A stretch of DNA of 64,000 bases from Phormidesmis priestleyi Ana (GTDB lineage: Bacteria; Cyanobacteriota; Cyanobacteriia; Phormidesmidales; Phormidesmidaceae). This document shows positions 1-64,000 of the stretch, piece after piece. Positions within the stretch are counted from its first letter, which is position 1, and each line of letters starts with the position of its first letter. The notes under the pieces were generated by a model. That model searched no databases. It was not told the origin of the DNA and saw only the letters and a program-made list of their open reading frames with translations. The translations under genes were made by a program, and so were the position numbers. Location: assembly GCA_001314865.1 (NCBI GenBank), contig LJZR01000003.1:140463-204462 (forward strand). The letters are read 5' to 3'.

Positions 1-1
1 G

Positions 2-589
2 GCAAAAGGTCTGCCAATTTTGCTGCAAAGCATGGCTGAACTCAAGCTGACCTGCGATGATATTCAACTAACGGTGGTTGGTGATGGTGAAGACCGAGCT
101 GTGCTAGAAGCCCAGGTGAGTGCGCTGAATCTTACTGAGTCAGTTGATTTTGTGGGCTATCAGTCACCTGATGCAGTGCAGGGCTACTTGCGGCAGTCTG
201 ACATTTTTGTAATGTCGAGTTTTGCTGAGGGTGTGCCCGTTGTACTGATGGAGGCAATGATGGCGGGGTTGCCCGTGGTGGCAACTCAGATTGCTGGCAT
301 CAGTGAACTGGTAGAGGAAGGTGTGAATGGATTTATTGTGCCGCCGGGGGATATTCCATCTTTGACGGCGCGAATCCAACGGCTGATGGCTGACGGTGAC
401 TTGCGGCGGCAACTAGGCGATCGCGGCAGAGTGAAGGTGAGTGAATCGTTTAATATTCACCATGAGGCGAAGAAACTACATCAGCTAATGTTGTCTAGCT
501 ATGGCCTCTCGCCAGGAATATCAAGGCAAGCTTCTACCCCGCCCAATACACCTAGTTCTCCTCCAAAATCCAAGGTAGGTGCTTTTTAA
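2..589 (+). CDS. Glycosyltransferase family 4 (group 1), C-terminal part
   Basis: The reading frame is open to the left edge, so this is the 3' part of a longer gene. The visible 195 residues are the C-terminal Rossmann domain of a GT-B fold glycosyltransferase: a VVGDG strand, and the EGVPVVLMEAM stretch that carries the family E-x7-E motif for the nucleotide-sugar donor, followed by GLPVVAT and the NGFIVPPGD loop. Such enzymes move a sugar from a nucleotide sugar to a growing glycan on the cytoplasmic face of the membrane. The exporter that follows 142 bp downstream on the same strand suggests a surface polysaccharide locus, which is inference. The acceptor cannot be told. The last ~25 residues are a Ser/Pro-rich tail. 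Confidence 0.9.
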   Translation, partial: AKGLPILLQSMAELKLTCDDIQLTVVGDGEDRAVLEAQVSALNLTESVDFVGYQSPDAVQGYLRQSDIFVMSSFAEGVPVVLMEAMMAGLPVVATQIAGISELVEEGVNGFIVPPGDIPSLTARIQRLMADGDLRRQLGDRGRVKVSESFNIHHEAKKLHQLMLSSYGLSPGISRQASTPPNTPSSPPKSKVGAF

Positions 590-731
590 AGTGTTTCCAA
601 CTCCAAGTATTTTCGACTCAGTGCTTGACTGAAGTGCTTGATTTAATCGTTTTAATTGACAACTAAATTAATAATCTCTTGACCGATTTCAACTAAAAGC
701 GGTTCAGGTTTATGAAGGGAAGTTATTTCTA

Positions 732-2516
732 ATGTTGCAGTACTTATCAAAAATTTTGTATGTTCTGTCGGGCAGCCGCCTTCAGCTAGGATTGTTGGTC
801 GGTTCGTTTGTGTTTTCTTCGGTACTAGAGGCGTTAGGCGTTGGATTGATTGCGCCTTTTTTGGCGATCGCAGCTAACCCCGGTATTGCCCGCGATGGCT
901 TTTTACAGGGTCTGCTACAAGTCCTAAATTTGCAAACAGACTCGCAGATTGTAACGGGCCTCGCGATTATTCTAATTGTTCTATTTTGCCTGAAAACAGC
1001 TGTTTACTTTTTATGCAAGCTCTATATTCTTAAATACAGTTACTGGCAAAAGAACCAGCTAGAGTCTCGGTTGATGCGCACCTATCTGCGTATTCCCTAC
1101 ATTTTTCACTTGAATAAAAATAGCGCGGTGTTGATTAAGAACATCGCAATTGAGTCGCATCAATTTACGACCAACAGCCTGATTCCGCTGCTGGAAATTA
1201 TTGCTAATGTGATCGTGATGCTTGTTCTGCTAGTTTTGCTGGCCTACAGCGAAATCTCGCTACTGATTGTAGCGTTGGTAATTATTTTGCCAACTATTGC
1301 TGTGTTTGCGCGACTCAGTCGGCGGGTAAGGCGGTGGGGCGAGGTCATGAGTACCTCAAATCACAATATGATTGCGGCGGTGAACCACGGTTTGGGCGGG
1401 CTTAAAGAAACCAAGGTAATTGGCTGTGAAACCCACTTTGAAAATGAGCTAGATGTATATTCTAAGGAATATGCCGCTGCTGCCGTTTGGGCCGATGGCT
1501 TTAGAGTACTGCCTCGCGTTTCCATTGAAGCCATCCTAGTGATTTTTCTGATGGTATTCATTGTGTACTCTCAGCTGATCGGAGGGCGTAGCCTGAGCGA
1601 CCTTACGGCTGTGATGGGTATGTTTGCGGTTGCTTCTATTCGCTTGGTGCCAGCGGTAAGCCAAATTTTATGTGCGATAGGACAAATTCGCTTTTCTCTG
1701 TTCGCGCTAGATATGCTCTGTATGGATCTCAAGGAGATTGAGCAGTATCAACATCAGGGACTACTTCCCAGTGGAATATCTGATGAGAGTTTGTCGATTC
1801 AAAGTCAAGCTTTGCCGTTTAAGTACGAGGTTTCTGTAGAAGGCATTACCTATCGCTATCCGGCTGCGGATAAGCCTGCGATTGAGAACTTTTCGCTCAC
1901 CCTGCGCAAGGGTGAATCGATTGCACTGGTCGGTAAATCAGGATCGGGGAAAACGACGCTGGTTGATATTTTGCTAGGTTTGCTAGCGCCAGAATCGGGT
2001 GATATTAAGGTCGATGGCCAGTCTATTTATAACGATGTGCGGGGCTGGCAAAACCTGCTGGGTTATATTCCTCAGTCTATTTTCCTCACGGACAGTACGA
2101 TTGAACAAAATATTGCCTATGGAGTGCCGCCTGAAGAGATTGATGCTGAGCGGTTACAAGAGGCGATCGCAGCAGCGCAGCTAGAAGATTTGATCACGAA
2201 AATGCCAGATGGCATCAAAACTGAGGTCGGCGAGCGCGGCGTTCGTGTGTCGGGCGGGCAAAGGCAGCGAATTGGCATTGCGCGGGCGCTGTATCATAAC
2301 CGCGAAATTTTGGTGCTAGATGAGGCGACCTCAGCGCTCGACACCGAGACTGAGCAACTGGTGAGTCAGGCAATTAATTCGCTAGCGGGCTCACGCACGC
2401 TCATTATTATTGCGCACCGGTTTTCAACGATTGAACAGTGCGATCATATCTACGAACTCAGCGAAGGGCAACTCAAGCAGTCAGGTACTTACCGCGAGGT
2501 GATCTTAGCCAAGTAG
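732..2516 (+). CDS. ABC exporter, fused membrane and ATPase domains
   Basis: A 594-residue half-transporter of the MsbA/lipid-glycan exporter type. Residues ~1-330 hold about six membrane segments; the rest is the nucleotide-binding domain with Walker A GKSGSGKTT (~res 400), signature SGGQRQRIGIARAL (~505), Walker B ILVLDEATSALD (~526) and the switch histidine in IIAHR (~561). All catalytic residues are present, so the protein should work as a homodimer. It follows a glycosyltransferase on the same strand, which fits export of a lipid-linked sugar or glycolipid, but substrate specificity cannot be read from sequence. Three degenerate 10-bp repeats lie just after the stop (about 2526-2555). 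Confidence 0.93.
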   Translation: MLQYLSKILYVLSGSRLQLGLLVGSFVFSSVLEALGVGLIAPFLAIAANPGIARDGFLQGLLQVLNLQTDSQIVTGLAIILIVLFCLKTAVYFLCKLYILKYSYWQKNQLESRLMRTYLRIPYIFHLNKNSAVLIKNIAIESHQFTTNSLIPLLEIIANVIVMLVLLVLLAYSEISLLIVALVIILPTIAVFARLSRRVRRWGEVMSTSNHNMIAAVNHGLGGLKETKVIGCETHFENELDVYSKEYAAAAVWADGFRVLPRVSIEAILVIFLMVFIVYSQLIGGRSLSDLTAVMGMFAVASIRLVPAVSQILCAIGQIRFSLFALDMLCMDLKEIEQYQHQGLLPSGISDESLSIQSQALPFKYEVSVEGITYRYPAADKPAIENFSLTLRKGESIALVGKSGSGKTTLVDILLGLLAPESGDIKVDGQSIYNDVRGWQNLLGYIPQSIFLTDSTIEQNIAYGVPPEEIDAERLQEAIAAAQLEDLITKMPDGIKTEVGERGVRVSGGQRQRIGIARALYHNREILVLDEATSALDTETEQLVSQAINSLAGSRTLIIIAHRFSTIEQCDHIYELSEGQLKQSGTYREVILAK

Positions 2517-2613
2517 CTAGCCCTCAATCCTTGGAGATTCTTGCAGATCCTTGAATGGCCTTCAACGGCAGTGAATGCCTACGCCTATTGAGGACTATTG
2601 AGAAGGCGCTGGC

Positions 2614-3480
2614 TTAGTTGCAGGATGTAAAGTTGGCACAGCCAATATTTTCGGGTAGCGGTGTGGCTGCGCCAGTCGTCGGCCAGTTTTTTTGTTGAAA
2701 TCTATTTTTCAGGCGCTCAATGCGATCGCTCGACATCGGATGCGTTTGCTGCCACTCCACAAGCTTGTTCAAAGCGCCGATATCAGGCTCACGATTGCGC
2801 TCAAAAAAGCCCAGGCTTCGGGCACCATGACCATAGTGAGCGACGATGAGCGCTTGGGCGTAGTCGTCAGCGGTGGTTTCTTGCTGGCGGCTGTAGCTGA
2901 GTTCGGCCAAATTAACGACGCTGGGCAAAGCACTGGTTGATTGGCCAATGCCCAGTAAGCTACCGAGGGCAACAAACACGAGCGATCGCCCCATCGCCCG
3001 TAGCGGATCGCGATGGTGCAAATGCCCTAGCTCATGGGCCAGTACAAAAGCCAACTCATTTTCACTGGTGACAGCGGCAAGTAGGCCCTCAGTCACCATA
3101 AGATAGCTGCCTGCGCTCACCATTGCATTTTCAGCATCCATCTCTAAAATTCTGACCTTCAGCGGCGGATACTCGGCTTTTCCTAGTTTGGCGGTCTCAA
3201 CGCTCCGTTGCAGTTCACTCAGCAAATCTTCTAGATAGGCTACTCGGCTATCAGATTCGACCGTTTTCACGGGCAGCGAAGCGGTGATGGCCGCGCCGAT
3301 TTTTTCTTCTGTTTTTGGCCCAATACGCGTTGCTAGCTGGCTAGCGGCAATGCCTAGCCCACCGTAAATCAGCAGGCCAGTCACGGCAACCGTTGCAAAC
3401 AAATGCGCTAAGTTCATCAGGGGATGAATCGGCGTGATGTTGACCTCTTCGGTCATTTCTTTTGGAACGTACGGACCCAC
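2614..3480 (-). CDS. M48 family zinc metallopeptidase, membrane-anchored
   Basis: 288 residues with one clear membrane segment (~28-48) and an M48 peptidase domain. The zinc site is HELGH at residues 149-153, with the third ligand in the ETTAD motif starting at E201, as expected for HtpX/Oma1/BepA-like enzymes. There is no TPR region and only one N-terminal anchor, so it is closer to the LoiP/YcaL type than to HtpX. The likely role is quality control of membrane or envelope proteins, inferred from the family. It is followed on the same strand by two YbjQ-type proteins (11 bp to the next gene upstream), which may form one transcription unit. Confidence 0.85.
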   Translation of the reverse strand: MGPYVPKEMTEEVNITPIHPLMNLAHLFATVAVTGLLIYGGLGIAASQLATRIGPKTEEKIGAAITASLPVKTVESDSRVAYLEDLLSELQRSVETAKLGKAEYPPLKVRILEMDAENAMVSAGSYLMVTEGLLAAVTSENELAFVLAHELGHLHHRDPLRAMGRSLVFVALGSLLGIGQSTSALPSVVNLAELSYSRQQETTADDYAQALIVAHYGHGARSLGFFERNREPDIGALNKLVEWQQTHPMSSDRIERLKNRFQQKNWPTTGAATPLPENIGCANFTSCN

Positions 3481-3490
3481 AGGAATTTAC

Positions 3491-3931
3491 CTAGCGAATG
3501 CCTGTGCCATAGGCCATGACTTCTACGCAAGAAGCTTGGTTAGCCTGCTGTCCGGCAATGTTAGCTGTTTCAAAGCGGATGTTGATAACCTGAGAGGCCC
3601 CCCACGCGATCGCCTCTTCCTTCATTCTCAGTACTGCCTCCCGTCTGCCACGATCTATCAGGCTTTCGTACACCACCATGCGGCCGCCTACTAGGTTGCG
3701 CAGGCTAGCCGAAAAGGTTTTGAAGTAGTCATTAGCCACCACTACACTGCCTACAAACATTTGTGCCTCATGCGCATGAGGCAAAGTTTGCTTGGCTCCA
3801 AAGGTCATCAGCGGTATGTGCAGCGTTTGCTTTTCGCGTGCCTTAATTGAAGCGTAATGCTGGCTTTCAAAATGCTGACCCACAAAATAGCCAACCCCAA
3901 TCAATATCAAAAAAGTGATGAGTTCTATCAC
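3491..3931 (-). CDS. YbjQ/UPF0145 family protein with N-terminal membrane anchor
   Basis: 146 residues. Residues 1-18 form a hydrophobic anchor (IELITFLILIGVGYFVG), then a YbjQ (DUF74) domain with the typical GGRMVVYESLIDRGRREAVLRMKEEA helix followed by GASQVINIRFET. The family forms pentameric rings; its function is unknown, although it is often labelled heavy-metal-binding. The neighbouring gene is a second, soluble paralogue. Its stop is about 10 bp before the start of the M48 peptidase gene, so the three genes probably share a transcript. Confidence 0.8.
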   Translation of the reverse strand: MIELITFLILIGVGYFVGQHFESQHYASIKAREKQTLHIPLMTFGAKQTLPHAHEAQMFVGSVVVANDYFKTFSASLRNLVGGRMVVYESLIDRGRREAVLRMKEEAIAWGASQVINIRFETANIAGQQANQASCVEVMAYGTGIR

Positions 3932-3992
3932 GGTTTATCGGCTCTCAAGTACTTACAATAATCAATCAATATCCCAAAAAATCATCCATCAA

Positions 3993-4334
3993 CTACTGAA
4001 CTTTGACTGCCGTACCGTAAGCAAACAGCTCAGCTGCGCCTGGTGCTACCGACGAAGTTGCAAAGCGAACATTGACCACTGCATTGGCGCCGAGCAGCTG
4101 AGCCTGCTTCACCATGCGCTCTACCGACTCTTTGCGCGCTTCTTGCAGCAGCTCGGTGTAGCCTTTGAGCTCGCCGCCCACAATGTTTTTAAACCCTGCC
4201 ATAATGTCTTTGCCGACATGCTTTGCCCGAATAGTGCTGCCCTGTACCAGGCCGTAGTGCTCAATAATTTCCTTGCCGGGGACGCCTTCTAATGTGGTGA
4301 GAATAAGATTGACAGGACGTGAAAGGCTCGTCAT
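3993..4334 (-). CDS. YbjQ/UPF0145 family protein (soluble paralogue)
   Basis: 113 residues covering a complete YbjQ domain: the NLILTTLEGVPG opening strand, an IVGGELKGYTELLQEARKESVERM helix region, then GANAVVNVRFATSSV. No membrane segment. It is paralogous to the anchored gene just downstream on the same strand. YbjQ proteins assemble as pentamers and have no firmly known activity. The pairing of an anchored and a soluble copy next to an M48 membrane peptidase suggests a heteromeric envelope-stress unit, but that is inference from position only. Confidence 0.85.
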   Translation of the reverse strand: MTSLSRPVNLILTTLEGVPGKEIIEHYGLVQGSTIRAKHVGKDIMAGFKNIVGGELKGYTELLQEARKESVERMVKQAQLLGANAVVNVRFATSSVAPGAAELFAYGTAVKVQ

Positions 4335-4463
4335 AACCGTCGTGCTCCAATTTTTTAAGTAATGCCTGCAATTGCTATGAGCTTCTTCAACAGTAAAAGC
4401 TGATATATCGGAAAAATGCCCTATTTCAGGTGACTAATATCTTTATGCTCAATCTTTTGCTGC

Positions 4464-5453
4464 CTAACCTTTCAACTGCTCTGCAAAAAATGCTGTGGTT
4501 TTTTTCCATGCATCTTCAGCAGCCTCAGCTTCGTAGTTGTTCCCCGAGGGATTTGCAAAGGCATGGCCAGCTCCTGCGTAGAGGTGAATCTCCACGGGTT
4601 TATTTAATCGGTTCAAGGCTGATTCAAAGTTTTCAACATCCTCAACGGGGATGGAGCTATCATCTTCTCCAAAAAAACCAATAACGGGTGCTTGCAGGCC
4701 ATCTAATGCTTCGGGCTGAAGGATAAGCTGACCGTAGTAAATGGCGATCGCATCCAAATTTTCTAGCAGTAGCCCGCTGCGCAGCGCCCAGTTGCCGCCA
4801 AAGCACCAGCCAATCACACCCAGTTTAGGGGCGCTATAGTCCTCAGTTAAAAATTCATCCGCTAGCGTCAAGTTGTCTTGGGCAGGGCCAGGGTTGTCCA
4901 TCACCGTGCGCATCAGCTCCTTGGCCTGCTCTGGATCACTCGCGACCTGGCCGCCGTACAAATCTATGGCCAGTACGGTGTAGCCTTCTCCCGCGAGGCG
5001 ACGGGCGATCGCCTTGATATTGTCATTGAGTCCCCACCATTCGTGAATTGCCATAATCGCAGGCAACGCATCACTTTTCGGCGTTTCAGGCCGAGCTAAG
5101 TAGCCCATCACCGCTTGTCCGTCAATTGTCGCATACTCCACCATTTCGCCTACTACAGGCACCGTGGGTTCAGCCATTGCCGCAGGCGTTGCTATCGGTT
5201 CATCGCCTTTGTGCTCTTTATCCAATGCATTGAGCGTTCCGTTGGTTTTGGTATCAGTGGTTTGGGCCGGTGTATCAGCAGTCTGGTCAATACTTTGGCC
5301 GTTGTTTTGGCCGTTGTTGCTAGCGGTTTCGTTCACGGGGCTACCACAGGCTTGAAACATCAGCGCCAATGAAAGGGCAACGGCAAACAGTCCACCTAGC
5401 GATCGCCACGACCGATAACGCTGCTGCTGGCTTATTAAACGAAAAGGCCACAT
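4464..5453 (-). CDS. Dienelactone hydrolase family lipoprotein
   Basis: 329 residues. The N-terminus has a charged start, a hydrophobic stretch and Cys36 in LMFQACGS, which looks like a (loose) lipobox, followed by a low-complexity Asn/Gln/Thr linker to ~res 85. The rest is an alpha/beta hydrolase of the dienelactone hydrolase family: nucleophile Cys in GWCFGGN, Asp in FFGEDDSSIP and His in AGAGHAF. A Cys nucleophile separates this group from ordinary serine esterases. Substrate is unknown; an envelope location is predicted. The gene lies between YbjQ and a glutamine amidotransferase on the same strand. Confidence 0.85.
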   Translation of the reverse strand: MWPFRLISQQQRYRSWRSLGGLFAVALSLALMFQACGSPVNETASNNGQNNGQSIDQTADTPAQTTDTKTNGTLNALDKEHKGDEPIATPAAMAEPTVPVVGEMVEYATIDGQAVMGYLARPETPKSDALPAIMAIHEWWGLNDNIKAIARRLAGEGYTVLAIDLYGGQVASDPEQAKELMRTVMDNPGPAQDNLTLADEFLTEDYSAPKLGVIGWCFGGNWALRSGLLLENLDAIAIYYGQLILQPEALDGLQAPVIGFFGEDDSSIPVEDVENFESALNRLNKPVEIHLYAGAGHAFANPSGNNYEAEAAEDAWKKTTAFFAEQLKG

Positions 5454-5499
5454 AACGCTTTACTCAATTTTGGTTGATAGAACTTCTCCATCATGATCC

Positions 5500-6192
5500 T
5501 TAAGCCGCCACTGCCAGCCAATTCTTTAAGAAAGTTTCTAACCAACGCTCTACCGCAGTGCTGTACTTGGCCTGTCCGGCCAGCTGCATTTCTCGACTTT
5601 GGGCATGAGGCCCGCCCAACAAATCAGCGCCTTGCGTTGTCCAAAAATCCACCATTTCGGCAGTCATTTCAGGATGAAACTGAACGCCATATGCACGGTC
5701 GCCCCAGCGAAAAGCCTGATTGGGAAAGTGATCACCCCGAGCGAGTAGCACTGCCCCTTCGGGTAGCTCGAACCCATCTTTGTGCCACTGGTACACCTTC
5801 ATATGGGGCTCAAAAAGCGCCTTGCCTTGTTCTGTGGCATATACCGAGTAGTAACCAATTTCTTCGATGGCTGCTGTATGGGGCATTACATTTGCCCCTA
5901 ATACCTTGGCTAGCATCTGCGCGCCTAAGCAAATGCCTAGATAGGGCAACTTTGCCGCTAGTACACGCTCAATCCAGGCCATTTCTTGCTTTAGATAAGG
6001 CTCATCGTCGTTAACGCTCATAGGCCCGCCAAAAACTAGCACGCCTGAATATGGGGTAAGGTCATCCGGTAAAGGGTCACCCAATATTGGCGCCCGGATA
6101 TCAAGCGTATAGTTGAGTTCTGTTAGCTTGCTTCCGATTAGCCCAGGTACGGTTGTTTCTTTGTGAATAATCGTCAGAATTGGGTTAGGCAC
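5500..6192 (-). CDS. Type 1 glutamine amidotransferase (GMP synthase-like)
   Basis: A class I glutamine amidotransferase with the full triad: Cys in GICLGAQ and the His/Glu pair in GVQFHPEM. No synthetase domain is attached, so it belongs to the stand-alone GATase group of unknown substrate. The frame stays open upstream to 6363, but I place the start at the GTG at 6192 (before PNPILTIIHKET) because homologues begin with this strand and because a rho-independent terminator lies inside the upstream extension at about 6246-6278. No clear Shine-Dalgarno sequence is present, which is common in cyanobacteria. Confidence 0.85.
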   Translation of the reverse strand: MPNPILTIIHKETTVPGLIGSKLTELNYTLDIRAPILGDPLPDDLTPYSGVLVFGGPMSVNDDEPYLKQEMAWIERVLAAKLPYLGICLGAQMLAKVLGANVMPHTAAIEEIGYYSVYATEQGKALFEPHMKVYQWHKDGFELPEGAVLLARGDHFPNQAFRWGDRAYGVQFHPEMTAEMVDFWTTQGADLLGGPHAQSREMQLAGQAKYSTAVERWLETFLKNWLAVAA

Positions 6193-6245
6193 AGTAATAA
6201 AAAAGGATGGAAGACCCCTATCAGCGAAGTGAACGATAGCTTGAG

Positions 6246-6278
6246 AGAAAAGCCCCGCTGGCATAATACCGGCGGGGC
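6246..6278 (-). terminator. Rho-independent terminator
   Basis: On the minus strand a 10-bp GC-rich stem with one mismatch (6252-6261 with 6269-6278, loop of 7) is followed by TTTTCTCT. It lies downstream of the minus-strand DUF2973 gene and upstream of the glutamine amidotransferase start at 6192, so it separates the two transcription units. Confidence 0.7.
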
Positions 6279-6430
6279 CTCTTGTCATGGACAATGTGTA
6301 AGATTGTACTTTAGCGCGATTTGCTAAAAATACAAGCAAATAATGTGGGATTGTGATCGCCACTCACTCATTTTCGACCAGCTTGTGCCTGTTTGGTATC
6401 TGTTTAGTCGGTTTCTGGTTGGTTCTTTAG

Positions 6431-6454
6431 TTAGCTTTCGGTTTAGCTTTCGGG
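6431..6454. repeat. 12-bp tandem repeat x2 over the DUF2973 stop codon
   Basis: Copies TTAGCTTTCGGT and TTAGCTTTCGGG on the plus strand. The minus-strand gene stop (6445-6443) is in the second one. Confidence 0.8.
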
Positions 6455-6730
6455 TGCATCCTCATGACTGCTCGAAGATGCTTCGTATAGGGCATCTAGC
6501 TGATCTCTGGCATCTTTGATGGAAATAGAGCGCATAACGAGCAAAGGCTCGTTGATAACATCGCCGCTGTCATCTAATAGCTCGGGGTGAGAGACGGATC
6601 GCGGAGATCGGTGCTGTGGCTGAACCGGTTGGCGGGACTGAGTACCAAGCTTCACCAAGTTGCTGAGCATATTAGATACTGCAATAACCGCTAAAACTGT
6701 GAAGGCAATAATGTAAAGCAGGTGAAGCAT
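6443..6730 (-). CDS. DUF2973 family small membrane protein
   Basis: 95 residues with one N-terminal membrane helix (LLYIIAFTVLAVIAVSNM) and a hydrophilic tail. The MLHLLYI start and the ISIKDARDQLDALYEASS end match the cyanobacterial DUF2973 family as I remember it. Function is unknown. It lies next to a DUF2605 gene on the same strand, a pairing that is common in cyanobacteria. Its stop codon is in the first of two 12-bp tandem copies (6431-6454). Confidence 0.75.
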   Translation of the reverse strand: MLHLLYIIAFTVLAVIAVSNMLSNLVKLGTQSRQPVQPQHRSPRSVSHPELLDDSGDVINEPLLVMRSISIKDARDQLDALYEASSSSHEDAPES

Positions 6731-6860
6731 GGATCTTATGGGGCCGATTGAAGGCGGGGCGATTACGGACTAGATAAGGACGGACTAAATCAAGACGGAT
6801 TGACTAAAAGCAAGTACTGCGTGATTGAGCGATAGATATGTTCTTATTCTTACATAGGGA

Positions 6861-6886
6861 CTTTACATCAAGCGCTTGATGTAAAG
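6861..6886. other. Perfect 26-bp palindrome
   Basis: CTTTACATCAAGC followed at once by its exact reverse complement, with no loop. It lies in the 271-bp gap between the DUF2605 stop and the DUF2973 start. It could be a dyad operator or an RNA hairpin between the two genes; TGCTTTTG follows on the plus strand. Confidence 0.75.
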
Positions 6887-7001
6887 TGCTTTTGTTAAGC
6901 GTTGTAGATACTGTGATTAATTTTTTTATCCATTCGTGTAGGGCCTTTTGGAGTTGTTTGGGGCGCTGGTTTTGGGCTTATTGTTTGGTCTGTTTTTTTA
7001 C

Positions 7002-7391
7002 CTATTCATGAGCGGCCTGTTTAGCTTTACGCCAGCGGATAGCGATGCCCCAGCATTCATGTACCAGTTTATGCCAGGCCATGATAACGGGCATTTCTAT
7101 GCCAGCTTGACTATCTGTCGCTGATGAGAGTACTTGCGAAGCCCTGACCTGCTGCTGCGCCACATGAACGCGATCGCGCAAATCTTGCTGTTGAGCAGCT
7201 GTTAAAACGCTAATTGTGCCCAGTTTTGACATTTCTTCTAGCATCTGAGCGGTTCGCTCAAACCAATGCTGAAAATCTGCTAGGAGTGGCGGCAGTATTG
7301 CCTTCATTAGGTTAGCGTCTGCAGGCAAAGCGCTAGCTATGTCTTTGGGCACATCATCTGGTAAATTTCCGGACGGGGTAGAAGAAGACAT
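7002..7391 (-). CDS. DUF2605 family protein
   Basis: 129 residues, soluble and mostly helical. The core LMKAILPPLLADFQHWFERTAQML, and the end MPVIMAWHKLVHECWGIAIRWRK, match the cyanobacteria-specific DUF2605 family. No catalytic motif is visible and the function is unknown. It sits directly upstream of DUF2973 on the same strand, separated by 271 bp that contain a perfect palindrome. Confidence 0.75.
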   Translation of the reverse strand: MSSSTPSGNLPDDVPKDIASALPADANLMKAILPPLLADFQHWFERTAQMLEEMSKLGTISVLTAAQQQDLRDRVHVAQQQVRASQVLSSATDSQAGIEMPVIMAWHKLVHECWGIAIRWRKAKQAAHE

Positions 7392-7547
7392 GGGAGATGC
7401 TATGTATTGTGTGACGTAAAACGCACTCAGAAAGCACTCGGAAGAAGGGTCTTTAAATCCGTAAGTTCATTGTAATACGAACTTTCTGTAGGGGCTTGTT
7501 TTTATTTTTGAACTTGACTATCTGGTATGCATTGTGAGGTTGCTCTA

Positions 7548-7567
7548 GATATATCAATATATATCAA
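7548..7567. repeat. 10-bp tandem repeat x2 over a stop codon
   Basis: GATATATCAA then TATATATCAA; the stop of the minus-strand Trp-rich gene (7566-7564) lies in the second copy. Confidence 0.7.
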
Positions 7568-7806
7568 TGGCTCTCGCGGTTCATTTCATCTCGGGTTTGC
7601 CATCCGGATGTCCACAGCTGACGGTTTTTTAAGGCGTTGGCATTTAGCCAAAATCGAGCGTTTGGATCGCAGGTGGCAACCATTTCAGCAAAGATCCACG
7701 GGCCTTGATTTTTGCGATTGACGACGCGAAAGTGACGCCAACCGAGTGTTTTTTGCTGAGCTGTCCATTTAGATCCAACGAGGTGAGGAAGTTTTTGTTT
7801 GGCCAT
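7564..7806 (-). CDS. TIGR02450 family Trp-rich protein
   Basis: 80 residues with six tryptophans. The pattern KLPHLVGSKWTAQQKTLGWRHF at the start, a central FWLNANAL and a closing LWTSGWQ fit the small Trp-rich family TIGR02450, common in cyanobacteria and marine bacteria. No function is known. The gene is separated from its neighbours on both sides and has no obvious operon partner. Confidence 0.8.
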   Translation of the reverse strand: MAKQKLPHLVGSKWTAQQKTLGWRHFRVVNRKNQGPWIFAEMVATCDPNARFWLNANALKNRQLWTSGWQTRDEMNRESH

Positions 7807-7918
7807 TGTTCCTCGTCTTTATTGCCTGCTGTCTTAATCGGGTCTGTCTTAAGGGGGGCTTTGGAATGGTAAAATCCAACGCTTGGAAGTTGCTTGTTTC
7901 TACTTTAGGCCATTCGCC

Positions 7919-9034
7919 ATGATCGAGGTTGATCAGCTCAGTAAAGTATATGGCTCTACGGCCGCTATCAAAGCGGTGTCTTTTAGGGTAGAGCCAGGAG
8001 AAATTTTAGGCTTTTTGGGGCCTAATGGCGCGGGTAAAACAACGACGATGCGAATTTTGACGGGTTACCTGCCTGCTACGAGTGGAACAGCGCGGATTGC
8101 TGGCAAGGATGTCCATACCGATTCTATGGCGGTGCGCCAGAGCATTGGCTATTTGCCGGAGACGCCGCCGCTGTATCGGGAGATGACGGTGGAGGGCTTT
8201 TTGAGCTTTGTGGCGCGAATTAAGGGGGTAAGTGCTGGCGATCGCGCGATGAAAGTAGCCTCTGCGATTGAGCGATGCAATCTGAAAGAAAAGCGCAAAT
8301 TGATTATTCGTAAGCTTTCTAAAGGCTTTCGGCAGCGGGTGGGGATTGCCCAAGCGATTGTGCACAATCCCCCGGTGATTGTATTAGATGAGCCGACGGT
8401 TGGCCTTGACCCTCGCCAAATTATTGAGGTGCGCAACCTGATTAAAAGCCTAGCGGGTGAGCACACGATTATTTTATCGACGCATATTTTACCGGAGGTG
8501 AGTATGACATGCGATCGCATTGCCATTATCAACCGGGGTGAAATTATTGCTACCGATAGTCCGGAGCACTTAGTAGAGCGCTTAACGGGCCAAGGCGGCT
8601 ACCAAATTGAGCTGCATGGCGAAGAGGCGTTTTGCATTGCGGTGCTACGGTCGGTGCCGGGAGTGGTCAAAGTAGAGGTTATCAGTGCTGAAGGCGAGAG
8701 CTTGGCTGAGGGACATCGGCGTTTTCAGGTGACCACTGGGGCTGGGGTCGATGAGGCTGTTGGGAGTGCGATCGCTGCTACCGTGGTTAATCAGGGCATC
8801 GGCCTTTTTGAGCTAAGCCGCAGTCGCGCCAGCTTAGAAGATGTCTTTATCAACCTCACGATGCAAGAGCCTGAGGCAAGCGCATCGGATGCGATCGCCA
8901 ACGTTATACCGGATTCTGCTACAGGGCCGATAGAGACTACAGACGCTGCAACAGAACCTAAAGAGGCCATAGACGCTGAAGAGGCTGAAATAGAATCTGA
9001 AGAAACAGAAGAAACAGAAGAGGCCAGCTCATGA
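7919..9034 (+). CDS. ABC transporter ATP-binding protein, GldA-like
   Basis: ATPase with Walker A GPNGAGKTT, signature LSKGFRQRVGIAQAI and Walker B VIVLDEPTVGLD. I start at the ATG at 7919 (MIEVDQLSKVYG), the usual N-terminus of the family, rather than at an ATG 36 bp upstream. After the ATPase core there is a C-terminal extension ending in a Glu/Thr-rich tail of ~45 residues. The stop overlaps the permease start by 4 bp (ATGA). The following GldF-, GldG- and DUF4340-like genes make a conserved operon; its substrate in cyanobacteria is not known. Confidence 0.93.
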   Translation: MIEVDQLSKVYGSTAAIKAVSFRVEPGEILGFLGPNGAGKTTTMRILTGYLPATSGTARIAGKDVHTDSMAVRQSIGYLPETPPLYREMTVEGFLSFVARIKGVSAGDRAMKVASAIERCNLKEKRKLIIRKLSKGFRQRVGIAQAIVHNPPVIVLDEPTVGLDPRQIIEVRNLIKSLAGEHTIILSTHILPEVSMTCDRIAIINRGEIIATDSPEHLVERLTGQGGYQIELHGEEAFCIAVLRSVPGVVKVEVISAEGESLAEGHRRFQVTTGAGVDEAVGSAIAATVVNQGIGLFELSRSRASLEDVFINLTMQEPEASASDAIANVIPDSATGPIETTDAATEPKEAIDAEEAEIESEETEETEEASS

Positions 9035-9828
9035 AAACATTTTTCGGCAATCTACTCGCGATTTATCGGCGCGAACTGCAAAGCTATTTCACCTCTCCGT
9101 TTGCCTATGTGATTGCAGCGGTGTTCTGGCTGATTGGCGGTTTGTTTTTGGTAACCATTTTGCTCTCGCCCAATGGTCTCATTGCTCAGGTCAGTATTGC
9201 CGACCAGCAGGGAATTAGCGCCCAATCGTACGATGTGCCCTACGAGTTTTTGAAAATCTATCTCAACCTGCTTGGCTCGCTAGCGATGTTTGTGCTGCCG
9301 ATGCTGTCGATGGGGCTATATGCCGAAGAGCGTAAGCAAGGCACGTTAGAGCTACTGGCCACCTCCCCGCTGACCAACTGGGTCGTTGCGCTCGGCAAGC
9401 TGCTAGGGGTGGTAACCTTTTTTAGCGCGATGCTGCTGCCCCTGATGATCTGTGAACTGGTTGCATTTTCTTCGAGTCAGCCTGTGTTCCCTCAGGCGGT
9501 GTTTTGGCTAGGCCATGCTGGCTTAATGCTTCTGGCCGCTAGCGTTTTGGCGCTCGGGATGTTTATTTCATCGCTTTCGGAGAGTACGGTACTCGCGGCG
9601 GTGATGACCTTTGGCTTGGTTCTGCTGCTATGGGTTGTCGATGCAATTTCTTCGTTGCCGGGCCCGGTCGGCGAGGCTATTGGCCATCTGTCACTCCTCA
9701 CTCACTTTACTGATTTTACGCAGGGGATTTTTGATACCAGCGGCCTGATTTTGTTTTTGAGCTACATTATTTTGGGTCTGTTTCTGACGGCTCAGTCTAT
9801 TGATACGCTACGGTTTCAACGCTCTTAA
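9031..9828 (+). CDS. ABC-2 type permease, GldF-like
   Basis: 265 residues with about six membrane helices. The opening LAIYRRELQSYFTSPFAYVIAAVFW and the central motif LPMLSMGLYAEERKQGTLELLATSP are typical of GldF/NosY-type ABC-2 permeases. It overlaps the ATPase gene by 4 bp, indicating translational coupling. It should form the membrane channel of the complex with the preceding ATPase and the following GldG-like protein. The stop codon is inside the first copy of a 17-bp tandem repeat. Confidence 0.92.
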   Translation: MKTFFGNLLAIYRRELQSYFTSPFAYVIAAVFWLIGGLFLVTILLSPNGLIAQVSIADQQGISAQSYDVPYEFLKIYLNLLGSLAMFVLPMLSMGLYAEERKQGTLELLATSPLTNWVVALGKLLGVVTFFSAMLLPLMICELVAFSSSQPVFPQAVFWLGHAGLMLLAASVLALGMFISSLSESTVLAAVMTFGLVLLLWVVDAISSLPGPVGEAIGHLSLLTHFTDFTQGIFDTSGLILFLSYIILGLFLTAQSIDTLRFQRS

Positions 9829-9864
9829 CGTTTCTATGCCCTTAACGTTTCTATGCCCTTAACG
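9824..9864. repeat. 17-bp tandem repeat x2.4 over the permease stop codon
   Basis: Unit CTTAACGTTTCTATGCC at 9824-9840 and 9841-9857, then CTTAACG at 9858-9864. The TAA stop (9826-9828) is in copy one. Confidence 0.9.
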
Positions 9865-9988
9865 CTGGCTGCAAGATAGCTGACAAGCGGTCTGCCAGTA
9901 GGCTGTTTGGAATTGGATATTAGAAGGTTTGCTGTGCTGGAGTGATTAAGCCTTATGCCTCTACGCATGACAGGAAGATGATAAAAAG

Positions 9989-11716
9989 ATGGTTCAGATG
10001 AAAAAGCTGCCTCAGACTCTGAAGTATTTAATTTGGCCAGGACTGATGCTTGTCACGGCTGGCATTGTTGTTGGCTTGCTGAATAGCTGGACGGTTTTGG
10101 CGGTTGCCTTTTTAGTAATTGGTTTGCTGCTGTTGACAGCGGGCGTGGCTGCTGGAGACTATGCCAGTGGTCGGTTTTGGGGTCGCCGTGCGACTCAGGC
10201 AGGCACCAACGCCGTGGTATCGGTGCTGTCGGTGCTGATGATTTTAGCCTTAATTAACTTTTTAGGCGCTCGCTACGACAGCCGTATAGACCTCACTGAA
10301 GGGCAGCTGCTAACGCTCTCACCCGCTTCACAGGAGGTGGTTGAAAACCTGGCAGTCCCCACTGAGGTATTAATTTTTAGCCCAGCGCCCAACCCTCAAG
10401 ATCAGCAGCTTTTAGAGAGCTATCGGCGATTCAATTCAGATTTTACCTATCGGTATGTTGACCCCTTTGCCGATCCTCAACTTTCTCAGCAGCTAGGCGT
10501 ACAGTCGGTTGGGGAGGTGTTTTTACGTTCGGGGGAAGGTGAGGAGCAGCGCACCAGCTTAGTTCAGCAAATTACGCCTGAGAGTCCTCTGACTGAAAGG
10601 CAGATTACCAATAAGCTGGTTCAGATCGGGCAGGAAAATGTGGCGACGGCGTACTTTTTACAGGGCCACGGAGAATACGCCATTGACGGTTCTCAAGCAG
10701 GCTACTTTGAGGCAAGATCTGAGCTGCAAGCGCAAAATTACACCGTGGCGCCAGTCGATTTGGCCAATACCGGAACAATCCCGCCTGATGCAGATGTGGT
10801 GATCATTGCTGGCCCCAAAACAAAGTTGTTTGACAATGAGGTGATTGCGATTCAAGAGTATTTAGAAGGCGGCGGCAGCCTGATGGTTTTGGTTGATCCT
10901 CAGATAGAAACCGGCTTAGAGGTATTGATGAGCCAGTGGGGTGTGGTGCCTGAAGACAAGCTAGTGATTGATACGTCTGGTGGTGGCCAAATTGTAGGAT
11001 TGGGGCCTGCAACGGCGCTTGTTCAAGACTATGGCGATCATCCGATTACGGCAGCCTTTGGCAATGACCGTTCGTTTTTTCCAGCGGCTCGACCGCTACA
11101 AATTAGAGAAGTGCCGGATGTAGAAGCGACGACGCTGCTGTTTACGAACCAAAATAGTCACGCGCAGGCTTTGGCAGATGGCGAACAAGAGATTGATCCT
11201 AATCGGCCGCCGGAAGGCCCTTTAGCGATTGGAGTTGCGCTTTCTCAATCAGTGGAAGCCATTGAAGAGAAGCAAGCGAATACGCAGGCTGACGCAGCCG
11301 AGTCTGCGGATCAGGCTGCTGCTGAAGAAGAGGCGACGGCAGAGTTGCCTTCTGTTGAAGAGGCGATAGAGGATTCGCTGACCGAAGAGGAGTTGCTCGG
11401 CGATGCCGTAGGCAACACTGATGAAAGCGCCGATGAAAGCGGCGAGATTGAAGGTCGAATGGTCATCATTGGCAATTCAAGGTTTGCCACTGATGGATTG
11501 TTTAACCAACAGCTCAACGGTGATTTGTTTTTAAATTCGGTGAGTTGGCTCAGCAAGCTTGATGACCCTGTGCTCTCTATCCGTCCTAAAGAAGTGACCA
11601 ATCGCCGGTTTGAAATGACGGTGGGTCAGCAGATTTTTCTGACGCTGTTGGCGTTGGTTATTTTTCCTTTGGGCGGGCTAATTGGCGCAGGCACGCTGTG
11701 GCTGGTTCGTCGTTAA
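9989..11716 (+). CDS. GldG family ABC-associated protein
   Basis: 575 residues: two membrane helices near the N-terminus (~10-55), a third at ~75-95, a large extracytoplasmic region, and a last helix at the C-terminus (FLTLLALVIFPLGGLIGAGTLWLVRR). The segment RIDLTEGQLLTLSPASQEVV is the hallmark of the GldG/DUF7088 family. A low-complexity Ala/Glu stretch sits at ~430-490. The family pairs with GldA/GldF permeases; in Bacteroidetes these support gliding, but here only co-operation with the upstream ABC genes can be inferred. A second in-frame ATG lies nine bases downstream. Confidence 0.9.
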   Translation: MVQMKKLPQTLKYLIWPGLMLVTAGIVVGLLNSWTVLAVAFLVIGLLLLTAGVAAGDYASGRFWGRRATQAGTNAVVSVLSVLMILALINFLGARYDSRIDLTEGQLLTLSPASQEVVENLAVPTEVLIFSPAPNPQDQQLLESYRRFNSDFTYRYVDPFADPQLSQQLGVQSVGEVFLRSGEGEEQRTSLVQQITPESPLTERQITNKLVQIGQENVATAYFLQGHGEYAIDGSQAGYFEARSELQAQNYTVAPVDLANTGTIPPDADVVIIAGPKTKLFDNEVIAIQEYLEGGGSLMVLVDPQIETGLEVLMSQWGVVPEDKLVIDTSGGGQIVGLGPATALVQDYGDHPITAAFGNDRSFFPAARPLQIREVPDVEATTLLFTNQNSHAQALADGEQEIDPNRPPEGPLAIGVALSQSVEAIEEKQANTQADAAESADQAAAEEEATAELPSVEEAIEDSLTEEELLGDAVGNTDESADESGEIEGRMVIIGNSRFATDGLFNQQLNGDLFLNSVSWLSKLDDPVLSIRPKEVTNRRFEMTVGQQIFLTLLALVIFPLGGLIGAGTLWLVRR

Positions 11717-11752
11717 GGCTGTGAATGTTGTTGATATTGGAACCAAATCGCT

Positions 11753-12415
11753 ATGCTAAAGCGCGGAACATGGTGGCTGCTCATTGGGGCGATCGCCTTA
11801 GGCGGCGGCGTTCTTCTCCTAGAATCTAACCAGCTAGAATCTAACCGGGAAATGCCCAGTTCAGAAGCCGTTGCGGATGTGCAAAATACTCCTAATACTC
11901 TCAATAATAGAGGAGGCGACGGTAGCGACAGCGAAGGCGAGCTGATTTTTCCTTTCTCGGAAGGTGAGGTGAATCGCATTGTTTTAAACCGACCCGATGA
12001 CAGGCTTGCCTTTGCCAGAGCCACGAACGGCACCTGGCAAATGACAGAACCCGAGGCCGGACAGGCCGAAAGTGGTGCGATCGCATTCTTGCTCAGCCAA
12101 CTCACTAACCCCACTACCCGCACGCTGAGCGTAGAGCCCAGCGCCCTTGAAGACTTTGGCTTAACCAATCCAGAGACCACGCTGGTGCTAACGGCCAATG
12201 AGACTGACTATCAGCTTGCAGTTGGCACCCCCGACTTTACGGGCGATAATCTGTATGTACAGCTCACTGCGACCGAGCTATCAGACTCTTCTGATGCTTC
12301 ATCCGACGAAGCATCAGGCACTACAAAGATACACCTTGTATCGGGTGGCCTCAAAAACGCGATTGACCGACCGACCGCAGAGTGGCGAGTGACTGAAGCC
12401 TCTGCTGAGCCCTAG
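11753..12415 (+). CDS. DUF4340 domain protein
   Basis: 220 residues: N-terminal membrane segment (WLLIGAIALGGGVLLL), a polar linker, then a DUF4340 domain recognisable by the INRIVLNRPDDRLAFAR-like strand, GTWQMTEP, the LEDFGLTNPETTLVL element and a TKIHLVSGGLKNAIDRP end. DUF4340 proteins regularly follow GldG in bacterial ABC operons; here the gap is only 36 bp. Probably an extracytoplasmic part of the same complex. No enzyme motif is seen. Confidence 0.85.
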   Translation: MLKRGTWWLLIGAIALGGGVLLLESNQLESNREMPSSEAVADVQNTPNTLNNRGGDGSDSEGELIFPFSEGEVNRIVLNRPDDRLAFARATNGTWQMTEPEAGQAESGAIAFLLSQLTNPTTRTLSVEPSALEDFGLTNPETTLVLTANETDYQLAVGTPDFTGDNLYVQLTATELSDSSDASSDEASGTTKIHLVSGGLKNAIDRPTAEWRVTEASAEP

Positions 12416-12450
12416 TTATCCCAGCTATATGGACGTCTCATAAAACGTCG

Positions 12451-12520
12451 TCTAATGATTTTCGATTGATGATTTTTGATTGATGATTTGCAATTGATGA
12501 TTTGCAATCAATGATTTACA
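12451..12520. repeat. 14-bp tandem repeat x5 over a stop codon
   Basis: Five 14-bp copies (12451, 12465, 12479, 12493, 12507; best copies ATTGATGATTTGCA). The minus-strand zinc-ribbon gene stop (12518-12516) is in the last plus-strand copy, which is the first one met by the gene. Confidence 0.9.
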
Positions 12521-12857
12521 GCGAGGGCAAGTTTTGTTCTGGCTGTGGTGACCCAGCAGGTGTGCCAGCAGTGTTTGGCTGAACGAGCTGGATTGTCAAA
12601 ATAGTTATCACCATGGCGATGAGAACCAAGAACCCTACGCTCCAAGGGCTCTCTTTTTCGTCTTTTTGGGTGTCATCCCGATACTCTCTGATCTGTTCAT
12701 TATCGGTGAACTCATAGCCGCAGTTCTGGCACAGATGCAGCATATTATCGTCAAACTTCTCTACATCGTTGGTGTAGAGCCTTTTTTCTTCACAGGCAGG
12801 ACAGGCCCGCTTGCTCTTTTTTTCTTCTAATACAGCGGTAGATGCCATCGTGTCCAA
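12516..12857 (-). CDS. Small zinc-ribbon membrane protein
   Basis: 113 residues. Residues ~18-50 hold two CxxC pairs (CPAC and CQNC) spaced as in a zinc ribbon, followed by a polar, charged stretch and one membrane helix (VGFLVLIAMVITILTIQLV) near residue 80. The layout suggests a cytoplasmic zinc finger tethered to the membrane. I do not recognise a named family; small proteins of this build are scattered in cyanobacteria. It is transcribed alone. Confidence 0.7.
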   Translation of the reverse strand: MDTMASTAVLEEKKSKRACPACEEKRLYTNDVEKFDDNMLHLCQNCGYEFTDNEQIREYRDDTQKDEKESPWSVGFLVLIAMVITILTIQLVQPNTAGTPAGSPQPEQNLPSL

Positions 12858-13211
12858 ATCTCCAGGATAAAAGTTAGACAGTCTCAGTAAATATGTCTAT
12901 TTTCTGTATGATTGCGCACCCATAAGCGAAAAACCTCAGTGGAAATACTGAGGGATGAATGCGCTAACCTAATGAGCCTAGTTGGGCAAGGTTATCGGTA
13001 CGGAGCTGTCTTAATTAAGTAATCAGCAGTAAATCGTGTAATTACGCAAACTTTATCTAATCTCTAACTTATGATTTGCTGGCCAGTTATTTGCTGGCCA
13101 GTTGTTTGTTGGTATAGCCCAAACATGTCTCGTGAGGCGGTCGGCTCGTTGCTCTTTGCGTTTAAAAGAAATGGCTAAAAGGCGTTGAAAGCGCAATTTT
13201 TACAAGACAAG
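12858..13211. other. Non-coding gap, 354 bp
   Basis: No gene seen. It contains a minus-strand terminator-like hairpin (12934-12953) and a 15-bp direct repeat, TTTGCTGGCCAGTTA/G, at 13075-13104 with a partial third copy. Confidence 0.6.
12929..12953 (-). terminator. Rho-independent terminator
   Basis: Minus strand: 7-bp stem CCTCAGT/ACTGAGG with a 6-nt loop, followed by TTTTT. It would end transcripts coming from the TMEM14-like gene, about 260 bp upstream. Confidence 0.6.
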
Positions 13212-13547
13212 CTAAAAAACAAATTTGATAGGCAGTGTGACCCACAGCGTCGCTAAATTAATGATGCCAAAAATGATCATCAAGCCAGCAGGCATAAATT
13301 TACTTGTTTTAATTAGACGCACGATAAATACAATCACCAGTATCAGGCTGACAATCGCTGATAGTGCAGGCCCAATCGGTGCGCCACCCGAAATTAAATA
13401 TGCGCCAATTAGCAGTAGCAGCCCGCTGATTAATCCTGAAATGAGGGACATCTGAGAGCCTGCTTGCCGATAGCCAATCGTTCCGCCCACAATCGCCAAG
13501 AGGCCGTAGATTAATGTGGTGATAACTGCGATCGGGAAAGTGCTCAT
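13212..13547 (-). CDS. TMEM14/FAX1-like membrane protein
   Basis: 111 residues from the ATG at 13547, with about four membrane helices and the GGTIGYRQAGSQMSLISGLISGLLLLIGAYL pattern (in two parts: GYRQAGS and SLISGLISG) of the Tmemb_14 family. The frame is open for 18 more codons upstream, but the start at MSTFPIAVITTLIYG gives the usual family length. In plants, homologues (FAX1) export fatty acids from plastids; a fatty-acid role here is inference. Confidence 0.82.
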   Translation of the reverse strand: MSTFPIAVITTLIYGLLAIVGGTIGYRQAGSQMSLISGLISGLLLLIGAYLISGGAPIGPALSAIVSLILVIVFIVRLIKTSKFMPAGLMIIFGIINLATLWVTLPIKFVF

Positions 13548-13769
13548 GGAAATTGTGCCAGTAGGTGGCAGGCATATCATCAGGAAAAAATGATACGGCA
13601 AAATGGCCAGGTGGTTCAGGTGAGGGTGACACTTTGGCCCGATTCTTTAACGAGAGACAACAGTATCGGGAAGGATTATTAGGATAAGCGCGCGAGTGTG
13701 AGGCTTTGCGCCAAACGGTTGGTTACTTGTATAGGATAAAGACAAGTTACAAAGAAATTAGGTGCAGGC

Positions 13770-15116
13770 ATGGGATTGGATGAAGGCGCGATACTCGAAC
13801 AGAGACGCGGCGTGATGCTCGAACAGAGACGCGGCGCGATCGCGCAAATTGAAACCTACGCTCAGCAGTCAGCCTCCCTACTGCTCTACCAATCGGTACT
13901 CACCAATGACATTGGCCAAGCCTTTATTGCACTCCTTAATGCCCTCATGGAAGGCGACAGTATCCGCTGTGCGATCGCCTATGGACGATGGTTTTCTGCC
14001 CTAGCCAGTTGCGGCTATAGCTGGCAGCACCATCTGATCAAGCAAATGTTAATTTCCGATAACGCCTTTTCGCAGCGCGTGCAATCCATCCCACCCCAAC
14101 AGCTAACGGCCCAGCTACCGCCTAGCCTATCGGCAGCTGCACAGCATGATCTAGCCATTCTCAAAAGCCTTTATCAGCTGCCTACTGAGCAGTTAGGCCA
14201 ATGGATGCAGCAGGTTTGTGGCAAAGACGCGCCGCCTGCCATGCAGCTTAAGGACGAATCCGATCTACCCTTTACCTTTGTGACGACTGCCGACTGGGCC
14301 ACTGGCCTATCCGAGCTGGCTGACTACTACGCCCACTACGGCGTAGGCATCTTTGGCCAGTACCCCGCATTTCGCTGGCAGGCTGGTCGGCTGGTCGGGA
14401 TTGCGCACCCCGACCCGATTCGGCTACATGAACTGGCCGCCTACGACCATCCCAAACAGCAGCTGATTGAGAACACCGAAGCGTTGTTGCGAGGCTATCG
14501 GGCTCAAAATGTGCTGCTCTACGGCAGTCGGGGGGCAGGCAAATCGTCGCTGGTAAAAGCCTTACTCAATGAATTTGGGCCGTTAGGACTGCGCCTGATT
14601 GAGGTGCCTAAAGCTGACCTTTACAACCTGCCGCAAATTGTGGAACCGCTTAGCCGGGTGCCACAAAAGTTCATTATTTTTGTTGATGATTTGTCGTTTG
14701 AGGAAGACGACGAAGCCTTTAAAGCGCTTAAAGTGGTGCTTGAAGGCGGCGTTACGGCTAGACCTCAAAATGTGGTGGTGTATGCAACCTCAAATCGTCG
14801 TCATCTTATTCGAGAGTTTTTTGACGACCGGCCTAAGCCCAAAGACGCTGAGGAAATTCAGGCTTGGGACACCGTGCAGGAAAAGCTTTCCTTTAGCGAT
14901 AGATTTGGCCTGACCCTCACCTTTACGCCCGCCGACCAACCCACTTACCTAGCAATTGTGCGCGAACTCGCCGATCAGGCCAAGCTCACCATTGATGTCG
15001 AACATTTAGAATGGCGTGCGCGCCAGTGGGCCACGCGCCACAACGGACGATCAGGCCGCACTGCTCGCCAGTTTGTAGACTTTTTAATGGCTGAACAGCA
15101 CGGCTCAGCCGACTAA
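13770..15116 (+). CDS. DUF815 family AAA+ ATPase
   Basis: 448 residues. The C-terminal half is a DUF815 (COG2607) ATPase: Walker A YGSRGAGKSS at ~res 250, Walker B IIFVDDLSFEEDD at ~300, and the sensor segment VVVYATSNRRHLIREFF. The N-terminal half is helical and has no known domain. The first residues contain a frame-keeping 24-bp duplication (two LEQRRG units, 13787-13834). The family binds ATP, but its targets are unknown. The stop codon is in the first copy of a five-copy 14-bp repeat. Confidence 0.88.
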   Translation: MGLDEGAILEQRRGVMLEQRRGAIAQIETYAQQSASLLLYQSVLTNDIGQAFIALLNALMEGDSIRCAIAYGRWFSALASCGYSWQHHLIKQMLISDNAFSQRVQSIPPQQLTAQLPPSLSAAAQHDLAILKSLYQLPTEQLGQWMQQVCGKDAPPAMQLKDESDLPFTFVTTADWATGLSELADYYAHYGVGIFGQYPAFRWQAGRLVGIAHPDPIRLHELAAYDHPKQQLIENTEALLRGYRAQNVLLYGSRGAGKSSLVKALLNEFGPLGLRLIEVPKADLYNLPQIVEPLSRVPQKFIIFVDDLSFEEDDEAFKALKVVLEGGVTARPQNVVVYATSNRRHLIREFFDDRPKPKDAEEIQAWDTVQEKLSFSDRFGLTLTFTPADQPTYLAIVRELADQAKLTIDVEHLEWRARQWATRHNGRSGRTARQFVDFLMAEQHGSAD

Positions 15117-15186
15117 GCATTGATGACTAAGCATTGATGACTAAGCATTGATGACTAAGCATTGATGACTAAGCATTGATGACTAA
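15111..15186. repeat. 14-bp tandem repeat x5.4 over the DUF815 stop codon
   Basis: Five identical copies of GACTAAGCATTGAT (15111-15180) plus GACTAA. The TAA stop is at 15114-15116 in copy one. As 14 is not a multiple of three, the repeated TAA falls in all frames. Confidence 0.95.
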
Positions 15187-15281
15187 CGGCCTCAAACCCG
15201 TTACCTTACTAAAAGCTAAGTACAGCTAAACAACGCTTACTAAACCAAACCCAGCGCCCCGAAAGTAGCAGAGTTGTGACC

Positions 15282-16307
15282 ATGCCGAGACTATCTAATA
15301 TTCAAACGACAACCCTTGGTCCGAATGGGCCTGAAGTTCCGGCCTTGGGTGTGGGCACCTGGTCATGGGGCGACTCTATTTTTTGGCAGTATGGCAATGC
15401 TTATGGTGAGGATGAAGTCCGCTCAGCCTTTAACGCTTCTCTGGCTGCGGGCGTCAATTTTTTGGATACTGCAGAAGTATATGGCCTGGGTAAGTCGGAA
15501 GAAATTATCAGTCAGTGCGTTCAGGCCCATGCCCAGCAGGCTGAGTTAGCCTCAGTCGCAGAGACTGGCGATCACGATTTGAGCGATCGCGCAAAGGTCA
15601 TTATCGCCACCAAATACATGCCCTTACCCTGGCGCTTTTCGGCGCAGTCTGTGGCCGATGCGCTAACCGCCAGCTTAAAACGTCTCAAGCTGCCTTCAGT
15701 GACGTTGTACCAAGTTCACTGGCCCTTCGACTTTTTAATGAGTCAAAAAACGCTGATGAATGCCCTCGCTGACGAAGTTGACCAAGGCCGCATTCAAACG
15801 ATTGGCGTCAGTAACTATTCTGCCAAGCAAATGCGCGAGGCCCATAGCTACCTGGCTGAGCGTGGTATTCCCCTCGCTGTCAACCAGGTGCAATACTCCC
15901 TTCTCCACCGCAATATAGAATCCAACGGTGTTTTAGAAGCTGCCCGAAATCTGGAAGTCACCATTTTGGCTTACAGCCCTTTGGCCCAAGGGTTACTCAC
16001 TGGCAAATACACCGTCGGCAGTGACCGTCAGCCCAGTGGCGCTCGCCGCCTGGATCCTCGCTTTAATAAAAAGAACCTACAGAAAATAGAACCCGTCCTA
16101 GCCGCTTTGCAAACTATCGGCGACGCTCATGGCAAAACTCAGGTGCAGGTCGCACTCAATTGGCTAGTGGGCAAAGGCAACGTGGTGCCCATTCCAGGGG
16201 CTAAAAATGCCAAGCAAGCCGAACAGAATGCAGGTGCCCTGGGCTGGGAGATGACCGCTACCGAACATGAGCAGCTCGATAACGTGTCAGCACCCTGGCT
16301 GAAATAG
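15282..16307 (+). CDS. Aldo/keto reductase
   Basis: A (beta/alpha)8 NADPH-dependent oxidoreductase with the catalytic tetrad: Asp and Tyr in FLDTAEVYGLGKSE, Lys in IIATKYMPL, and His in LYQVHWPF. The C-terminal PIPGAKNAKQAEQNAGAL is the coenzyme-binding region typical of the plant/cyanobacterial branch. I choose the ATG at 15282 over the GTG two codons upstream. The substrate is unknown; the family usually reduces aldehydes or sugar ketones. Confidence 0.92.
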   Translation: MPRLSNIQTTTLGPNGPEVPALGVGTWSWGDSIFWQYGNAYGEDEVRSAFNASLAAGVNFLDTAEVYGLGKSEEIISQCVQAHAQQAELASVAETGDHDLSDRAKVIIATKYMPLPWRFSAQSVADALTASLKRLKLPSVTLYQVHWPFDFLMSQKTLMNALADEVDQGRIQTIGVSNYSAKQMREAHSYLAERGIPLAVNQVQYSLLHRNIESNGVLEAARNLEVTILAYSPLAQGLLTGKYTVGSDRQPSGARRLDPRFNKKNLQKIEPVLAALQTIGDAHGKTQVQVALNWLVGKGNVVPIPGAKNAKQAEQNAGALGWEMTATEHEQLDNVSAPWLK

Positions 16308-16393
16308 AGGCGTTGGCTAGCTCGAAGGCGAGTTTTGCTAAAGACTTCTCTGTATTCCTTTGAATTTCTTTGAAGCTGAATCTCTATCTTTAG

Positions 16394-17515
16394 CTAAAGC
16401 TTGACCTGTACCCAAGCTCCGCTTTGATTCATTGAACTCGATAGCGCCACCAATACAGCGACTAACTCAGTCCCCGTGTGTCCTGATGAAATCGCCGATT
16501 GTGCTGTTTCACTCGTGCCTTCTACACTCGTGCATTCTACAAAATGATCGCACAGGTTTTTTAAGGGCTCCGTTTGTGAGACCTCAATAGGCTGAGTGGC
16601 TAGGCGTTGCGGTGTGAACCAGCCATCTTGCTGGCTAAAGTCCCCCTTTTGTTGGGTTAAAGGACTTTTGGGGTTCATCTCATCAAAAATGAGCGTGCCT
16701 CTATCACCTACGATGCAAAGTCTTCTTTGCTTATCTGGATTGGCCCAGCAGAGGTGGAGTGTGGCTTGGAAGCCGCTGGGATATTGCAAGCGGCACCACA
16801 CGACATCGGCGAGGCCGTTGGGTGAGAGCGGTGCGGTGACCTTGGGTTGGAGCCAGCTGCTGCCTTGAGCCTGCACTTGCTCAGGGTGCTCTCCTAACCA
16901 ATGGTTGAAGATAGAGATGTCGTGGATGGCTAAGTCCCAGAGGGCATCGACATCGCGGCGGACGGGGCCGAGGTGGGTGCGAGTGGCGTAGCCGTAGCGG
17001 AGGGAACCTAGCTGAGGAAGGACGGTTTTGCCAGTGGTGACGGCGCTGTGAAAAAGGTAGGTGTGGTCAATGACGAGCTGACGCTGTTTTGCTTGGGCTA
17101 GCTTGCATAGGGATTGGGCACTGGCGACATCTAGAGTGAGGGGTTTTTCAGCGAGGACATGCAAGCCTTGGTGTAGAGCGGCTTTGATAAGGTCGTAGTG
17201 GGTTGCGGCTGGGGTTGCGATCGCACAACCTCTGAGCCCTGTCAACGCCATTGCTTCCTGCCAGTCAGTCATTAGCGCCACCGAATCATCTAGCTCTGGG
17301 GCAATGGCCTCTAACCTGGCCTGCGAAGCCTCCACCACCGCGCGCAGCCGAATTTGTGGATGCGCCTTAAAGTTGCGCAGCAAATGCGTTCCCCAACGAC
17401 CCGCGCCAAATAGCGCAATTTCAATCGGTTTTCTAGGCGATTTTCTGGGCAATTTTCTGGGCAGTTTTCTAGGCGTTGGTTTTCTAGGGGGCAGTTGGCT
17501 AGACGTCGGTATCAT
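16394..17515 (-). CDS. Gfo/Idh/MocA family oxidoreductase
   Basis: 373 residues. NAD(P)-binding FGAGRWGTHLL near residue 36 and the EKPL motif (HVLAEKPLTLD) define the family; the C-terminal domain has the usual open sheet. The first ~30 residues are an odd basic repeat (PRKLPRK, PRKSPRK) encoded by a 12-bp tandem repeat at about 17440-17480, and the true start could be the methionine-free region nearer IEIALFGAG. Substrate unknown; members oxidise or reduce sugars. The gene stands next to RNase III but probably has no functional tie to it. Confidence 0.88.
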   Translation of the reverse strand: MIPTSSQLPPRKPTPRKLPRKLPRKSPRKPIEIALFGAGRWGTHLLRNFKAHPQIRLRAVVEASQARLEAIAPELDDSVALMTDWQEAMALTGLRGCAIATPAATHYDLIKAALHQGLHVLAEKPLTLDVASAQSLCKLAQAKQRQLVIDHTYLFHSAVTTGKTVLPQLGSLRYGYATRTHLGPVRRDVDALWDLAIHDISIFNHWLGEHPEQVQAQGSSWLQPKVTAPLSPNGLADVVWCRLQYPSGFQATLHLCWANPDKQRRLCIVGDRGTLIFDEMNPKSPLTQQKGDFSQQDGWFTPQRLATQPIEVSQTEPLKNLCDHFVECTSVEGTSETAQSAISSGHTGTELVAVLVALSSSMNQSGAWVQVKL

Positions 17516-17551
17516 GAGCTTTAGAATCGGGCCATTTAGATTGACTGCTCG

Positions 17552-17591
17552 TTAAGAGGTACCGCTCAAGATGTACCGCTAAGAGGCCCGC
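17552..17591. repeat. 14-bp tandem repeat x3 over the RNase III stop codon
   Basis: Degenerate copies TTAAGAGGTACCGC, TCAAGATGTACCGC and TAAGAGGCCCGC (12 bp). The minus-strand stop (17581-17579) is at the junction of copies two and three. Confidence 0.75.
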
Positions 17592-18427
17592 TTAATTTCG
17601 GATGCTGATGACATTGATTTGTCTTTCTCAATCGCTTGCTGGAGGCCGCTAAGAGCTGTTTTGGCCGCTGCCTGCTCAGCCATTTTGATCGACCCGCCTT
17701 TGCCTTCGCCCCACAGCTTGGCTTGAAACCAAACCTGGGCAAAAAAGCGTTCGTTATCGCCATGCACCTGGCTGATCTCTTGAGATTTGTAGACTGGTAA
17801 GGCTTTGTAGTGCTGCTGGGTGAGTTCTTGCAAAGCGGCTTTGTAGTTTTGCTTAGCAGGGTCTCCCTGGAGCTGACTGGTCAGGCGCTCAAAGTGATTG
17901 TCTAACCAAGGGCGAACTAGGCTAAGATTGCCCGTGCTCAGATACAGTGCGCCGATAATGGCTTCTAGTGCGTCGGCCAAGCGAGAGTCTGATCCGGCCT
18001 TGTCGCCGTGAGCGCTTTTAGACAGCTGGAGGTAGCGGCTGAGATGGTAGTGTTTGGCGATGCTGGCAAGAACGCGATCGCTCACAATGTGCGATCGCAC
18101 TGCCGACATCTCTCCCAGCGCCATTTTTGGATCGCGCTCCATCAAAAACTCAGCCGCCGCCAGTCGCAGCGCTGCATCACCCAAAAACTCTAGCTCTTCA
18201 TTATTGGCCTCAGCTGAGCTAGAAATATCTACCAGCGCCAGCTTAAGCAAATCAGGCGGAACCGCCGCACTCGGCACACCTAGCTGACTGAGTAGCGACG
18301 ATAAATCGGACTCTGTAGCAGGGTTATGATCCTTTTTAGGCTGAGCGTTAAGCTGGGATTTGATTGAGGATTTAATTGGAGATTTGATCTGGGGTTTCGG
18401 CCTTTGGGGCTTTGGGGCACTCGTCAT
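17579..18427 (-). CDS. rnc: Ribonuclease III
   Basis: 282 residues. The RNase III domain carries the signature ELEFLGDAALRL and the second acidic motif ADALEAIIGALYL, so the metal-binding Glu/Asp residues are in place. A double-stranded-RNA-binding domain follows (YKAALQELTQQH through the GSIKMAEQAAAKTAL end). The N-terminal ~50 residues are low-complexity Lys/Pro/Ser. It cuts double-stranded RNA in rRNA and mRNA processing. The ATG at 18427 is only ~25 bp from the 3' end of rnpB on the same strand, so the two may be co-transcribed. Many cyanobacteria carry more than one RNase III. Confidence 0.88.
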   Translation of the reverse strand: MTSAPKPQRPKPQIKSPIKSSIKSQLNAQPKKDHNPATESDLSSLLSQLGVPSAAVPPDLLKLALVDISSSAEANNEELEFLGDAALRLAAAEFLMERDPKMALGEMSAVRSHIVSDRVLASIAKHYHLSRYLQLSKSAHGDKAGSDSRLADALEAIIGALYLSTGNLSLVRPWLDNHFERLTSQLQGDPAKQNYKAALQELTQQHYKALPVYKSQEISQVHGDNERFFAQVWFQAKLWGEGKGGSIKMAEQAAAKTALSGLQQAIEKDKSMSSASEIKRAS

Positions 18428-18449
18428 TGCAGCAATGCGTGAAAATAGA

Positions 18450-18854
18450 GGTAGAGCTGGACCTAAGCCGGGTTCTGTTCCTATTGGGCTTTTTAAAAAG
18501 CCTATAGGGTGGTTATCTATCTGGGACGCCTGTTACCAGACGCCTCTAGCGGCGCGCTTTGTCGGAGCTGGTAAAAAGCCAACCGTCACTCCTATGGCCT
18601 TGCACCCAACCGGGGTTTACCTGGCCAGCACCTCTCGATGCTGCCGGTGCGCTCTTACCGCACCTTTGCACCCTTACTCGTAGAAGTCAGAAGTGTTAGC
18701 CTTCATCCTTCCCGTTAGCGGTATGTTTCTGTGGCACTCTCCTCACGGTCGCCCGCACTGGGCGTTACCCAGCAAGTTTGGCTTTTGGGGAGCCCGGACT
18801 TTCCTCAAAGATGTAGGCGATGCCTGAATCTTTGCAACCACTGAGCCAGCTCTA
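18450..18854 (-). ncRNA. rnpB: RNase P RNA
   Basis: The minus strand shows the conserved RNase P RNA blocks: GAGGAAAGTCCGGGCTCC near the 5' end, ACAGAAACATACCGC, AGGTAAACCCC, and the 3' ACAGAACCCGGCTTA. The ends pair as helix P1 (GAGCTGG at about 18852-18846 with CCAGCTC at 18460-18454). The length of about 405 nt fits a type A cyanobacterial RNA, the catalytic part that trims tRNA 5' leaders. A TAATAC -10 element lies at 18863-18858. Exact ends are estimates from the P1 pairing. Confidence 0.95.
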
Positions 18855-18893
18855 TAAGTATTAGTGTAAGCTACTCGCCGCCTCTCTAAATTA

Positions 18894-18953
18894 CCGCTCT
18901 ACTTTTTGCCGCTCTACTTTTTGCCGCTCTACTTTTTGCCGCTCTACTTTTTG
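18894..18953. repeat. 15-bp tandem repeat x4 after a stop codon
   Basis: Four exact copies of CCGCTCTACTTTTTG. The next stretch, CCTCGTTACTTTTC, is a decayed fifth copy and holds the stop of the minus-strand gene (18961-18959). The array lies between that gene and the rnpB promoter. Confidence 0.92.
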
Positions 18954-18958
18954 CCTCG

Positions 18959-19897
18959 TTACTTTTCTTCTTTAGGCCGACTCCCCCAAAACCAATTGCC
19001 CCGCGAAGGACGGCGACGGCCAAAGTTTCGAAGCCACCAGCGCATCGGCGGAAAAGCCGGTTTATCAACTTTTATTTTCATTTTAAAAATGAACGGTATT
19101 AGCAGACTAACGCTTTCATGATCTGGCGCTGTTCGGTGCTTCATGCTAACCATCAAATCAAGCGCATATAGGGCTTGAATGTTCTCTTCCCCTGAGGTCG
19201 GATCGGTGGGCTTTGCCATGCCGATACGTTCTTCTAAATTAATTACGGGCTGTATAGGCGTTTGTAACAGCCCGCTGTCGGGGTTGCGGTTGTATCTGCT
19301 TTCGGTAGTGATGTTAGAGGACACTGTCATCCCTGGATTGATAAAAGTAGGAACCTGGCTGCGAGACAAGTCCACCGGAATATTAGGCGTGTTACGCACG
19401 ACCCGATTGCCCTGACCAAACATTTCGATTGAGCTACGATCCCAGTTCACGCACACCTGCATATCTGCGGTGTCATTGTTGATAAACACTGAAATGAACT
19501 TGATTGGTGGCTTCATCGGCATCAGATTGGTCGGTGCAATTCTGATGATAATTTTGGGGTGAAGATATTCCTGAAGCGCCTTGTCGCTCATTTTTAGCGC
19601 CTTTTGTAGCTCTCTGTCTTTTGGAGAAGAGGGAAGCTCTGTGTCTGCATCAAATATCAGCGATAGCGCTGGACGCTTGACTTTTTTGTCTTTACCGAAG
19701 CTCTTGTACTCAACGCGAGCGGTGATATTTCGCCCGCCTGGCTGCATAGATAGCTGAGCCTGCGTTTGCTTTTCCAACGTGCTGTCTTCAACAAAAATTT
19801 CGACCTTGTCTTCTAGTTCATCTTCTAGCGACAAAGACATCTGATACAGCACGTATAAGACGACTAAAATATAGATCGTAATTAGCAGCGTATCCAT
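18959..19897 (-). CDS. Membrane-anchored hypothetical protein
   Basis: 312 residues with one N-terminal helix (LLITIYILVVLYVLYQMSLS) and a long hydrophilic, beta-rich region. Segments such as KIIIRIAPTNLMPMKP, FISVFINNDTADMQVCVNWDRSSIE and LEERIGMAKPTDPTSGEE show no catalytic pattern. I do not recognise the family; it looks like a conserved cyanobacterial protein facing one side of the membrane. It is alone in its transcription unit, 92 bp upstream of rnpB on the same strand direction. Confidence 0.7.
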   Translation of the reverse strand: MDTLLITIYILVVLYVLYQMSLSLEDELEDKVEIFVEDSTLEKQTQAQLSMQPGGRNITARVEYKSFGKDKKVKRPALSLIFDADTELPSSPKDRELQKALKMSDKALQEYLHPKIIIRIAPTNLMPMKPPIKFISVFINNDTADMQVCVNWDRSSIEMFGQGNRVVRNTPNIPVDLSRSQVPTFINPGMTVSSNITTESRYNRNPDSGLLQTPIQPVINLEERIGMAKPTDPTSGEENIQALYALDLMVSMKHRTAPDHESVSLLIPFIFKMKIKVDKPAFPPMRWWLRNFGRRRPSRGNWFWGSRPKEEK

Positions 19898-19985
19898 AAA
19901 CTTAAAGTCAGCGCCCGAGCTTAAGGCAGCGGCTGTCAGGGCAATAAATTGCTATAGCTTACACCTTTGAAGTCAATGAGATTCG

Positions 19986-20023
19986 CTAGGCAATAATTTT
20001 GCTAGGGAATGACTAGGCAATGA
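19986..20023. repeat. 11-bp tandem repeat over the methylase stop codon
   Basis: CTAGGGAATGA (20002-20012) and CTAGGCAATGA (20013-20023) in tandem, with CTAGGCAATAATTTTG (19986-20001) as a longer third copy. The minus-strand stop is the CTA at 20015-20013. Confidence 0.8.
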
Positions 20024-20858
20024 TCAGAACTTCGGTGATTTTGCCGCGTTTGCTGGCTTTAGAGTTGATAGAACGCGCTGCTGTAATGGTTTTAATATCA
20101 AAGCCGCTATACAGTTCGCGGATGAAGGCGCAGTCGGAGTTGGAGGCGAGTACTTTGACTTTTTGCTGGGCGAGCTGGGCGATCGCCTCTTTCAATGCGG
20201 TTTGTTGCGGCTCGGCAAATGAGTAGCGGCTGTAGGCTGTGAACTTGCTGGTATCGCTGAGCGGATGATAGGGCGGATCGAAGTAGACGAAGTCTTGAGG
20301 GGTGGTGGCACGCGCGAGCACCGTTGAGAAGGGTCGCGTTGAGATCTCAGCGATTTGTAGCGCGGCAGAGGCAGGGCGTAGCAAGTCGGGCGCGCAGATT
20401 TTAGGACTTTTGTAGCGCCCGATGGGGACGTTGAAAAATCCTTTTGAATTTTCGCGGTAGAGGCCGTTGTAGCAGGTTTTGTTGAGATAGATAAAGCGAG
20501 CGGCTTTTTGCACGGGGTCGGTTGGTTGCTGCGATCGCACGCTGTAATAATGCGTTTCGCAGTGGTCGGCCTGATGCGCGTTTAGCTGCTGAATGAGGTC
20601 TTCTACGCGATCGCGCACGCACTGATATACATTCACCAATTCAGGATTAACGTCGCTTAAATACGCTGTTTTTCCTTGTGCCCTCAGCTGCGCCGACAGA
20701 TAAAAAAACAGCGCCCCACCGCCCAAAAACGGTTCGTGATAGCGCTCAAAATCGCTGGGTAAAAAGGGTTTGTACTGTTCGATGAGCCTGGTCTTTCCAC
20801 CCGCCCATTTTATGAACGGACGGGCGATCGCGATCGAGTGATGTAATGAGCTATTCAG
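20013..20858 (-). CDS. Dam-type DNA adenine methylase, no canonical start codon
   Basis: N6-adenine methylase of the D12 class. SAM-binding motif FIKWAGGK is encoded at about 20816-20793 and catalytic motif DPPY lies near 20280. The frame is open from the TGA just above ~20905, but between it and the FIKWAGGK motif there is no ATG, GTG or TTG. The first TTG (20726) is past motif I and would remove the cofactor site. Possible starts are CTG at 20858, or ATA at 20888. I annotate from CTG 20858 as a guess. The target is presumably GATC-like, which would overlap HIP1 (GCGATCGC) sites. Confidence 0.75.
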   Translation of the reverse strand: MNSSLHHSIAIARPFIKWAGGKTRLIEQYKPFLPSDFERYHEPFLGGGALFFYLSAQLRAQGKTAYLSDVNPELVNVYQCVRDRVEDLIQQLNAHQADHCETHYYSVRSQQPTDPVQKAARFIYLNKTCYNGLYRENSKGFFNVPIGRYKSPKICAPDLLRPASAALQIAEISTRPFSTVLARATTPQDFVYFDPPYHPLSDTSKFTAYSRYSFAEPQQTALKEAIAQLAQQKVKVLASNSDCAFIRELYSGFDIKTITAARSINSKASKRGKITEVLIIA

Positions 20859-21158
20859 CGGTCTGTCCAGAGGTCTTAGGTCTTCTATTAAGATGGGTCG
20901 TCAGACATGGGTCATCAGACATGGGTCAAAAGAGTGTCGGCGAGCGGCGAATGAGAACGAATACAAAGGCTCCGTCCTATCTCATCCGTTACATCAGTGG
21001 GTCGCTAGTGGGTCGCTAGTAGGTCGCTAGCAGGTTGCTTTGGTTACACAGGATGATTATCCTTTGCGGTAGGATATCAATGCGGTTAAACATCGGGGTT
21101 TATACAGCTCGTTTACAATACCGTTTTACTTGACTATAGCGACTTATACGCCGAGACC
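20859..21158. other. Divergent gap with two short tandem arrays
   Basis: 300 bp between the methylase and DUF751, transcribed away from each other. It holds three ~14-bp copies of GACATGGGTCATCA type (about 20892-20932) and four 11-bp copies of GTGGGTCGCTA type (20997-21038). Promoters for both genes must lie here; none is clear. Confidence 0.6.
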
Positions 21159-21356
21159 ATGCAAGAATTCTTTGACAACGTTTCTCGATATCCTCGCTAC
21201 TTGATCAGTTTTACCTATGGCATTTTTTACAACGCGATTGAGCCACTGGTGCCCCTGTTGAAAAAGCCTTCGACGGCGATTCTACTCATCAGCGCTGTGA
21301 TTGCCGCTTTTATGGGTCTTACCTTTACGCTTAGGGCCATGCTAGGGCTTGTGTAG
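21159..21356 (+). CDS. DUF751 family protein
   Basis: 65 residues, with one or two membrane helices and the ending ALRAMLGL-like LTFTLRAMLGLV. The start QEFFDNVSRYPRYLISF matches the small cyanobacterial/plastid DUF751 family. It precedes rbfA by 90 bp, an order widely kept in cyanobacteria. Function unknown. Confidence 0.85.
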   Translation: MQEFFDNVSRYPRYLISFTYGIFYNAIEPLVPLLKKPSTAILLISAVIAAFMGLTFTLRAMLGLV

Positions 21357-21446
21357 CTGGTTCCCCTGTGCTTTTCCGGCCCTCGGAATAAGCTAAAGAA
21401 CAGCTCACAACTCCCCCCTTGTTTCAACTATTTTTTTTAAACTCCT

Positions 21447-21842
21447 ATGGCTACTAGCAGACGAGTTGCGCGAGTCTCGGCCACGATTAAGCGCGAAGTG
21501 AGCCAGATGCTCATTAATGGCATCAAAGACGACCGGGTGGGCGCTGGCTTGGTGAGCATTACCGATGTCGATGTGGCTGGCGACTTGCAGCATGCCAAAA
21601 TTTTTGTCAGCATTTACGGCACCGACGAAGCCAAGGCTGAAACGATGGAAGGGCTCAAGGCTGCTCAGGGCTATGTGCGCCGGGAGCTAGGGCAAAGAAT
21701 GAAGCTGCGCCGCACGCCAGAAGTCACTTTTACCGAAGATCGCTCGTTTGACCGAGCCGTGAATGTGCTCAATGTGCTCAATCAAATTACAGCTGAGCAA
21801 AAAGCAGGCAACTCTATCAATGCTCAAGATATAGAAGATTGA
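21447..21842 (+). CDS. rbfA: Ribosome-binding factor A
   Basis: 131 residues, full length. [17 protein letters not shown] at the start and the KH-like core with [10 protein letters not shown] and [18 protein letters not shown] are diagnostic. RbfA binds the 30S subunit and helps mature the 16S rRNA 5' end, important in the cold. It is followed after 4 bp by the GH3 gene, so the two are very likely one transcript. Confidence 0.95.
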
Positions 21843-21846
21843 GCGC

Positions 21847-23544
21847 ATGATCGCGACCCCTCGATTACCTAGCCCTGAAAGCTTGAGTCTGGCTGAGCAG
21901 GTTGCTCAGATGGTGGTAGTTCGGACGACCGGTCACCTGTTTGACCATGAGGTGGAATATCCGCAGTGGGAATCTACGAACGCGCAGCTAGAGAAGTATC
22001 TGGCGTTGGGCGTTGGTGGGGTGATTTTGCTGGGCGGTAGTGCGGCTGAGGTCGGTGTGCGGACGCAGCAGCTTCAGTCGCTGGCCAAGTATCCACTGCT
22101 GATGGCCGCTGATATTGAAGAAGGGGTGGGTCAGCGATTTAGCGGGGCGACTTGGTTTGCCCCACCGATGGCTCTTGGTGAGATTGCCCGTAAGAACTTG
22201 CCTTTGGCGCTAGATTTGGCGGGCCAAATGGGACGGGCGATCGCACAAGAGGCGATCGCCATCGGCCTAAACTGGCTGCTCGCACCTGTAGTTGATGTCA
22301 ACAATAATCCTGCTAACCCGGTGATTAACGTCCGCGCCTTTGGCGAAACGGCTGACATTGTCGCTCAGCTCACGAGCGCTTTTATTGCTGGAACCAAAAA
22401 GTTTCCGGTATTGACCTCGGCCAAGCATTTTCCGGGGCATGGCGATACGGATATGGACTCTCACCTTCAGCTGCCGGTGGTTAATCACGGCTTTGAGCGG
22501 TTGCAGGCGTTAGAACTGGTGCCTTTTGAGCGGGCGATCGCAGCCGGTGTAGATAGCATTATGACCGCTCATCTTCAGCTACCCAATATTGACCCTGACT
22601 TTCCGGCGACGCTCTCGCCAGTCACCCTGAGTGGTCTGCTGCGTCAGGATATGGGCTTTGGCGGCCTGATTGTGACGGATGCGCTGGTGATGGGTGGTAT
22701 TACTCAGCAGTATGGCGCAGCCGAAGCCGCGGTGCTGGCTGTAGCCGCAGGGGCTGATGTGTTGCTGATGCCAGGAGATGTGGAAGGGGCGATCGCGGCG
22801 GTGTGCGAAGCCGTCGAGTCGGGGCGAATTGCGGCAACGGCCATTTTGCAGGCTGTCGAGCGCATTTGGCGAGCCAAGCACAAAATCGCTGACCTGCCAG
22901 TGACTGACTCGTTTTCTCAACATGCTTGGCAGCAGCAGGCCGTGCCGCCCGTGCAGATAGAGAAAATCGCGACCGATCACAATCGCGCGATCGCCCAAGA
23001 AATTTTACGCACTTCCCAGCAGGTCAGCCATGCGCCGAGTCAGTCATTAAGTCAGGCAATTAGCGCCCCGCTGATTCCGGGTCAAAATCTAGTGCTCGTA
23101 GACGATGTATTGCACTGCCCGTTTTTAGGCCGAACCGCCCCAGCGGTGACCCTGCCGACGCGTTTGGGCTATGCTCTTCGGCTAGTAGACAATCGCAGCG
23201 CGGATATAAACCGGTTAGATACAACGTTAGATACAACGTTAGATACAACGGCAACAACGCTAGTTCAGCTCTTTATTCGCGGTAATCCCTTTCGCAGTGG
23301 ACAGGGGTTGACCGATATTGCCATCCAGTATATTCGGGCGCTGGGCTCCCAGGTCCAGGCTGTTGTGATCTACGGGAGCCCTTACGTATGGCACCAAATT
23401 CAGGATCTGCTGCCAGCAGGCACACCATGTGTGTTTACCTACGGACAGATGAAAGAGGCCCAGGCGATCGCGCTTCAACCTCTGCTGACGCCTACAGCCG
23501 GGTTAGAGAGCCTACAGGCTTTGGATAGTAGTTTTACTGATTAA
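21847..23544 (+). CDS. Glycoside hydrolase family 3 protein (NagZ-like)
   Basis: 565 residues. The N-terminal TIM barrel has the NagZ motif KHFPGHGDTDMDSH (~res 191) with the His/Asp pair used as acid/base, and a nucleophile Asp in GLIVTDALVMGG. NagZ removes N-acetylglucosamine from cell-wall fragments during peptidoglycan recycling. A ~200-residue C-terminal domain follows, as in other cyanobacterial GH3 proteins. It includes an LDTTLDTTLDTT run from a 12-bp tandem repeat (23217-23250). The gene starts 4 bp after rbfA. Confidence 0.88.
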   Translation: MIATPRLPSPESLSLAEQVAQMVVVRTTGHLFDHEVEYPQWESTNAQLEKYLALGVGGVILLGGSAAEVGVRTQQLQSLAKYPLLMAADIEEGVGQRFSGATWFAPPMALGEIARKNLPLALDLAGQMGRAIAQEAIAIGLNWLLAPVVDVNNNPANPVINVRAFGETADIVAQLTSAFIAGTKKFPVLTSAKHFPGHGDTDMDSHLQLPVVNHGFERLQALELVPFERAIAAGVDSIMTAHLQLPNIDPDFPATLSPVTLSGLLRQDMGFGGLIVTDALVMGGITQQYGAAEAAVLAVAAGADVLLMPGDVEGAIAAVCEAVESGRIAATAILQAVERIWRAKHKIADLPVTDSFSQHAWQQQAVPPVQIEKIATDHNRAIAQEILRTSQQVSHAPSQSLSQAISAPLIPGQNLVLVDDVLHCPFLGRTAPAVTLPTRLGYALRLVDNRSADINRLDTTLDTTLDTTATTLVQLFIRGNPFRSGQGLTDIAIQYIRALGSQVQAVVIYGSPYVWHQIQDLLPAGTPCVFTYGQMKEAQAIALQPLLTPTAGLESLQALDSSFTD

Positions 23545-23547
23545 CTA

Positions 23548-24324
23548 TCACATTCCCATAATCGAATAGCCAGAATCTACATACACGACCTGTCCGGTAA
23601 TCCCACTTGCCAAGTCACTGCATAAAAATGCAGCGGTATTGCCAACTTCTGTCTGTGTCACGGTGCGACGCAGCGGTGCGACCTCCTCAACATGGTGAAT
23701 CATGTCTAAAATGCCGCCGATGGCAGAAGATGCCAGCGTCCGAATGGGGCCAGCCGAAATGCCGTTAACGCGAATATTCTGTGGCCCTAGGTCAGCAGCT
23801 AGGTAGCGCACGTTCATTTCTAGCGCCGCCTTGGCGATACCCATAACGTTGTAGTTAGGCACCACCCGCACACCGCCTAGGTAGGTGAGGGTCACAATAT
23901 TACCGCCTTCAGGCATCAGGGCTTTAGCGCCTTGCGCTAGCCTCACCAGTGAGTAGGCGCTCACACTGAGGGCAAGATCAAATCCAGCTCGGGAAGTGTC
24001 GCTAAAAGCGCCCGTGAGGTCGTCGCGGTTAGCAAAGGCCAAGCAATGAATGAGGATATCAAAAGTGCCCCACTTTTCTTTGACGGTGCTGAAGAGTTCA
24101 TCGACCTGGGCGTCGTCTTGAACATTACAGGGCAAAAATAGGCTGGGGTTCAGCGGCTCGGTTAAGGTTTTGACTTTGCCCTCGGCGCGGCCTTTGTCAT
24201 CGGGGAGGTACGTGACGCCAATTTCTGCACCTGCTGTGTGAAGCTGCTGGGCAATGCCCCAGGCGATGGAGCGGTTGTTGGCGATGCCGGTTACAAGGGC
24301 TTTTTTTCCGGTCAGATCTAGCAT
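23548..24324 (-). CDS. fabI: Enoyl-[acyl-carrier-protein] reductase (NADH)
   Basis: 258 residues, full length. Divergent SDR with NAD site GIANNRSIAWGIA, and the catalytic Y158-x6-K165 (YNVMGIAK). It performs the last reduction of each fatty-acid elongation cycle and is the target of triclosan-type inhibitors. The stop lies 4 bp from the stop of the convergent GH3 gene. Confidence 0.96.
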   Translation of the reverse strand: MLDLTGKKALVTGIANNRSIAWGIAQQLHTAGAEIGVTYLPDDKGRAEGKVKTLTEPLNPSLFLPCNVQDDAQVDELFSTVKEKWGTFDILIHCLAFANRDDLTGAFSDTSRAGFDLALSVSAYSLVRLAQGAKALMPEGGNIVTLTYLGGVRVVPNYNVMGIAKAALEMNVRYLAADLGPQNIRVNGISAGPIRTLASSAIGGILDMIHHVEEVAPLRRTVTQTEVGNTAAFLCSDLASGITGQVVYVDSGYSIMGM

Positions 24325-24781
24325 GACTCTTTTGGGGGTAATAACGGAGGTTGATACAGGGCAATACAGTTTTGTGCGTCTTTAGTGCGCCATAGGAGCA
24401 TACTGAAAAATGGGGATCACAAGACAGTCCCCCAAATCAATCCTAGTTAATCCTAGTGAATTCTCTGGTCAATCAATCCCTCCGTAAATCCTCGGCTGGT
24501 TCTTTTCATGTCCTTGTCAAACCCTCCGTAAATCCTCGTACATGCAATTTTTGAATGAAAGCCATGCGTTAATAGGGAAGAGATTGTTAGAAAAACTTTG
24601 CGGCTTCAAGCTTTAGGTTAAGTTTGGTATTGAGAGATACAAAACGTTGTTCTGTACATGCGTTTTAGTGGTGTTGGATCTGAGTGATAATTTCCTAACA
24701 ATCCTGTTCTATATCCCTGATAGCAAGCGTACTAGGTTTTTATCGGGTTGTTGATCCCTCCCCCTTTCGGTTTTCAAGTAT
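24325..24781. other. Divergent fabI-ntcA regulatory gap
   Basis: 457 bp. It contains an NtcA box (24627-24640) and a near-exact 22-bp direct repeat starting at 24473 and 24517 (core CCCTCCGTAAATCCTCG) of unknown role. Confidence 0.7.
24627..24640 (+). promoter_or_regulatory. NtcA box upstream of ntcA
   Basis: GTATTGAGAGATAC is a perfect GTA-N8-TAC NtcA site. TTTAGT at 24664-24669 sits at the spacing expected for the -10 element of a class II NtcA promoter (site centred near -41.5). This predicts auto-activation under nitrogen limitation with a start near 24675 and a leader of about 106 nt. Confidence 0.8.
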
Positions 24782-25456
24782 ATGGTCTCTACAGTTCCCG
24801 CTAAGCCTATTGCTGAGTTGTTCCGTGCGTTATCGGGGGGCGGCCTACCACCGGTCGTCGAGTCTTATGATCGCAATAAAACGATTTTTTTCCCAGGCGA
24901 TCCCGCCGAGCGTGTTTACTTTTTAACTAAGGGCGCGGTGAAGCTGTCGCGAGTGTACGAAGCCGGGGAAGAAATTACGGTGGCGCTGCTACGTGAAAAC
25001 AGCGTGTTTGGGGTGCTTTCGTTGCTCACGGGTGACAGATCCGACCGCTTTTACCATGCAGTGGCCTTTACGCCCGTTGAGCTAATGTCTTTGCAGGGCG
25101 ATCAGGTCTCTCAAGCGCTCCGAGAAAATCCTGAGCTATCGGCGCTGATGCTACGCGGCTTATCGTCGCGCATTTTGCAGACCGAGATGATGATTGAAAC
25201 GCTAGCTCATCGCGATATGGGTTCTCGGTTGGTGAGCTTTTTGCTGATTTTATGTCGGGACTTTGGCGTGCCAGGTAACAATGGCATCATGGTCGACCTT
25301 AAGCTTTCTCATCAGGCGATCGCCGAAGCCATCGGCTCAACTCGGGTAACGGTCACCCGTTTGCTGGGTGACCTGCGCGAAAAAGACATGATCTCTATTC
25401 ACAAAAAGAAAATCACAGTTCACGATCCGGTCACGCTCTCCCAGCAGTTTACCTAG
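24782..25456 (+). CDS. ntcA: Global nitrogen regulator NtcA
   Basis: 224 residues, family length. CRP/FNR type: cyclic-nucleotide-like beta barrel ([25 protein letters not shown]), dimer helix, and C-terminal helix-turn-helix [25 protein letters not shown], which is near-invariant in cyanobacterial NtcA. It senses 2-oxoglutarate and activates nitrogen-assimilation genes. A perfect NtcA box lies 142 bp upstream. The stop is inside a small inverted repeat (ACCTAG...CTAGGT). Confidence 0.97.
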
Positions 25457-25526
25457 TTCTATACACTAGGTTGCTATACTCTGGAGCGGTAGGGCAGGTG
25501 GCCTGTCCGACGGCTTGCGGTGTTAA

Positions 25527-26978
25527 ATGACTGGATTCGTATTACTCTTCGCGGTAGCTTGCTTAGGCGGTGTGATTGCAACTGTGGGCGATCGCATTGG
25601 CATGAAGGTGGGCAAGTCTCGCTTGAGCCTGTTCAACCTGCGACCCCGGCAGACGGCAACGCTGGTGAGCGTAGCCACCGGGATGGTAGCTTCTTTTTCT
25701 ACCCTATTGCTGCTGATTGCCCTAGACGACCAGCTGCGCAAAGGCCTATTCCAACTCGATGACATTCAAAATGAGCTAGCCGCCGCCCAGCAGGATTTAG
25801 AATCGACACGTTCCGAAAGGGACGCTGTCGAAAACATTCTAGAAGAATCAACTCAGTTACAGAAAGCCGCCCAGTCGCGGCTATTAGAAATCAACGAGTC
25901 GTTGCAAACTGCCGTTGCCCGCGAAGAAGAAACCCTGAATCGCCTGTTGGACACCCAGTCGCAGCTAGAGAGCGTTTCCGAACAGGCCACTAGCTTACGC
26001 GACGAAATTAACGATCTCAGATCCGAGCGGGAGGCGCTCATTCAAGATCAGGCAAAAGTTCGAGCCCAAATTGCCCAGCGCGACGACGAAATTGTCGAGC
26101 GTGACCAGCAGCTATCAGCCCGTGATCGAGAAGTGGCCGAACGGAGTGCAGCACTCGCCACAGTGAATGCAGAACTAGCCGAGCGTGACAGAGAAATTGC
26201 GGAACGCGAAAGCCGCCTCACCGACCTCCAAACCCAGCAGGCCTTTCTTTCTGAAGAAATTAAAACCTTAGAGTCCGAATTCCAAGGCTTACGCTTAGGC
26301 AATGTCGCAATTGGTCGCAATCAACCACTGGCCCTTACTATCACCCGCACCGATTCCGAAGCCGCTGCTCAGCGCGCTGTTGAAGATGCCCTGCTAACCG
26401 CCAATGTCCGCGCCGCTCAGACCATACTCCCTGGCATAGAGACCGTTGACGCCCAAGTCATTCGGTACGACCCAGCCGTAGCACAGCAAATTGTTTCCGC
26501 CATTACCGATCGGCAGAACTATGCGATTGTGGTTTCCTCAGCAGCCAACTACATTGTGGGCGAGCCCTGTGCCAATGCAGCACTTACTCAAAACGGCGAA
26601 CCCTGCTTGCAGGTTAATATCAATGCTGTTGTCAACGAAGTGAAGTTCCAAACCGGAGATGTGCTGGCCTCGGCTCGGCTTGCAGAGGGTGTCAGCGTCA
26701 ATGCACTCATTGAACGGTTTGAACTGCTGCGAGCAACGGCTCAGTTTCAGGCTCAAAGACAAGGCATCATCAGCTATCAGCCCATCATTGCCAATGGCTT
26801 TTTAGACCCGGTGCTAGAGTTTCTAAATCAGGTACAACAGTACAATGAGCCCGTTGAAATTCAGCTAATCGCCAGCCAGCCCGTTTTAACCACAGGGCCT
26901 GTTTATCTTGACTTGGCCGCAGTTCAAAACGGTCAAATCCTGTTTCGTACGCGAGATAGTGACCAAGCAAGGAGATAG
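25527..26978 (+). CDS. DUF3084 family membrane coiled-coil protein
   Basis: 483 residues. An N-terminal membrane helix (FVLLFAVACLGGVIATVGD), the conserved KVGKSRLSLFNLRPRQTATLVSV segment (DUF3084), a second helix (~55-75), then a long coiled coil of ~200 residues rich in ERD/AERE heptads, and a globular end with a Cys pair (EPCANAALTQNGEPCLQVN). Function is unknown; the build suggests a scaffold across the membrane or in the periplasm. It follows ntcA by 70 bp but likely has its own promoter. Confidence 0.85.
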   Translation: MTGFVLLFAVACLGGVIATVGDRIGMKVGKSRLSLFNLRPRQTATLVSVATGMVASFSTLLLLIALDDQLRKGLFQLDDIQNELAAAQQDLESTRSERDAVENILEESTQLQKAAQSRLLEINESLQTAVAREEETLNRLLDTQSQLESVSEQATSLRDEINDLRSEREALIQDQAKVRAQIAQRDDEIVERDQQLSARDREVAERSAALATVNAELAERDREIAERESRLTDLQTQQAFLSEEIKTLESEFQGLRLGNVAIGRNQPLALTITRTDSEAAAQRAVEDALLTANVRAAQTILPGIETVDAQVIRYDPAVAQQIVSAITDRQNYAIVVSSAANYIVGEPCANAALTQNGEPCLQVNINAVVNEVKFQTGDVLASARLAEGVSVNALIERFELLRATAQFQAQRQGIISYQPIIANGFLDPVLEFLNQVQQYNEPVEIQLIASQPVLTTGPVYLDLAAVQNGQILFRTRDSDQARR

Positions 26979-27347
26979 CCGAACACTACTTCGTCAAACA
27001 CTACTCTTTACTCGCTGATTAACCTTACTGCTAACTAATTGCTAACTAACCGAAACCTATCTAAACATAACGTTGCGACTCGACAACAAATGAGGCCTTT
27101 GGCTGAGTGCTCACTCAACTCTATGTGACGAAAAACGCAAACACATCAAGAATTATCCAGCAAATCTGACAAAACCTTTCGGATAGTTACCACTTCTAGA
27201 AAAATTAAGTAAATCTATTATTTAGTGGATAGAATAAATCAACAGTTTTGCCGCCAGCCGATGATTGCTAAAAACAGCTTGCTGAAAACCGTACGGATGT
27301 GTGTGTAACTTGAAAACGCTTAGACCCCACGTTATCGGAGCTTCCCT
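26979..27347. other. Non-coding gap, 369 bp
   Basis: AT-rich, no gene seen. Short imperfect duplications after the DUF3084 stop (ACACTACT and GCTAACTAA repeated). Presumably holds the PadR-gene promoter. Confidence 0.5.
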
Positions 27348-27809
27348 ATGAAGTTTGAAGATATTTACCAGTTTTTCGAAGAGCCCCCTCCGATTTACCT
27401 CAATAAAGAACTAGCGGTTTGCTATGTGCTTTCGGTGTTGACTCGCCACGACTCTTACGGCACCGAACTCATTCATGCCATTGAGCAAGACTACGCCAAC
27501 TACCGCCTCTCAGACACGGTGCTATACAGCGCTCTGAAGTTTTTGGAGAACCAGGCAGCCATTATGGGCTACTGGAAAAAAGTAGAAGGCAGAGGCCGAC
27601 CTCGCAGAATGTACCGACTACGCCCCGACTGGCAAATGAAAGCCCGAGAGCTAGCCGACCTATGGCAACGCTATATGACGGGCCAACAAAAGGCGCAGCA
27701 GCGAAACATTGTTCAGCCAACGGCTCAAAATATTACTCAAGTTCCTCCAAACGGTACTATAAGCACGCAATCACAGCGCCTTCGGTCGTTGGGTAGAACC
27801 ACTGTATAG
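27348..27809 (+). CDS. PadR family transcriptional regulator
   Basis: 153 residues. The winged helix runs from residue ~20 to 110, with YVLSVLTRHDSYGTELIHAIE, the DTVLYSALKFLENQAAI recognition region and KVEGRGRPRRMYRL wing. This is a conserved cyanobacterial PadR branch; it is related to, but not clearly the same as, the clock-linked Pex protein. The last 40 residues are polar and unstructured. Target genes cannot be read from sequence. A strong terminator follows. Confidence 0.85.
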   Translation: MKFEDIYQFFEEPPPIYLNKELAVCYVLSVLTRHDSYGTELIHAIEQDYANYRLSDTVLYSALKFLENQAAIMGYWKKVEGRGRPRRMYRLRPDWQMKARELADLWQRYMTGQQKAQQRNIVQPTAQNITQVPPNGTISTQSQRLRSLGRTTV

Positions 27810-27833
27810 AAAGTGCAGTAAAAAAACTCGAAG

Positions 27834-27873
27834 AAAGCCGTCGGTAAACAATGCTGTTGCCTGCGGCTTTTTT
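27834..27873 (+). terminator. Rho-independent terminator
   Basis: AAAGCCG (27834-27840) pairs with CGGCTTT (27864-27870), extended by a GG/CC pair inside, then a T run. It ends the PadR gene. Confidence 0.85.
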
Positions 27874-27976
27874 CTGAGTTGCTACTTCGACGGTGTCATT
27901 TCAGTCAAGCGAGGGGCGATCTTGTCGGCTAAACTAACGTTGATGCACTTTGCTCATGTGATTACGGTAATACGCT

Positions 27977-28663
27977 TTGCTCTTTAACGATCTGGCTCGA
28001 TCCTCGACTTTACTGCTCACCAGTCTGATGGTGGTCGGACTGGTTTTTTTTATTCGGGCTTCTACCAAAGATAGAATCGAAGCTGTGCAGTTTGGCTCTA
28101 CACAAGCTGCCGATAACCTGCAGCAAGCTGTGCTGAAATATTTTTATAGCCGCGCTTATCAGCTGCCGACAGAGGCTGATGGGGCGACTCATAGCACCCT
28201 TCTCAATGGCTTGGAGAATATTTCTCAGACAGCGCCTGTGTCGAAAAAGAAGTCTAAAGAACCGATTGTGGTCAATGGAACAACGCTGGTAGGTATGGTG
28301 AGTCCTAGCGTTTTTTTGGCCGTGTTTTTATCAGTTTTGGCGGCTGTTGGCTTTACCTGCTTGTCTTTGGTGGTGGCTACGCTGTTTCCGAGTTGGGGTG
28401 GTTGGCTGCTAGCTCTAGTTGCTGCATCTCCCCTGGCAGGCGTTTTTTATTGGAAAAAATCCAACCGTCCAGAGACAGTTATTTTTAGAGTAGATGCCTT
28501 AGATATGCCGAGTGGTTCAGATGGGGTACAAACGCCCCCTAACACCCAAAAATGGTGCTCTAAACTGACGGTAAAAGGCCATCGAGATGAGCTAGCAGAC
28601 TTAGAGCGTGCGTTTGCTGAGCCAGATCTAAAAGAATGGGCCAACTTAGAGCGGGTCGCCTAG
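27977..28663 (+). CDS. CCB2/CCB4-like cofactor assembly protein
   Basis: 228 residues starting at a TTG, since a TAA lies three codons upstream in frame. Two membrane regions: STLLLTSLMVVGLVFFIRASTKDR at the start and a longer pair of helices around residues 105-150 with a GW turn. This pattern fits the 'cofactor assembly of complex C, subunit B' family (CCB2/CCB4), needed in chloroplasts to attach haem c(i) to cytochrome b6. It would act in the thylakoid or plasma membrane on the b6f complex. Confidence 0.78.
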   Translation: MLFNDLARSSTLLLTSLMVVGLVFFIRASTKDRIEAVQFGSTQAADNLQQAVLKYFYSRAYQLPTEADGATHSTLLNGLENISQTAPVSKKKSKEPIVVNGTTLVGMVSPSVFLAVFLSVLAAVGFTCLSLVVATLFPSWGGWLLALVAASPLAGVFYWKKSNRPETVIFRVDALDMPSGSDGVQTPPNTQKWCSKLTVKGHRDELADLERAFAEPDLKEWANLERVA

Positions 28664-28746
28664 TCGCTGGCCCAAAGACAAAACTTAAAGACAAAGAAAT
28701 AGGGAAGCGCTGATTTGACTCTGCCCTTCCCTATTTGTGATACTTT

Positions 28747-28803
28747 ATTCAGGCGTACTAAATTCAGGCGTACTAATCTGAATGCCTGTGCTGAATGCCT
28801 GTT
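28747..28803. repeat. Two adjacent short tandem repeats, partly inverted
   Basis: ATTCAGGCGTACTAA twice (28747-28776), then CTGAATGCCTGTG/T twice (28778-28803). CAGGC and GCCTG in the two arrays are complementary, so a hairpin is possible. A further direct repeat, CTCTTGATATCTTTT, occurs twice just downstream (about 28808 and 28850). Confidence 0.75.
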
Positions 28804-28959
28804 ATTTCTCTTGATATCTTTTAGTAACTGGATGTCTTTAGATACCTTCTCTTGATATCTTTTCCCATCTCCTCGTATCTTCCTCTTCTTGCGGTTCCTT
28901 CGTAGGAATAGCAGGCAGTTAAGAAATAGTAGGAAAGTAGGAAGTTAGCTGGTTGAAGG

Positions 28960-29271
28960 CTAGTTTGAAGCCACTAGGTCTTCCTCTTCCTCAGTCATTA
29001 GCAGACGAAGGCTAGGGAACAAAAAATGATTTTCTTCAACATACTGAGCGCCAAACAAGCCTTTTTCAGCCCAGAAGTAGCGATCAGTGGTATGCTCATT
29101 ACGCTTAACAAGCAATAGAGCCGGTGGGCAAATGCCCTGAGAATGAATATAATTGCGAGCCGCTGTGACCGGCTTCTCTTCTCCACTCTCAATACTGAAC
29201 TGCGGAACCGCTTCTAGAATGCGACGCCCCTCTAACCGACGACGACTCTTGCGCTTACGTCTTCGTGCCAA
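28960..29271 (-). CDS. DUF3155 family protein
   Basis: 103 residues. A very basic start (ARRRKRKSRRRLEGRR) leads into a well conserved core with PPALLLVKRNEHTTDRYFW and GLFGAQYVEENHFLFPSLR, the cyanobacterial DUF3155 family. Function unknown; the basic N-terminus suggests nucleic-acid or ribosome binding, which is inference. Confidence 0.85.
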   Translation of the reverse strand: MARRRKRKSRRRLEGRRILEAVPQFSIESGEEKPVTAARNYIHSQGICPPALLLVKRNEHTTDRYFWAEKGLFGAQYVEENHFLFPSLRLLMTEEEEDLVASN

Positions 29272-29684
29272 GTTTCCTACCTCTTTTACCGTTTAGCCAT
29301 TGCTCTGTGCTTCAAGATGTAGCGATCACTACAATCAAGCTCAGACCTTGCAAAATATAGCAGGTACAACTTAAAATTTCAAGCTGGTTTCGATGCCAGT
29401 TTTGAATGATACTGTTAATCTCTCAATCTACTGTGTTCATTCGCTTTCTAGTGTTTTTTTTAGGCGATCTCTATAGAATGAGTAGAAAATAAGCAGGTAT
29501 TGAGTCAAAAAACTTGTAGCAAACTTAACAATACGTTGCTGTTGATTTAATTCACTGGTCGAAAGGCTTTGTATAAGCCAGTTTTGTATAAGCCAGTTTT
29601 GTTAAAGCGTTTTAGCGGCAATTCTCCGGCTAAGTGATTCGATTGAAAGCCTGCCTGGATTAGGTTCATTTTGAAGGACTGCCT
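29272..29684. other. Divergent gap, 413 bp
   Basis: Between DUF3155 (minus) and the kinase gene (plus). It contains a 15-bp tandem pair, TTTGTATAAGCCAGT, at 29568-29597. No gene or clear operator seen. Confidence 0.55.
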
Positions 29685-31265
29685 ATGACTGTGATCGCCA
29701 GTCCCGAATTGGTGTCTCCTGAATTTCTCTCTTTGTGTAAGGCTCAATTGCGGCTTCTTACGCAGCAGCTAGCAGAGTCTACTGCTGCGCTCTATATTTC
29801 AGCGGTGACCGATGCGGAGGCAGAACAAACTAATTTTGTGCCAGTAGTGAGCTATCCAGAACCCCTAGAGAGGTGGATGGCTAACTTTGAGCGGGCGACA
29901 CCTTGGTCAGCTGCGGGTAATGCGCTGATGCTGCCAGCTACGGTAGAAGATCAAGTGGAATCGCGGTTAGAGGTGTCGGATGATGTTTTAGAGTGTGCTT
30001 CTGGCCAGATATTGGGGGAGGGTAAAGCCCCTGCTTGGGAGGAGCGTGCTGCCGATGAATTTTCTTTTCAATGGCCAGATGTGCTGAGTCCAGAGCAGCA
30101 GCTCGTGATGCCGATGGTCTATACAGATGTAGTGGTGGGGCTGCTCGTTGCTGTTCGTCCAGATCGGGCGTGGGCGAGTGAAGAACGCCAGTATGTTGAT
30201 CGGGTGGCACAGTCGTTAGCGGCTGGATGTGTGCTAGAGCGGCGCAATCAGTGGCTGCAAACCCAGCTGACTCATAAGCGAGGACTGCAAAGCAGGCAGT
30301 CAGAAATATTTCACAATTTGCTGCATCAGTTTCGTAACCCGCTAACGGCAGTTTCTACTTTTGGTCAATTGCTCGTCAAGCGTCTGGAGCCAGAAGATCC
30401 GAATCAGTCGGTTGCGAGGGGCATTGTGCGAGAAAACAAGCGGCTGCGTGAGCTGGTAACTCACTTTGATGAGGCAGTGGCGATTGGAGATGCTGACTTA
30501 GAGGCGCAATTTGTGCAGCTAGGCTCTGGAGTGCCCCGGCTCCCGGCGAGTCAGCCGCTGTTGTTGGCTGAGTCAGAATCTAGTGGGTTGGGCCGTTCTT
30601 TAACCCTGTCGGCTCAGTATTTGCCGGATATTGTAGAGCCTGTCTTGGCGGTGGCGAGCATTATGGCGACTGAAAGAGGCGTGCGGCTACATGTACGGGT
30701 GGCTTCAGATACGCCGCTGGTGTGGGGCGAAGAGGAAGCTCTAGGCGAAGTTGTGAGCAATTTGGTGGATAACGCTATCAAGTATTCATCTGGTGGTTCG
30801 TCTGGTGGCTCGTTTGGTGGTTCGTCTGGTGGCTCGTCTGGTGGTTCGTCTGGCGGAGCAATGGCTTTTGAACCCCAAGTGTGGGTGCAGTCAGGTGTTA
30901 GTAGGATGGGCGGTTCTGAGTTGCAATCAGGATGGGAACCAAGGTTGGAATCGTCAGAAGCGCGGCATTATCAAGGCATTGTTGTCGGTGATACCGGACC
31001 GGGTATCCCGGCTGCGGATTTGGCTAGGTTGTTTGAGCGTAACTATCGGGGCGTGCAGGCTGAGGGCGATATTCCTGGTACTGGGCTGGGGCTGGCGATC
31101 GCGCAGTCTTTGGTCCAGGAAATGCACGGGTTTATAGAAGTGGTTAGTCCGGCTTTGGGGACGCCCTGGATGCCGAGTAGTGTTTTCTCTGGTGCGGAGG
31201 ACCCCGAGAGGCTAGGAACCGTTTTTATTGTTTGGCTCCTAGAAGTCGATCGTGTTGCCACCTGA
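29685..31265 (+). CDS. GAF-domain sensor histidine kinase
   Basis: 526 residues, soluble. A GAF-like region (~15-190) is followed by the dimerisation helix with phospho-acceptor His in LLHQFRNPLTA (~res 214) and an ATPase domain with N-box LVDNAIKYSS (~357), G1 DTGPGIP (~435) and G2 GTGLGLAIA (~464). Right after the N-box lies a glycine/serine loop of about 22 residues encoded by 12-bp tandem repeats (30787-30858). The R-N-P version of the H-box is common in cyanobacterial kinases. No cognate response regulator is adjacent. Confidence 0.88.
   Translation: MTVIASPELVSPEFLSLCKAQLRLLTQQLAESTAALYISAVTDAEAEQTNFVPVVSYPEPLERWMANFERATPWSAAGNALMLPATVEDQVESRLEVSDDVLECASGQILGEGKAPAWEERAADEFSFQWPDVLSPEQQLVMPMVYTDVVVGLLVAVRPDRAWASEERQYVDRVAQSLAAGCVLERRNQWLQTQLTHKRGLQSRQSEIFHNLLHQFRNPLTAVSTFGQLLVKRLEPEDPNQSVARGIVRENKRLRELVTHFDEAVAIGDADLEAQFVQLGSGVPRLPASQPLLLAESESSGLGRSLTLSAQYLPDIVEPVLAVASIMATERGVRLHVRVASDTPLVWGEEEALGEVVSNLVDNAIKYSSGGSSGGSFGGSSGGSSGGSSGGAMAFEPQVWVQSGVSRMGGSELQSGWEPRLESSEARHYQGIVVGDTGPGIPAADLARLFERNYRGVQAEGDIPGTGLGLAIAQSLVQEMHGFIEVVSPALGTPWMPSSVFSGAEDPERLGTVFIVWLLEVDRVAT
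30787..30858 (+). repeat. 12-bp in-frame tandem repeat in the kinase gene
   Basis: About six copies of TCTGGTGGTTCG type, encoding SGGS units between the N-box and the G1 box. The frame is kept. Confidence 0.9.
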
Positions 31266-31313
31266 GATCTCAATGACTCAACCCTCTGATTCAACTGTCG
31301 AACAAGCCTTGCC

Positions 31314-32909
31314 CTAACCCTTCGGCTTATTGCCTGAAGCTCTGACTGAGGTGACTTTGCGGAGCACGTCGAACCAAAAGCTAGCGCCCATAGAAAGGGC
31401 TAACGCAGTGACGCCCCAGCCGATTAGCCGCTGAGGAATAAAGGGAATCGGCCAGTCGGCCTGTGCTCTTTGCTGTGCCGCTAGAACGTTTGGCGTTCTG
31501 CCGATGGGCAAGGGGTAATCTGCCAGCGTTTTTTCGACCGCGAGGCCTACGGATCGAAGATCACCTTCTATCTGCTCGGAGAGCTGATCAATAGACAAAT
31601 CCGTGGCTAGGGCCTCGGGGCTGCTGATGCCTCTGACTTCTAGCCGTTCAGCGGTTTGCACAATGCTGCTGCGAATGGCTTGGTCGGTACTGAGCCGCTG
31701 AAACATATAAAAAGTGTCGGCGTTGAGGGCAAAGGCGATCGCTAGCCCAATCAGTAGCCCAATACCCTTTGCATTGCGCCGGTAAACACCGCTGGCCCTT
31801 TCCATTCCGTGATTAAACCACTCCTCTATTTCGGCCTGAAATTGCTGAACTTCATCACCTGTGGCTTTTACCTTACGTTCGGCGCGCGAGCCTAGAGCCT
31901 TCAGAGACTCTTTTAAGCGAGGCGGAATGAGATCTTGCACCCTTTGCAGCGTTTCTTCAATGGCAACCCCGTCCCGCTGGGCGATGGCAATGAGTTCGGC
32001 GTAGGTTGTGCTGCTAGGGTCTAGCAGTGCTGTTAGATCAGTCAGTCCGGGCTGAATTCTACCCAATAGCGCCTTGTTTTTTTGAGCGTGGCCATCTATG
32101 CCGTTGCGCAGATACCGCAGACGCGTTGAAAATGATTGGCCCATCGCGGAGTTGGCGGAGATAGCACCATCAGCCGCCATTGACTCAAAGGTTGCTAGCT
32201 CAAGAGAGAGCTGCTGTAGCGCGGAGTCAAGCGGGATTCGCTGCGCGCTGAGGTCGGCTATGATTTGCGTTAGGCCACGGTTAAGGTAGGCCACTTCTGC
32301 GGTGAGTAAATCTTCGTTGCCCAGGCAGGCTCTGAGCTCATGCACACTGTTATACAGCGGACGATGGATTTCACTTTCAACAAATTCTTTGAAGCGCGAT
32401 CGCACTAGCAGTTGCTCAAAATCAGCTAGCTGAAGCCGTTCTATTAGGCTAGTTGCAAAGGTTTCAGCGGGAATATAAGAAGGCCCACTGGTTTTATCAC
32501 CAAAGACGTTTCGACTAAAGGTAAACGTACGATATACCGCGCCAATACCGTGCAAAATAGCCCTTAGCCCTTTGGCCAAAGGCCCTTGCGCTTCGTAGTT
32601 TAAATTTTCAATTAAGGGCGTGTCGTACAGCCGATCGGCTAGCGTTTTGGCCGCCTGGGCGTTGTATTTTTGATCAGCCTTTCTCTGTTTTCGCTCGGCC
32701 TTTCTACTTTCTAGAGCATCTGATTCGCTATCTGGTTTTCTAGTATCAATATCACCTGCCAAAAGCTGTTCAATAGAACGTTTAAGATGCTCTGCCCTCC
32801 ATTGAAACAGCGCGCTCAAAATTTCTTGAATTTCGCTGGCAACTAGGCTCAGCGTTAGATAGATAAAAATTAGCCCGACAGCAATTTCTAAAACAATCGG
32901 CAAACTCAT
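31314..32909 (-). CDS. Conserved membrane protein of unknown function
   Basis: From the ATG at 32909: helix 1 at residues ~3-25 (IVLEIAVGLIFIYLTLSLVASEI), a long soluble helical region, a second helix near the middle-end (IGLLIGLAIAFALNADTFYMF) and a last one close to the C-terminus (LIGWGVTALALSMGASFWFDVL). Similar proteins exist widely in bacteria without a known role. An upstream in-frame ATG (32990) is possible but the hydrophobic start at MSLPIVL looks right. A ~320-residue helical segment between the first two helices probably faces the cytoplasm. Confidence 0.75.
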   Translation of the reverse strand: MSLPIVLEIAVGLIFIYLTLSLVASEIQEILSALFQWRAEHLKRSIEQLLAGDIDTRKPDSESDALESRKAERKQRKADQKYNAQAAKTLADRLYDTPLIENLNYEAQGPLAKGLRAILHGIGAVYRTFTFSRNVFGDKTSGPSYIPAETFATSLIERLQLADFEQLLVRSRFKEFVESEIHRPLYNSVHELRACLGNEDLLTAEVAYLNRGLTQIIADLSAQRIPLDSALQQLSLELATFESMAADGAISANSAMGQSFSTRLRYLRNGIDGHAQKNKALLGRIQPGLTDLTALLDPSSTTYAELIAIAQRDGVAIEETLQRVQDLIPPRLKESLKALGSRAERKVKATGDEVQQFQAEIEEWFNHGMERASGVYRRNAKGIGLLIGLAIAFALNADTFYMFQRLSTDQAIRSSIVQTAERLEVRGISSPEALATDLSIDQLSEQIEGDLRSVGLAVEKTLADYPLPIGRTPNVLAAQQRAQADWPIPFIPQRLIGWGVTALALSMGASFWFDVLRKVTSVRASGNKPKG

Positions 32910-32993
32910 AGCAGCAAATCCGAACCGGACACTTAAGGGAGCGGCCATAGACGTTCTATGACGTGCTATACCGTACCACTTTTGCACCAATCA

Positions 32994-33094
32994 GCTGCGA
33001 ATCAACCGTGCGAATCAACCGTGAACGAGCTGTGAATGAGCCGTAACTGAGCTGTAATTTAGCCGTAATTTAGCCGTAACTTAACCGTAATTTA
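32994..33094. repeat. 11-bp degenerate tandem repeat x9 over the cyAbrB stop codon
   Basis: Nine copies of GCCGTAATTTA type (one copy is 13 bp). The array begins in the last codons of the minus-strand cyAbrB gene and continues ~90 bp beyond its stop (33083-33081). Each copy carries a stop triplet on the gene strand (TAA or TGA/TCA variants), in rotating frames. Confidence 0.9.
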
Positions 33095-33509
33095 GATCTG
33101 AGTCAGACTCTTCTGAGATATCCGCTTCGTTGCTATCGCTGTCAATTTGAGTGAGTCGAATGTGCTTGCGGCCTAAAGAAATTTCAAATTCATCCCCCGG
33201 TTTGAGGCCCATTTGTTTGGTGTAGGCCGAGCCGATCAGCAAATTGCCGTTAGACTGCACGGTAATGCGGTAGCTAGCGCTGCGTCCCCCCCGACCGCTG
33301 CCACTTTGAGGGCTGTCAATCTTAAAGCCCTGTGCTTCAACGAGCGCATTGAGGAACTTCATCATATTGACTCGGGTAACGCCCTTTCTGGTAACAGTGT
33401 AGTACCCGCAGGTTTTAGCCTTTTCTTCTCTGCTTAAATGTTCGAGTTCTTTGACTTTTTTAAGCAGCGTTTTACCCGTTAGGGCATCCGTGTTGGGATC
33501 GTTAACCAT
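33081..33509 (-). CDS. cyAbrB family transcriptional regulator
   Basis: 142 residues. LTGKTLLKKVKELEHLSREEKAKTCGYYT and RVNMMKFLNALVEAQGF mark the cyanobacterial AbrB family; the C-terminal AbrB-like domain (GNLLIGSAYTKQMGLKPGDEF...LGRKHIRL) binds DNA. The GRGGRSASYRI segment suggests the cyAbrB1 (CalA) branch more than cyAbrB2, but I am not certain. These regulators tune carbon/nitrogen metabolism and are often essential. The acidic C-terminus ends within an 11-bp tandem array. Confidence 0.85.
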   Translation of the reverse strand: MVNDPNTDALTGKTLLKKVKELEHLSREEKAKTCGYYTVTRKGVTRVNMMKFLNALVEAQGFKIDSPQSGSGRGGRSASYRITVQSNGNLLIGSAYTKQMGLKPGDEFEISLGRKHIRLTQIDSDSNEADISEESDSDLNYG

Positions 33510-34201
33510 TCACTCAATTCTCTAGACTGACAGCAAGAATAAATAACTAAAGTTAGGCAACCAATGACTGCTATGAAGTCATTGATTTAATGCTTACAAT
33601 CGGTAGCTGCTAGGGGAAGCTACCTTAATCAACGGATTCGTTGTACCCGATTGATTCATTGCAAATGATAATAATGCTCAGTACTCAAATGCTCAGTACT
33701 CACCTGCATTTGTCCTGTACCTATCAGGAGCCCTCCTCAAATTAACTCAGAAAATTTAGTAAAAGCTTGGAAGTCTAAGCCTTACTTTTGATAATTGCGG
33801 ATGCATCAGTCTTTAGGTACTACCATAAAAGCATACTTTCAAACTGTAGTAAACAGCCTTTTTAGAACTACTTTTTAAAAGTACTATCGCTATGAGAAAA
33901 AACACTTTGTTGACTGGTTTTTTAATCATAAATCATCTTTAGTTTGATACCACAACGGACTAAATTTTTGTGTGGAAAAGTTAGATGAGATATCCGAATG
34001 ATGGTGCATTTATCTGAACAAGAGTGTTGTGATATCTTCGATTCAGCTAACTTTTTTGGGAGTAGCTGAGGGCTAATGGTTTACTTTTGTGATGCTCGCA
34101 GAAGCGTGATTGATTGGGTCAGCAGCTATCTTGGAAGGAGGTGCTGGAGGGATTGCTGGGGGCCGACGTTTGTTTTGAAAATTCTTAGCTGGGGCTAGCA
34201 A
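33510..34201. other. Long divergent non-coding region, 692 bp
   Basis: Between cyAbrB (minus) and the Rrf2 regulator (plus). It holds a stem-loop GGTAGCT...AGCTACC (about 33602-33625) and a 15-bp tandem pair AATGCTCAGTACTCA (33673-33702). AT-rich, no open frame of note. Long enough to hide regulatory RNA, but I see no definite one. Confidence 0.55.
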
Positions 34202-34744
34202 ATGAAGCTGACAACTCGCGGACATTACAGCGTTAAGGCCCTGTTGGATTTGAGCCTGCAACCGGCGGGACAAGTTTCGTCGGTGAGCGCTATTTCTAAG
34301 CGGCAGAGCTTGCCCGCACCGTATTTAGAAAAACTGCTCATTGAGCTCAGGCGATCGCACATTGTCAGTTCGGTTCGTGGCCCTCAGGGCGGCTATCGGC
34401 TAGCCAAGCCCCCCGCCCAAATCTCGCTCGGTCAGATCCTAGAGGCTGTTGGTGAATCGACCAGTACCCTAGCGTCAGAAATGACTGATCGCCTTACGTC
34501 AACGCCTGAAGCCAGCTCCTCTAACAGCCTTTCTACTAGTGCTTCTACTAGTGCTTCTATGAGTTCTCCTGTAGTTGTGGCTGCAACGGCTAGCGGTGCT
34601 GAAGACTGGGTGACTTCTATGCTGTGGCATCGGCTGCATCAAAAGCTGAAAGAAGCCTTTTACAGCATTACGCTTGAAGATCTGTACTACGATGCTCGCA
34701 GCTGGCAAGCCGCGCAGGGAGAAGGTGCTAGCTTTGTGGTCTGA
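34202..34744 (+). CDS. Rrf2 family transcriptional regulator
   Basis: 180 residues. The N-terminal winged helix is typical (MKLTTRGHYSVKALLDL, PAPYLEKLLIELRRSHIVSSVRGPQGGYRLA). IscR-like members bind an iron-sulfur cluster with three cysteines after the wing; this protein has no cysteine at all. Instead there is a Ser/Thr/Ala insert (~res 90-130), partly from a 12-bp repeat. So a different signal or none is expected. The stop TGA touches the cobD start (34746), implying translational coupling. Confidence 0.88.
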   Translation: MKLTTRGHYSVKALLDLSLQPAGQVSSVSAISKRQSLPAPYLEKLLIELRRSHIVSSVRGPQGGYRLAKPPAQISLGQILEAVGESTSTLASEMTDRLTSTPEASSSNSLSTSASTSASMSSPVVVAATASGAEDWVTSMLWHRLHQKLKEAFYSITLEDLYYDARSWQAAQGEGASFVV

Positions 34745-34781
34745 GATGGGATTGGAGAGTTGGTCTGAGGGTTGGTCTGAG
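34737..34781. repeat. TGGTCTGAG repeats across the Rrf2 stop and cobD start
   Basis: TGGTCTGAG occurs at 34737, 34761 and 34773, i.e. at 24- and 12-bp steps. The first includes the Rrf2 stop; the later ones encode WSE units of CobD. Confidence 0.7.
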
Positions 34782-35840
34782 ATCGGTCTTAACTCGGCTT
34801 GGTTGGGCGGTGTGGTTTTGCTGGCAGCCGCAGGGCTAGATTTTGTTCTAGGCGATCCTTGGTGCTTGCCGCACCCTGTACAGGCAATGGGTAAAGTCAT
34901 TGACTTATACAGTCAGATGATGTTCCGGCTACCGCTAAAGGGCTGGACAATGCGGGCAGGTGGCGTAGGGCTAGCCTGTGTGTTGATTGGCGGCAGCGGC
35001 CTGCTGAGCGGTTATGGGCTATGGGCATTAGGGCTGATTTCAATAAGGTTGCAAGTCGTTATTGCAGGGGTGCTGCTGGCGAGCTGTTTTGCTGGAAGGA
35101 GCCTAAGACGGGCGGCTGAGGACGTGATGCAGTATCTGCCGTCAGAAAATTGGGTCGGTACGTCAGATGAGATAGACGAAACAGATGATTTGGTGAAGGC
35201 GCGATCGCAGCTAGCAATGTATGTCGGTCGCGACACTCATCAGCTCTCAGCTGCTGAGATTAGACGAGCTGTGTTAGAAACGGTCAGCGAAAACGGGATC
35301 GATGGCGTGCTGGCCCCTTTGTTTTATGCCCTGTTGGGTCTTTGGCTGGGTGCTTGGTTCGCGCCAAAAACAGAGGGACTCATAGGCGTGGTGCTGCCGG
35401 TGTCGATGGCGATCGCCTACAAAGCCGCCAGCACTTTGGACTCTATGGTGGGCTACCGTGAGCCGCCTTATACCGACCTGGGTTGGTTTAGCGCAAAGCT
35501 AGAAGATGTGCTGACCTGGTTTCCCTGTCGCTGTAGCGTGATGACCATTGCGCTCCTCTCTGGTCGGCCATGGCAAGTGCTACAACTCTGTTGGCGAGAC
35601 GCCAACGCCGACCCTAGCCCTAATGCTGGCTGGAGTGAATGTGCCTATGCGGCAGCGCTCGGGGTGCAGCTAGGTGGGCCCAACACCTACCGTGGCAAAG
35701 TAACTAAAAAACCTTTCTTAGGCGATGCCAATCGACCCATTACCTCAGCAGTCATTAACCAAGCGCTAAGCTTGACTCGGCGCAGTTTTTTAATCGGATT
35801 GGTGGTGGGAATGACCGGGTTAATGGCAATTATTGAATGA
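34746..35840 (+). CDS. cobD: Adenosylcobinamide-phosphate synthase
   Basis: 364 residues from the ATG at 34746. Multi-spanning membrane protein of the CobD/CbiB family: LDFVLGDPWCLPHPVQAMGK at the start, ETVSENGIDGVLAPLFYALLG, and the MVGYREPPYTDLGWFSAKLEDVL stretch. It joins aminopropanol phosphate to adenosylcobyric acid in cobalamin synthesis. Its first ~15 residues (WSEGWSEIG) come from the 12-bp repeat at the end of the Rrf2 gene. No other cobalamin gene is in the window. Confidence 0.93.
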   Translation: MGLESWSEGWSEIGLNSAWLGGVVLLAAAGLDFVLGDPWCLPHPVQAMGKVIDLYSQMMFRLPLKGWTMRAGGVGLACVLIGGSGLLSGYGLWALGLISIRLQVVIAGVLLASCFAGRSLRRAAEDVMQYLPSENWVGTSDEIDETDDLVKARSQLAMYVGRDTHQLSAAEIRRAVLETVSENGIDGVLAPLFYALLGLWLGAWFAPKTEGLIGVVLPVSMAIAYKAASTLDSMVGYREPPYTDLGWFSAKLEDVLTWFPCRCSVMTIALLSGRPWQVLQLCWRDANADPSPNAGWSECAYAAALGVQLGGPNTYRGKVTKKPFLGDANRPITSAVINQALSLTRRSFLIGLVVGMTGLMAIIE

Positions 35841-36399
35841 TGCTTGATTAGCGCTTGATCGATACTTGCCTGAGGCTTTATTAGTGCGTGATTGGCGCTT
35901 GACTGATGCCTATCTTAATGCGTGGGTATCTCGTAGACATCAATATCATAGATATAGATATCAGTTAGGTGTAAATAGTGGTGAAACCGTGTTTTAGTAG
36001 GGGTTTACTGCCCGCTGAAAGGGCTAATTTCGGTAACAGTTAAAGGCTGGCTTATATTACTTTTTAAGCAGGCCATATCATACAATGTAAACCGCTATGA
36101 AAATCTCCTAGAAGTGTTTTTAAGAAATTAGTAATTATTTTAGTTGAAGGGTGTAATATTTTGTTTTTTTGGACGGTGGTTAATCGAGCCTGATTCAACT
36201 TCAACCTTTGATTTCAATTCGTTCCCTTTATTCCATCAGCTTCATCAGTCCTACTTTCATTGCGCCGTTTCATAAGTACGGACATTTTCTAATTCTTAAA
36301 CCTCATCCTTAGTAGTCTTCAAATAACCTTTAGACAGATTGCTCGCTCTCCTTGCATACTTTCAATAGATACTTTTAAAGAGGCTTTGATAAAAATTCG
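35841..36399. other. Non-coding region, 559 bp
   Basis: Between cobD and pyrR. Degenerate GCTTGATTAG-like repeats follow the cobD stop, then a cluster of ATATCAnnATAGATAT half-palindromes (35937-35965). A short hairpin GCCCG-CTGAAA-GGGC lies near 36008. I see no PyrR-type antiterminator and no gene. Confidence 0.5.
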
Positions 36400-36936
36400 A
36401 TGGTTCAAAAAGTTGTCAGTATTTTATCGGCTGAAGAAATTCGTCGCACCCTCAACCGACTGGCCTCAGAAATTGTAGAGCGAACGGAAAATCTGAATGA
36501 TTTGGTACTGTTAGGCATCTATACGCGAGGTGTTCCGTTAGCACATGCGATCGCCGACCAAGTTCAGCGACTAGAAAGTCTCTCAGTGCCAACCGGCGCG
36601 CTAGATATCACCTTTTACCGTGACGACCTCGATCAAATTGGCGTACGCACCCCAGCTAAAACCGAAATTCCCTTCGACCTAACAGGCAAATCGGTCGTTT
36701 TAGTCGATGATGTGATATACAGCGGGCGAACCATTCGCGCCGCGCTGAATGCGGTTCACGACTATGGTCGGCCAGCGCATATTCGTTTGGCTGTGCTGAT
36801 TGATAGAGGCCACCGTCAGGTGCCAATTCATCCCGACTTTGTAGGCAAACAGCTGCCAACCGCCAGTGATGAAAAGGTAAAAGTATTTGTGCAGACGGTT
36901 GATCAGCGTGACGAGGTAGAGCTAACGCATCCATAA
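36400..36936 (+). CDS. pyrR: PyrR bifunctional regulator / uracil phosphoribosyltransferase
   Basis: 178 residues, full length. Type I phosphoribosyltransferase fold with PRPP loop [18 protein letters not shown] and the [10 protein letters not shown]-like start. In Bacillus it attenuates pyr mRNA in response to UMP; in cyanobacteria it may act only as a UPRTase. No pyr gene or binding-loop hairpin is visible beside it, so the regulatory part is uncertain. Confidence 0.93.
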
Positions 36937-37073
36937 GGGCTGTCTTTATTCAGGACAGGTGCTTTCGCGTAAGCTGCTAGCTCACCTTACGTTATGTGCC
37001 ATCAGATCTAAACCGACTATGGGATTGCGGTAATTTAAGACTCTATACTGTATGCCTGTGTGAGAAATCCGTT

Positions 37074-38189
37074 TTGAGTTCGTCATCTTCTGTAAATAGC
37101 GCCGTCAATATCTCCGCTAATGGCGCTGTAGAAAGTCCAAAAGATTCTGTTGCGGCCACTCAATTTTTAGATACTCAAGTCAGAAAGGCTGACCATTTAC
37201 GGGTGTGCCTAGAAGAGGATGTGCAGAGTCACCGTGCGACGAATGGACTGGAGCGCTATCGGTTTACCCATGCTTGCCTGCCCGAGCTAAACCGCGATGA
37301 TATCGATATTTCAACAATGTTTCTGGGCAAAAAGCTGGCGACGCCACTACTGATTTCTTCGATGACTGGTGGCACTGAGCAGGCCCGAATGATCAATCAG
37401 CGCCTGGCTCAGGTTGCGCAGCGATTTGGGCTGGCAATGGGCGTGGGCTCTCAGCGGGTAGCGGTTGAAAATCCGGCGGTGACGGCGACTTTTTCGGTGC
37501 GGCAGTATGCGCCAGATGCATTGTTGTTTGCCAATTTGGGAGCGGTGCAGCTGAACTACGACTATGGCATCAGTCAGTGTCAGCAGGCGGTAGATGCCTT
37601 GGAAGCAGATGCGCTGATTTTGCATTTGAACCCCCTGCAAGAGGCGGTGCAAACTGAGGGCGATGTCAACTTCAAGGGACTATTTGCCAAAATTGAGCAG
37701 CTAGTGCGATCGCTGCCTGTTCCTGTGGTTGCCAAAGAAGTCGGCAATGGCATTTCGGCTGAGATGGCGCGGCGACTCATGAGTATTGGCATCGCTGCGA
37801 TTGATGTGGCAGGAGCAGGGGGAACCTCATGGGCAAGGGTAGAAAGCGAGCGAGCCAAAGATGCCAAGCAGCGACGGCTGGGCAATACCTTTGCCGACTG
37901 GGGCATTCCGACCGCTGAGTGTATTACGGGGATTCGCCAGGTATCGGGCTCGGTGCCGCTGATTGCCTCGGGTGGGTTGCGCAACGGGTTAGATGTGGCT
38001 AAGGCCCTGGCATTAGGCGCGGACTTAGGCGGACTGGCAATGCCCTTTTTACAGGCGGCGAACCAGTCGGAAGCAGCGCTAGAGGCGCTGTGTGAGGCGC
38101 TGATTGCGGAGATTATGACAGTATTATTTTGTACGGGAAGCGATCGCCTAACAGCGCTGCGGCGGCGGGGTGTGATCAAGGAAATCTGA
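37074..38189 (+). CDS. fni: Type 2 isopentenyl-diphosphate isomerase
   Basis: About 371 residues from a TTG at 37074; an upstream start (36996) would add 26 residues without similarity. FMN-dependent TIM barrel with [14 protein letters not shown] near the start, [20 protein letters not shown] and the glycine-rich [13 protein letters not shown] and [16 protein letters not shown] motifs. It interconverts IPP and DMAPP for carotenoids, quinones and chlorophyll tails. The Ser-rich N-terminal ~50 residues are not conserved. Confidence 0.93.
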
Positions 38190-38250
38190 TCAAAATAGCG
38201 CTACCTTAGACTTATCAGAATACTGACATCAAAAATTGAGAAGGCAAGCC

Positions 38251-40065
38251 ATGCGAGACTTTTTAAAAATGGCGGCGGCAAGTGCGCTAGGGACCTTAGT
38301 GGGTTTGTTTAGCTTGCTGTTGCTGGCAGGCCTAGGAACGTTTGGACTCATTAGCGTGCTACTCAATTCGGGAGACTCAGAGCCAGAGATCGCGCTGGCC
38401 GATAAGTCGCTGCTGGTGTTTGACCTAGAAACGGATATTATCGATGGCGTGCCTGCTGTAGCCGGGGCTTTGTTTGAGGTATATGGGGCGGATCGCTCGG
38501 TATCTTTGCACAGTACGCTAGAGGCGATCGCAGCGGCAGCTGAAGATGACAAAATTGCGGGCCTTTATATCACGGGCTATACCAACGAAGGGATGGCCAC
38601 GCTCAAAGAAGTGCGCGCGGCGCTAAGCGAATTTAAGGCCTCGTCAGGCAAGCCGATTTGGGCGTATGCCACTGACTTTGGCGAGCGGGACTACTACATT
38701 GCCTCGGTGGCTGATAACTTGGTGCTCGCGCCCGTCGGTGCAATGGAAATTAACGGCTTTCGTGCCGAAACTCAGTTTTTGGCGAATGCGCTGCAAAAGT
38801 ATGGCGTGGGCGTGCAGGTGGTGCGTGCCGGTAAGTATAAGTCGGCGGTAGAACCCTTTGTCCGCTCAGAAAGCAGTGCTGAAAACGAGCAGCAAACATC
38901 AGTGCTGATTGGTGATTTGTGGCAGGACTTTTTGCAGACGGTGGCGAGCGATCGCGATATTACTGCCGACGAGCTGCAAACACTCGCCGACGAAGTGGCC
39001 CTGATTGAGCCCAATCAAGCGCTAGAAGCCGGATTGGTTGATCGAGTGGCCTTTTATGACGAGGTGCTCACCGATCTCAAAGCGCTCACCGACACCACCG
39101 ATGAACCCGACGAAGCGCTGCCTCAGCTATCCCTGGCAGACTACGCCCAAATCGCTTCTAGAAATCGTAGCTTTGCAGAGGATACGGTCGCGGTGGTGTA
39201 TGCCGAGGGCAACATCGTTGTGGGTGATGATGTAGTGCCGGGAGCCATTACCTCCGAAGGGCTCAGTGCGACGCTGCGCGATATTCGCCGCGATGATGAG
39301 ATTAAGGCCGTCGTGCTGCGGGTAAACTCGCCGGGCGGTAGCGCCGTGGCCTCTGAAATTATTGCCGATGAGGTAAGGCTGCTGGCCGCCGAGAAGCCTG
39401 TGATCGTATCGATGGGTGACTATGCTGCCTCAGGCGGCTATATGATTGCAGCGCCAGGGGCCAAAATTTTGGCTTCGCCCACTACCATTACCGGCTCAAT
39501 TGGCGTATATGGCCTGCTGCTGAACTTTCAAGAAATTGCCAACAAAAACGGGATTACCTGGGATGTGGTAAAAACGGCCAAATTTGCCGATATGCAGACC
39601 AGTGCGCGTCCCCAAACTGAAGACGAACTACAAATTCAGCAGGGCTATACGGATAATTTGTACGATCGCTTTATGGCTATTGTCTCAGAGGGCCGAGATG
39701 TCCCTATGTCTAGGGTGTCTCAGGTGGCGCAAGGCCGGGTATGGACAGGCGAAGATGCGATCGCCGCCAACTTAGTCGATGAGCTAGGCGGCTTGCAAGA
39801 TGCGATCGCCCTAGCAGCAAAAACGGCTGATCTTAGTGACTATTCAGTCGTTGAGCTACCTGAGCTACCCTCACTAGAAGCGCAGTTGCTTGACAGCTTG
39901 TTTGGCTCAGGGATTACGGCTGGCCTTGCTCGTCAGCTGCCCTGGAACAAAGATCCGCTAACCGATCAGCTGCTCAAGCTGCGAGACGAATTTACGCTGT
40001 TAGAAAGTCTGAACGATCCGCACCACACCTACATGCGTCTGCCATTTACCACTGAGATTGAATGA
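38251..40065 (+). CDS. sppA: Signal peptide peptidase SppA (protease IV), 67K type
   Basis: 604 residues from the ATG at 38251. One N-terminal helix (ALGTLVGLFSLLLLAGLGTFGLISVLL), then two fused crotonase-like domains. The catalytic Lys is in AGKYKSAVEPF (N-terminal half) and the Ser nucleophile in DYAASGGYMIAAP (C-terminal half), with TGSIGVYG following, as in E. coli SppA. In cyanobacteria SppA is thylakoid-bound and takes part in acclimation to light. The gene overlaps hisC by 4 bp. Confidence 0.94.
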   Translation: MRDFLKMAAASALGTLVGLFSLLLLAGLGTFGLISVLLNSGDSEPEIALADKSLLVFDLETDIIDGVPAVAGALFEVYGADRSVSLHSTLEAIAAAAEDDKIAGLYITGYTNEGMATLKEVRAALSEFKASSGKPIWAYATDFGERDYYIASVADNLVLAPVGAMEINGFRAETQFLANALQKYGVGVQVVRAGKYKSAVEPFVRSESSAENEQQTSVLIGDLWQDFLQTVASDRDITADELQTLADEVALIEPNQALEAGLVDRVAFYDEVLTDLKALTDTTDEPDEALPQLSLADYAQIASRNRSFAEDTVAVVYAEGNIVVGDDVVPGAITSEGLSATLRDIRRDDEIKAVVLRVNSPGGSAVASEIIADEVRLLAAEKPVIVSMGDYAASGGYMIAAPGAKILASPTTITGSIGVYGLLLNFQEIANKNGITWDVVKTAKFADMQTSARPQTEDELQIQQGYTDNLYDRFMAIVSEGRDVPMSRVSQVAQGRVWTGEDAIAANLVDELGGLQDAIALAAKTADLSDYSVVELPELPSLEAQLLDSLFGSGITAGLARQLPWNKDPLTDQLLKLRDEFTLLESLNDPHHTYMRLPFTTEIE

Positions 40066-41171
40066 TCGATCAACCGCTCAGTTGGTTTCGTCCTGAAATC
40101 AACAACATGCAGGGCTATCAACCGGGAGAATGGCCTGACCTAAACGCTAATATCCTCAAGCTCAACTCTAACGAAAATCCCTATCCGCCCTCTCCCCAAG
40201 TGCTAGCCGCCCTGAGTGAGGTGAGCGCCGAGCTACTGCGACGCTACCCGGACCCAAAAGCAACAGACTTTTGTCAAGTCGTGGGAAAAACCTTTGGCAT
40301 TCCCGCAGATTGGGTGATAGCCGGTAACGGCAGTGATGATTTACTCACGATGTTGGTCAGGGCCTGTGCGGGTTCTGCTACAACCCGATCAACGGCTGAA
40401 AAAGAGAGAATGTTGGCCTATCCGATGCCAACCTATATTTTGTATCGAACGCTGGCGGCGATTCAACCGGCTAAGACGGTAGAGATTGCCTATGAGATGC
40501 AGGGAGACAATTGGTCTTTACCTGTTGAGCAGCTGATCGCAGCGCAGGCGGCGCTGACGCTGGTGGCAACGCCTAACAGCCCCACTGGGCATTGCGTGCC
40601 AATGGCAGATTTGCGATCGCTAGCCGCTGGCCTCAACGGCGTGCTGGTTATTGACGAAGCCTACATAGACTTTGCCGGTGAGGAGGCCGAGCAAGCCTCT
40701 TTGGCACTGGTGAAAGCGTTCGAGAATGTCATTGTGCTGCGAACGCTCTCTAAGGGATATGGGCTCGCGGGGCTACGGCTGGGCTTTGGGATTGCTCAGC
40801 CGCCGTTGCTAGCCGGATTACAAAAGGTAAAAGATAGCTATAACGTGGATGCGATCGCTCTGCGGCTAGGTGCAGCGGCCATTGCTGATCAGCCATATAA
40901 GCGAGCGATTACGCAAAAAGTCATGGCCGCTCGTCAGCAGCTTGCCACAGATTTGCAGGGATTGAATTTTAGAGTGTGGCCCTCTTTTGCTAATTTTTTG
41001 CTAGTGCAGCCACCTGACGGTAAGGCGAAACTTTTGTGTGAAAAGCTCAAAGAAAACCAGATTATGATTCGCTACTTTAATCAGCCGGGATTGGATGACA
41101 AGCTGCGGATTACGGTGGGAACACCTGCCCAAAATGAGCGGATGTTGCTGGCCATTCAAGCATGGCTTTAA
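40062..41171 (+). CDS. hisC: Histidinol-phosphate aminotransferase
   Basis: 369 residues, full length, class II PLP aminotransferase. KLNSNENPYPPSP at the start, ATPNSPTGH, and PLP lysine in LRTLSKGYGLAGLRLGFG. It converts imidazole-acetol phosphate to histidinol phosphate in histidine synthesis; some homologues also act on tyrosine or phenylalanine precursors. The start overlaps the sppA stop (ATGA), an odd pairing with no metabolic link. Two 13-bp copies of AGAAACATTTAAT/GT follow the stop region (about 41199-41224). Confidence 0.93.
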   Translation: MIDQPLSWFRPEINNMQGYQPGEWPDLNANILKLNSNENPYPPSPQVLAALSEVSAELLRRYPDPKATDFCQVVGKTFGIPADWVIAGNGSDDLLTMLVRACAGSATTRSTAEKERMLAYPMPTYILYRTLAAIQPAKTVEIAYEMQGDNWSLPVEQLIAAQAALTLVATPNSPTGHCVPMADLRSLAAGLNGVLVIDEAYIDFAGEEAEQASLALVKAFENVIVLRTLSKGYGLAGLRLGFGIAQPPLLAGLQKVKDSYNVDAIALRLGAAAIADQPYKRAITQKVMAARQQLATDLQGLNFRVWPSFANFLLVQPPDGKAKLLCEKLKENQIMIRYFNQPGLDDKLRITVGTPAQNERMLLAIQAWL

Positions 41172-41288
41172 GCTCGGTGGGGATACAACAACACAGAAAC
41201 ATTTAATAGAAACATTTAGTATCTATTCTCAAGCGCCTATCTCCAAGCGCCCTTCTCAAGCACCTATTTTTAGAGATAGGTCAGGTTT

Positions 41289-41672
41289 TTATGCGATCGC
41301 CTCTGCTTCTACTTCAATCAGCATATCTGGCGCGATCAGCGCTTTCACTTCAACCATGGTCGTAACAGGCGGATGTTCACCGAAAAATTCTTGATGAGCC
41401 TTGCCAAAGGCTTGCCATTGGCTGATGTCGGTAACATACATGCGAGTGCGAACGGTCTGATGAAGTCCTGAGCCCATCGCTTGCAAGGTATCGCGAATGA
41501 TTTCAAAACAGCGGCAGGCTTGAGCATAGGCATCTCCGGGTGCAAAAGTGTTGCCATCCTCATCAATGGGCGCAGTGCCGGAAAGGTAAATGAAATTTTC
41601 GGCTCGCAAAGCCCGGCAGTAGCCCACTTTGGGCTCCCATTCTGTCGCAGTGAAATGGCGGTAAAAGGTCAT
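41289..41672 (-). CDS. RidA family protein
   Basis: 127 residues. YjgF/RidA fold with the active arginine in QTVRTRMYVTDI and the ending VEVKALIAPDMLIEVEAEAIA. RidA hydrolyses reactive enamine/imine intermediates from PLP enzymes. The member belongs to a divergent Rid group (start TATEWEPKVGYCRALR), so the substrate may differ. Confidence 0.88.
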   Translation of the reverse strand: MTFYRHFTATEWEPKVGYCRALRAENFIYLSGTAPIDEDGNTFAPGDAYAQACRCFEIIRDTLQAMGSGLHQTVRTRMYVTDISQWQAFGKAHQEFFGEHPPVTTMVEVKALIAPDMLIEVEAEAIA

Positions 41673-41812
41673 TGTTGGTTCTTAAAAACTACGCTAATTC
41701 TGTTTTTTTTATTAAGTTTTTTGATTGATCTTTTTATTGAGAAGTCTTTGAGAAATATTTGAGAAATCTGCCTTGCTAATCCTATCTATTCTCTGTTTAT
41801 TCTCTAAGTTTA

Positions 41813-41851
41813 CCGTCTATGTCTCCCATCTAAGCCTCCCATCTAAGCCTC
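41813..41851. repeat. 13-bp tandem repeat x3 over a stop codon
   Basis: CCGTCTATGTCTC, CCATCTAAGCCTC, CCATCTAAGCCTC. The stop of the minus-strand YdeP-like gene (41845-41843) is in the third copy. Confidence 0.9.
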
Positions 41852-44113
41852 TCTTACCAGTACAGGTACTCGTTTATAGGCAGGTGTATGAGACTTAGGA
41901 TCACTGACGGCTTTCATGAGCACATTGGCTTCCGGGTAAAACATTAGCGCTGCACCCTGTCGAATGTCGCCGCTGATAATCTCTATATTGTCAAGCTTCC
42001 CGGCCTCACCCTGAACGCTAACGCGCTGATGATTGCTAAATCCGCCTTGTTCAATATCTTTTATATTCATAAGAATGCATTGGCGGTGAGGCATCCCCCG
42101 ATACTTGTCGCCCAGGTCATAAACAACCGTGTTGTGCTGCCGGTAGCTGCGGCCAGTAATGAGAGCAAGCACAGTGCCGCTTGTTTGGCCAAACGCTTCA
42201 GGCGCGGGCAGCGTAAGGCTTGGCATTGGTGTAGGCAGTAGCTTTGCCTTGCCAGAGTCTGTTGCAAACTGCGGGGTTGTAAAGATGCGTCCGCCAATGG
42301 TGAATTCTTCTTGAGTGTGGTCTATTTGGCCTATTTTTTCGTAGCCAGGAATGGTTTTGGCAATGAGTTCTCGGACATATTGAGTGTCTTGAAGCTGCCG
42401 CCAGTGAATGGGCTCGCTGCCGTGAATACGGTGCGCTAGCTCGGTGAGCAAATGAACCTCTGAAACGAGATCGGCTTTATTGAGATGGGTTTTACCCGCA
42501 TCATTGAGTCGCACAAAGTTGTTGCCAGATTCGACGGTGGTTCTGTGCGGATTCTCGAAGCGGTTGAGTACGGGGAGAATGAGTGTGTTGGTTTTAGCAA
42601 GGCCATGAAAGTGGCCTAAGTTTGGCTTTGTTGCAATATAAACAACAGTTTCTATGTTGCCCAAGGCTCGCTTTGCCTGGGTAAGATTCGGACTAGCGGC
42701 GTACAGGTTGCCGCCCAGACACAGCAGCGTATCTACTTGTCCCTGCTCTGCTGCTTCGATGAGGGCACCCGCATGATAGCCCGGTTCGCGTTTGAGCGAT
42801 CGCCCCACAATTTTCTCCAACGCCTCGCGCAGCGCAGGCTGAATATCGTTTTTGACCCCCATCGATCCAAAGCCCTGCACGTTAGAATGGCCACGAATGG
42901 GCATAACGCCTGCGCCCATTTTGCCAACGTTGCCGGTCAAAAGCGCCGTGTTTGCAATCCCGCAAACATTATCAGTGCCGTTGGCCTGATGGGTAACGCC
43001 CATAGCCCAGGCAAAAACGACTTTGTTCGACTCGCCAATGATCGTGGCGGCAGCTTCAATTTCTGTTTGATGAATGCCGCAGGTTTGTGTGATAACGTCC
43101 CAAGTCGTATTGTTCGCTTGGGCCACTACTGCCTCCCATCCTTCTGTATAAGCGACCAAAAAGTCTCGGTCAATCAAGTCTCTTGCGATCAAAGATTTTT
43201 GGATGCCAATAAAGAGGGCCAGATCGCTACCGGGAATAGGCTGTAGGAATAAGTGGGCGATCGCAGAACCCGGAAGCAGAGATTTCACCGGAAAGGCAGG
43301 CGAACCATACTTCACCAAACCCACCTCTTTTACGGGGTTGATGACAATGATTTTACCGTTGCGCTGGTTGCGTAGCTCAATCAACTCGTTCATCAACCGA
43401 GGATGGTTGGCAGGGGCGTTAGATCCCACTAGCACCACACAGTCAGAGTCCTTAAGGCTCTTGAGGCTGACGGTAGAGGTCCCAGAGCCAAACATTTCGC
43501 TCAGCGCAGTGGTAGAAGGCCGATGGCAAAGGTCTGAGCAGTCAGCCAAATTGTTAGCGCCATGCATCCGCATCATCAGCTGTAGCAAAAAAGCCGCTTC
43601 GTTAGAAGATCGCCCTGAGCTGTAGGAGGCGACTCGTTCGGGCGGGTGCTCAAACGCTTGAGCAATGAGTGTATAGGCCTCTTCCCAGGTAATACGCTGG
43701 TAGTGAGCGCTGCCTGCTTTGAGAAGGGCGGGGAAGCTAAGACGACCTAGCCTGTCAGCTTCCATAGAGGTAAGCTGCTGTAGCGCCTCAATGCGATGGG
43801 TCTCAAAAAAATGCGGATTGACCGGCGGCTGCAATTCGGCGTTGACCGCTTCCATGCTTTTCATACAGCGCTGTAATTTTTCGCCTGCTTCATTGGTAAA
43901 TCCGCCCTTTTGCCCGCCCGTGCCCCACGCACAGGAAAGGCAGGCACTTTTATGCAAAAGAGTTTTCCACAGCGCAGGCCCTTTGGGAGAGAGGGTTTGC
44001 TTAGCCCAGTATTCAATCACGGGCAATCCGCCACCGATATGTTTGCCGCTAATCTTTGGATTACTGTTATCGCTGTGGGCCTGACTCTGAGGATCTTCCA
44101 CGGTTGTTACCAT
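41843..44113 (-). CDS. FdhF/YdeP family molybdopterin oxidoreductase
   Basis: 756 residues from the ATG at 44113. N-terminal CLSCAWG, SYSSGRSSNEAAFLLQ, the pterin-binding LVGSNAPANHPR and AWAMGVTHQANGTDNVCGIANTALLTGNVGK, and a C-terminal molybdopterin dinucleotide domain with LITGRSYRQHNT. This is the YdeP group of formate-dehydrogenase-like enzymes; it does not have the full N-terminal Cys set for a 4Fe-4S cluster that true FdhF has. Substrate unknown; E. coli YdeP is linked to acid resistance. moaC, for its cofactor, is 11 kb away. Confidence 0.88.
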   Translation of the reverse strand: MVTTVEDPQSQAHSDNSNPKISGKHIGGGLPVIEYWAKQTLSPKGPALWKTLLHKSACLSCAWGTGGQKGGFTNEAGEKLQRCMKSMEAVNAELQPPVNPHFFETHRIEALQQLTSMEADRLGRLSFPALLKAGSAHYQRITWEEAYTLIAQAFEHPPERVASYSSGRSSNEAAFLLQLMMRMHGANNLADCSDLCHRPSTTALSEMFGSGTSTVSLKSLKDSDCVVLVGSNAPANHPRLMNELIELRNQRNGKIIVINPVKEVGLVKYGSPAFPVKSLLPGSAIAHLFLQPIPGSDLALFIGIQKSLIARDLIDRDFLVAYTEGWEAVVAQANNTTWDVITQTCGIHQTEIEAAATIIGESNKVVFAWAMGVTHQANGTDNVCGIANTALLTGNVGKMGAGVMPIRGHSNVQGFGSMGVKNDIQPALREALEKIVGRSLKREPGYHAGALIEAAEQGQVDTLLCLGGNLYAASPNLTQAKRALGNIETVVYIATKPNLGHFHGLAKTNTLILPVLNRFENPHRTTVESGNNFVRLNDAGKTHLNKADLVSEVHLLTELAHRIHGSEPIHWRQLQDTQYVRELIAKTIPGYEKIGQIDHTQEEFTIGGRIFTTPQFATDSGKAKLLPTPMPSLTLPAPEAFGQTSGTVLALITGRSYRQHNTVVYDLGDKYRGMPHRQCILMNIKDIEQGGFSNHQRVSVQGEAGKLDNIEIISGDIRQGAALMFYPEANVLMKAVSDPKSHTPAYKRVPVLVREA

Positions 44114-44188
44114 GAGTAGGATATAGCTCATAGCGTAGCGAAATTTTACTCTTCGCCAAAGGAATCATTTACCAGAACATCAAGAATT

Positions 44189-45031
44189 ATGCAGCACGAA
44201 TATATTCAAACCAACGGCATTCAATTGCATTATGTCACCGCAGGGGAGGGGCCCCTGATGCTATTTCTCCACGGTTTTCCAGAGTTTTGGTACTCGTGGC
44301 GACATCAAATCAGCGAATTTAGCAAAGACTACAAAGTCGTTGCGGTTGACTTGCGGGGCTATAACGAGAGCGAGAAACCTCATGCAAAATCTGCCTATGC
44401 AATCAGTGAATTGATTGAAGATGTGGCAGGTGTGATTACCGGCTTGGGCTATGAAAAATGTGTGCTGGTCGGGCATGACTGGGGAGGCGCGATCGCCTGG
44501 AGCTTTGCCTACACCTATCCTCAAATGCTCAAACAGCTGATTGTGCTAAATCTACCCCATCCGGCTAAATTTGCAGAAGGCTTACGCACTCCTCAGCAGA
44601 TCCTGCGAAGCTGGTATATTGGCTTATTTCAGCTACCTATGGTGCCCGAGCTATTGCTGAGTGCCAATCACTATGCAGCCATTCGCTCGCTGTTTACCAA
44701 CACAGCTGTGAATCCACATACTTTTACCTCAGCAGATCTGGATGCCCTAGTCGCTGCTGCCGCCAAGCCCAATGCGCTCACTAGCATGTTGAACTACTAT
44801 CGAAACTTACGACAGCCCGACAGTTTGTTGAATCGCCACTGGGATGTGTTGCAGGTGCCTACGCTGATGGTGTGGGGTGAAAATGATGCTGCCTTAAGCA
44901 AGGAACTCACCTACGGAACCGAAGCGCTAGTTGCAGACTTTAGAATTCACTATATTCCTCAGTGCAGTCACTGGGTTCAGCAAGAGCAGCCAGCACTTGT
45001 CAATCAATACATACGTGATTTTTTATCGTGA
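44189..45031 (+). CDS. Alpha/beta hydrolase, epoxide hydrolase-like
   Basis: 280 residues. Oxyanion motif HGFPEFWYSW, nucleophile Asp in GHDWGGAIAW, acid in VWGENDAAL and the base His in CSHWVQQEQP. An Asp nucleophile and HGxP motif point to epoxide hydrolase or haloacetate dehalogenase rather than a serine esterase. The stop codon is in the second of two 13-bp tandem copies (45014-45039). Transcribed away from the YdeP-like gene with a 75-bp gap. Confidence 0.88.
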   Translation: MQHEYIQTNGIQLHYVTAGEGPLMLFLHGFPEFWYSWRHQISEFSKDYKVVAVDLRGYNESEKPHAKSAYAISELIEDVAGVITGLGYEKCVLVGHDWGGAIAWSFAYTYPQMLKQLIVLNLPHPAKFAEGLRTPQQILRSWYIGLFQLPMVPELLLSANHYAAIRSLFTNTAVNPHTFTSADLDALVAAAAKPNALTSMLNYYRNLRQPDSLLNRHWDVLQVPTLMVWGENDAALSKELTYGTEALVADFRIHYIPQCSHWVQQEQPALVNQYIRDFLS

Positions 45032-45039
45032 TTTTTGCC
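45014..45039. repeat. 13-bp tandem repeat x2 over a stop codon
   Basis: CGTGATTTTTTAT then CGTGATTTTTGCC. The TGA stop (45029-45031) of the hydrolase is in the second copy. Confidence 0.8.
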
Positions 45040-45075
45040 TATATTTTAGTATTTCCTGCTGATACTCAGAAAGAA

Positions 45076-45879
45076 CTAGCCCAAACGATAGCCGAATCCA
45101 CGAACTGTTTTAAGATACTTCGGGTCGCTGGGATTGGCCTCTAGTTTTTCGCGCAACCAGCGAATATGCACATCGACTGTTTTGTTATCGCCAATAAAAT
45201 CGTAACCCCATACCCTATCGATGATTTGGTCGCGAGACCACACCCGCTTAGTTTGCGACATCAACAGCTCTAGAATTTTAAATTCTTTGGGCGACAGATG
45301 AACTTCTTTACCGGCTAAATATACTCGACACTCGTCTATGTTCATCACGATGTCTTCAAACCTGAGAACGCAGGCATTCTCTAACTTAGTTTTAGGCTTG
45401 CTACGCCGAATTAGCGCGCGACAGCGAGCGACGAGTTCTCTCATGCCAAAAGGCTTAGTTAAGTAGTCATCGGCGCCTACTTCTAGCCCAAGCACCCGAT
45501 CGGTTTCGGTACTCTTTGCGCTCACAATCAGAATCGGCAAATCAATGCCCCTTTGTCGAACCGTACGGCACAGGTCAAGACCGTTCATATCTGGCAACGT
45601 CAGGTCTAAAATGACGATGCTGATGCCCGCGATCGCCCCCTGATAAACGTTTTGGGAAATCCCATTATGAGAGTTTCCCTGTTGAGCGCTACCCTGTTGA
45701 GCGCCTAGGAGCATATCTAGCGCTCGCTGACCGTTTTCTGCAATACAAACTTCAAATCCTTCATCTGCTAAGAAACGGGCGATCGCCTCCCGTGTTAGCG
45801 CTTCATCTTCAACTAATAAAACCTTTCCAAGACGGACTCGAACGTTCACCTGAGCTTGCACTGACGTCAAAGAATCCAT
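45076..45879 (-). CDS. OmpR/PhoB family response regulator
   Basis: 267 residues from the ATG at 45879. Receiver domain with phospho-Asp in IVILDLTLPDMNG, Thr/Ser in ILIVSAKS and Lys in YLTKPFG; the C-terminal winged helix (LSPKEFKILELLMS...NKTVDVHIRWLREKL) binds DNA. The receiver has a Gln/Gly/Ser insert of ~25 residues, partly a 15-bp tandem duplication coding for GAQQGS/SAQQGN. It resembles cyanobacterial SphR/PhoB-type regulators, but the name cannot be fixed. No kinase is adjacent. Confidence 0.9.
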   Translation of the reverse strand: MDSLTSVQAQVNVRVRLGKVLLVEDEALTREAIARFLADEGFEVCIAENGQRALDMLLGAQQGSAQQGNSHNGISQNVYQGAIAGISIVILDLTLPDMNGLDLCRTVRQRGIDLPILIVSAKSTETDRVLGLEVGADDYLTKPFGMRELVARCRALIRRSKPKTKLENACVLRFEDIVMNIDECRVYLAGKEVHLSPKEFKILELLMSQTKRVWSRDQIIDRVWGYDFIGDNKTVDVHIRWLREKLEANPSDPKYLKTVRGFGYRLG

Positions 45880-46172
45880 TGTGCAGAATCTGTATGTCTT
45901 CACCGCGATTCTATCAGGGAAAACCCATAAGTTAGCAACACCCATTTCTAAACCTGTTGTTAATCTCTTTTTAACCTTGTGTCGGAGAATTTGCAGCAGT
46001 CTAAAAAATTAGTCAAAAAAGCTGAAATATCCCATTAAGAGGGTTTGCGAAAGATATACTAAGCGCTGTACAGTAGCAGGCTGTCAAAACAATGTTGCAT
46101 AAAAAAAAGATAGTAGCTACATTAAGAAGCTAATTTAATTGATTGAAAGACGATTGTCTAAAGTTTGCCATA

Positions 46173-46715
46173 ATGCCATCTATACAAGATCTTTTAACCA
46201 CCCTTTCCACTAATGGATCTGCTCAGTATGGCCATGAAGCGGTAACTCAAAGGATGCATGCCTTGCAATGTGCGACGCTTGCCGAATCCGCCCTAGCGCC
46301 GCCAGCGCTCGTGGTGGCTTGCCTTCTTCATGACTTTGGTCATGTGGTTCATTCACTCGGCGATGACGCGGTCGAGCGTGGCATTAACGACCGCCACGAA
46401 AAGCGCGCCCTTTCCTATCTAGATGATCTTTTTGTTGAAGCGGTGACGCGGCCTATCCGGCTGCATGTGCGAGCCAAGCGCTATCTCTGTGCAGTTGATA
46501 GCTCCTATTGGGACGGGCTTTCACCCGCTTCTAAGCGTAGCCTAGAGCTGCAAGGCGGCATTTTTTCTGAGGAAGAGGCGATTGAATTCATCAACCAGCC
46601 CTATGCTAAAGATGCCGTACAGCTCCGGATTTGGGACGATTTGGCTAAAAACCCCAACATGACTACCCCAGATTTTCATCACTTTTTACCTGTGCTCAGC
46701 GTCTGTCAAAAATAG
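46173..46715 (+). CDS. HD-domain protein, PhnZ-like di-iron oxygenase
   Basis: 180 residues from the ATG at 46173. The HD fold residues fit PhnZ in identity and spacing: Tyr19, Glu22 and His29 in YGHEAVTQRMH, His53-Asp54 and His57 in LHDFGH, His75, His98 and Asp155 in RIWDD. PhnZ uses a mixed-valent iron pair to cleave a hydroxylated aminoethylphosphonate, giving phosphate. The partner hydroxylase PhnY and other phosphonate genes are not in this window. A myo-inositol-oxygenase-like relative is the alternative. Its stop is in the first of five 15-bp repeats. Confidence 0.78.
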   Translation: MPSIQDLLTTLSTNGSAQYGHEAVTQRMHALQCATLAESALAPPALVVACLLHDFGHVVHSLGDDAVERGINDRHEKRALSYLDDLFVEAVTRPIRLHVRAKRYLCAVDSSYWDGLSPASKRSLELQGGIFSEEEAIEFINQPYAKDAVQLRIWDDLAKNPNMTTPDFHHFLPVLSVCQK

Positions 46716-46781
46716 ACGGCCCAAAAATAGACGGCCAAAGAAACAAGCGCCCAAAAATCAAGCGCCCAAAGATAGAACGCT
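46707..46781. repeat. 15-bp tandem repeat x5 over the PhnZ-like stop codon
   Basis: CAAAAATAGACGGCC twice exactly, then three decayed copies ending near 46781. The TAG stop is at 46713-46715. With a 15-bp unit, copy two gives a second in-frame TAG. Confidence 0.9.
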
Positions 46782-46847
46782 AAAATTAGGGCTGTATGGG
46801 ACTATGAGCCAGAACTTTGCATCAGATACCTGAATAGAAAAATAAAA

Positions 46848-47843
46848 ATGATATTACGCAACTGGCTTGCCTTGCTGTTATCCATCGCGATACTGCTTAT
46901 CGTTCAGTCACCGATTGGGCAATCAGCAGAGGCTTCTATAAGTGATGTTAAGATTACGCCGTTGGGTAGTCACGAGGGTGAGTTCTGCGCCCTAGATCGC
47001 GCATTGGTGTTTGAAGATCCGAACGGGTTGCGCATTCTTTACGATGCCGGTAGAACGGTCGCTGGCGCAGAAGACCCCCGGCTAGGTGAGATTGATGTTG
47101 TACTGTTAAGCCATGTTCATGGCGACCATTTGGGCGATCGCCGAATTGCCGAGGTCAACGCAGGCACCTGCGCTCAGCCAGAGGCAAATGTAGGCACCAC
47201 GCCAAACTCCAATAGCGTTGAACTTGCGGTGGCTAAAGGCGCTCGTATGGTGGTGGGCAGTGAAATGTCGAGCTTTTTGGCTAATAAAGTTGAAAGGTTA
47301 GGCGGCGATCCGAGCACTGTACAACTGGTTCGGTTTGGCGCTTCTAGAGAGATTGACGGCGTAAGCTTTACCACGGTGCCAGCGGTTCACTCTAATGGGC
47401 TAAGCGGTGATTTTATTGAAGGTGAGCTGGGTGAGAGCCTATCTGCTGCCGGACTAAATGCCTATGTAGGGCCACCCACAGGATATGTCATCACTTTTTC
47501 TAACGGTTTGGTGGCTTACCTCTCGGGCGATACGGGCGTAACGGCTGAACAACAAACTGTAGTCGCGGGCCAATATGGCGCTGAACTCGTCGTGATGAAC
47601 ATTGGAGATACTTTTACTACTGGCCCTACAGAGGCTGCCTATGTCATCAATGAGCTGGTTCAACCCAATGCTGTAATCGCTTCTCATGCCAATGAAGCGG
47701 CGACTATCAATGGTAAAGTTCAGCCAGAGACCAAGACGGCTGCCTTTATTGCAGCGACTGAAGCCAGCGTTTATGTGCCACTGAGTGGAAGAATGCTATC
47801 GTTTGACGCTGATGGCGTGTGTACGGACGGATGCGCTAACTAA
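46848..47843 (+). CDS. Metallo-beta-lactamase-fold hydrolase, exported
   Basis: 331 residues with an N-terminal signal peptide (WLALLLSIAILLIVQSPIGQSAEA). The metal motif HxHxDH is present in LLSHVHGDHLGD, followed by an Asp in LSGDTGVT and a His in VIASHANEAAT. The protein is of the UlaG/YcbL-like MBL group and is predicted to act in the periplasm. Substrate unknown. A short hairpin lies downstream (47871-47892). Confidence 0.88.
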   Translation: MILRNWLALLLSIAILLIVQSPIGQSAEASISDVKITPLGSHEGEFCALDRALVFEDPNGLRILYDAGRTVAGAEDPRLGEIDVVLLSHVHGDHLGDRRIAEVNAGTCAQPEANVGTTPNSNSVELAVAKGARMVVGSEMSSFLANKVERLGGDPSTVQLVRFGASREIDGVSFTTVPAVHSNGLSGDFIEGELGESLSAAGLNAYVGPPTGYVITFSNGLVAYLSGDTGVTAEQQTVVAGQYGAELVVMNIGDTFTTGPTEAAYVINELVQPNAVIASHANEAATINGKVQPETKTAAFIAATEASVYVPLSGRMLSFDADGVCTDGCAN

Positions 47844-47870
47844 CTAACCTATGAGAGCCTTGAAACCAAA

Positions 47871-47892
47871 AAAGCCCGCTTGCGCAGGCTTT
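47871..47892 (+). terminator. Possible terminator hairpin
   Basis: AAAGCC pairs with GGCTTT, extended by GC/GC around one mismatch. The T run is short, so this is a weak call. Confidence 0.4.
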
Positions 47893-47960
47893 AACTATAG
47901 GCTTCAACTCCAGACTTCAACGGCAGGTTTCAATGACCAGAGGCTTAAGACGAGAAAAAA

Positions 47961-48512
47961 CTACGCCAATTTTCTCTTAATGAAGGCAAGAATTTTGTTG
48001 TTTTGAGCCTTAAGGGCAGCGATGTCTTGGGTCAGCGTATCGATTTGCTTTTGGAGGGCTGTAATTTCTGCTGAAGAATCGACAGTCGGCAATGCGGTGG
48101 GTGCTGCGGCTGGAGCGGCCTGTTGAGGTCGGGCCTTGCGAGCTTTGGCCATGGCGCCTTTGATGGCACCAATGAGTTCTTTTTGTTCAAAAGGCTTTTC
48201 AATAAATTCAAAAAACTCAAAGGGTTCTTGAATTTTTTCGGTGAGTTCTTCACGGCGGCCCGACATCATAACGAGCGGAATGCTTTGAAACTCAGGCTGG
48301 GTTTGAATTTCTTGATAGACTTCGTAGCCACTCATGCGGGGTAGTAAAAAGTCCAACATAATGAGGTTGGGCTTTTGAGCGCGAATGGCATCTATTCCTT
48401 CAATGCCATCTTTGGCTTCGATTACTTCAAAATTGCCTTTGGGTAGCATGTCCCTTACACGCGCGCGAATGACTCGGCTGTCATCAATTACTAAAATTTT
48501 ATGGCTGGCCAC
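47961..48512 (-). CDS. CheY-like response regulator with C-terminal coiled coil
   Basis: 183 residues. Receiver domain: DDSRVIRARV at the start, phospho-Asp in LIMLDFLLPRMSG, SGRREE and FIEKPFEQKE. After residue ~125 an Ala/Pro linker leads to a short coiled coil (ALQKQIDTLTQDIAALKAQNNKI), which probably makes it dimerise. No DNA-binding domain, so the output is by protein contact, like PatA-/TaxP-type or scaffold regulators in cyanobacteria. Two 18-bp direct repeats lie just upstream of the start (48526-48561). Confidence 0.88.
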   Translation of the reverse strand: MASHKILVIDDSRVIRARVRDMLPKGNFEVIEAKDGIEGIDAIRAQKPNLIMLDFLLPRMSGYEVYQEIQTQPEFQSIPLVMMSGRREELTEKIQEPFEFFEFIEKPFEQKELIGAIKGAMAKARKARPQQAAPAAAPTALPTVDSSAEITALQKQIDTLTQDIAALKAQNNKILAFIKRKLA

Positions 48513-48842
48513 GACGGACTCCTTTAACTGGCAAAGTGAAACTAACTGGCAAAGTGAAAAAAGGTTTGTGCCCTGTGCTTAATCGCTTTGGCTTTGCGCA
48601 CTACCTTATTTGCTTGAGATAGCCGCTTAGTTTAAAGTTGCCCAGATTAGAGGTAGGAGAGAACAAGGGATGAGGGATGACGGATGAGGGCTGAATGGTA
48701 AAGGGCAGAGCGCTGTGACTGAGCAGCGGTGTGAATTCAGCGTAATTCGGCATTAAACTAAAAGTAATTCGACAAGTAATTTAAAAGTAATTCAGTCAGT
48801 CAGTTTAGCGATCGCACTCCTTTTGCCCCTTCTTTGGATCCT
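48513..48842. other. Divergent gap, 330 bp
   Basis: Between the response regulator (minus) and lipA (plus). Holds an 18-bp tandem pair (AACTGGCAAAGTGAAACT, 48526-48561), GGATGAGG-type repeats near 48668 and AAAGTAATTC repeats near 48765. No gene seen. Confidence 0.6.
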
Positions 48843-49760
48843 ATGTCTATTCCTTCTAGTCAGCCGGTGAAGTCGCCTCAGAAACGTCCTGAAATTATTG
48901 CGATGCCTGAGTGGCTCAGACGTCCGATTGGTAAGGCGAGCGAGCTGTCAGCAGTGCAAAAGGTGATTAAGCAAAGGCACATTCATACCATTTGCGAGGA
49001 AGGACGCTGCCCAAATCGAGGGGAATGCTACGCCAACCAAACCGCGACTTTTTTGCTGATGGGGCCAACTTGTACCCGCAGTTGTGGGTTTTGTCAGGTA
49101 GATAAAGGACACTCGCCGATGCCGCTAGACCCAGAAGAGCCTCAAAAGGTCGCTGAGTCGGTATCGCTGCTAGGATTGCGCTATGTGGTGCTCACAGCGG
49201 TTGCTCGGGATGATTTGGCCGATGGGGGGGCTAGCTGGTTTGTACAGACGATGGATGCGATTCGAGATCGCAATCCCGATACGCAAATTGAGGTGCTGAC
49301 GCCTGATTTTTGGAGTGGGCTAGATGCTGAGGTGCAGCAGCGACTGAGAATAGAAACAGTGGTGAGGGCCAAGCCCGCTTGCTTTAACCACAATGTAGAG
49401 ACGGTGAAGCGTTTGCAGGGACCGGTACGGCGAGGGGCTAAGTATGAGCGATCGCTCGATGTCCTGCGCTATGTAAAAGCGGTTGACTGTTCGGTGCCAA
49501 CTAAGTCTGGCCTGATGGTGGGCCATGGTGAAACAAAGGCAGAACTGATAGAAGCTATGGAAGATCTGCGGAAAGTCGCGTGCGATCGCCTGACTATTGG
49601 CCAGTATATGCGGCCCTCACTAGCGCATTTGCCAGTGCAAAAGTACTGGACGCCTGAAGAATTTGATGAGCTCGGTGCGATCGCTCAAGACCTAGGGTTT
49701 GCGCATGTGCGCTCTGGCCCGTTAGTCCGTAGCTCGTACCATGCAGGCGAAGAACCTTGA
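48843..49760 (+). CDS. lipA: Lipoyl synthase
   Basis: 305 residues from the ATG at 48843. Both iron-sulfur clusters can be placed: auxiliary cluster [12 protein letters not shown] and radical-SAM cluster CTRSCGFC; the C-terminal RSSYHAGE motif is conserved. It inserts two sulfurs into octanoyl groups of pyruvate dehydrogenase E2 and glycine cleavage H protein. Its stop and that of the convergent DUF3122 gene are 13 bp apart inside a 12-bp tandem pair. Confidence 0.96.
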
Positions 49761-49782
49761 TCAATATGACGATCAATTGACC
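49759..49782. repeat. 12-bp tandem repeat x2 between convergent stop codons
   Basis: GATCAATATGAC and GATCAATTGACC. The lipA stop (49758-49760) touches copy one and the DUF3122 stop (49775-49773) is in copy two. Confidence 0.75.
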
Positions 49783-50414
49783 AAGGCTGAATCCAAAGCT
49801 GAATCCAATGCTTGGGCGGTCAAATCTCGCCATTCATGCACAGCAAAGGGCGGTACTACTAACTCAGCAATACCGCCATCGGCCAAAGGAATTTCTACCT
49901 GCAAAGGAATATCGCCCGATAGCGCCTTCATCACCTCAAGCATGTCGTACTGCGCTGCGTTTTCAGGCAGTGACTGAGTTTGCGAATCTAACGCTGGCCT
50001 TGCCTGCCATTGAGCGCTAGCGCCCGTAGCAATTGTGAGCGGCTTTTGAGCGTTTACAGCAGCTAGGCCAGGAAAGCCAACCAACCGCAGATACAGGCCC
50101 TGTAACTCATTTTCCTGATAGCGTTTGAATAAAATCACCTGCCACGATCGGTCGCGCCTGTCCCGCAGGCTTTGTTTAGATCGAAACGTCGTTTGCCCAG
50201 GCCGTTCGTGATAGGTATGAATAGAGGCCAGGGGCATTGCAGAAGCCGCAGGCATCAATATAAAAAGGGGCAGAGCCAGTAGGCACAGCAGTAACCCAAG
50301 GGTGATTCGTTTTAATATTCCTTTGAATATTTCTTTGAATAACAAGGGCCGGTGCTGCATCATCCGTCCATGTATCATCATCATCATCAATCCATATATC
50401 ACAAGAGATATCAA
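49773..50414 (-). CDS. DUF3122 family protein, exported
   Basis: 213 residues. An N-terminal hydrophobic signal (LLLCLLALPLFILMPAASAMP) precedes a beta-rich domain with IHTYHERPGQTTFRSKQSLRDRRDRSWQVILFKR and LYLRLVGFPG, the cyanobacterial DUF3122 family. Function unknown; probably periplasmic or thylakoid-lumen. The N-terminus may begin later than 50414 (a methionine-rich start offers several ATGs). The gene's upstream end overlaps a bidirectional terminator hairpin. Confidence 0.8.
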   Translation of the reverse strand: MISLVIYGLMMMMIHGRMMQHRPLLFKEIFKGILKRITLGLLLCLLALPLFILMPAASAMPLASIHTYHERPGQTTFRSKQSLRDRRDRSWQVILFKRYQENELQGLYLRLVGFPGLAAVNAQKPLTIATGASAQWQARPALDSQTQSLPENAAQYDMLEVMKALSGDIPLQVEIPLADGGIAELVVPPFAVHEWRDLTAQALDSALDSALVN

Positions 50415-50447
50415 AAGAGGGCTGCACTTAGTGTACAGCCCTCTTTT
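50413..50447 (-). terminator. Strong bidirectional terminator
   Basis: AAAAGAGGGCTG (50413-50424) pairs with CAGCCCTCTTTT (50436-50447), with an 11-nt loop, A run on one side and T run on the other. It ends the TPR gene on the minus strand. Confidence 0.85.
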
Positions 50448-50479
50448 ATGTCAGCAGTATTCAGTTGCAAACTTTACCG

Positions 50480-52123
50480 CTATAGCTGTCTCATTTTGTT
50501 AAGCACGGCGCGGTAGCCATTGGCTTCTCCTTCCGCCAAATAGCGCTCAGCGGCGATTTGCAAGTCATCTTGAGCAGCAGAGCTATCGCCAATTGCGATT
50601 AAAGACAATCCGCGATAGTAGTAAACGTCAGCGCTAGCAGCCGAATTTTGCCGAATGATATAGGAGAAATCTTGGTAGGCGCTGTGTGCATCGCCCGATT
50701 CGTAAAGCGCTCGGCCCCTAGCAGCATAGGCGGCGGCATTGTTGTTGTTTAGTTCGATGGCATAGGTGTAGTCAGAAATAGCCGCTGGGAGATTGCCGTA
50801 AATAGCATAGGCATCGGCGCGACCTTTATAAATACCTTCATCAATGGGGTTCAGGCTAAGGGCGCTGTCAAAATCGGCGATCGCCTCAGCAATATTGTTG
50901 TTGTTGAGGCGAGCCTTGGCCCTTTGCTCGTAAGCCGCGCTCGAATAAGCGTCTAGCTCAATGACCCGATTGAAGTCGGCGATCGCCGCGCTACTGTTTC
51001 CCTGAGCGCTATACAGACTACCTCGGGTCATATAAGCCTCTACCGAGTCAGGCTGACGCGTCAGCACCGTGTTGATGTCGGCTAGCGCATCGTTAGGACG
51101 GCCCAGCGCAGCATAGATATGGCTACGGTTGTAAAAGGCTTCTACACTATCAGAATTGATGTCGATTGCTCTATTGATATCTTTAAGCGCCGCCGAGAAG
51201 GTGCCTAAGTGGTAGTAGGCCACTGCACGGTTAAGAAAGGCCGAAGCGTATTTATCGCTGTTGTTAATAGCAATGGTGAGATGCGTGATTGCGGTGTTGT
51301 ATTCTCTGAGTTCAATCAAGGCCGCACCTCGGCGTACATGAGCAGGTGCATACTTTGGATCGAGGCTAAGTGCGCGATCATAGTGAACCAAGGCGCCTTC
51401 GTAGTTGCCTACGGCAGCTTCTGCCAAGCCCCAGTAGTTGTAGGCTGCAATATACTCGGGGTTGAGCGTAACTGCCTGCTCAAAATTTTCCATCGCCGCT
51501 GCAAATTCACCCATTTGATAAAACAGCGCCCCTTTAGCAAAGTAGGCGAGCGCATAGTCAGGGCTTACTGTTGTGGCCATCACATAGTCGCTCATTGCGG
51601 CGGTTGGGTCGCCCAGTTTTAGCTTTGCGGCGGCTCTAAAAACATAGGCAGCAGCATAGTTGGCATCGGCTGCAATGGCTGCATCAAAGTGGGCGATCGC
51701 GCGTTCATATGCGCCCTCTTTGTAGTCGCGCACACCCTTGTCGTAAGACACCACCGAAGGAGCCGTTGTCGGTTCTATTTCAATCTCTAAATCCGGCAGT
51801 ACTTGGGGTTCCTCTTGCGCCTCTATCTGAAGATTCTCAAGATCTACCGGAAAGCTACCAGACGGTTCTAATCTAGCAGGAGAGAGCATGGGCGGCTCTT
51901 CTGCGGTGGTCAGCCCCAGATTGGGATCGGTATTAAAGATAGGCAAAATGACAGCATCGAAAGACTCTTCAGCGCTCAGCGGTATCATCCGCGCTGTATT
52001 GTTCGCTTGCGCCGAAGGGGTGCCAACAGGACTGCTGAGAATGCCACCCATGAGTGTGGTGATACCTAAAATTGTAAGGCCGCTGCGATTCATGACTGTC
52101 TTTACCAAAACGTTTGCTTGCAT
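50480..52123 (-). CDS. TPR-repeat protein, exported
   Basis: 547 residues from the ATG at 52123. A signal peptide (LTILGITTLMGGILSSPVGTPSAQA), an acidic linker, then about eleven TPR units from residue ~115 to the end (recurring A-x-A-Y-x-x-R/K-G and LDP/ID signatures spaced 34 residues). It is likely a periplasmic scaffold for protein complexes. Partner unknown. A longer start (52171) is open. Confidence 0.88.
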   Translation of the reverse strand: MQANVLVKTVMNRSGLTILGITTLMGGILSSPVGTPSAQANNTARMIPLSAEESFDAVILPIFNTDPNLGLTTAEEPPMLSPARLEPSGSFPVDLENLQIEAQEEPQVLPDLEIEIEPTTAPSVVSYDKGVRDYKEGAYERAIAHFDAAIAADANYAAAYVFRAAAKLKLGDPTAAMSDYVMATTVSPDYALAYFAKGALFYQMGEFAAAMENFEQAVTLNPEYIAAYNYWGLAEAAVGNYEGALVHYDRALSLDPKYAPAHVRRGAALIELREYNTAITHLTIAINNSDKYASAFLNRAVAYYHLGTFSAALKDINRAIDINSDSVEAFYNRSHIYAALGRPNDALADINTVLTRQPDSVEAYMTRGSLYSAQGNSSAAIADFNRVIELDAYSSAAYEQRAKARLNNNNIAEAIADFDSALSLNPIDEGIYKGRADAYAIYGNLPAAISDYTYAIELNNNNAAAYAARGRALYESGDAHSAYQDFSYIIRQNSAASADVYYYRGLSLIAIGDSSAAQDDLQIAAERYLAEGEANGYRAVLNKMRQL

Positions 52124-52235
52124 AGCTGAGTGAGCGCTTTTTGAAGATTGTGTATTGTGAAGTAGGCGCAACTTGCAAGCCTAGATTGCCCATCTCAGTT
52201 ATGAAATATGTTGACAAAATAGATGATCTTTGTAG

Positions 52236-53675
52236 GTGGAATTTCTAGTGCGCAACTTACGGCAATTGAGTCAACAGTTCAGTGACTTTTTTCAAGGCCA
52301 CTTTCAGGGCCGTTTTCCGAATCGTAGTGCGACAAGGCACCCAAAGAGCGGCTCCACAGCAGAATGGTTTTTGCCCTTTCTTAAGCTAGCGGCGGCGAAT
52401 ACGGCTTCTAACTTAATGGTGCCGCTGGCAGGGCTGATAGATACTGCCTTTTTAGGTCATTTAGAAGATATTCGCTACCTCAATGGGGTGGCGCTAGCGG
52501 CAATTATTTTCAATGTGATCTATTGGAGTTTTAACTTTTTTCGGATGGGGACGACTGGGCCGACGGCTCAGGCGCTTGGCCAGGCGCAGCAGCGCAATGA
52601 CGAAACTGAAGTATGGCTAATTTTGTTTCGGAATTTTCTGTTGGCGTTGGGCGTTGGGTTGGGGGTGTGGCTTATGAGAGATGCGATCGCCAACCTTAGC
52701 TTTTCGCTATTGCAGGCAAGTCCGTCGGTCAAACTGGCAGCGCTGGACTTTTATCACGGGCGAATACTGGGCGCACCCGCTGTGCTGGTGAACTTTGTGT
52801 TGCTGGGGTGGTTGCTAGGGCGAAGCCAAGGAAAGCAGGTGCTGGCGCTAGCAGTGGTGGGTAACTGTAGCAATATTGTCTTGGACTATTGGTTTATTCA
52901 GATATTGGGCTGGCGGAGCTACGGCGCAGGGCTCGCGACTGCACTCAGCCAGTACTTAATGCTGGCAGTCGGCTTGGGCCTGATATTGGCCGGCGGGGTG
53001 CCTTGGCATTTATGGCCAAAAATAAAATCGCAGTTATGGCGGCCAGCCGAGCTGAGGGCCTTGTTTGGCCTGAACTTTGACATTTTAGTGCGGACGTTTG
53101 CAATCGTGATATCTATGTCGTTATTTACCAACTTCAGCTCGGGTATGGGCGATACCGTGCTAGGCGTAAACACGCTGCTATTGCAAATTGTGCTGATGTC
53201 GGCGCACTTTATGGATGGCGTTGCGCTGGCGGTAGAAAGCTATGCTGGCAACTTTTATGGGCGGCGGGCTTGGAATGATTTGTCCCGGCTGCTGCTGCTG
53301 GGTGCGGCAGGTAGTGTGATATTGGGAGTAGCGATCGCCCTGACAGTTGTCATGTGGCCCAAGTCGTTGTTTGGCTTGCTCACCAGTCACCGCAGTTTGC
53401 TCAGTCAGGTACCGCAATATGCGGTTTGGCTGATTCCAGTGTTGGGGTTAGGGGGGGCTGCTTTCACTTTAGATGGCTATTTTTTAGGACTCACCGCTGG
53501 GCGAACATTACGCAATGCAACGCTTTTGGCTGCGTTCGTTGGCTTTTTACCGCTAGCGCTGATTGCTAGCAACCTCCAAAGCCCTCACTTACTGTGGCTA
53601 GCTTTAGCTGGGCTCATGGCAATGCGAGTGGTTACTTTAGCTGGGCAGGTGCCAAAAACCCTACAAGGCCGATAG
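52236..53675 (+). CDS. MATE family efflux transporter
   Basis: 479 residues with twelve predicted helices and an N-terminal polar tail of ~45 residues. Typical MATE features are MVPLAGLIDTAFLGHL near helix 1 and VGNCSNIVLDYWFIQ in the middle. DinF-like branch, probably Na+- or H+-driven drug/metabolite export. The start codon is a GTG; a later start near residue 40 is possible. Confidence 0.9.
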   Translation: MEFLVRNLRQLSQQFSDFFQGHFQGRFPNRSATRHPKSGSTAEWFLPFLKLAAANTASNLMVPLAGLIDTAFLGHLEDIRYLNGVALAAIIFNVIYWSFNFFRMGTTGPTAQALGQAQQRNDETEVWLILFRNFLLALGVGLGVWLMRDAIANLSFSLLQASPSVKLAALDFYHGRILGAPAVLVNFVLLGWLLGRSQGKQVLALAVVGNCSNIVLDYWFIQILGWRSYGAGLATALSQYLMLAVGLGLILAGGVPWHLWPKIKSQLWRPAELRALFGLNFDILVRTFAIVISMSLFTNFSSGMGDTVLGVNTLLLQIVLMSAHFMDGVALAVESYAGNFYGRRAWNDLSRLLLLGAAGSVILGVAIALTVVMWPKSLFGLLTSHRSLLSQVPQYAVWLIPVLGLGGAAFTLDGYFLGLTAGRTLRNATLLAAFVGFLPLALIASNLQSPHLLWLALAGLMAMRVVTLAGQVPKTLQGR

Positions 53676-53691
53676 AAAAGCACCTAAAAAA

Positions 53692-53730
53692 ATCCAAAAA
53701 AAAACGATGACTGCCAAAGGCGTCATCGTT
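53692..53730 (-). terminator. Strong rho-independent terminator
   Basis: On the minus strand AACGATGAC-GCC pairs with GGC-GTCATCGTT (loop TTT, one bulge), followed by nine T. It ends the minus-strand gene at 53823. Confidence 0.85.
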
Positions 53731-53811
53731 GGTGGTCGTTAGTCATCGTTGGCAGTGAGTTGATTACCCAATCTCGCTCTCGGACTGGCTAGCCAAATAT
53801 CTGGCCAATAT

Positions 53812-53835
53812 TATTTGTTGATCTATTTTTTGATC
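53812..53835. repeat. 12-bp tandem repeat x2 over a stop codon
   Basis: TATTTGTTGATC and TATTTTTTGATC. The stop of the minus-strand gene (53825-53823) spans the junction. Confidence 0.8.
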
Positions 53836-54227
53836 TCTTTGGCCATATTGCGGAACATATCCATGTCGCTACCGGCTGGCTTACGACGTGGCTTTGCTGC
53901 AGAAGCTGGCGCTGGGCTACTAGACGCGCTACTAGACGCGCTAGAAGCTGGCGTACTTATCGTTGCAAAGGAAGATTGATTCGAAGTAAAACCGCCGTTA
54001 TTGTCAGCAATCTCAGCTGCGGACATGGCAGAGATTTGACGAACGCTCTCTAGATGCTTCTCTTCTCCCTTCTTTTTGGCAAAGGTTCGTTTGACTGTCT
54101 TGGCAGAGCGCATGTATTCGATGTTGCCAAAGCTCTTGGCGTCATCGTCATTGAGGTAAAAAGCTTGCTTCGGTGCCGTATCGTCTTTGGGTGCGCCTTT
54201 ACCAAAGATGAATTCCAAAATTCCCAT
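53823..54227 (-). CDS. Conserved cyanobacterial hypothetical protein
   Basis: 134 residues. A conserved-looking N-terminal half (AFYLNDDDAKSFGNIEYMRSAKTVKRTFAKK) and a Ser/Ala/Pro-rich, disordered stretch (~90-120) ending in a short amphipathic helix (DMDMFRNMAKEIKK). No known domain, but a small protein of this form recurs in cyanobacteria as I remember it. Isolated unit with its own terminator. Confidence 0.72.
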   Translation of the reverse strand: MGILEFIFGKGAPKDDTAPKQAFYLNDDDAKSFGNIEYMRSAKTVKRTFAKKKGEEKHLESVRQISAMSAAEIADNNGGFTSNQSSFATISTPASSASSSASSSPAPASAAKPRRKPAGSDMDMFRNMAKEIKK

Positions 54228-54372
54228 CGTTCTCCTAACTAATCGCTGAATGAACCATATATTTATCTATATTAACTTTCATTTACTTTATTAGAAAGCT
54301 AATTTTGTGAGAAGTTTGATCAAACTTTGATTAAAAGAAGAAAAACGAACTGTTTTCAGGGCAGCTGATTGT

Positions 54373-54442
54373 GACTTGTGAGTCCAGACTTGTGAGTCCA
54401 GACTTGTGAGTCCAGACTTGTGAGTCCAGACTTGTGAGTCCA
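54373..54442. repeat. 14-bp tandem repeat x5, palindromic units
   Basis: Five exact copies of GACTTGTGAGTCCA. Each unit is itself a small inverted repeat (GACT-TGTG-AGTC). It lies 37 bp beyond the DUF3181 stop. The minus-strand open frame through it is not a gene. Confidence 0.95.
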
Positions 54443-54462
54443 AGGGCTGGGTTTTCTTCAAA

Positions 54463-54488
54463 TAACTAGAGTTTGTAGCTAGAGTTTG
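54463..54488. repeat. 13-bp tandem repeat x2 over the DUF3181 stop codon
   Basis: TAACTAGAGTTTG and TAGCTAGAGTTTG. The minus-strand stop (54481-54479) is in the second copy. Confidence 0.85.
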
Positions 54489-54787
54489 CGTTGATACTCT
54501 TCGAGTAAATCGATTAGGTTCACCTGACACTGCATGGGGAGAAGATCTGAGAGTGGCAGGGTTTTGCGTCCGCCGCCGAGTTTGATAGGAATGTCTCTAA
54601 GCACTTGAATAACGCCCTCTTCAGAAATTTTGTTGGCACTTACCATGGGCAAGAGCCTTTCAGCGAGAGGGGTATGGAGGTTGGCAACGCCTAAATATAA
54701 ATGCCATTTGGCGATGTCCATATAGATGTTTTCGCCAATTTCGGCTGCGAGGGCTTCCAAGGTTTCTGCCGAGGCTGATGATGCCAT
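54479..54787 (-). CDS. DUF3181 family protein
   Basis: 102 residues, helical. ALAAEIGENIYMDIAKWHLYLGVANLHTPLAERLLP and the ILGGG-like IKLGGGRKTLPLSDLLP stretch match the cyanobacterial DUF3181 family. Function unknown. Soluble; isolated gene. Confidence 0.82.
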   Translation of the reverse strand: MASSASAETLEALAAEIGENIYMDIAKWHLYLGVANLHTPLAERLLPMVSANKISEEGVIQVLRDIPIKLGGGRKTLPLSDLLPMQCQVNLIDLLEEYQRKL

Positions 54788-54919
54788 GCTGCTATCCTCC
54801 GTAATTTGGTTTTTTAGTTAGAAAAATGGAGCTGATACTGCCAGATTTACAGGGATGGCCAAGGAACTGTCTACTATCTAAAGGGCTGTTCTAAAGGGCT
54901 GTTTAGAGTAGGCAGCGGG

Positions 54920-55183
54920 TTACTTACCTATGTCTATTTCTTTGGGAGAGTAGTCGGCGATCGCAAACACATAAATCGCATGAACGACCAAAATGCCCAG
55001 CATCGTAAATGTGACGGTTTTAGCAAGCGGCAAAGAGCCGGGGTTGATAGTGTTAAAAAACCAGATGCTGGAGTTTACCAGTGCGAACCCGGCAACATGC
55101 ACCGCAAAATTGATGCGATCTTCGAGCCTTTTTAGAGGTGGGTCGTTAGCGGGGTCGGGCTGGCGCGGCCACTTTGGAGGCAT
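54920..55183 (-). CDS. Small 2TM-domain membrane protein
   Basis: 87 residues. A proline-rich start is followed by LKRLEDRINFAVHVAGFALVNSSIWFF (helix 1) and TVTFTMLGILVVHAIYVFAI (helix 2). It matches the bacterial 2TM-domain family. It may pair with other membrane proteins; function unknown. Confidence 0.78.
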   Translation of the reverse strand: MPPKWPRQPDPANDPPLKRLEDRINFAVHVAGFALVNSSIWFFNTINPGSLPLAKTVTFTMLGILVVHAIYVFAIADYSPKEIDIGK

Positions 55184-55243
55184 AAGAGAATTCTTGAGAA
55201 AAACGATGTTTTTTCATTGTAAGGGGAATCGCTGACAGGCGTG

Positions 55244-55281
55244 GAGGATTCTAATGGGGATTCTATTCGAGGGTCTAATCG
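55244..55281. repeat. 12-13-bp degenerate repeat x3 over the moaC stop codon
   Basis: GAGGATTCTAATG, GGGATTCTATTCG and AGGGTCTAATCG. The moaC stop (55277-55275) is in the third copy. Confidence 0.6.
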
Positions 55282-55790
55282 GGCTTATGCCAATGGCCAG
55301 ACTTGCCGCCAATTTTTTCCAGCAGCTGAATGTTGCTAATCTGCATTGTTTTTTCGAGGGCTTTTGCCATGTCATATAAGGTAAGAGCCGCGACAGACAC
55401 AGCAGTGAGCGCCTCCATTTCTACACCAGTTTCGGACTTGGTTTTGACAATTGCCTGAATCCGGTAGCCCGGTAAGGTTGCATCGGGTTCTAGGATGACC
55501 TCAATTTTTTTGAGCGGTAGGGGATGGCATAGCGGGATGAGCTGCGCAGTTTGCTTTGCGGCCATAATGCCTGCGAGTCTGGCGGTGCCGATGACATCGC
55601 CCTTCGGTACGTTGCCTGCCTGGATGGCGGCTAGCGTTTCGGGCTGCATGATAACGGTACCGATAGCGATCGCCTGTCGAACTGTCACGTCTTTCGCCGA
55701 AACATCCACCATTTGAGCTTGGCCCTGACTGTCTAGGTGGGTGAGTGCTAGGTGAGGGAGCGACTCAGCGGGGTTGCCAGTAGTACTCAT
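55275..55790 (-). CDS. moaC: Cyclic pyranopterin monophosphate synthase
   Basis: 171 residues from the ATG at 55790. [16 protein letters not shown] and [24 protein letters not shown] are the conserved active-site segments, with the catalytic Lys and His residues. It catalyses the second half of the first molybdenum-cofactor step, after MoaA, which is not in this window. The cofactor would serve the YdeP-like enzyme and nitrate reductase. A longer start at 55838 is unlikely. Confidence 0.95.
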
Positions 55791-55876
55791 AAAAAAAATG
55801 TTATCTGAGGTGAAGTATTTTTTGAGATGCACACACAAGTAGTGTGTTAATATTAAAGCCCCGTAAGGGACTACGC

Positions 55877-55950
55877 GGGCCTGTAGCTCAGTGGACTAGA
55901 GCACGTGGCTACGGACTACGGTGTCGGGAGTTCGAATCTCTCCAGGCTCG
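55877..55950 (+). tRNA. tRNA-Arg (anticodon ACG)
   Basis: Complete cloverleaf: acceptor GGGCCTG/CAGGCTC (one G-U pair), D-arm GCTC/GAGC, anticodon stem CGTGG/CTACG with loop CTACGGA giving anticodon ACG, T-arm GGGAG/CTCTC with TTCGAAT, discriminator G950. The 3' CCA is not encoded. A34 is expected to be edited to inosine by TadA so that CGU, CGC and CGA are read. Confidence 0.95.
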
Positions 55951-55953
55951 CTT

Positions 55954-55994
55954 AAAAAAGGACGTTGTACAAGCTATGTACAACGTCCTTTTTT
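55954..55994 (+). terminator. Bidirectional terminator
   Basis: An uninterrupted hairpin (A run, GGACGTTGTACA, 5-nt loop, TGTACAACGTCC, T run), serving the tRNA on the plus strand and the MFS gene on the minus strand. Confidence 0.9.
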
Positions 55995-56097
55995 CATGGG
56001 TATTGTTCAAATAGATAGCTTTAACGTTGGATACTATTGGATTCAGGAGATATCGTTTCCCTAACCAACGCTTCAACGCTTCATGCTTCCAACCAGC

Positions 56098-57465
56098 CTA
56101 GCTTTTGATGGCATATACATCTCTGCCGCCGTTGAGCGCAAAGCGGATTGAGTGGGGGAGATCTTTACTAGAGTGGGTGATGAAGATGATCAGGCCCAGT
56201 AGGGTCATACAGCCCGCTAAGGCAAAGACAAGACTGTAGCTGCCGCTAAGGTCGGCAATGCGACCCATGACGGGGCCAGCTAAAGCAATGCCCAAGTCAA
56301 AACCGGTGAGACAGAGGCCAAAAGTAATCCCCCGCTGACCAGGGCGGGATCGATCGGTCATGAGAGCGGAGATGATGGGAATGGTTGTACCGCTGCCTGC
56401 ACCCTGAAAGGCTCCGGAGAGCAGTAGCATTTGAGGGCTATTGCTGAAGCACAGGGTCACCATTGATAGCGTGTAGAAAATGAGTCCCAAACTGATAAAA
56501 CGGCCTCGTCCGAGCTGATCGCTAGCAGTGCCCGTAAAAGTTCGGATAGAGAAGGACGCTACCGCACTCACTGTAAAGACTAGACCAATATTAATATCCC
56601 AGCCCATTTCGGTCACATACAGTGGCATAAAGGTCACCATAGATCCAAATGCCGTGCCGACCATGAAGAGTATGAGCGCAGGAATACGAATAGGCGGAGT
56701 GAATAGCAATCGCCAGAACAGTGGCTTTTTGGGAGGGTTTGCTGATTCATTGACGAATTCATTGACTGAGTGACTAATGGAATCAGAAGAAGGGATGAGA
56801 TTGGGCGAAGACGCATTATTAACCGCATGATCAACCGGCGGACGCGGAGGCTCCTGGCTCATCAGCACTAGGAGCGCGCCCACCGATCCCATGGCGGTCA
56901 TGGTGAGAAATGCCAGCGTAAAGCTGCTGCTCAAATAGCCGCCTAGCGCAGGCCCCATAGCCATTCCCGTAGGGCCGGCTAAACTCATAAAACTAATCAG
57001 TTCACCGCGATTTTGAGGCGGGGCCATATCGGCTACAGCTGCGGTATAAGCGGTCGAAAAAGCCGCTACGCTCAGGCCATGAAAGGCACGAACAAATGCC
57101 AACAAAAGCACTGATGAGTTGATTACCCAACCGAAGATAGGCAGCGTTAGGGATTGCGTAGGGACTTGACCCGCAGCCAAGTAAAAAACAGGTGCCAGGG
57201 CAATTACACTAAGACCAATGATCAGCGCAGGTTTGCGGCCTTTTTTGTCTGTGAATACAGACATTTTGGGCCTAAACAAGAGCAGCCCAGCGGCAAAAGA
57301 GGCCATTACCCAGCCCACTTCGCTGTTGCTAGCCTCAAAGCTTTTGATGTATAGCGTGAGGTTGGGCAGTATGCCCGCAAGTCCGCCCCAAAAGCAAAGA
57401 GAGGCTCCAAAAAAGATGATTAGGTTACGCCTTAGCGCTGGCTCGAATGTTAAAAAAAGTCTCAC
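56098..57465 (-). CDS. MFS transporter
   Basis: 455 residues with twelve helices. The loop-2 motif is FTDKKGRKPALIIG and the central loop is long (~60 residues, with Ser/Asn-rich low complexity from a 12-bp repeat near 56745). SDQLGRGRF marks the second half. Member of the drug:H+ antiporter-like group; substrate unknown. Start codons of this gene and DUF1643 face each other and nearly overlap. Confidence 0.88.
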   Translation of the reverse strand: MRLFLTFEPALRRNLIIFFGASLCFWGGLAGILPNLTLYIKSFEASNSEVGWVMASFAAGLLLFRPKMSVFTDKKGRKPALIIGLSVIALAPVFYLAAGQVPTQSLTLPIFGWVINSSVLLLAFVRAFHGLSVAAFSTAYTAAVADMAPPQNRGELISFMSLAGPTGMAMGPALGGYLSSSFTLAFLTMTAMGSVGALLVLMSQEPPRPPVDHAVNNASSPNLIPSSDSISHSVNEFVNESANPPKKPLFWRLLFTPPIRIPALILFMVGTAFGSMVTFMPLYVTEMGWDINIGLVFTVSAVASFSIRTFTGTASDQLGRGRFISLGLIFYTLSMVTLCFSNSPQMLLLSGAFQGAGSGTTIPIISALMTDRSRPGQRGITFGLCLTGFDLGIALAGPVMGRIADLSGSYSLVFALAGCMTLLGLIIFITHSSKDLPHSIRFALNGGRDVYAIKS

Positions 57466-57491
57466 GGGATGTCTCTCAACAAGAAATAAAA

Positions 57492-58115
57492 ATGCTTGAT
57501 AGCGCAGGCACCTTGCGGGAGGACGGCCTTGAAAGAACAGCCATATTTGATGTCACTGGTCAGTATCGCTATCAGCTAGGGCGACGCTGGCGATCGCACG
57601 GCCCTACGGTGGTGTTTATAATGCTCAATCCCAGTCGTGCGGATGCTATCTGCGATGATCCGACGCTCAGGGCGTGCATGCAGTTTGCTCAGCGTTGGGA
57701 GTATGCTGCGCTGACGGTCGTTAATTTGTTTGGCTACCGTACGCCGTACCCCAATGAGTTGAAGCGGGTAATCGATCCAGTTGGGCCTGACAATGATCAC
57801 TATGTAATGGAGGCGGTCGGTAGGGCGCAGCGGGTGGTTTTAGCTTGGGGAAACGGGGGTGCGCTACAAAGGCGCGATCGCACGATTCTCAATAGCCTAA
57901 AATCTTACCAGGCCAAGCTTAGCTACCTGCGGCTTAACCGGTCAGGCCAACCTTGCCATCCGCTATACGTAAAGCGGGATACGCCACTGAGCCTCTATCC
58001 TAGCGATACTATCCCAGCGATACCCACTGACTCGGAGAATGCGACGAACTATCCGCGACCCTGCCAGATTCGCCCGCAACCGTTGTCAGCACCCAGTGCC
58101 GGATCAGTGCGTTGA
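57492..58115 (+). CDS. DUF1643 family protein
   Basis: 207 residues from the ATG at 57492. The conserved core VVFIMLNPSRADAICDDPTLRACMQFAQRWEY, VVNLFGYRTPYPNEL and AWGNGG define DUF1643, a family of unknown function also seen on mobile elements. Homologues end near HPLYVKRDTPLSLYP; here about 40 more residues follow, antisense to the 3' end of the convergent hydrolase (overlap 58009-58115). That tail carries two 14-bp tandem copies. Confidence 0.83.
   Translation: MLDSAGTLREDGLERTAIFDVTGQYRYQLGRRWRSHGPTVVFIMLNPSRADAICDDPTLRACMQFAQRWEYAALTVVNLFGYRTPYPNELKRVIDPVGPDNDHYVMEAVGRAQRVVLAWGNGGALQRRDRTILNSLKSYQAKLSYLRLNRSGQPCHPLYVKRDTPLSLYPSDTIPAIPTDSENATNYPRPCQIRPQPLSAPSAGSVR
57995..58022. repeat. 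14-bp tandem repeat x2 over a stop codon
   Basis: CTATCCTAGCGATA and CTATCCCAGCGATA. The stop of the minus-strand hydrolase (58011-58009) is in the second copy; the same bases code for the DUF1643 tail on the plus strand. Confidence 0.85.
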
Positions 58116-59073
58116 CTTCGGTCGGCGCATCGTCGTGAGGGCAGTGGCCTGCATTGAGATGGTGCTCTTCTAGAGCGGTGTAATGCTTTTGAAACAAAGC
58201 ACCGCGAGCATAGGTATCCATCCAGGGATCGGCATCGCCCCAAATCAGTAAAAGAGGGCACCTCATCTGGCTCAGCAGCGTATCAACATATTCGCCTCGC
58301 TCAGCTTTGAACAGCGCAGCAAAGGCAGCCGGTGCTTCAGGATCAGTGGCGGGCCGATAAATGTCTTCAATGAGCTGATCGGTCACTTCCGACTTATTCA
58401 CATACACCTGCTCTAGGGTTTTGCGAATGTAGGCGCGGTTGCGCACGAATTGAAAAATGACCCAGCTAGGCACCGGTGAGAGAACAACAGTTTTAATGAG
58501 CTGCGCGATCGCTGCTTGAAAAGGATTTTGGGTCGATTCGGTTTGCTGCTCGCTAAAAGAACCGACACCATTGAGCATACCAACCCCCACCACGGCATCT
58601 GAACGAGTAGCCCCGGCAAATAGGCTGCTATAGCCGCCGATAGAGTTACCCACCACCACCGCAGGACGGCCAATAACATCTGTAATAAATTCAGCAATTT
58701 GATCGCGCCACAGCGCTGAACTGTAGCCGCTACTCGGCTTGGAAGATCGGCCAAACCCCACAAGATCTAGCGCATACACCTCAAAATCGGCTTGCAGTTC
58801 GGCAATATTTTTGCGCCAGTGGTCAGTAGAAGCCCCAAAGCCGTGAATGAACAGCAGAGGTGGCCTTTGGTTGCGAGCCGGCTCGGTTAGGATCTCAGGA
58901 TTATTAGGATTGTCAAGCTTATTCGAATGGTCAAGCTTGTCAGTGACTTCGGATATTGCAGTGGCGCTGCCTGCTTGCACGTAATGCACACGATAGCCGC
59001 GCCACTGCCAGTAAGCTCCGTTAGCAGCGGCGGGTACGACGGGGAGAGCCGTTGGACTGGCGGTAGCGATCAT
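58009..59073 (-). CDS. Alpha/beta fold hydrolase
   Basis: 354 residues. Oxyanion motif HGFGAST, nucleophile Ser in VGNSIGGYSSL, Asp in WGDADPWM and His in NAGHCPHDD. It resembles the cyanobacterial/plastid branch linked to pheophytinase-like or carotenoid-ester hydrolases, but the substrate is not known. An insert (~res 40-60, with LDHSNKLDNPNNPE) is coded by a 15-bp duplication. The C-terminal ~20 residues overlap the DUF1643 gene antisense. Confidence 0.88.
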   Translation of the reverse strand: MIATASPTALPVVPAAANGAYWQWRGYRVHYVQAGSATAISEVTDKLDHSNKLDNPNNPEILTEPARNQRPPLLFIHGFGASTDHWRKNIAELQADFEVYALDLVGFGRSSKPSSGYSSALWRDQIAEFITDVIGRPAVVVGNSIGGYSSLFAGATRSDAVVGVGMLNGVGSFSEQQTESTQNPFQAAIAQLIKTVVLSPVPSWVIFQFVRNRAYIRKTLEQVYVNKSEVTDQLIEDIYRPATDPEAPAAFAALFKAERGEYVDTLLSQMRCPLLLIWGDADPWMDTYARGALFQKHYTALEEHHLNAGHCPHDDAPTEVNALIRHWVLTTVAGESGRVADSSSHSPSQWVSLG

Positions 59074-59221
59074 ATCAATTGTGAAGAAAAGTAAACATCT
59101 CCTGCTAGTCTATCGCGGCTAGCTAGGCGCATCACGACAAAAAAGGGATACATAAACGGTTTTTAAGGTATAAATTGCTATCGATAGGCGGCTGACCTCG
59201 CTAAAGTATTAGGTAAAAAAG

Positions 59222-60649
59222 ATGACGCTATCGCCCTGGCGATCTAAAAAAAGCCGCTCGAAAGTGACTGGATTTGAACGATTGATGGCCGCGATCGCTC
59301 TCCTCAATTTGATCCTTGTCCTACTGGACATGAGCTACATTCGCTTTCGCGACTTGTATTTCCAAGTGGCTCCTGCGGCTACGGTTTGGTACGGCGAGCG
59401 GTTCAAAGGCATCGAGCCTGAGCGCACCACCGTTGAATACCTCTCTTTAGTGGCTGCTTTAGAACAAGAAATCGCCGACCGTCCGAGCGCCGATCTAACC
59501 CGCCCTGCCGTCACCAACCTGCTTGAGCAGCTGCGAGCCCAAAGCATCACCTTGATCGACGAAAACCCCTTTGCAGTCGCCGGGAAATCTGGCACGTTAG
59601 AGCGAATTAAGAACCTGATGCGCGATCGCATGATGGATACCTCTGCCAAACAAGCCTTCAGCCAGTTTTGGGACAGCCCAAATTTGAGTGCGGCGAGTGT
59701 CCGTGAAGAACTCGCCTTCTTCGACGAGCAAATCCGGCCGCTGATGGAAACCAATTACTTTCGAGGTATCAGCGAGAGCGGCTATCCTATCGATCAATTT
59801 TGGCTAATCGATATTTGGTTTATGGCGCTGTTTGCCGCTGAATTTTTGGCGCGTACCTACGTGATGAGTCGCCGCTATCCCAGCACCACCTGGTTAGATG
59901 CCATGCTGTGGCGCATCTACGATGTCCCTTTATTCATCGGATTTTGGCGTTGGTTAAGGGTCATTCCTGTCACCATCAGACTGCATCAGGCAAAACTGAT
60001 TAATTTAGAACCCGCTCGCAATCGTATCAGCAGAGCACTCGTGAGCCAGTTTGCGGTAGAGCTGACTGAAATTGTGCTGCTGCGGGGGATCGATCAGCTA
60101 CAGCGAGTGGTGCAAGAGGGCGATGTGAGACAAATGCTAAAAGCCGCTAGCAAGCGTCGGTATGTGGACATCAACGGTGTAGATGAGGTTCAAACCATCG
60201 CCAAGCATCTGTCAGACCTCTTGGTATATCAGGTTTTACCCAAAACTAAACCTGAACTAGACGCCCTCTTGCAACACAGCGTAGTTGGGGCATTGCAGCA
60301 GGCACCCGCCTACCAAGGACTCAAGTTCATGCCAGGATTCGATGGCCTCTCGGCGCAAATTTCGCATCAGGTCGTATCAGAGCTGTCTAAAACGCTGACG
60401 ACTACCCTGCAAGAAGCCTTAGCTGATGAAAAAGGCGCAGCGCTCACCAGTCGGCTAATCGCCAGCTTCACGGAGCATCTGCAAGCGGCCATACAGAACG
60501 CCGACACGCTCGATGAAGTTCGTAGCCTGATTGTCGATTTGCTAGAAGAAATCAAAATTAACTATGTAGAAGGCATTGCGGCTGAAGATGTCGATCAAAT
60601 GCAGGCGACGCGCTATCGGCTGTACGGTGCAACGCAGCGCAGCCGTTAG
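59222..60649 (+). CDS. Membrane protein with voltage-sensor-like segment
   Basis: 475 residues. Helix 1 at ~20-38 (LMAAIALLNLILVLLDM), an extracytoplasmic stretch of ~150 residues, helix 2 at ~193-213 (LIDIWFMALFAAEFLARTYVM) and helix 3 at ~235-252 (VPLFIGFWRWLRVIPVTIRL), then ~220 soluble residues, helical. The EFLARTY and WRWLRVIPVTIRLHQ segments look like S3-S4 of voltage-gated channels, but no pore helix is visible. I do not recognise a named family. Likely conserved in cyanobacteria. Confidence 0.72.
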   Translation: MTLSPWRSKKSRSKVTGFERLMAAIALLNLILVLLDMSYIRFRDLYFQVAPAATVWYGERFKGIEPERTTVEYLSLVAALEQEIADRPSADLTRPAVTNLLEQLRAQSITLIDENPFAVAGKSGTLERIKNLMRDRMMDTSAKQAFSQFWDSPNLSAASVREELAFFDEQIRPLMETNYFRGISESGYPIDQFWLIDIWFMALFAAEFLARTYVMSRRYPSTTWLDAMLWRIYDVPLFIGFWRWLRVIPVTIRLHQAKLINLEPARNRISRALVSQFAVELTEIVLLRGIDQLQRVVQEGDVRQMLKAASKRRYVDINGVDEVQTIAKHLSDLLVYQVLPKTKPELDALLQHSVVGALQQAPAYQGLKFMPGFDGLSAQISHQVVSELSKTLTTTLQEALADEKGAALTSRLIASFTEHLQAAIQNADTLDEVRSLIVDLLEEIKINYVEGIAAEDVDQMQATRYRLYGATQRSR

Positions 60650-60676
60650 GCACAGGTAGAAAAAATCAGAACTGAT

Positions 60677-60682
60677 TAGATT
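60677..60682 (+). promoter_or_regulatory. Possible -10 element of the structured RNA
   Basis: TAGATT, placing a start near 60690, six bases before the closing stem of the RNA fold. No convincing -35 element. Confidence 0.4.
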
Positions 60683-60689
60683 GGGATCA

Positions 60690-60860
60690 CATGCGCTAGA
60701 CTTGTTAACACAGAAAGCAATGACGCTTTTGGGTCAATCCGCCATGGGTCAGCCCAAGGTAGCAGCTAACTGCTTCAAAGATTAGGATGCTTGAATAAAA
60801 TGCTCTTGGGCATAGCATTCCAGCAAATCCTGGGCTTTGAACCTAACTCGTCTAGTCTCT
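60690..60860 (+). ncRNA. Candidate 6S-like regulatory RNA
   Basis: The sequence folds as one long interrupted rod. Closing stem: CTAGAC (60696-60701) with GTCTAG (60850-60855) and GTTA (60704-60707) with TAAC (60844-60847). Then GGTCAA with TTG-ACC (one bulge), AGCCCA with TGGGCT, GG with CC, a large asymmetric bubble (25 nt on one side, 7 nt on the other) with a small GCAG/CTGC hairpin, then GGATGCT with AGCATTCC and an ATGC/GCAT apical hairpin. A rod with a central bubble is the 6S RNA plan. Strand is inferred from the -10 element and the terminator. Confidence 0.5.
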
Positions 60861-60873
60861 TTGGACTACAGCG

Positions 60874-60907
60874 AAAAGTGGGAGCTTTAAAAGAGCCCGC
60901 TTTTTTT
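60874..60907 (+). terminator. Rho-independent terminator
   Basis: AAAAG-TGGG-AG-CTT pairs with mirror GAGCCCGCTTTT (internal mismatch), followed by seven T. It would end the structured RNA and any read-through from the upstream gene. Confidence 0.7.
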
Positions 60908-60985
60908 ATTGGGCGAACTCAATGACCCGCCAACAAGCACTTCTAAGTACTTCAACAGCACTCTAACAGCACTCCACAGCATGCT

Positions 60986-61456
60986 ATGACACATCCTTTG
61001 GTTCCTCAGGTAATTGAGCTGGCGACTCCGGTGGCGAGTGGCATTGGCTTGGAGATTGTAGATGCGGTATTTCAGACCAATCAAAGCCCGCCTGTGCTGC
61101 GCATAGATGTCCGCAACCTAAATCAGGAAGATACGGGACTAGATGACTGTGAGCGCCTGAGCAGCGCCCTCACCGAAGTACTAGACGAATCGGACATTAT
61201 TCCAGATGCCTATGTGCTTGAGGTGTCGAGCCCAGGTGTTTCGGATGTGCTGACAGGCGATCGCGACTTTGCAGTGTTCAAAGGGTTTCCCGTTGAAGTG
61301 CAGCTCAGCGAAGTTTACAAAAAAAAGCAGCTGTGGAAAGGGTCTCTCGTCGGCCGCGATGAGACCAAAGTATCCCTCAACCTAAAGGGCCGACTACTGG
61401 CTATTCCCAGAGAACTGGTGCAATCAGTACAGCTCAGCAGCGAAGAAGACATGTAA
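60986..61456 (+). CDS. rimP: Ribosome maturation factor RimP
   Basis: 156 residues, full length. LEIVDAVFQ, LRIDVRN and the conserved YVLEVSSPGVSDVL motif identify RimP. It helps assemble the 30S subunit. First gene of the rimP-nusA-ylxR-infB operon; nusA starts 79 bp downstream. Confidence 0.95.
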   Translation: MTHPLVPQVIELATPVASGIGLEIVDAVFQTNQSPPVLRIDVRNLNQEDTGLDDCERLSSALTEVLDESDIIPDAYVLEVSSPGVSDVLTGDRDFAVFKGFPVEVQLSEVYKKKQLWKGSLVGRDETKVSLNLKGRLLAIPRELVQSVQLSSEEDM

Positions 61457-61535
61457 TCCCAGCTTTTTGCTTTTTTCTTAACCTTTAATTTTCAATCTTT
61501 CAGCTATTCATTCTAAAAAAAGAGAGGTCACGCCT

Positions 61536-62990
61536 ATGTCTATGGTGAGTTTGCCGGGTTTACAAGCAATGGTTGATGGCATCAGCCTAGAGCGCAACCT
61601 GCCAAAAACAGCGGTAGAGATGGCGCTGCAAGAAGCATTGCTAAAAGGCTATGAGCGCTATCGTCGCACCCAGCGCATTGACAGCAGCCAGTTTGACGAA
61701 GAGTACTTTGACAACTTTTACGTAGAGCTAGATGTTGAAGACGAAGGCTTTCGCGTGCTTGCCAACAAAACCATCGTTGAAACCGTCGAAAACTCAGACC
61801 ATCAAATCGGCCTGAAAGAAGTTCAAGAGGTCGCCCCAGAGGCCCTAGCTGGCGACACCGTGGTGCTAGATGTAACGCCTGAGCAAAGCGACTTTGGCCG
61901 AATGGCTGCAATTCAAACCAAGCAGGTGCTAGCCCAAAAGCTACGAGACCAACAACGCCGCCTCATCCAAGAAGAATTTCAGGATTTAGAAGGCTCCATT
62001 TTGAATGCCAGAGTGCTCCGATTTGAGCGGCAGTCAGTGATTATGGCCGTCAGCAGTGGACTAGGGCAGCCCGACACCGAAGCCGAGTTGCTCAAGCGCG
62101 ATCAGCTACCCAACGACAACTATCGGGCTAATGCCACCTTCCGAGTCGCCCTCAAAAGAGTGTCAGAAGGATCTCACCGAGGCCCTCAGCTATTGGTTTC
62201 TAGAGCCGATGCCAGCCTAGTCGTGGAGCTATTTTCTAACGAAGTTCCTGAGATTGAAGATGAAGTCGTGCGGATTGTGGCCGTTGCTCGTGAGGCCAAC
62301 CCCCCTTCCCGTTCGGTGGGCCCGCGCACTAAGATCGCAGTAGATACCGTAGAGAGTGACGTAGATCCTGTAGGGGCCTGTATTGGTGCGCGAGGTTCAC
62401 GCATTCAGGTCGTCGTCAATGAGCTACGCGGCGAAAAAATTGATGTCATTCGTTGGTCTCCCGATCCTTCCACTTATATTTCTAATGCGTTGAGTCCAGC
62501 GCGCGTTGACGAAGTACGGTTAATGGATCCTGAAGGGCGACAAGCGCATGTGCTCGTGCCCGAAGATCAGCTCAGCCTAGCGATTGGCAAGGAAGGACAA
62601 AACGTTCGGCTAGCGGCCAGACTCACCGGCTGGAAAATAGACATCAAAGACTCAGCCAAGTATGACTATGACGCTGAGAATGAAAAAGCGGCTGAAATCG
62701 CAGAAACCCGACGAATTGCAGCAGAAGCTGCTGAAAGAGCCGCCGCTGAAGAAGCCGCTGAAATTGCCGAAGCCGAAGAATGGAAAGCTAAGGCCAGAGC
62801 AGCGGCTGAGGCTAGGGCGGCTGCCGAAGCTGAAGCGGCGGCCTTAGCCGCTGAAAGCGCACCCCCCGAAGAGATAGAAGAGGATGACGACGAGCCGACG
62901 CCGGAGGAGATCGCTGAAGCTGAAGAATGGAGGGCCAAGGCCAGAGCAGCGGCTGAAGCCAAAGCCGCCGCCGCTAAAAAGGCTAAGTAG
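61536..62990 (+). CDS. nusA: Transcription factor NusA
   Basis: 484 residues. N-terminal RNA-polymerase-binding domain, S1 region ([20 protein letters not shown] area), and two KH domains with [22 protein letters not shown] and [19 protein letters not shown]. The last ~90 residues are an Ala/Glu-rich charged helix with a duplicated [15 protein letters not shown]-like segment, unlike E. coli, where acidic AR repeats are found. NusA modulates pausing, termination and antitermination. Same operon as rimP and infB. Confidence 0.95.
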
Positions 62991-63025
62991 CCTACTTTAT
63001 AGCTGTTGAAACACGACTCACCAAC

Positions 63026-63292
63026 ATGCCAGAAAAAAATCATCGGCTATGTATTAGCTGTCGAACAGTGGTTCATCGAGATCGGCTTTGGCGAATTGTT
63101 CGCACCTTTCCTGATCATCAGATTCAGCTAGATTCGGGTATGGGCCGTTCGGCCTATGTCTGTCCGAGTATGGAATGCATTCAATTAGCGCAAAAGAAAA
63201 ATCGTTTAGGCCGGGTGCTGCGATCGCCTATCCCGGCAGAACTCTTCCATCAGCTAGAGAGTCGTTTACTCAAAAACGTTGAAAATAGATAA
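63026..63292 (+). CDS. ylxR: YlxR/RnpM family RNA-binding protein
   Basis: 88 residues. HRLCISCRTVVHRDRLWRIVR, GRSAYVCPSMECIQLAQKK and the basic C-terminus match YlxR (DUF448). In Bacillus the protein binds RNase P RNA and affects its activity (named RnpM). It sits, as usual, between nusA and infB. rnpB is 45 kb away in this window. Confidence 0.92.
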   Translation: MPEKNHRLCISCRTVVHRDRLWRIVRTFPDHQIQLDSGMGRSAYVCPSMECIQLAQKKNRLGRVLRSPIPAELFHQLESRLLKNVENR

Positions 63293-63651
63293 GCTAAAAT
63301 CACACGCGCACCAAACATCGCCGACGGTATATATCCAAGGCTATATATCTATGTTAAGGGTGGTCATTAATTGCCGCTTTACTCTATCCTTAAGAGTCAA
63401 GGCTTTAACTCTAGTGATCAAACACTTAACCCAGCCAAATTTAAGATATGGATCATAAACATGGGTCAAACCCATGGAATAAGCATCATGCTTAAAACGC
63501 CATACTTAAAACATTGGGATGAGAACAGACAAGAACACTGGTGGGATGAAAACACTGGTTAGAACACTAGGAGCCAAGCGTGTTGAGTCAATAAGGGCAA
63601 AAAGTCTTATGTAACACACATTTAAGTTAGTCAGGTTTAAGAGGAAAAGGA
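63293..63651. other. infB upstream region, 359 bp
   Basis: Contains a perfect 7-bp hairpin, CATGGGT-CAA-ACCCATG (63460-63476), and imperfect GGGATGAAAACACTGG repeats (about 63517-63560). A 63-codon open frame (63371-63562) lacks similarity and I do not count it as a gene. Most likely the infB leader. Confidence 0.55.
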
Positions 63652-64000
63652 TGAACAAGGGCAAAATAAGAATCTACGAGCTATCTAAGGAGTTGGAACT
63701 AGAAAACAGAGACATACTGGCTATCTGCGAAAAGCTAGATATTGCTGTAAAAAGCCACAGCAGCACCATCTCAGAAGAAGAAGCTAATCGCATTAGAGGC
63801 GTTGCTAAAAGCGCCGACTATTCGTCTAGCCCCGCTAAGGCAATTGCACCCAAAGCTAGACCCTCCCGTCCGCCTTCTCCTGGTACCAAACCTATTACTA
63901 AGCCCGTCCGCCCTCGTGAACAGCAAATTTTAGAAATTCGTCGCTATCCTCGGGCAGCCACACCGCCCGAAGAAGTGAGCCCAGCTGCTGCGCCACCTGC
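63652..64000 (+). CDS. infB: Translation initiation factor IF-2, N-terminal part
   Basis: Start ATG at 63652 with AGAGGAAAAGG just upstream as a fair Shine-Dalgarno sequence. The first residues ([37 protein letters not shown]) are the classic IF2-N domain, followed by the Pro/Ala-rich linker typical of cyanobacterial IF-2. The GTPase domain is beyond the window edge. Confidence 0.95.

Follow-up and report, generated by a model that had tools for sequence, protein, structure and literature searches.

The window analysed here, a stretch of 64,000 nucleotides on contig LJZR01000003.1 of Phormidesmis priestleyi Ana, holds on its minus strand an intact and constrained dmtA ortholog that has no canonical start codon, and by the evidence the loss is recent. 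The reading we favour, tentatively and at somewhat less than an even chance, is that of a functional orphan DmtA which recently lost its canonical start and whose translation would start, weakly, at CTG 20870 or CTG 20858, both near-cognate codons. By this proposal, small changes in a repeat-prone leader would recently have removed the ATG or uncoupled it from the frame, and the protein would still be made at a low level, most likely from one of these two in-frame CTG codons. Initiation at either would give an N-terminus of ordinary family length, and a maintenance methylase could work at low copy number. The functional reading draws on the completeness of the Dam protein, its full set of invariant residues, a low omega, its position as the only close Dam in the genome and the Synechocystis counterpart stated to be essential; against a CTG start speak the alignment of relatives' starts on an out-of-frame codon, the weak Shine-Dalgarno-like matches and the rarity of CUG initiation.

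The methylase lies in a stop-to-stop frame of 295 codons plus stop (20900-20013). The original prediction had given the extent as 20013-20910, which overshoots the upstream end of this frame by 10 bases. As had been predicted, the SAM-binding motif FIKWAGGK, read directly from the frame, is intact and in frame (20816-20793), and we take it to be motif X in the alpha-class naming. Downstream follow PFLGGG (20732-20715), presumably motif I, then YNGLYRENSKGFFNVPIGRY (20471-20412), which alignment identifies as the counterpart of a similar stretch in DpnM and Escherichia coli Dam presumed to act in GATC recognition, and the catalytic DPPY (20279-20268, from the frame translation and alignment), presumably motif IV. 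FIKWAGGK, PFLGGG, FNVPIGRY and DPPY are all intact. The protein belongs to the Dam family by the TIGR00571 profile (284.2 bits against a cut-off of 114.85, covering positions 2-266 of 267), and PF02086 matches over positions 1-253 of 253 (218.5 bits, 1.6e-64, cut-off 22). It is a complete Dam-family adenine methylase and, of the orphan DmtA type, is expected to act on GATC because of its similarity to DpnM and E. coli Dam.

FIKWAGGK and the stop codon ahead of it are 28 codons apart, and ATG, GTG and TTG are all missing from this interval, just as originally described, so that the gene lacks the start ahead of the conserved domain that an ordinary gene would have. The first canonical codon in the frame is TTG 20726, which is past FIKWAGGK and inside PFLGGG; initiation there was rejected, as the product would be without FIKWAGGK, and read-through of TGA 20903 from ATG 20915 was judged unlikely. 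A scan for the near-cognates CTG, ATT, ATC and ATA, with coordinates computed from the frame, found ATC 20894, ATA 20888, CTG 20870, CTG 20858, ATC 20834 and ATC 20828 before FIKWAGGK. CTG 20858 and ATA 20888, the two candidates proposed earlier, are thus real in-frame codons, but CTG 20870 and the three ATC codons had been overlooked. About 25% of random 28-codon stretches would also be without all three canonical starts (worked by hand as (58/61)^28), and it is therefore the conservation of the gene alone that gives the absence its weight.

Among other loci carrying the motif on a frame of at least 200 codons, a canonical start is present in 62/62. With the window the count covers 63 loci and 57 distinct proteins, out of 68 loci of which L088, L089, L090, L091 and L181 were unmatched by the pattern; separate inspection found canonical starts in L088-L090. 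From one search that returned 80 loci, starts were inspected in L003-L016 only, leaving out the 66 more distant ones, and the ortholog set excludes fragmentary or interrupted matches (among them the second copies of G010 and those in G019, G030, G031, G036 and G060) as well as the matches in G022 and G026. The family search covered 63 genomes, and widening it to the order gave the same 63. Within the contig, comparison with two congeners took in about 101 distinct conserved genes and found none but dam startless (1/71 against G004 and 1/51 against G003, dam in both), a startless gene being one of a set of non-overlapping genes with at least eight identical residues ahead of its first canonical codon; cases with fewer would be missed. 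Four control directions gave 0/74, 0/52, 0/22 and 1/21, and the single case (nine residues) is a G003 gene whose true start probably lies just downstream. An earlier base-rate script, which had called 51/152 frames startless, was discarded since its alignments ran into untranslated sequence and shadow frames were counted.

The gene body is not visibly decaying. The methylase frame has no internal stop, and the protein retains 81/81 residues that are invariant across 51 further orthologs (identity 52% or more), a count from which the five loci below 52% (L182-L186) were left out. In a codon model omega was 0.129 on the window branch against 0.088 elsewhere (2dlnL 1.33, not significant) and 0.131 on the branch of L085, in which an ATG is present; these estimates are rough because pairwise dS to the genus relatives, computable for four of five, ranges from 1.38 to 1.95. 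When a neutral period at the tip was profiled, the best fit was 5% of the branch with an upper bound of about 17%, and full neutrality of the branch fell 9.1 log units short of that fit. A calculation by hand indicates that a neutral period longer than about 3% of the branch would be expected (95%) to have changed at least one of the 81 invariant residues. The frameshifts, stops and relaxed constraint of a pseudogene body were not found, and only a very recent loss would fit; the earlier suggestion of a gene that had lost its start and was decaying finds no support in this body.

No other close Dam occurs in the genome, which is 98.8% complete. A second Dam gene, part of what the original prediction had named as counting against it, did not turn up as a close copy, and the only other D12 gene found (L002, G000:C81:8612-12190) is 29% identical, with 131 bits to TIGR00571. 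The protein encoded next to it, on its downstream side, matches HNH weakly, at a score under the cut-off, and the two are perhaps a restriction-modification pair. The methylase profiles besides match two genes of N6/N4 type and two of m5C type. Close orthologs occur in six of the seven genomes of the genus, the window's included, at 72-77% identity to the five congeners; congener G002 is without one and has instead a copy of 48% identity. Beside dam stand a protein of 312 aa that no Pfam family matches and a divergently oriented DUF751 protein, neither of them a restriction partner, and synteny with the gene on the DUF751 side is seen by eye in four congeners, so that the gene is placed as an orphan and as an ortholog of dmtA.

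The G002 copy of the gene that in the window lies downstream of dam (L193, G002:C409) adjoins a 246-aa gene, and no dmtA was seen in 1.5 kb. Another Dam-type methylase, sharing 48-50% identity with that of the window, is found in G006 (L089), G001 (L090) and G002 (L088). The one in G006 adjoins a PD-(D/E)XK protein (168 bits to PDDEXK_11) and a protein that scores 54.7 bits in a Shedu SduA C-terminal match, and the one in G001 has, by eye, a similar-looking 164-aa neighbour. Loci of this type are perhaps restriction or defence loci missing from the window's genome (G000), a search of which found no Dam of the 48% type.

HIP1, whose relevance had been proposed from the outset, is abundant, with 1.15 sites per kb on the contig, and CGATCGCGATCGC, a HIP1 site with a second GATC, lies within the N-terminal codons themselves (20836-20824, minus strand). 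According to the available text of PMC4390886, a high HIP1 frequency generally accompanies GATC methylases across cyanobacteria, dmtA is present in almost all cyanobacteria outside Group C1 and absent from one incomplete genome, and it is disrupted in Trichodesmium and UCYN-A. Loss of dmtA thus occurs but seems uncommon, given its presence nearly throughout cyanobacteria and the close copies in six of seven genomes of the genus.

The 5′ end of the gene is rich in repeats. The 150 bases ahead of FIKW hold three exact tandem repeats, of unit length 6, 7 and 14 bp: a repeat of unit at least 6 occurs in 8/55 other orthologs, one of unit at least 7 in 3/55, and the latter also in 20/2000 shuffles of the window stretch. 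The exact 7-bp repeat has two copies (20884-20871) and the 14-bp repeat 2.6 copies (20928-20893, its exact part 20928-20901), both on the minus strand, while an 11-bp repeat of about four copies (21039-20996) lies in the gap that separates dam from the divergently oriented DUF751 gene. ATG 20922 opens a 23-codon upstream frame (20922-20851, minus strand) that runs one base off the methylase frame and stops beside CTG 20858. The 7-bp repeat sits between this out-of-frame ATG and the methylase frame, and one unit of it shifts the frame by a single base, which equals the offset. The repeat may therefore have uncoupled ATG 20922 from the methylase, though this is weak evidence, since with two alternative frames it is not unlikely that one of them is open. 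A start so far upstream would besides be an innovation, since in L084, L085 and L087 a stop stands one to three codons before the ATG. Changes in copy number of the 14-bp repeat were dismissed as a switch, as stops close the frames (by hand).

Inspection by eye finds ATCTTCRRTAGAG just before the start in L084, L086 and L087 (in L086 before the inferred older start site) and TATAAT at the same position in L085, and the window has the similar ATCTTAATAGA at 20894-20884, a putative promoter with a very short leader. A promoter scan returned one minus-strand site, 21080-21053, where 0.9 would be expected by chance. In L086, from G006, a 14-bp imperfect duplication is seen by eye and the position matching the L087 ATG reads ACG, so that the start codon there seems to have been moved by the duplication; in L083 the only start is TTG. 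Taken together, these two cases point to a start of dmtA that is labile in the genus.

CTG 20870 (20870-20868) lies at codon -18 from the F of FIKW and CTG 20858 (20858-20856), the earlier candidate, at codon -14, both within the range of start positions of other loci. When relatives were aligned under 18 settings each, the ATG of L085 fell on the out-of-frame AAG 20877 in 18/18 and that of L087 in 17/18; the ATG of L084, the sole relative pointing in-frame, fell on CTG 20858 in 10/18, and L086 gave no consistent position across settings. A rare start, as proposed, is possible, but alignment with the relatives' ATGs favours no single one of the in-frame candidates. A match by eye of CTG 20870 to the relatives' ATG was abandoned, the systematic alignment being against it, although spacing, again by eye, would favour this codon if the second 7-bp copy is new. 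CTG 20870 is preceded by two pyrimidines (CT), and pyrimidines before the start have been linked to initiation in cyanobacteria in the text available of PMC5622118, which also gives CUG starts as very rare (two of 61,358 ancestral AUG starts changed to CUG). The Shine-Dalgarno-like match is weak at both CTGs (-1.5 and -3.0 kcal/mol), several relatives' ATGs also being without a strong one, and RNA accessibility singled out no start codon.

That the gene is already silent, its start lost so recently that the body is intact for want of time to decay, we consider unlikely, though with a substantial claim to attention. The missing canonical start and the disturbed, repeat-rich leader speak for it, dmtA is described as broken in Trichodesmium and UCYN-A (PMC4390886, in part), and congener G002 lives with the 48% copy only. 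What weighs against silence is that no second lesion has followed (0/81 invariant residues changed), that no more than about 17% of the branch can have been neutral, a bound which the invariant residues lower to about 3% when worked by hand, that the Synechocystis counterpart is stated to be essential, and that G000 is without the 48%-type Dam as a stand-in. Still less probable is a 5′ end that was misread or misassembled, or a mixed culture, with a canonical start in the real gene. Such an error would suit the three exact repeats upstream of FIKW and the finding of just one startless gene among about 101, but conserved queries were split across frames in 0/43 and 0/33 cases, so that indel errors seem rare in the contig, and its only four Ns in 289 kb are about 145 kb away. 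Single reads, moreover, normally span repeats as short as 7 and 14 bp. In congener G004 one conserved gene (G004:C1:132634-134566) is apparently split across two frames, possibly a broken gene or a sequence error there.

Quite improbable in our view is translation that begins at ATG 20922 and enters the methylase frame through a frameshift, through reinitiation at CTG 20858, or in those cells that carry another number of 7-bp repeats. The 23-codon frame ending beside CTG 20858, with an offset equal to the 7-bp unit modulo 3, speaks for it, and a transcript from the promoter-like site 21080-21053, should that site be real, would include ATG 20922. This site is no more than chance would give, though, no recoding signal was recognised by eye, ATCTTAATAGA, which resembles the possible promoter of relatives, is downstream of ATG 20922, the stops ahead of the ATG in L084, L085 and L087 would make an upstream start new, and an open second frame is in itself not improbable. 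Two copies of a 7-bp unit are also few for frequent slippage, and we regard it as very improbable that the repeat is a genetic switch whose copy number would decide production of the HIP1-associated GATC methylase, giving phase-variable methylation in a cyanobacterium. In the titles and abstract openings of the literature searched, no match was found on cyanobacterial Dam start codons or on methylase phase variation and tandem repeats. A functional DmtA with weak near-cognate initiation remains the reading that we prefer.

A strain whose only close dmtA copy has no normal start offers a natural test. If its GATC sites are methylated, the gene starts at a codon usually ignored by annotation pipelines; if they are unmethylated, GATC methylation is missing from a strain that is naturally rich in HIP1, with consequences for the question whether HIP1 and viability depend on it.

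Proven cases of genes without ATG, GTG or TTG in the coding frame are Streptomyces sigR with GTC and E. coli infC with ATT (PMC5472188, in the text available). Low, IF3-limited output would be a mechanism common to these and the window gene; their starts were shown by experiment, whereas that of the window is a candidate not common to the relatives examined. At the level of the protein, DpnM of Streptococcus pneumoniae (2dpm; residues 26-293 aligned, E 3.2e-61) and E. coli Dam (4gbe; residues 20-293, E 1.8e-44) are of the same fold family, and their FNVP-GRY and DPPY stretches match. DpnM differs in presumably belonging to a restriction system, and E. coli Dam is an orphan enzyme, as we read the window gene to be, from another phylum. 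DmtA of Synechocystis (M.Ssp6803III, slr1803), an orphan GATC adenine methylase stated to be essential for viability (PMC6604393, in the part available), is likewise a Dam-family protein in a HIP1-rich genome, a likeness drawn apart from the slr1803 sequence itself, and what sets the window gene apart from it is the lack of an ATG, GTG or TTG start.
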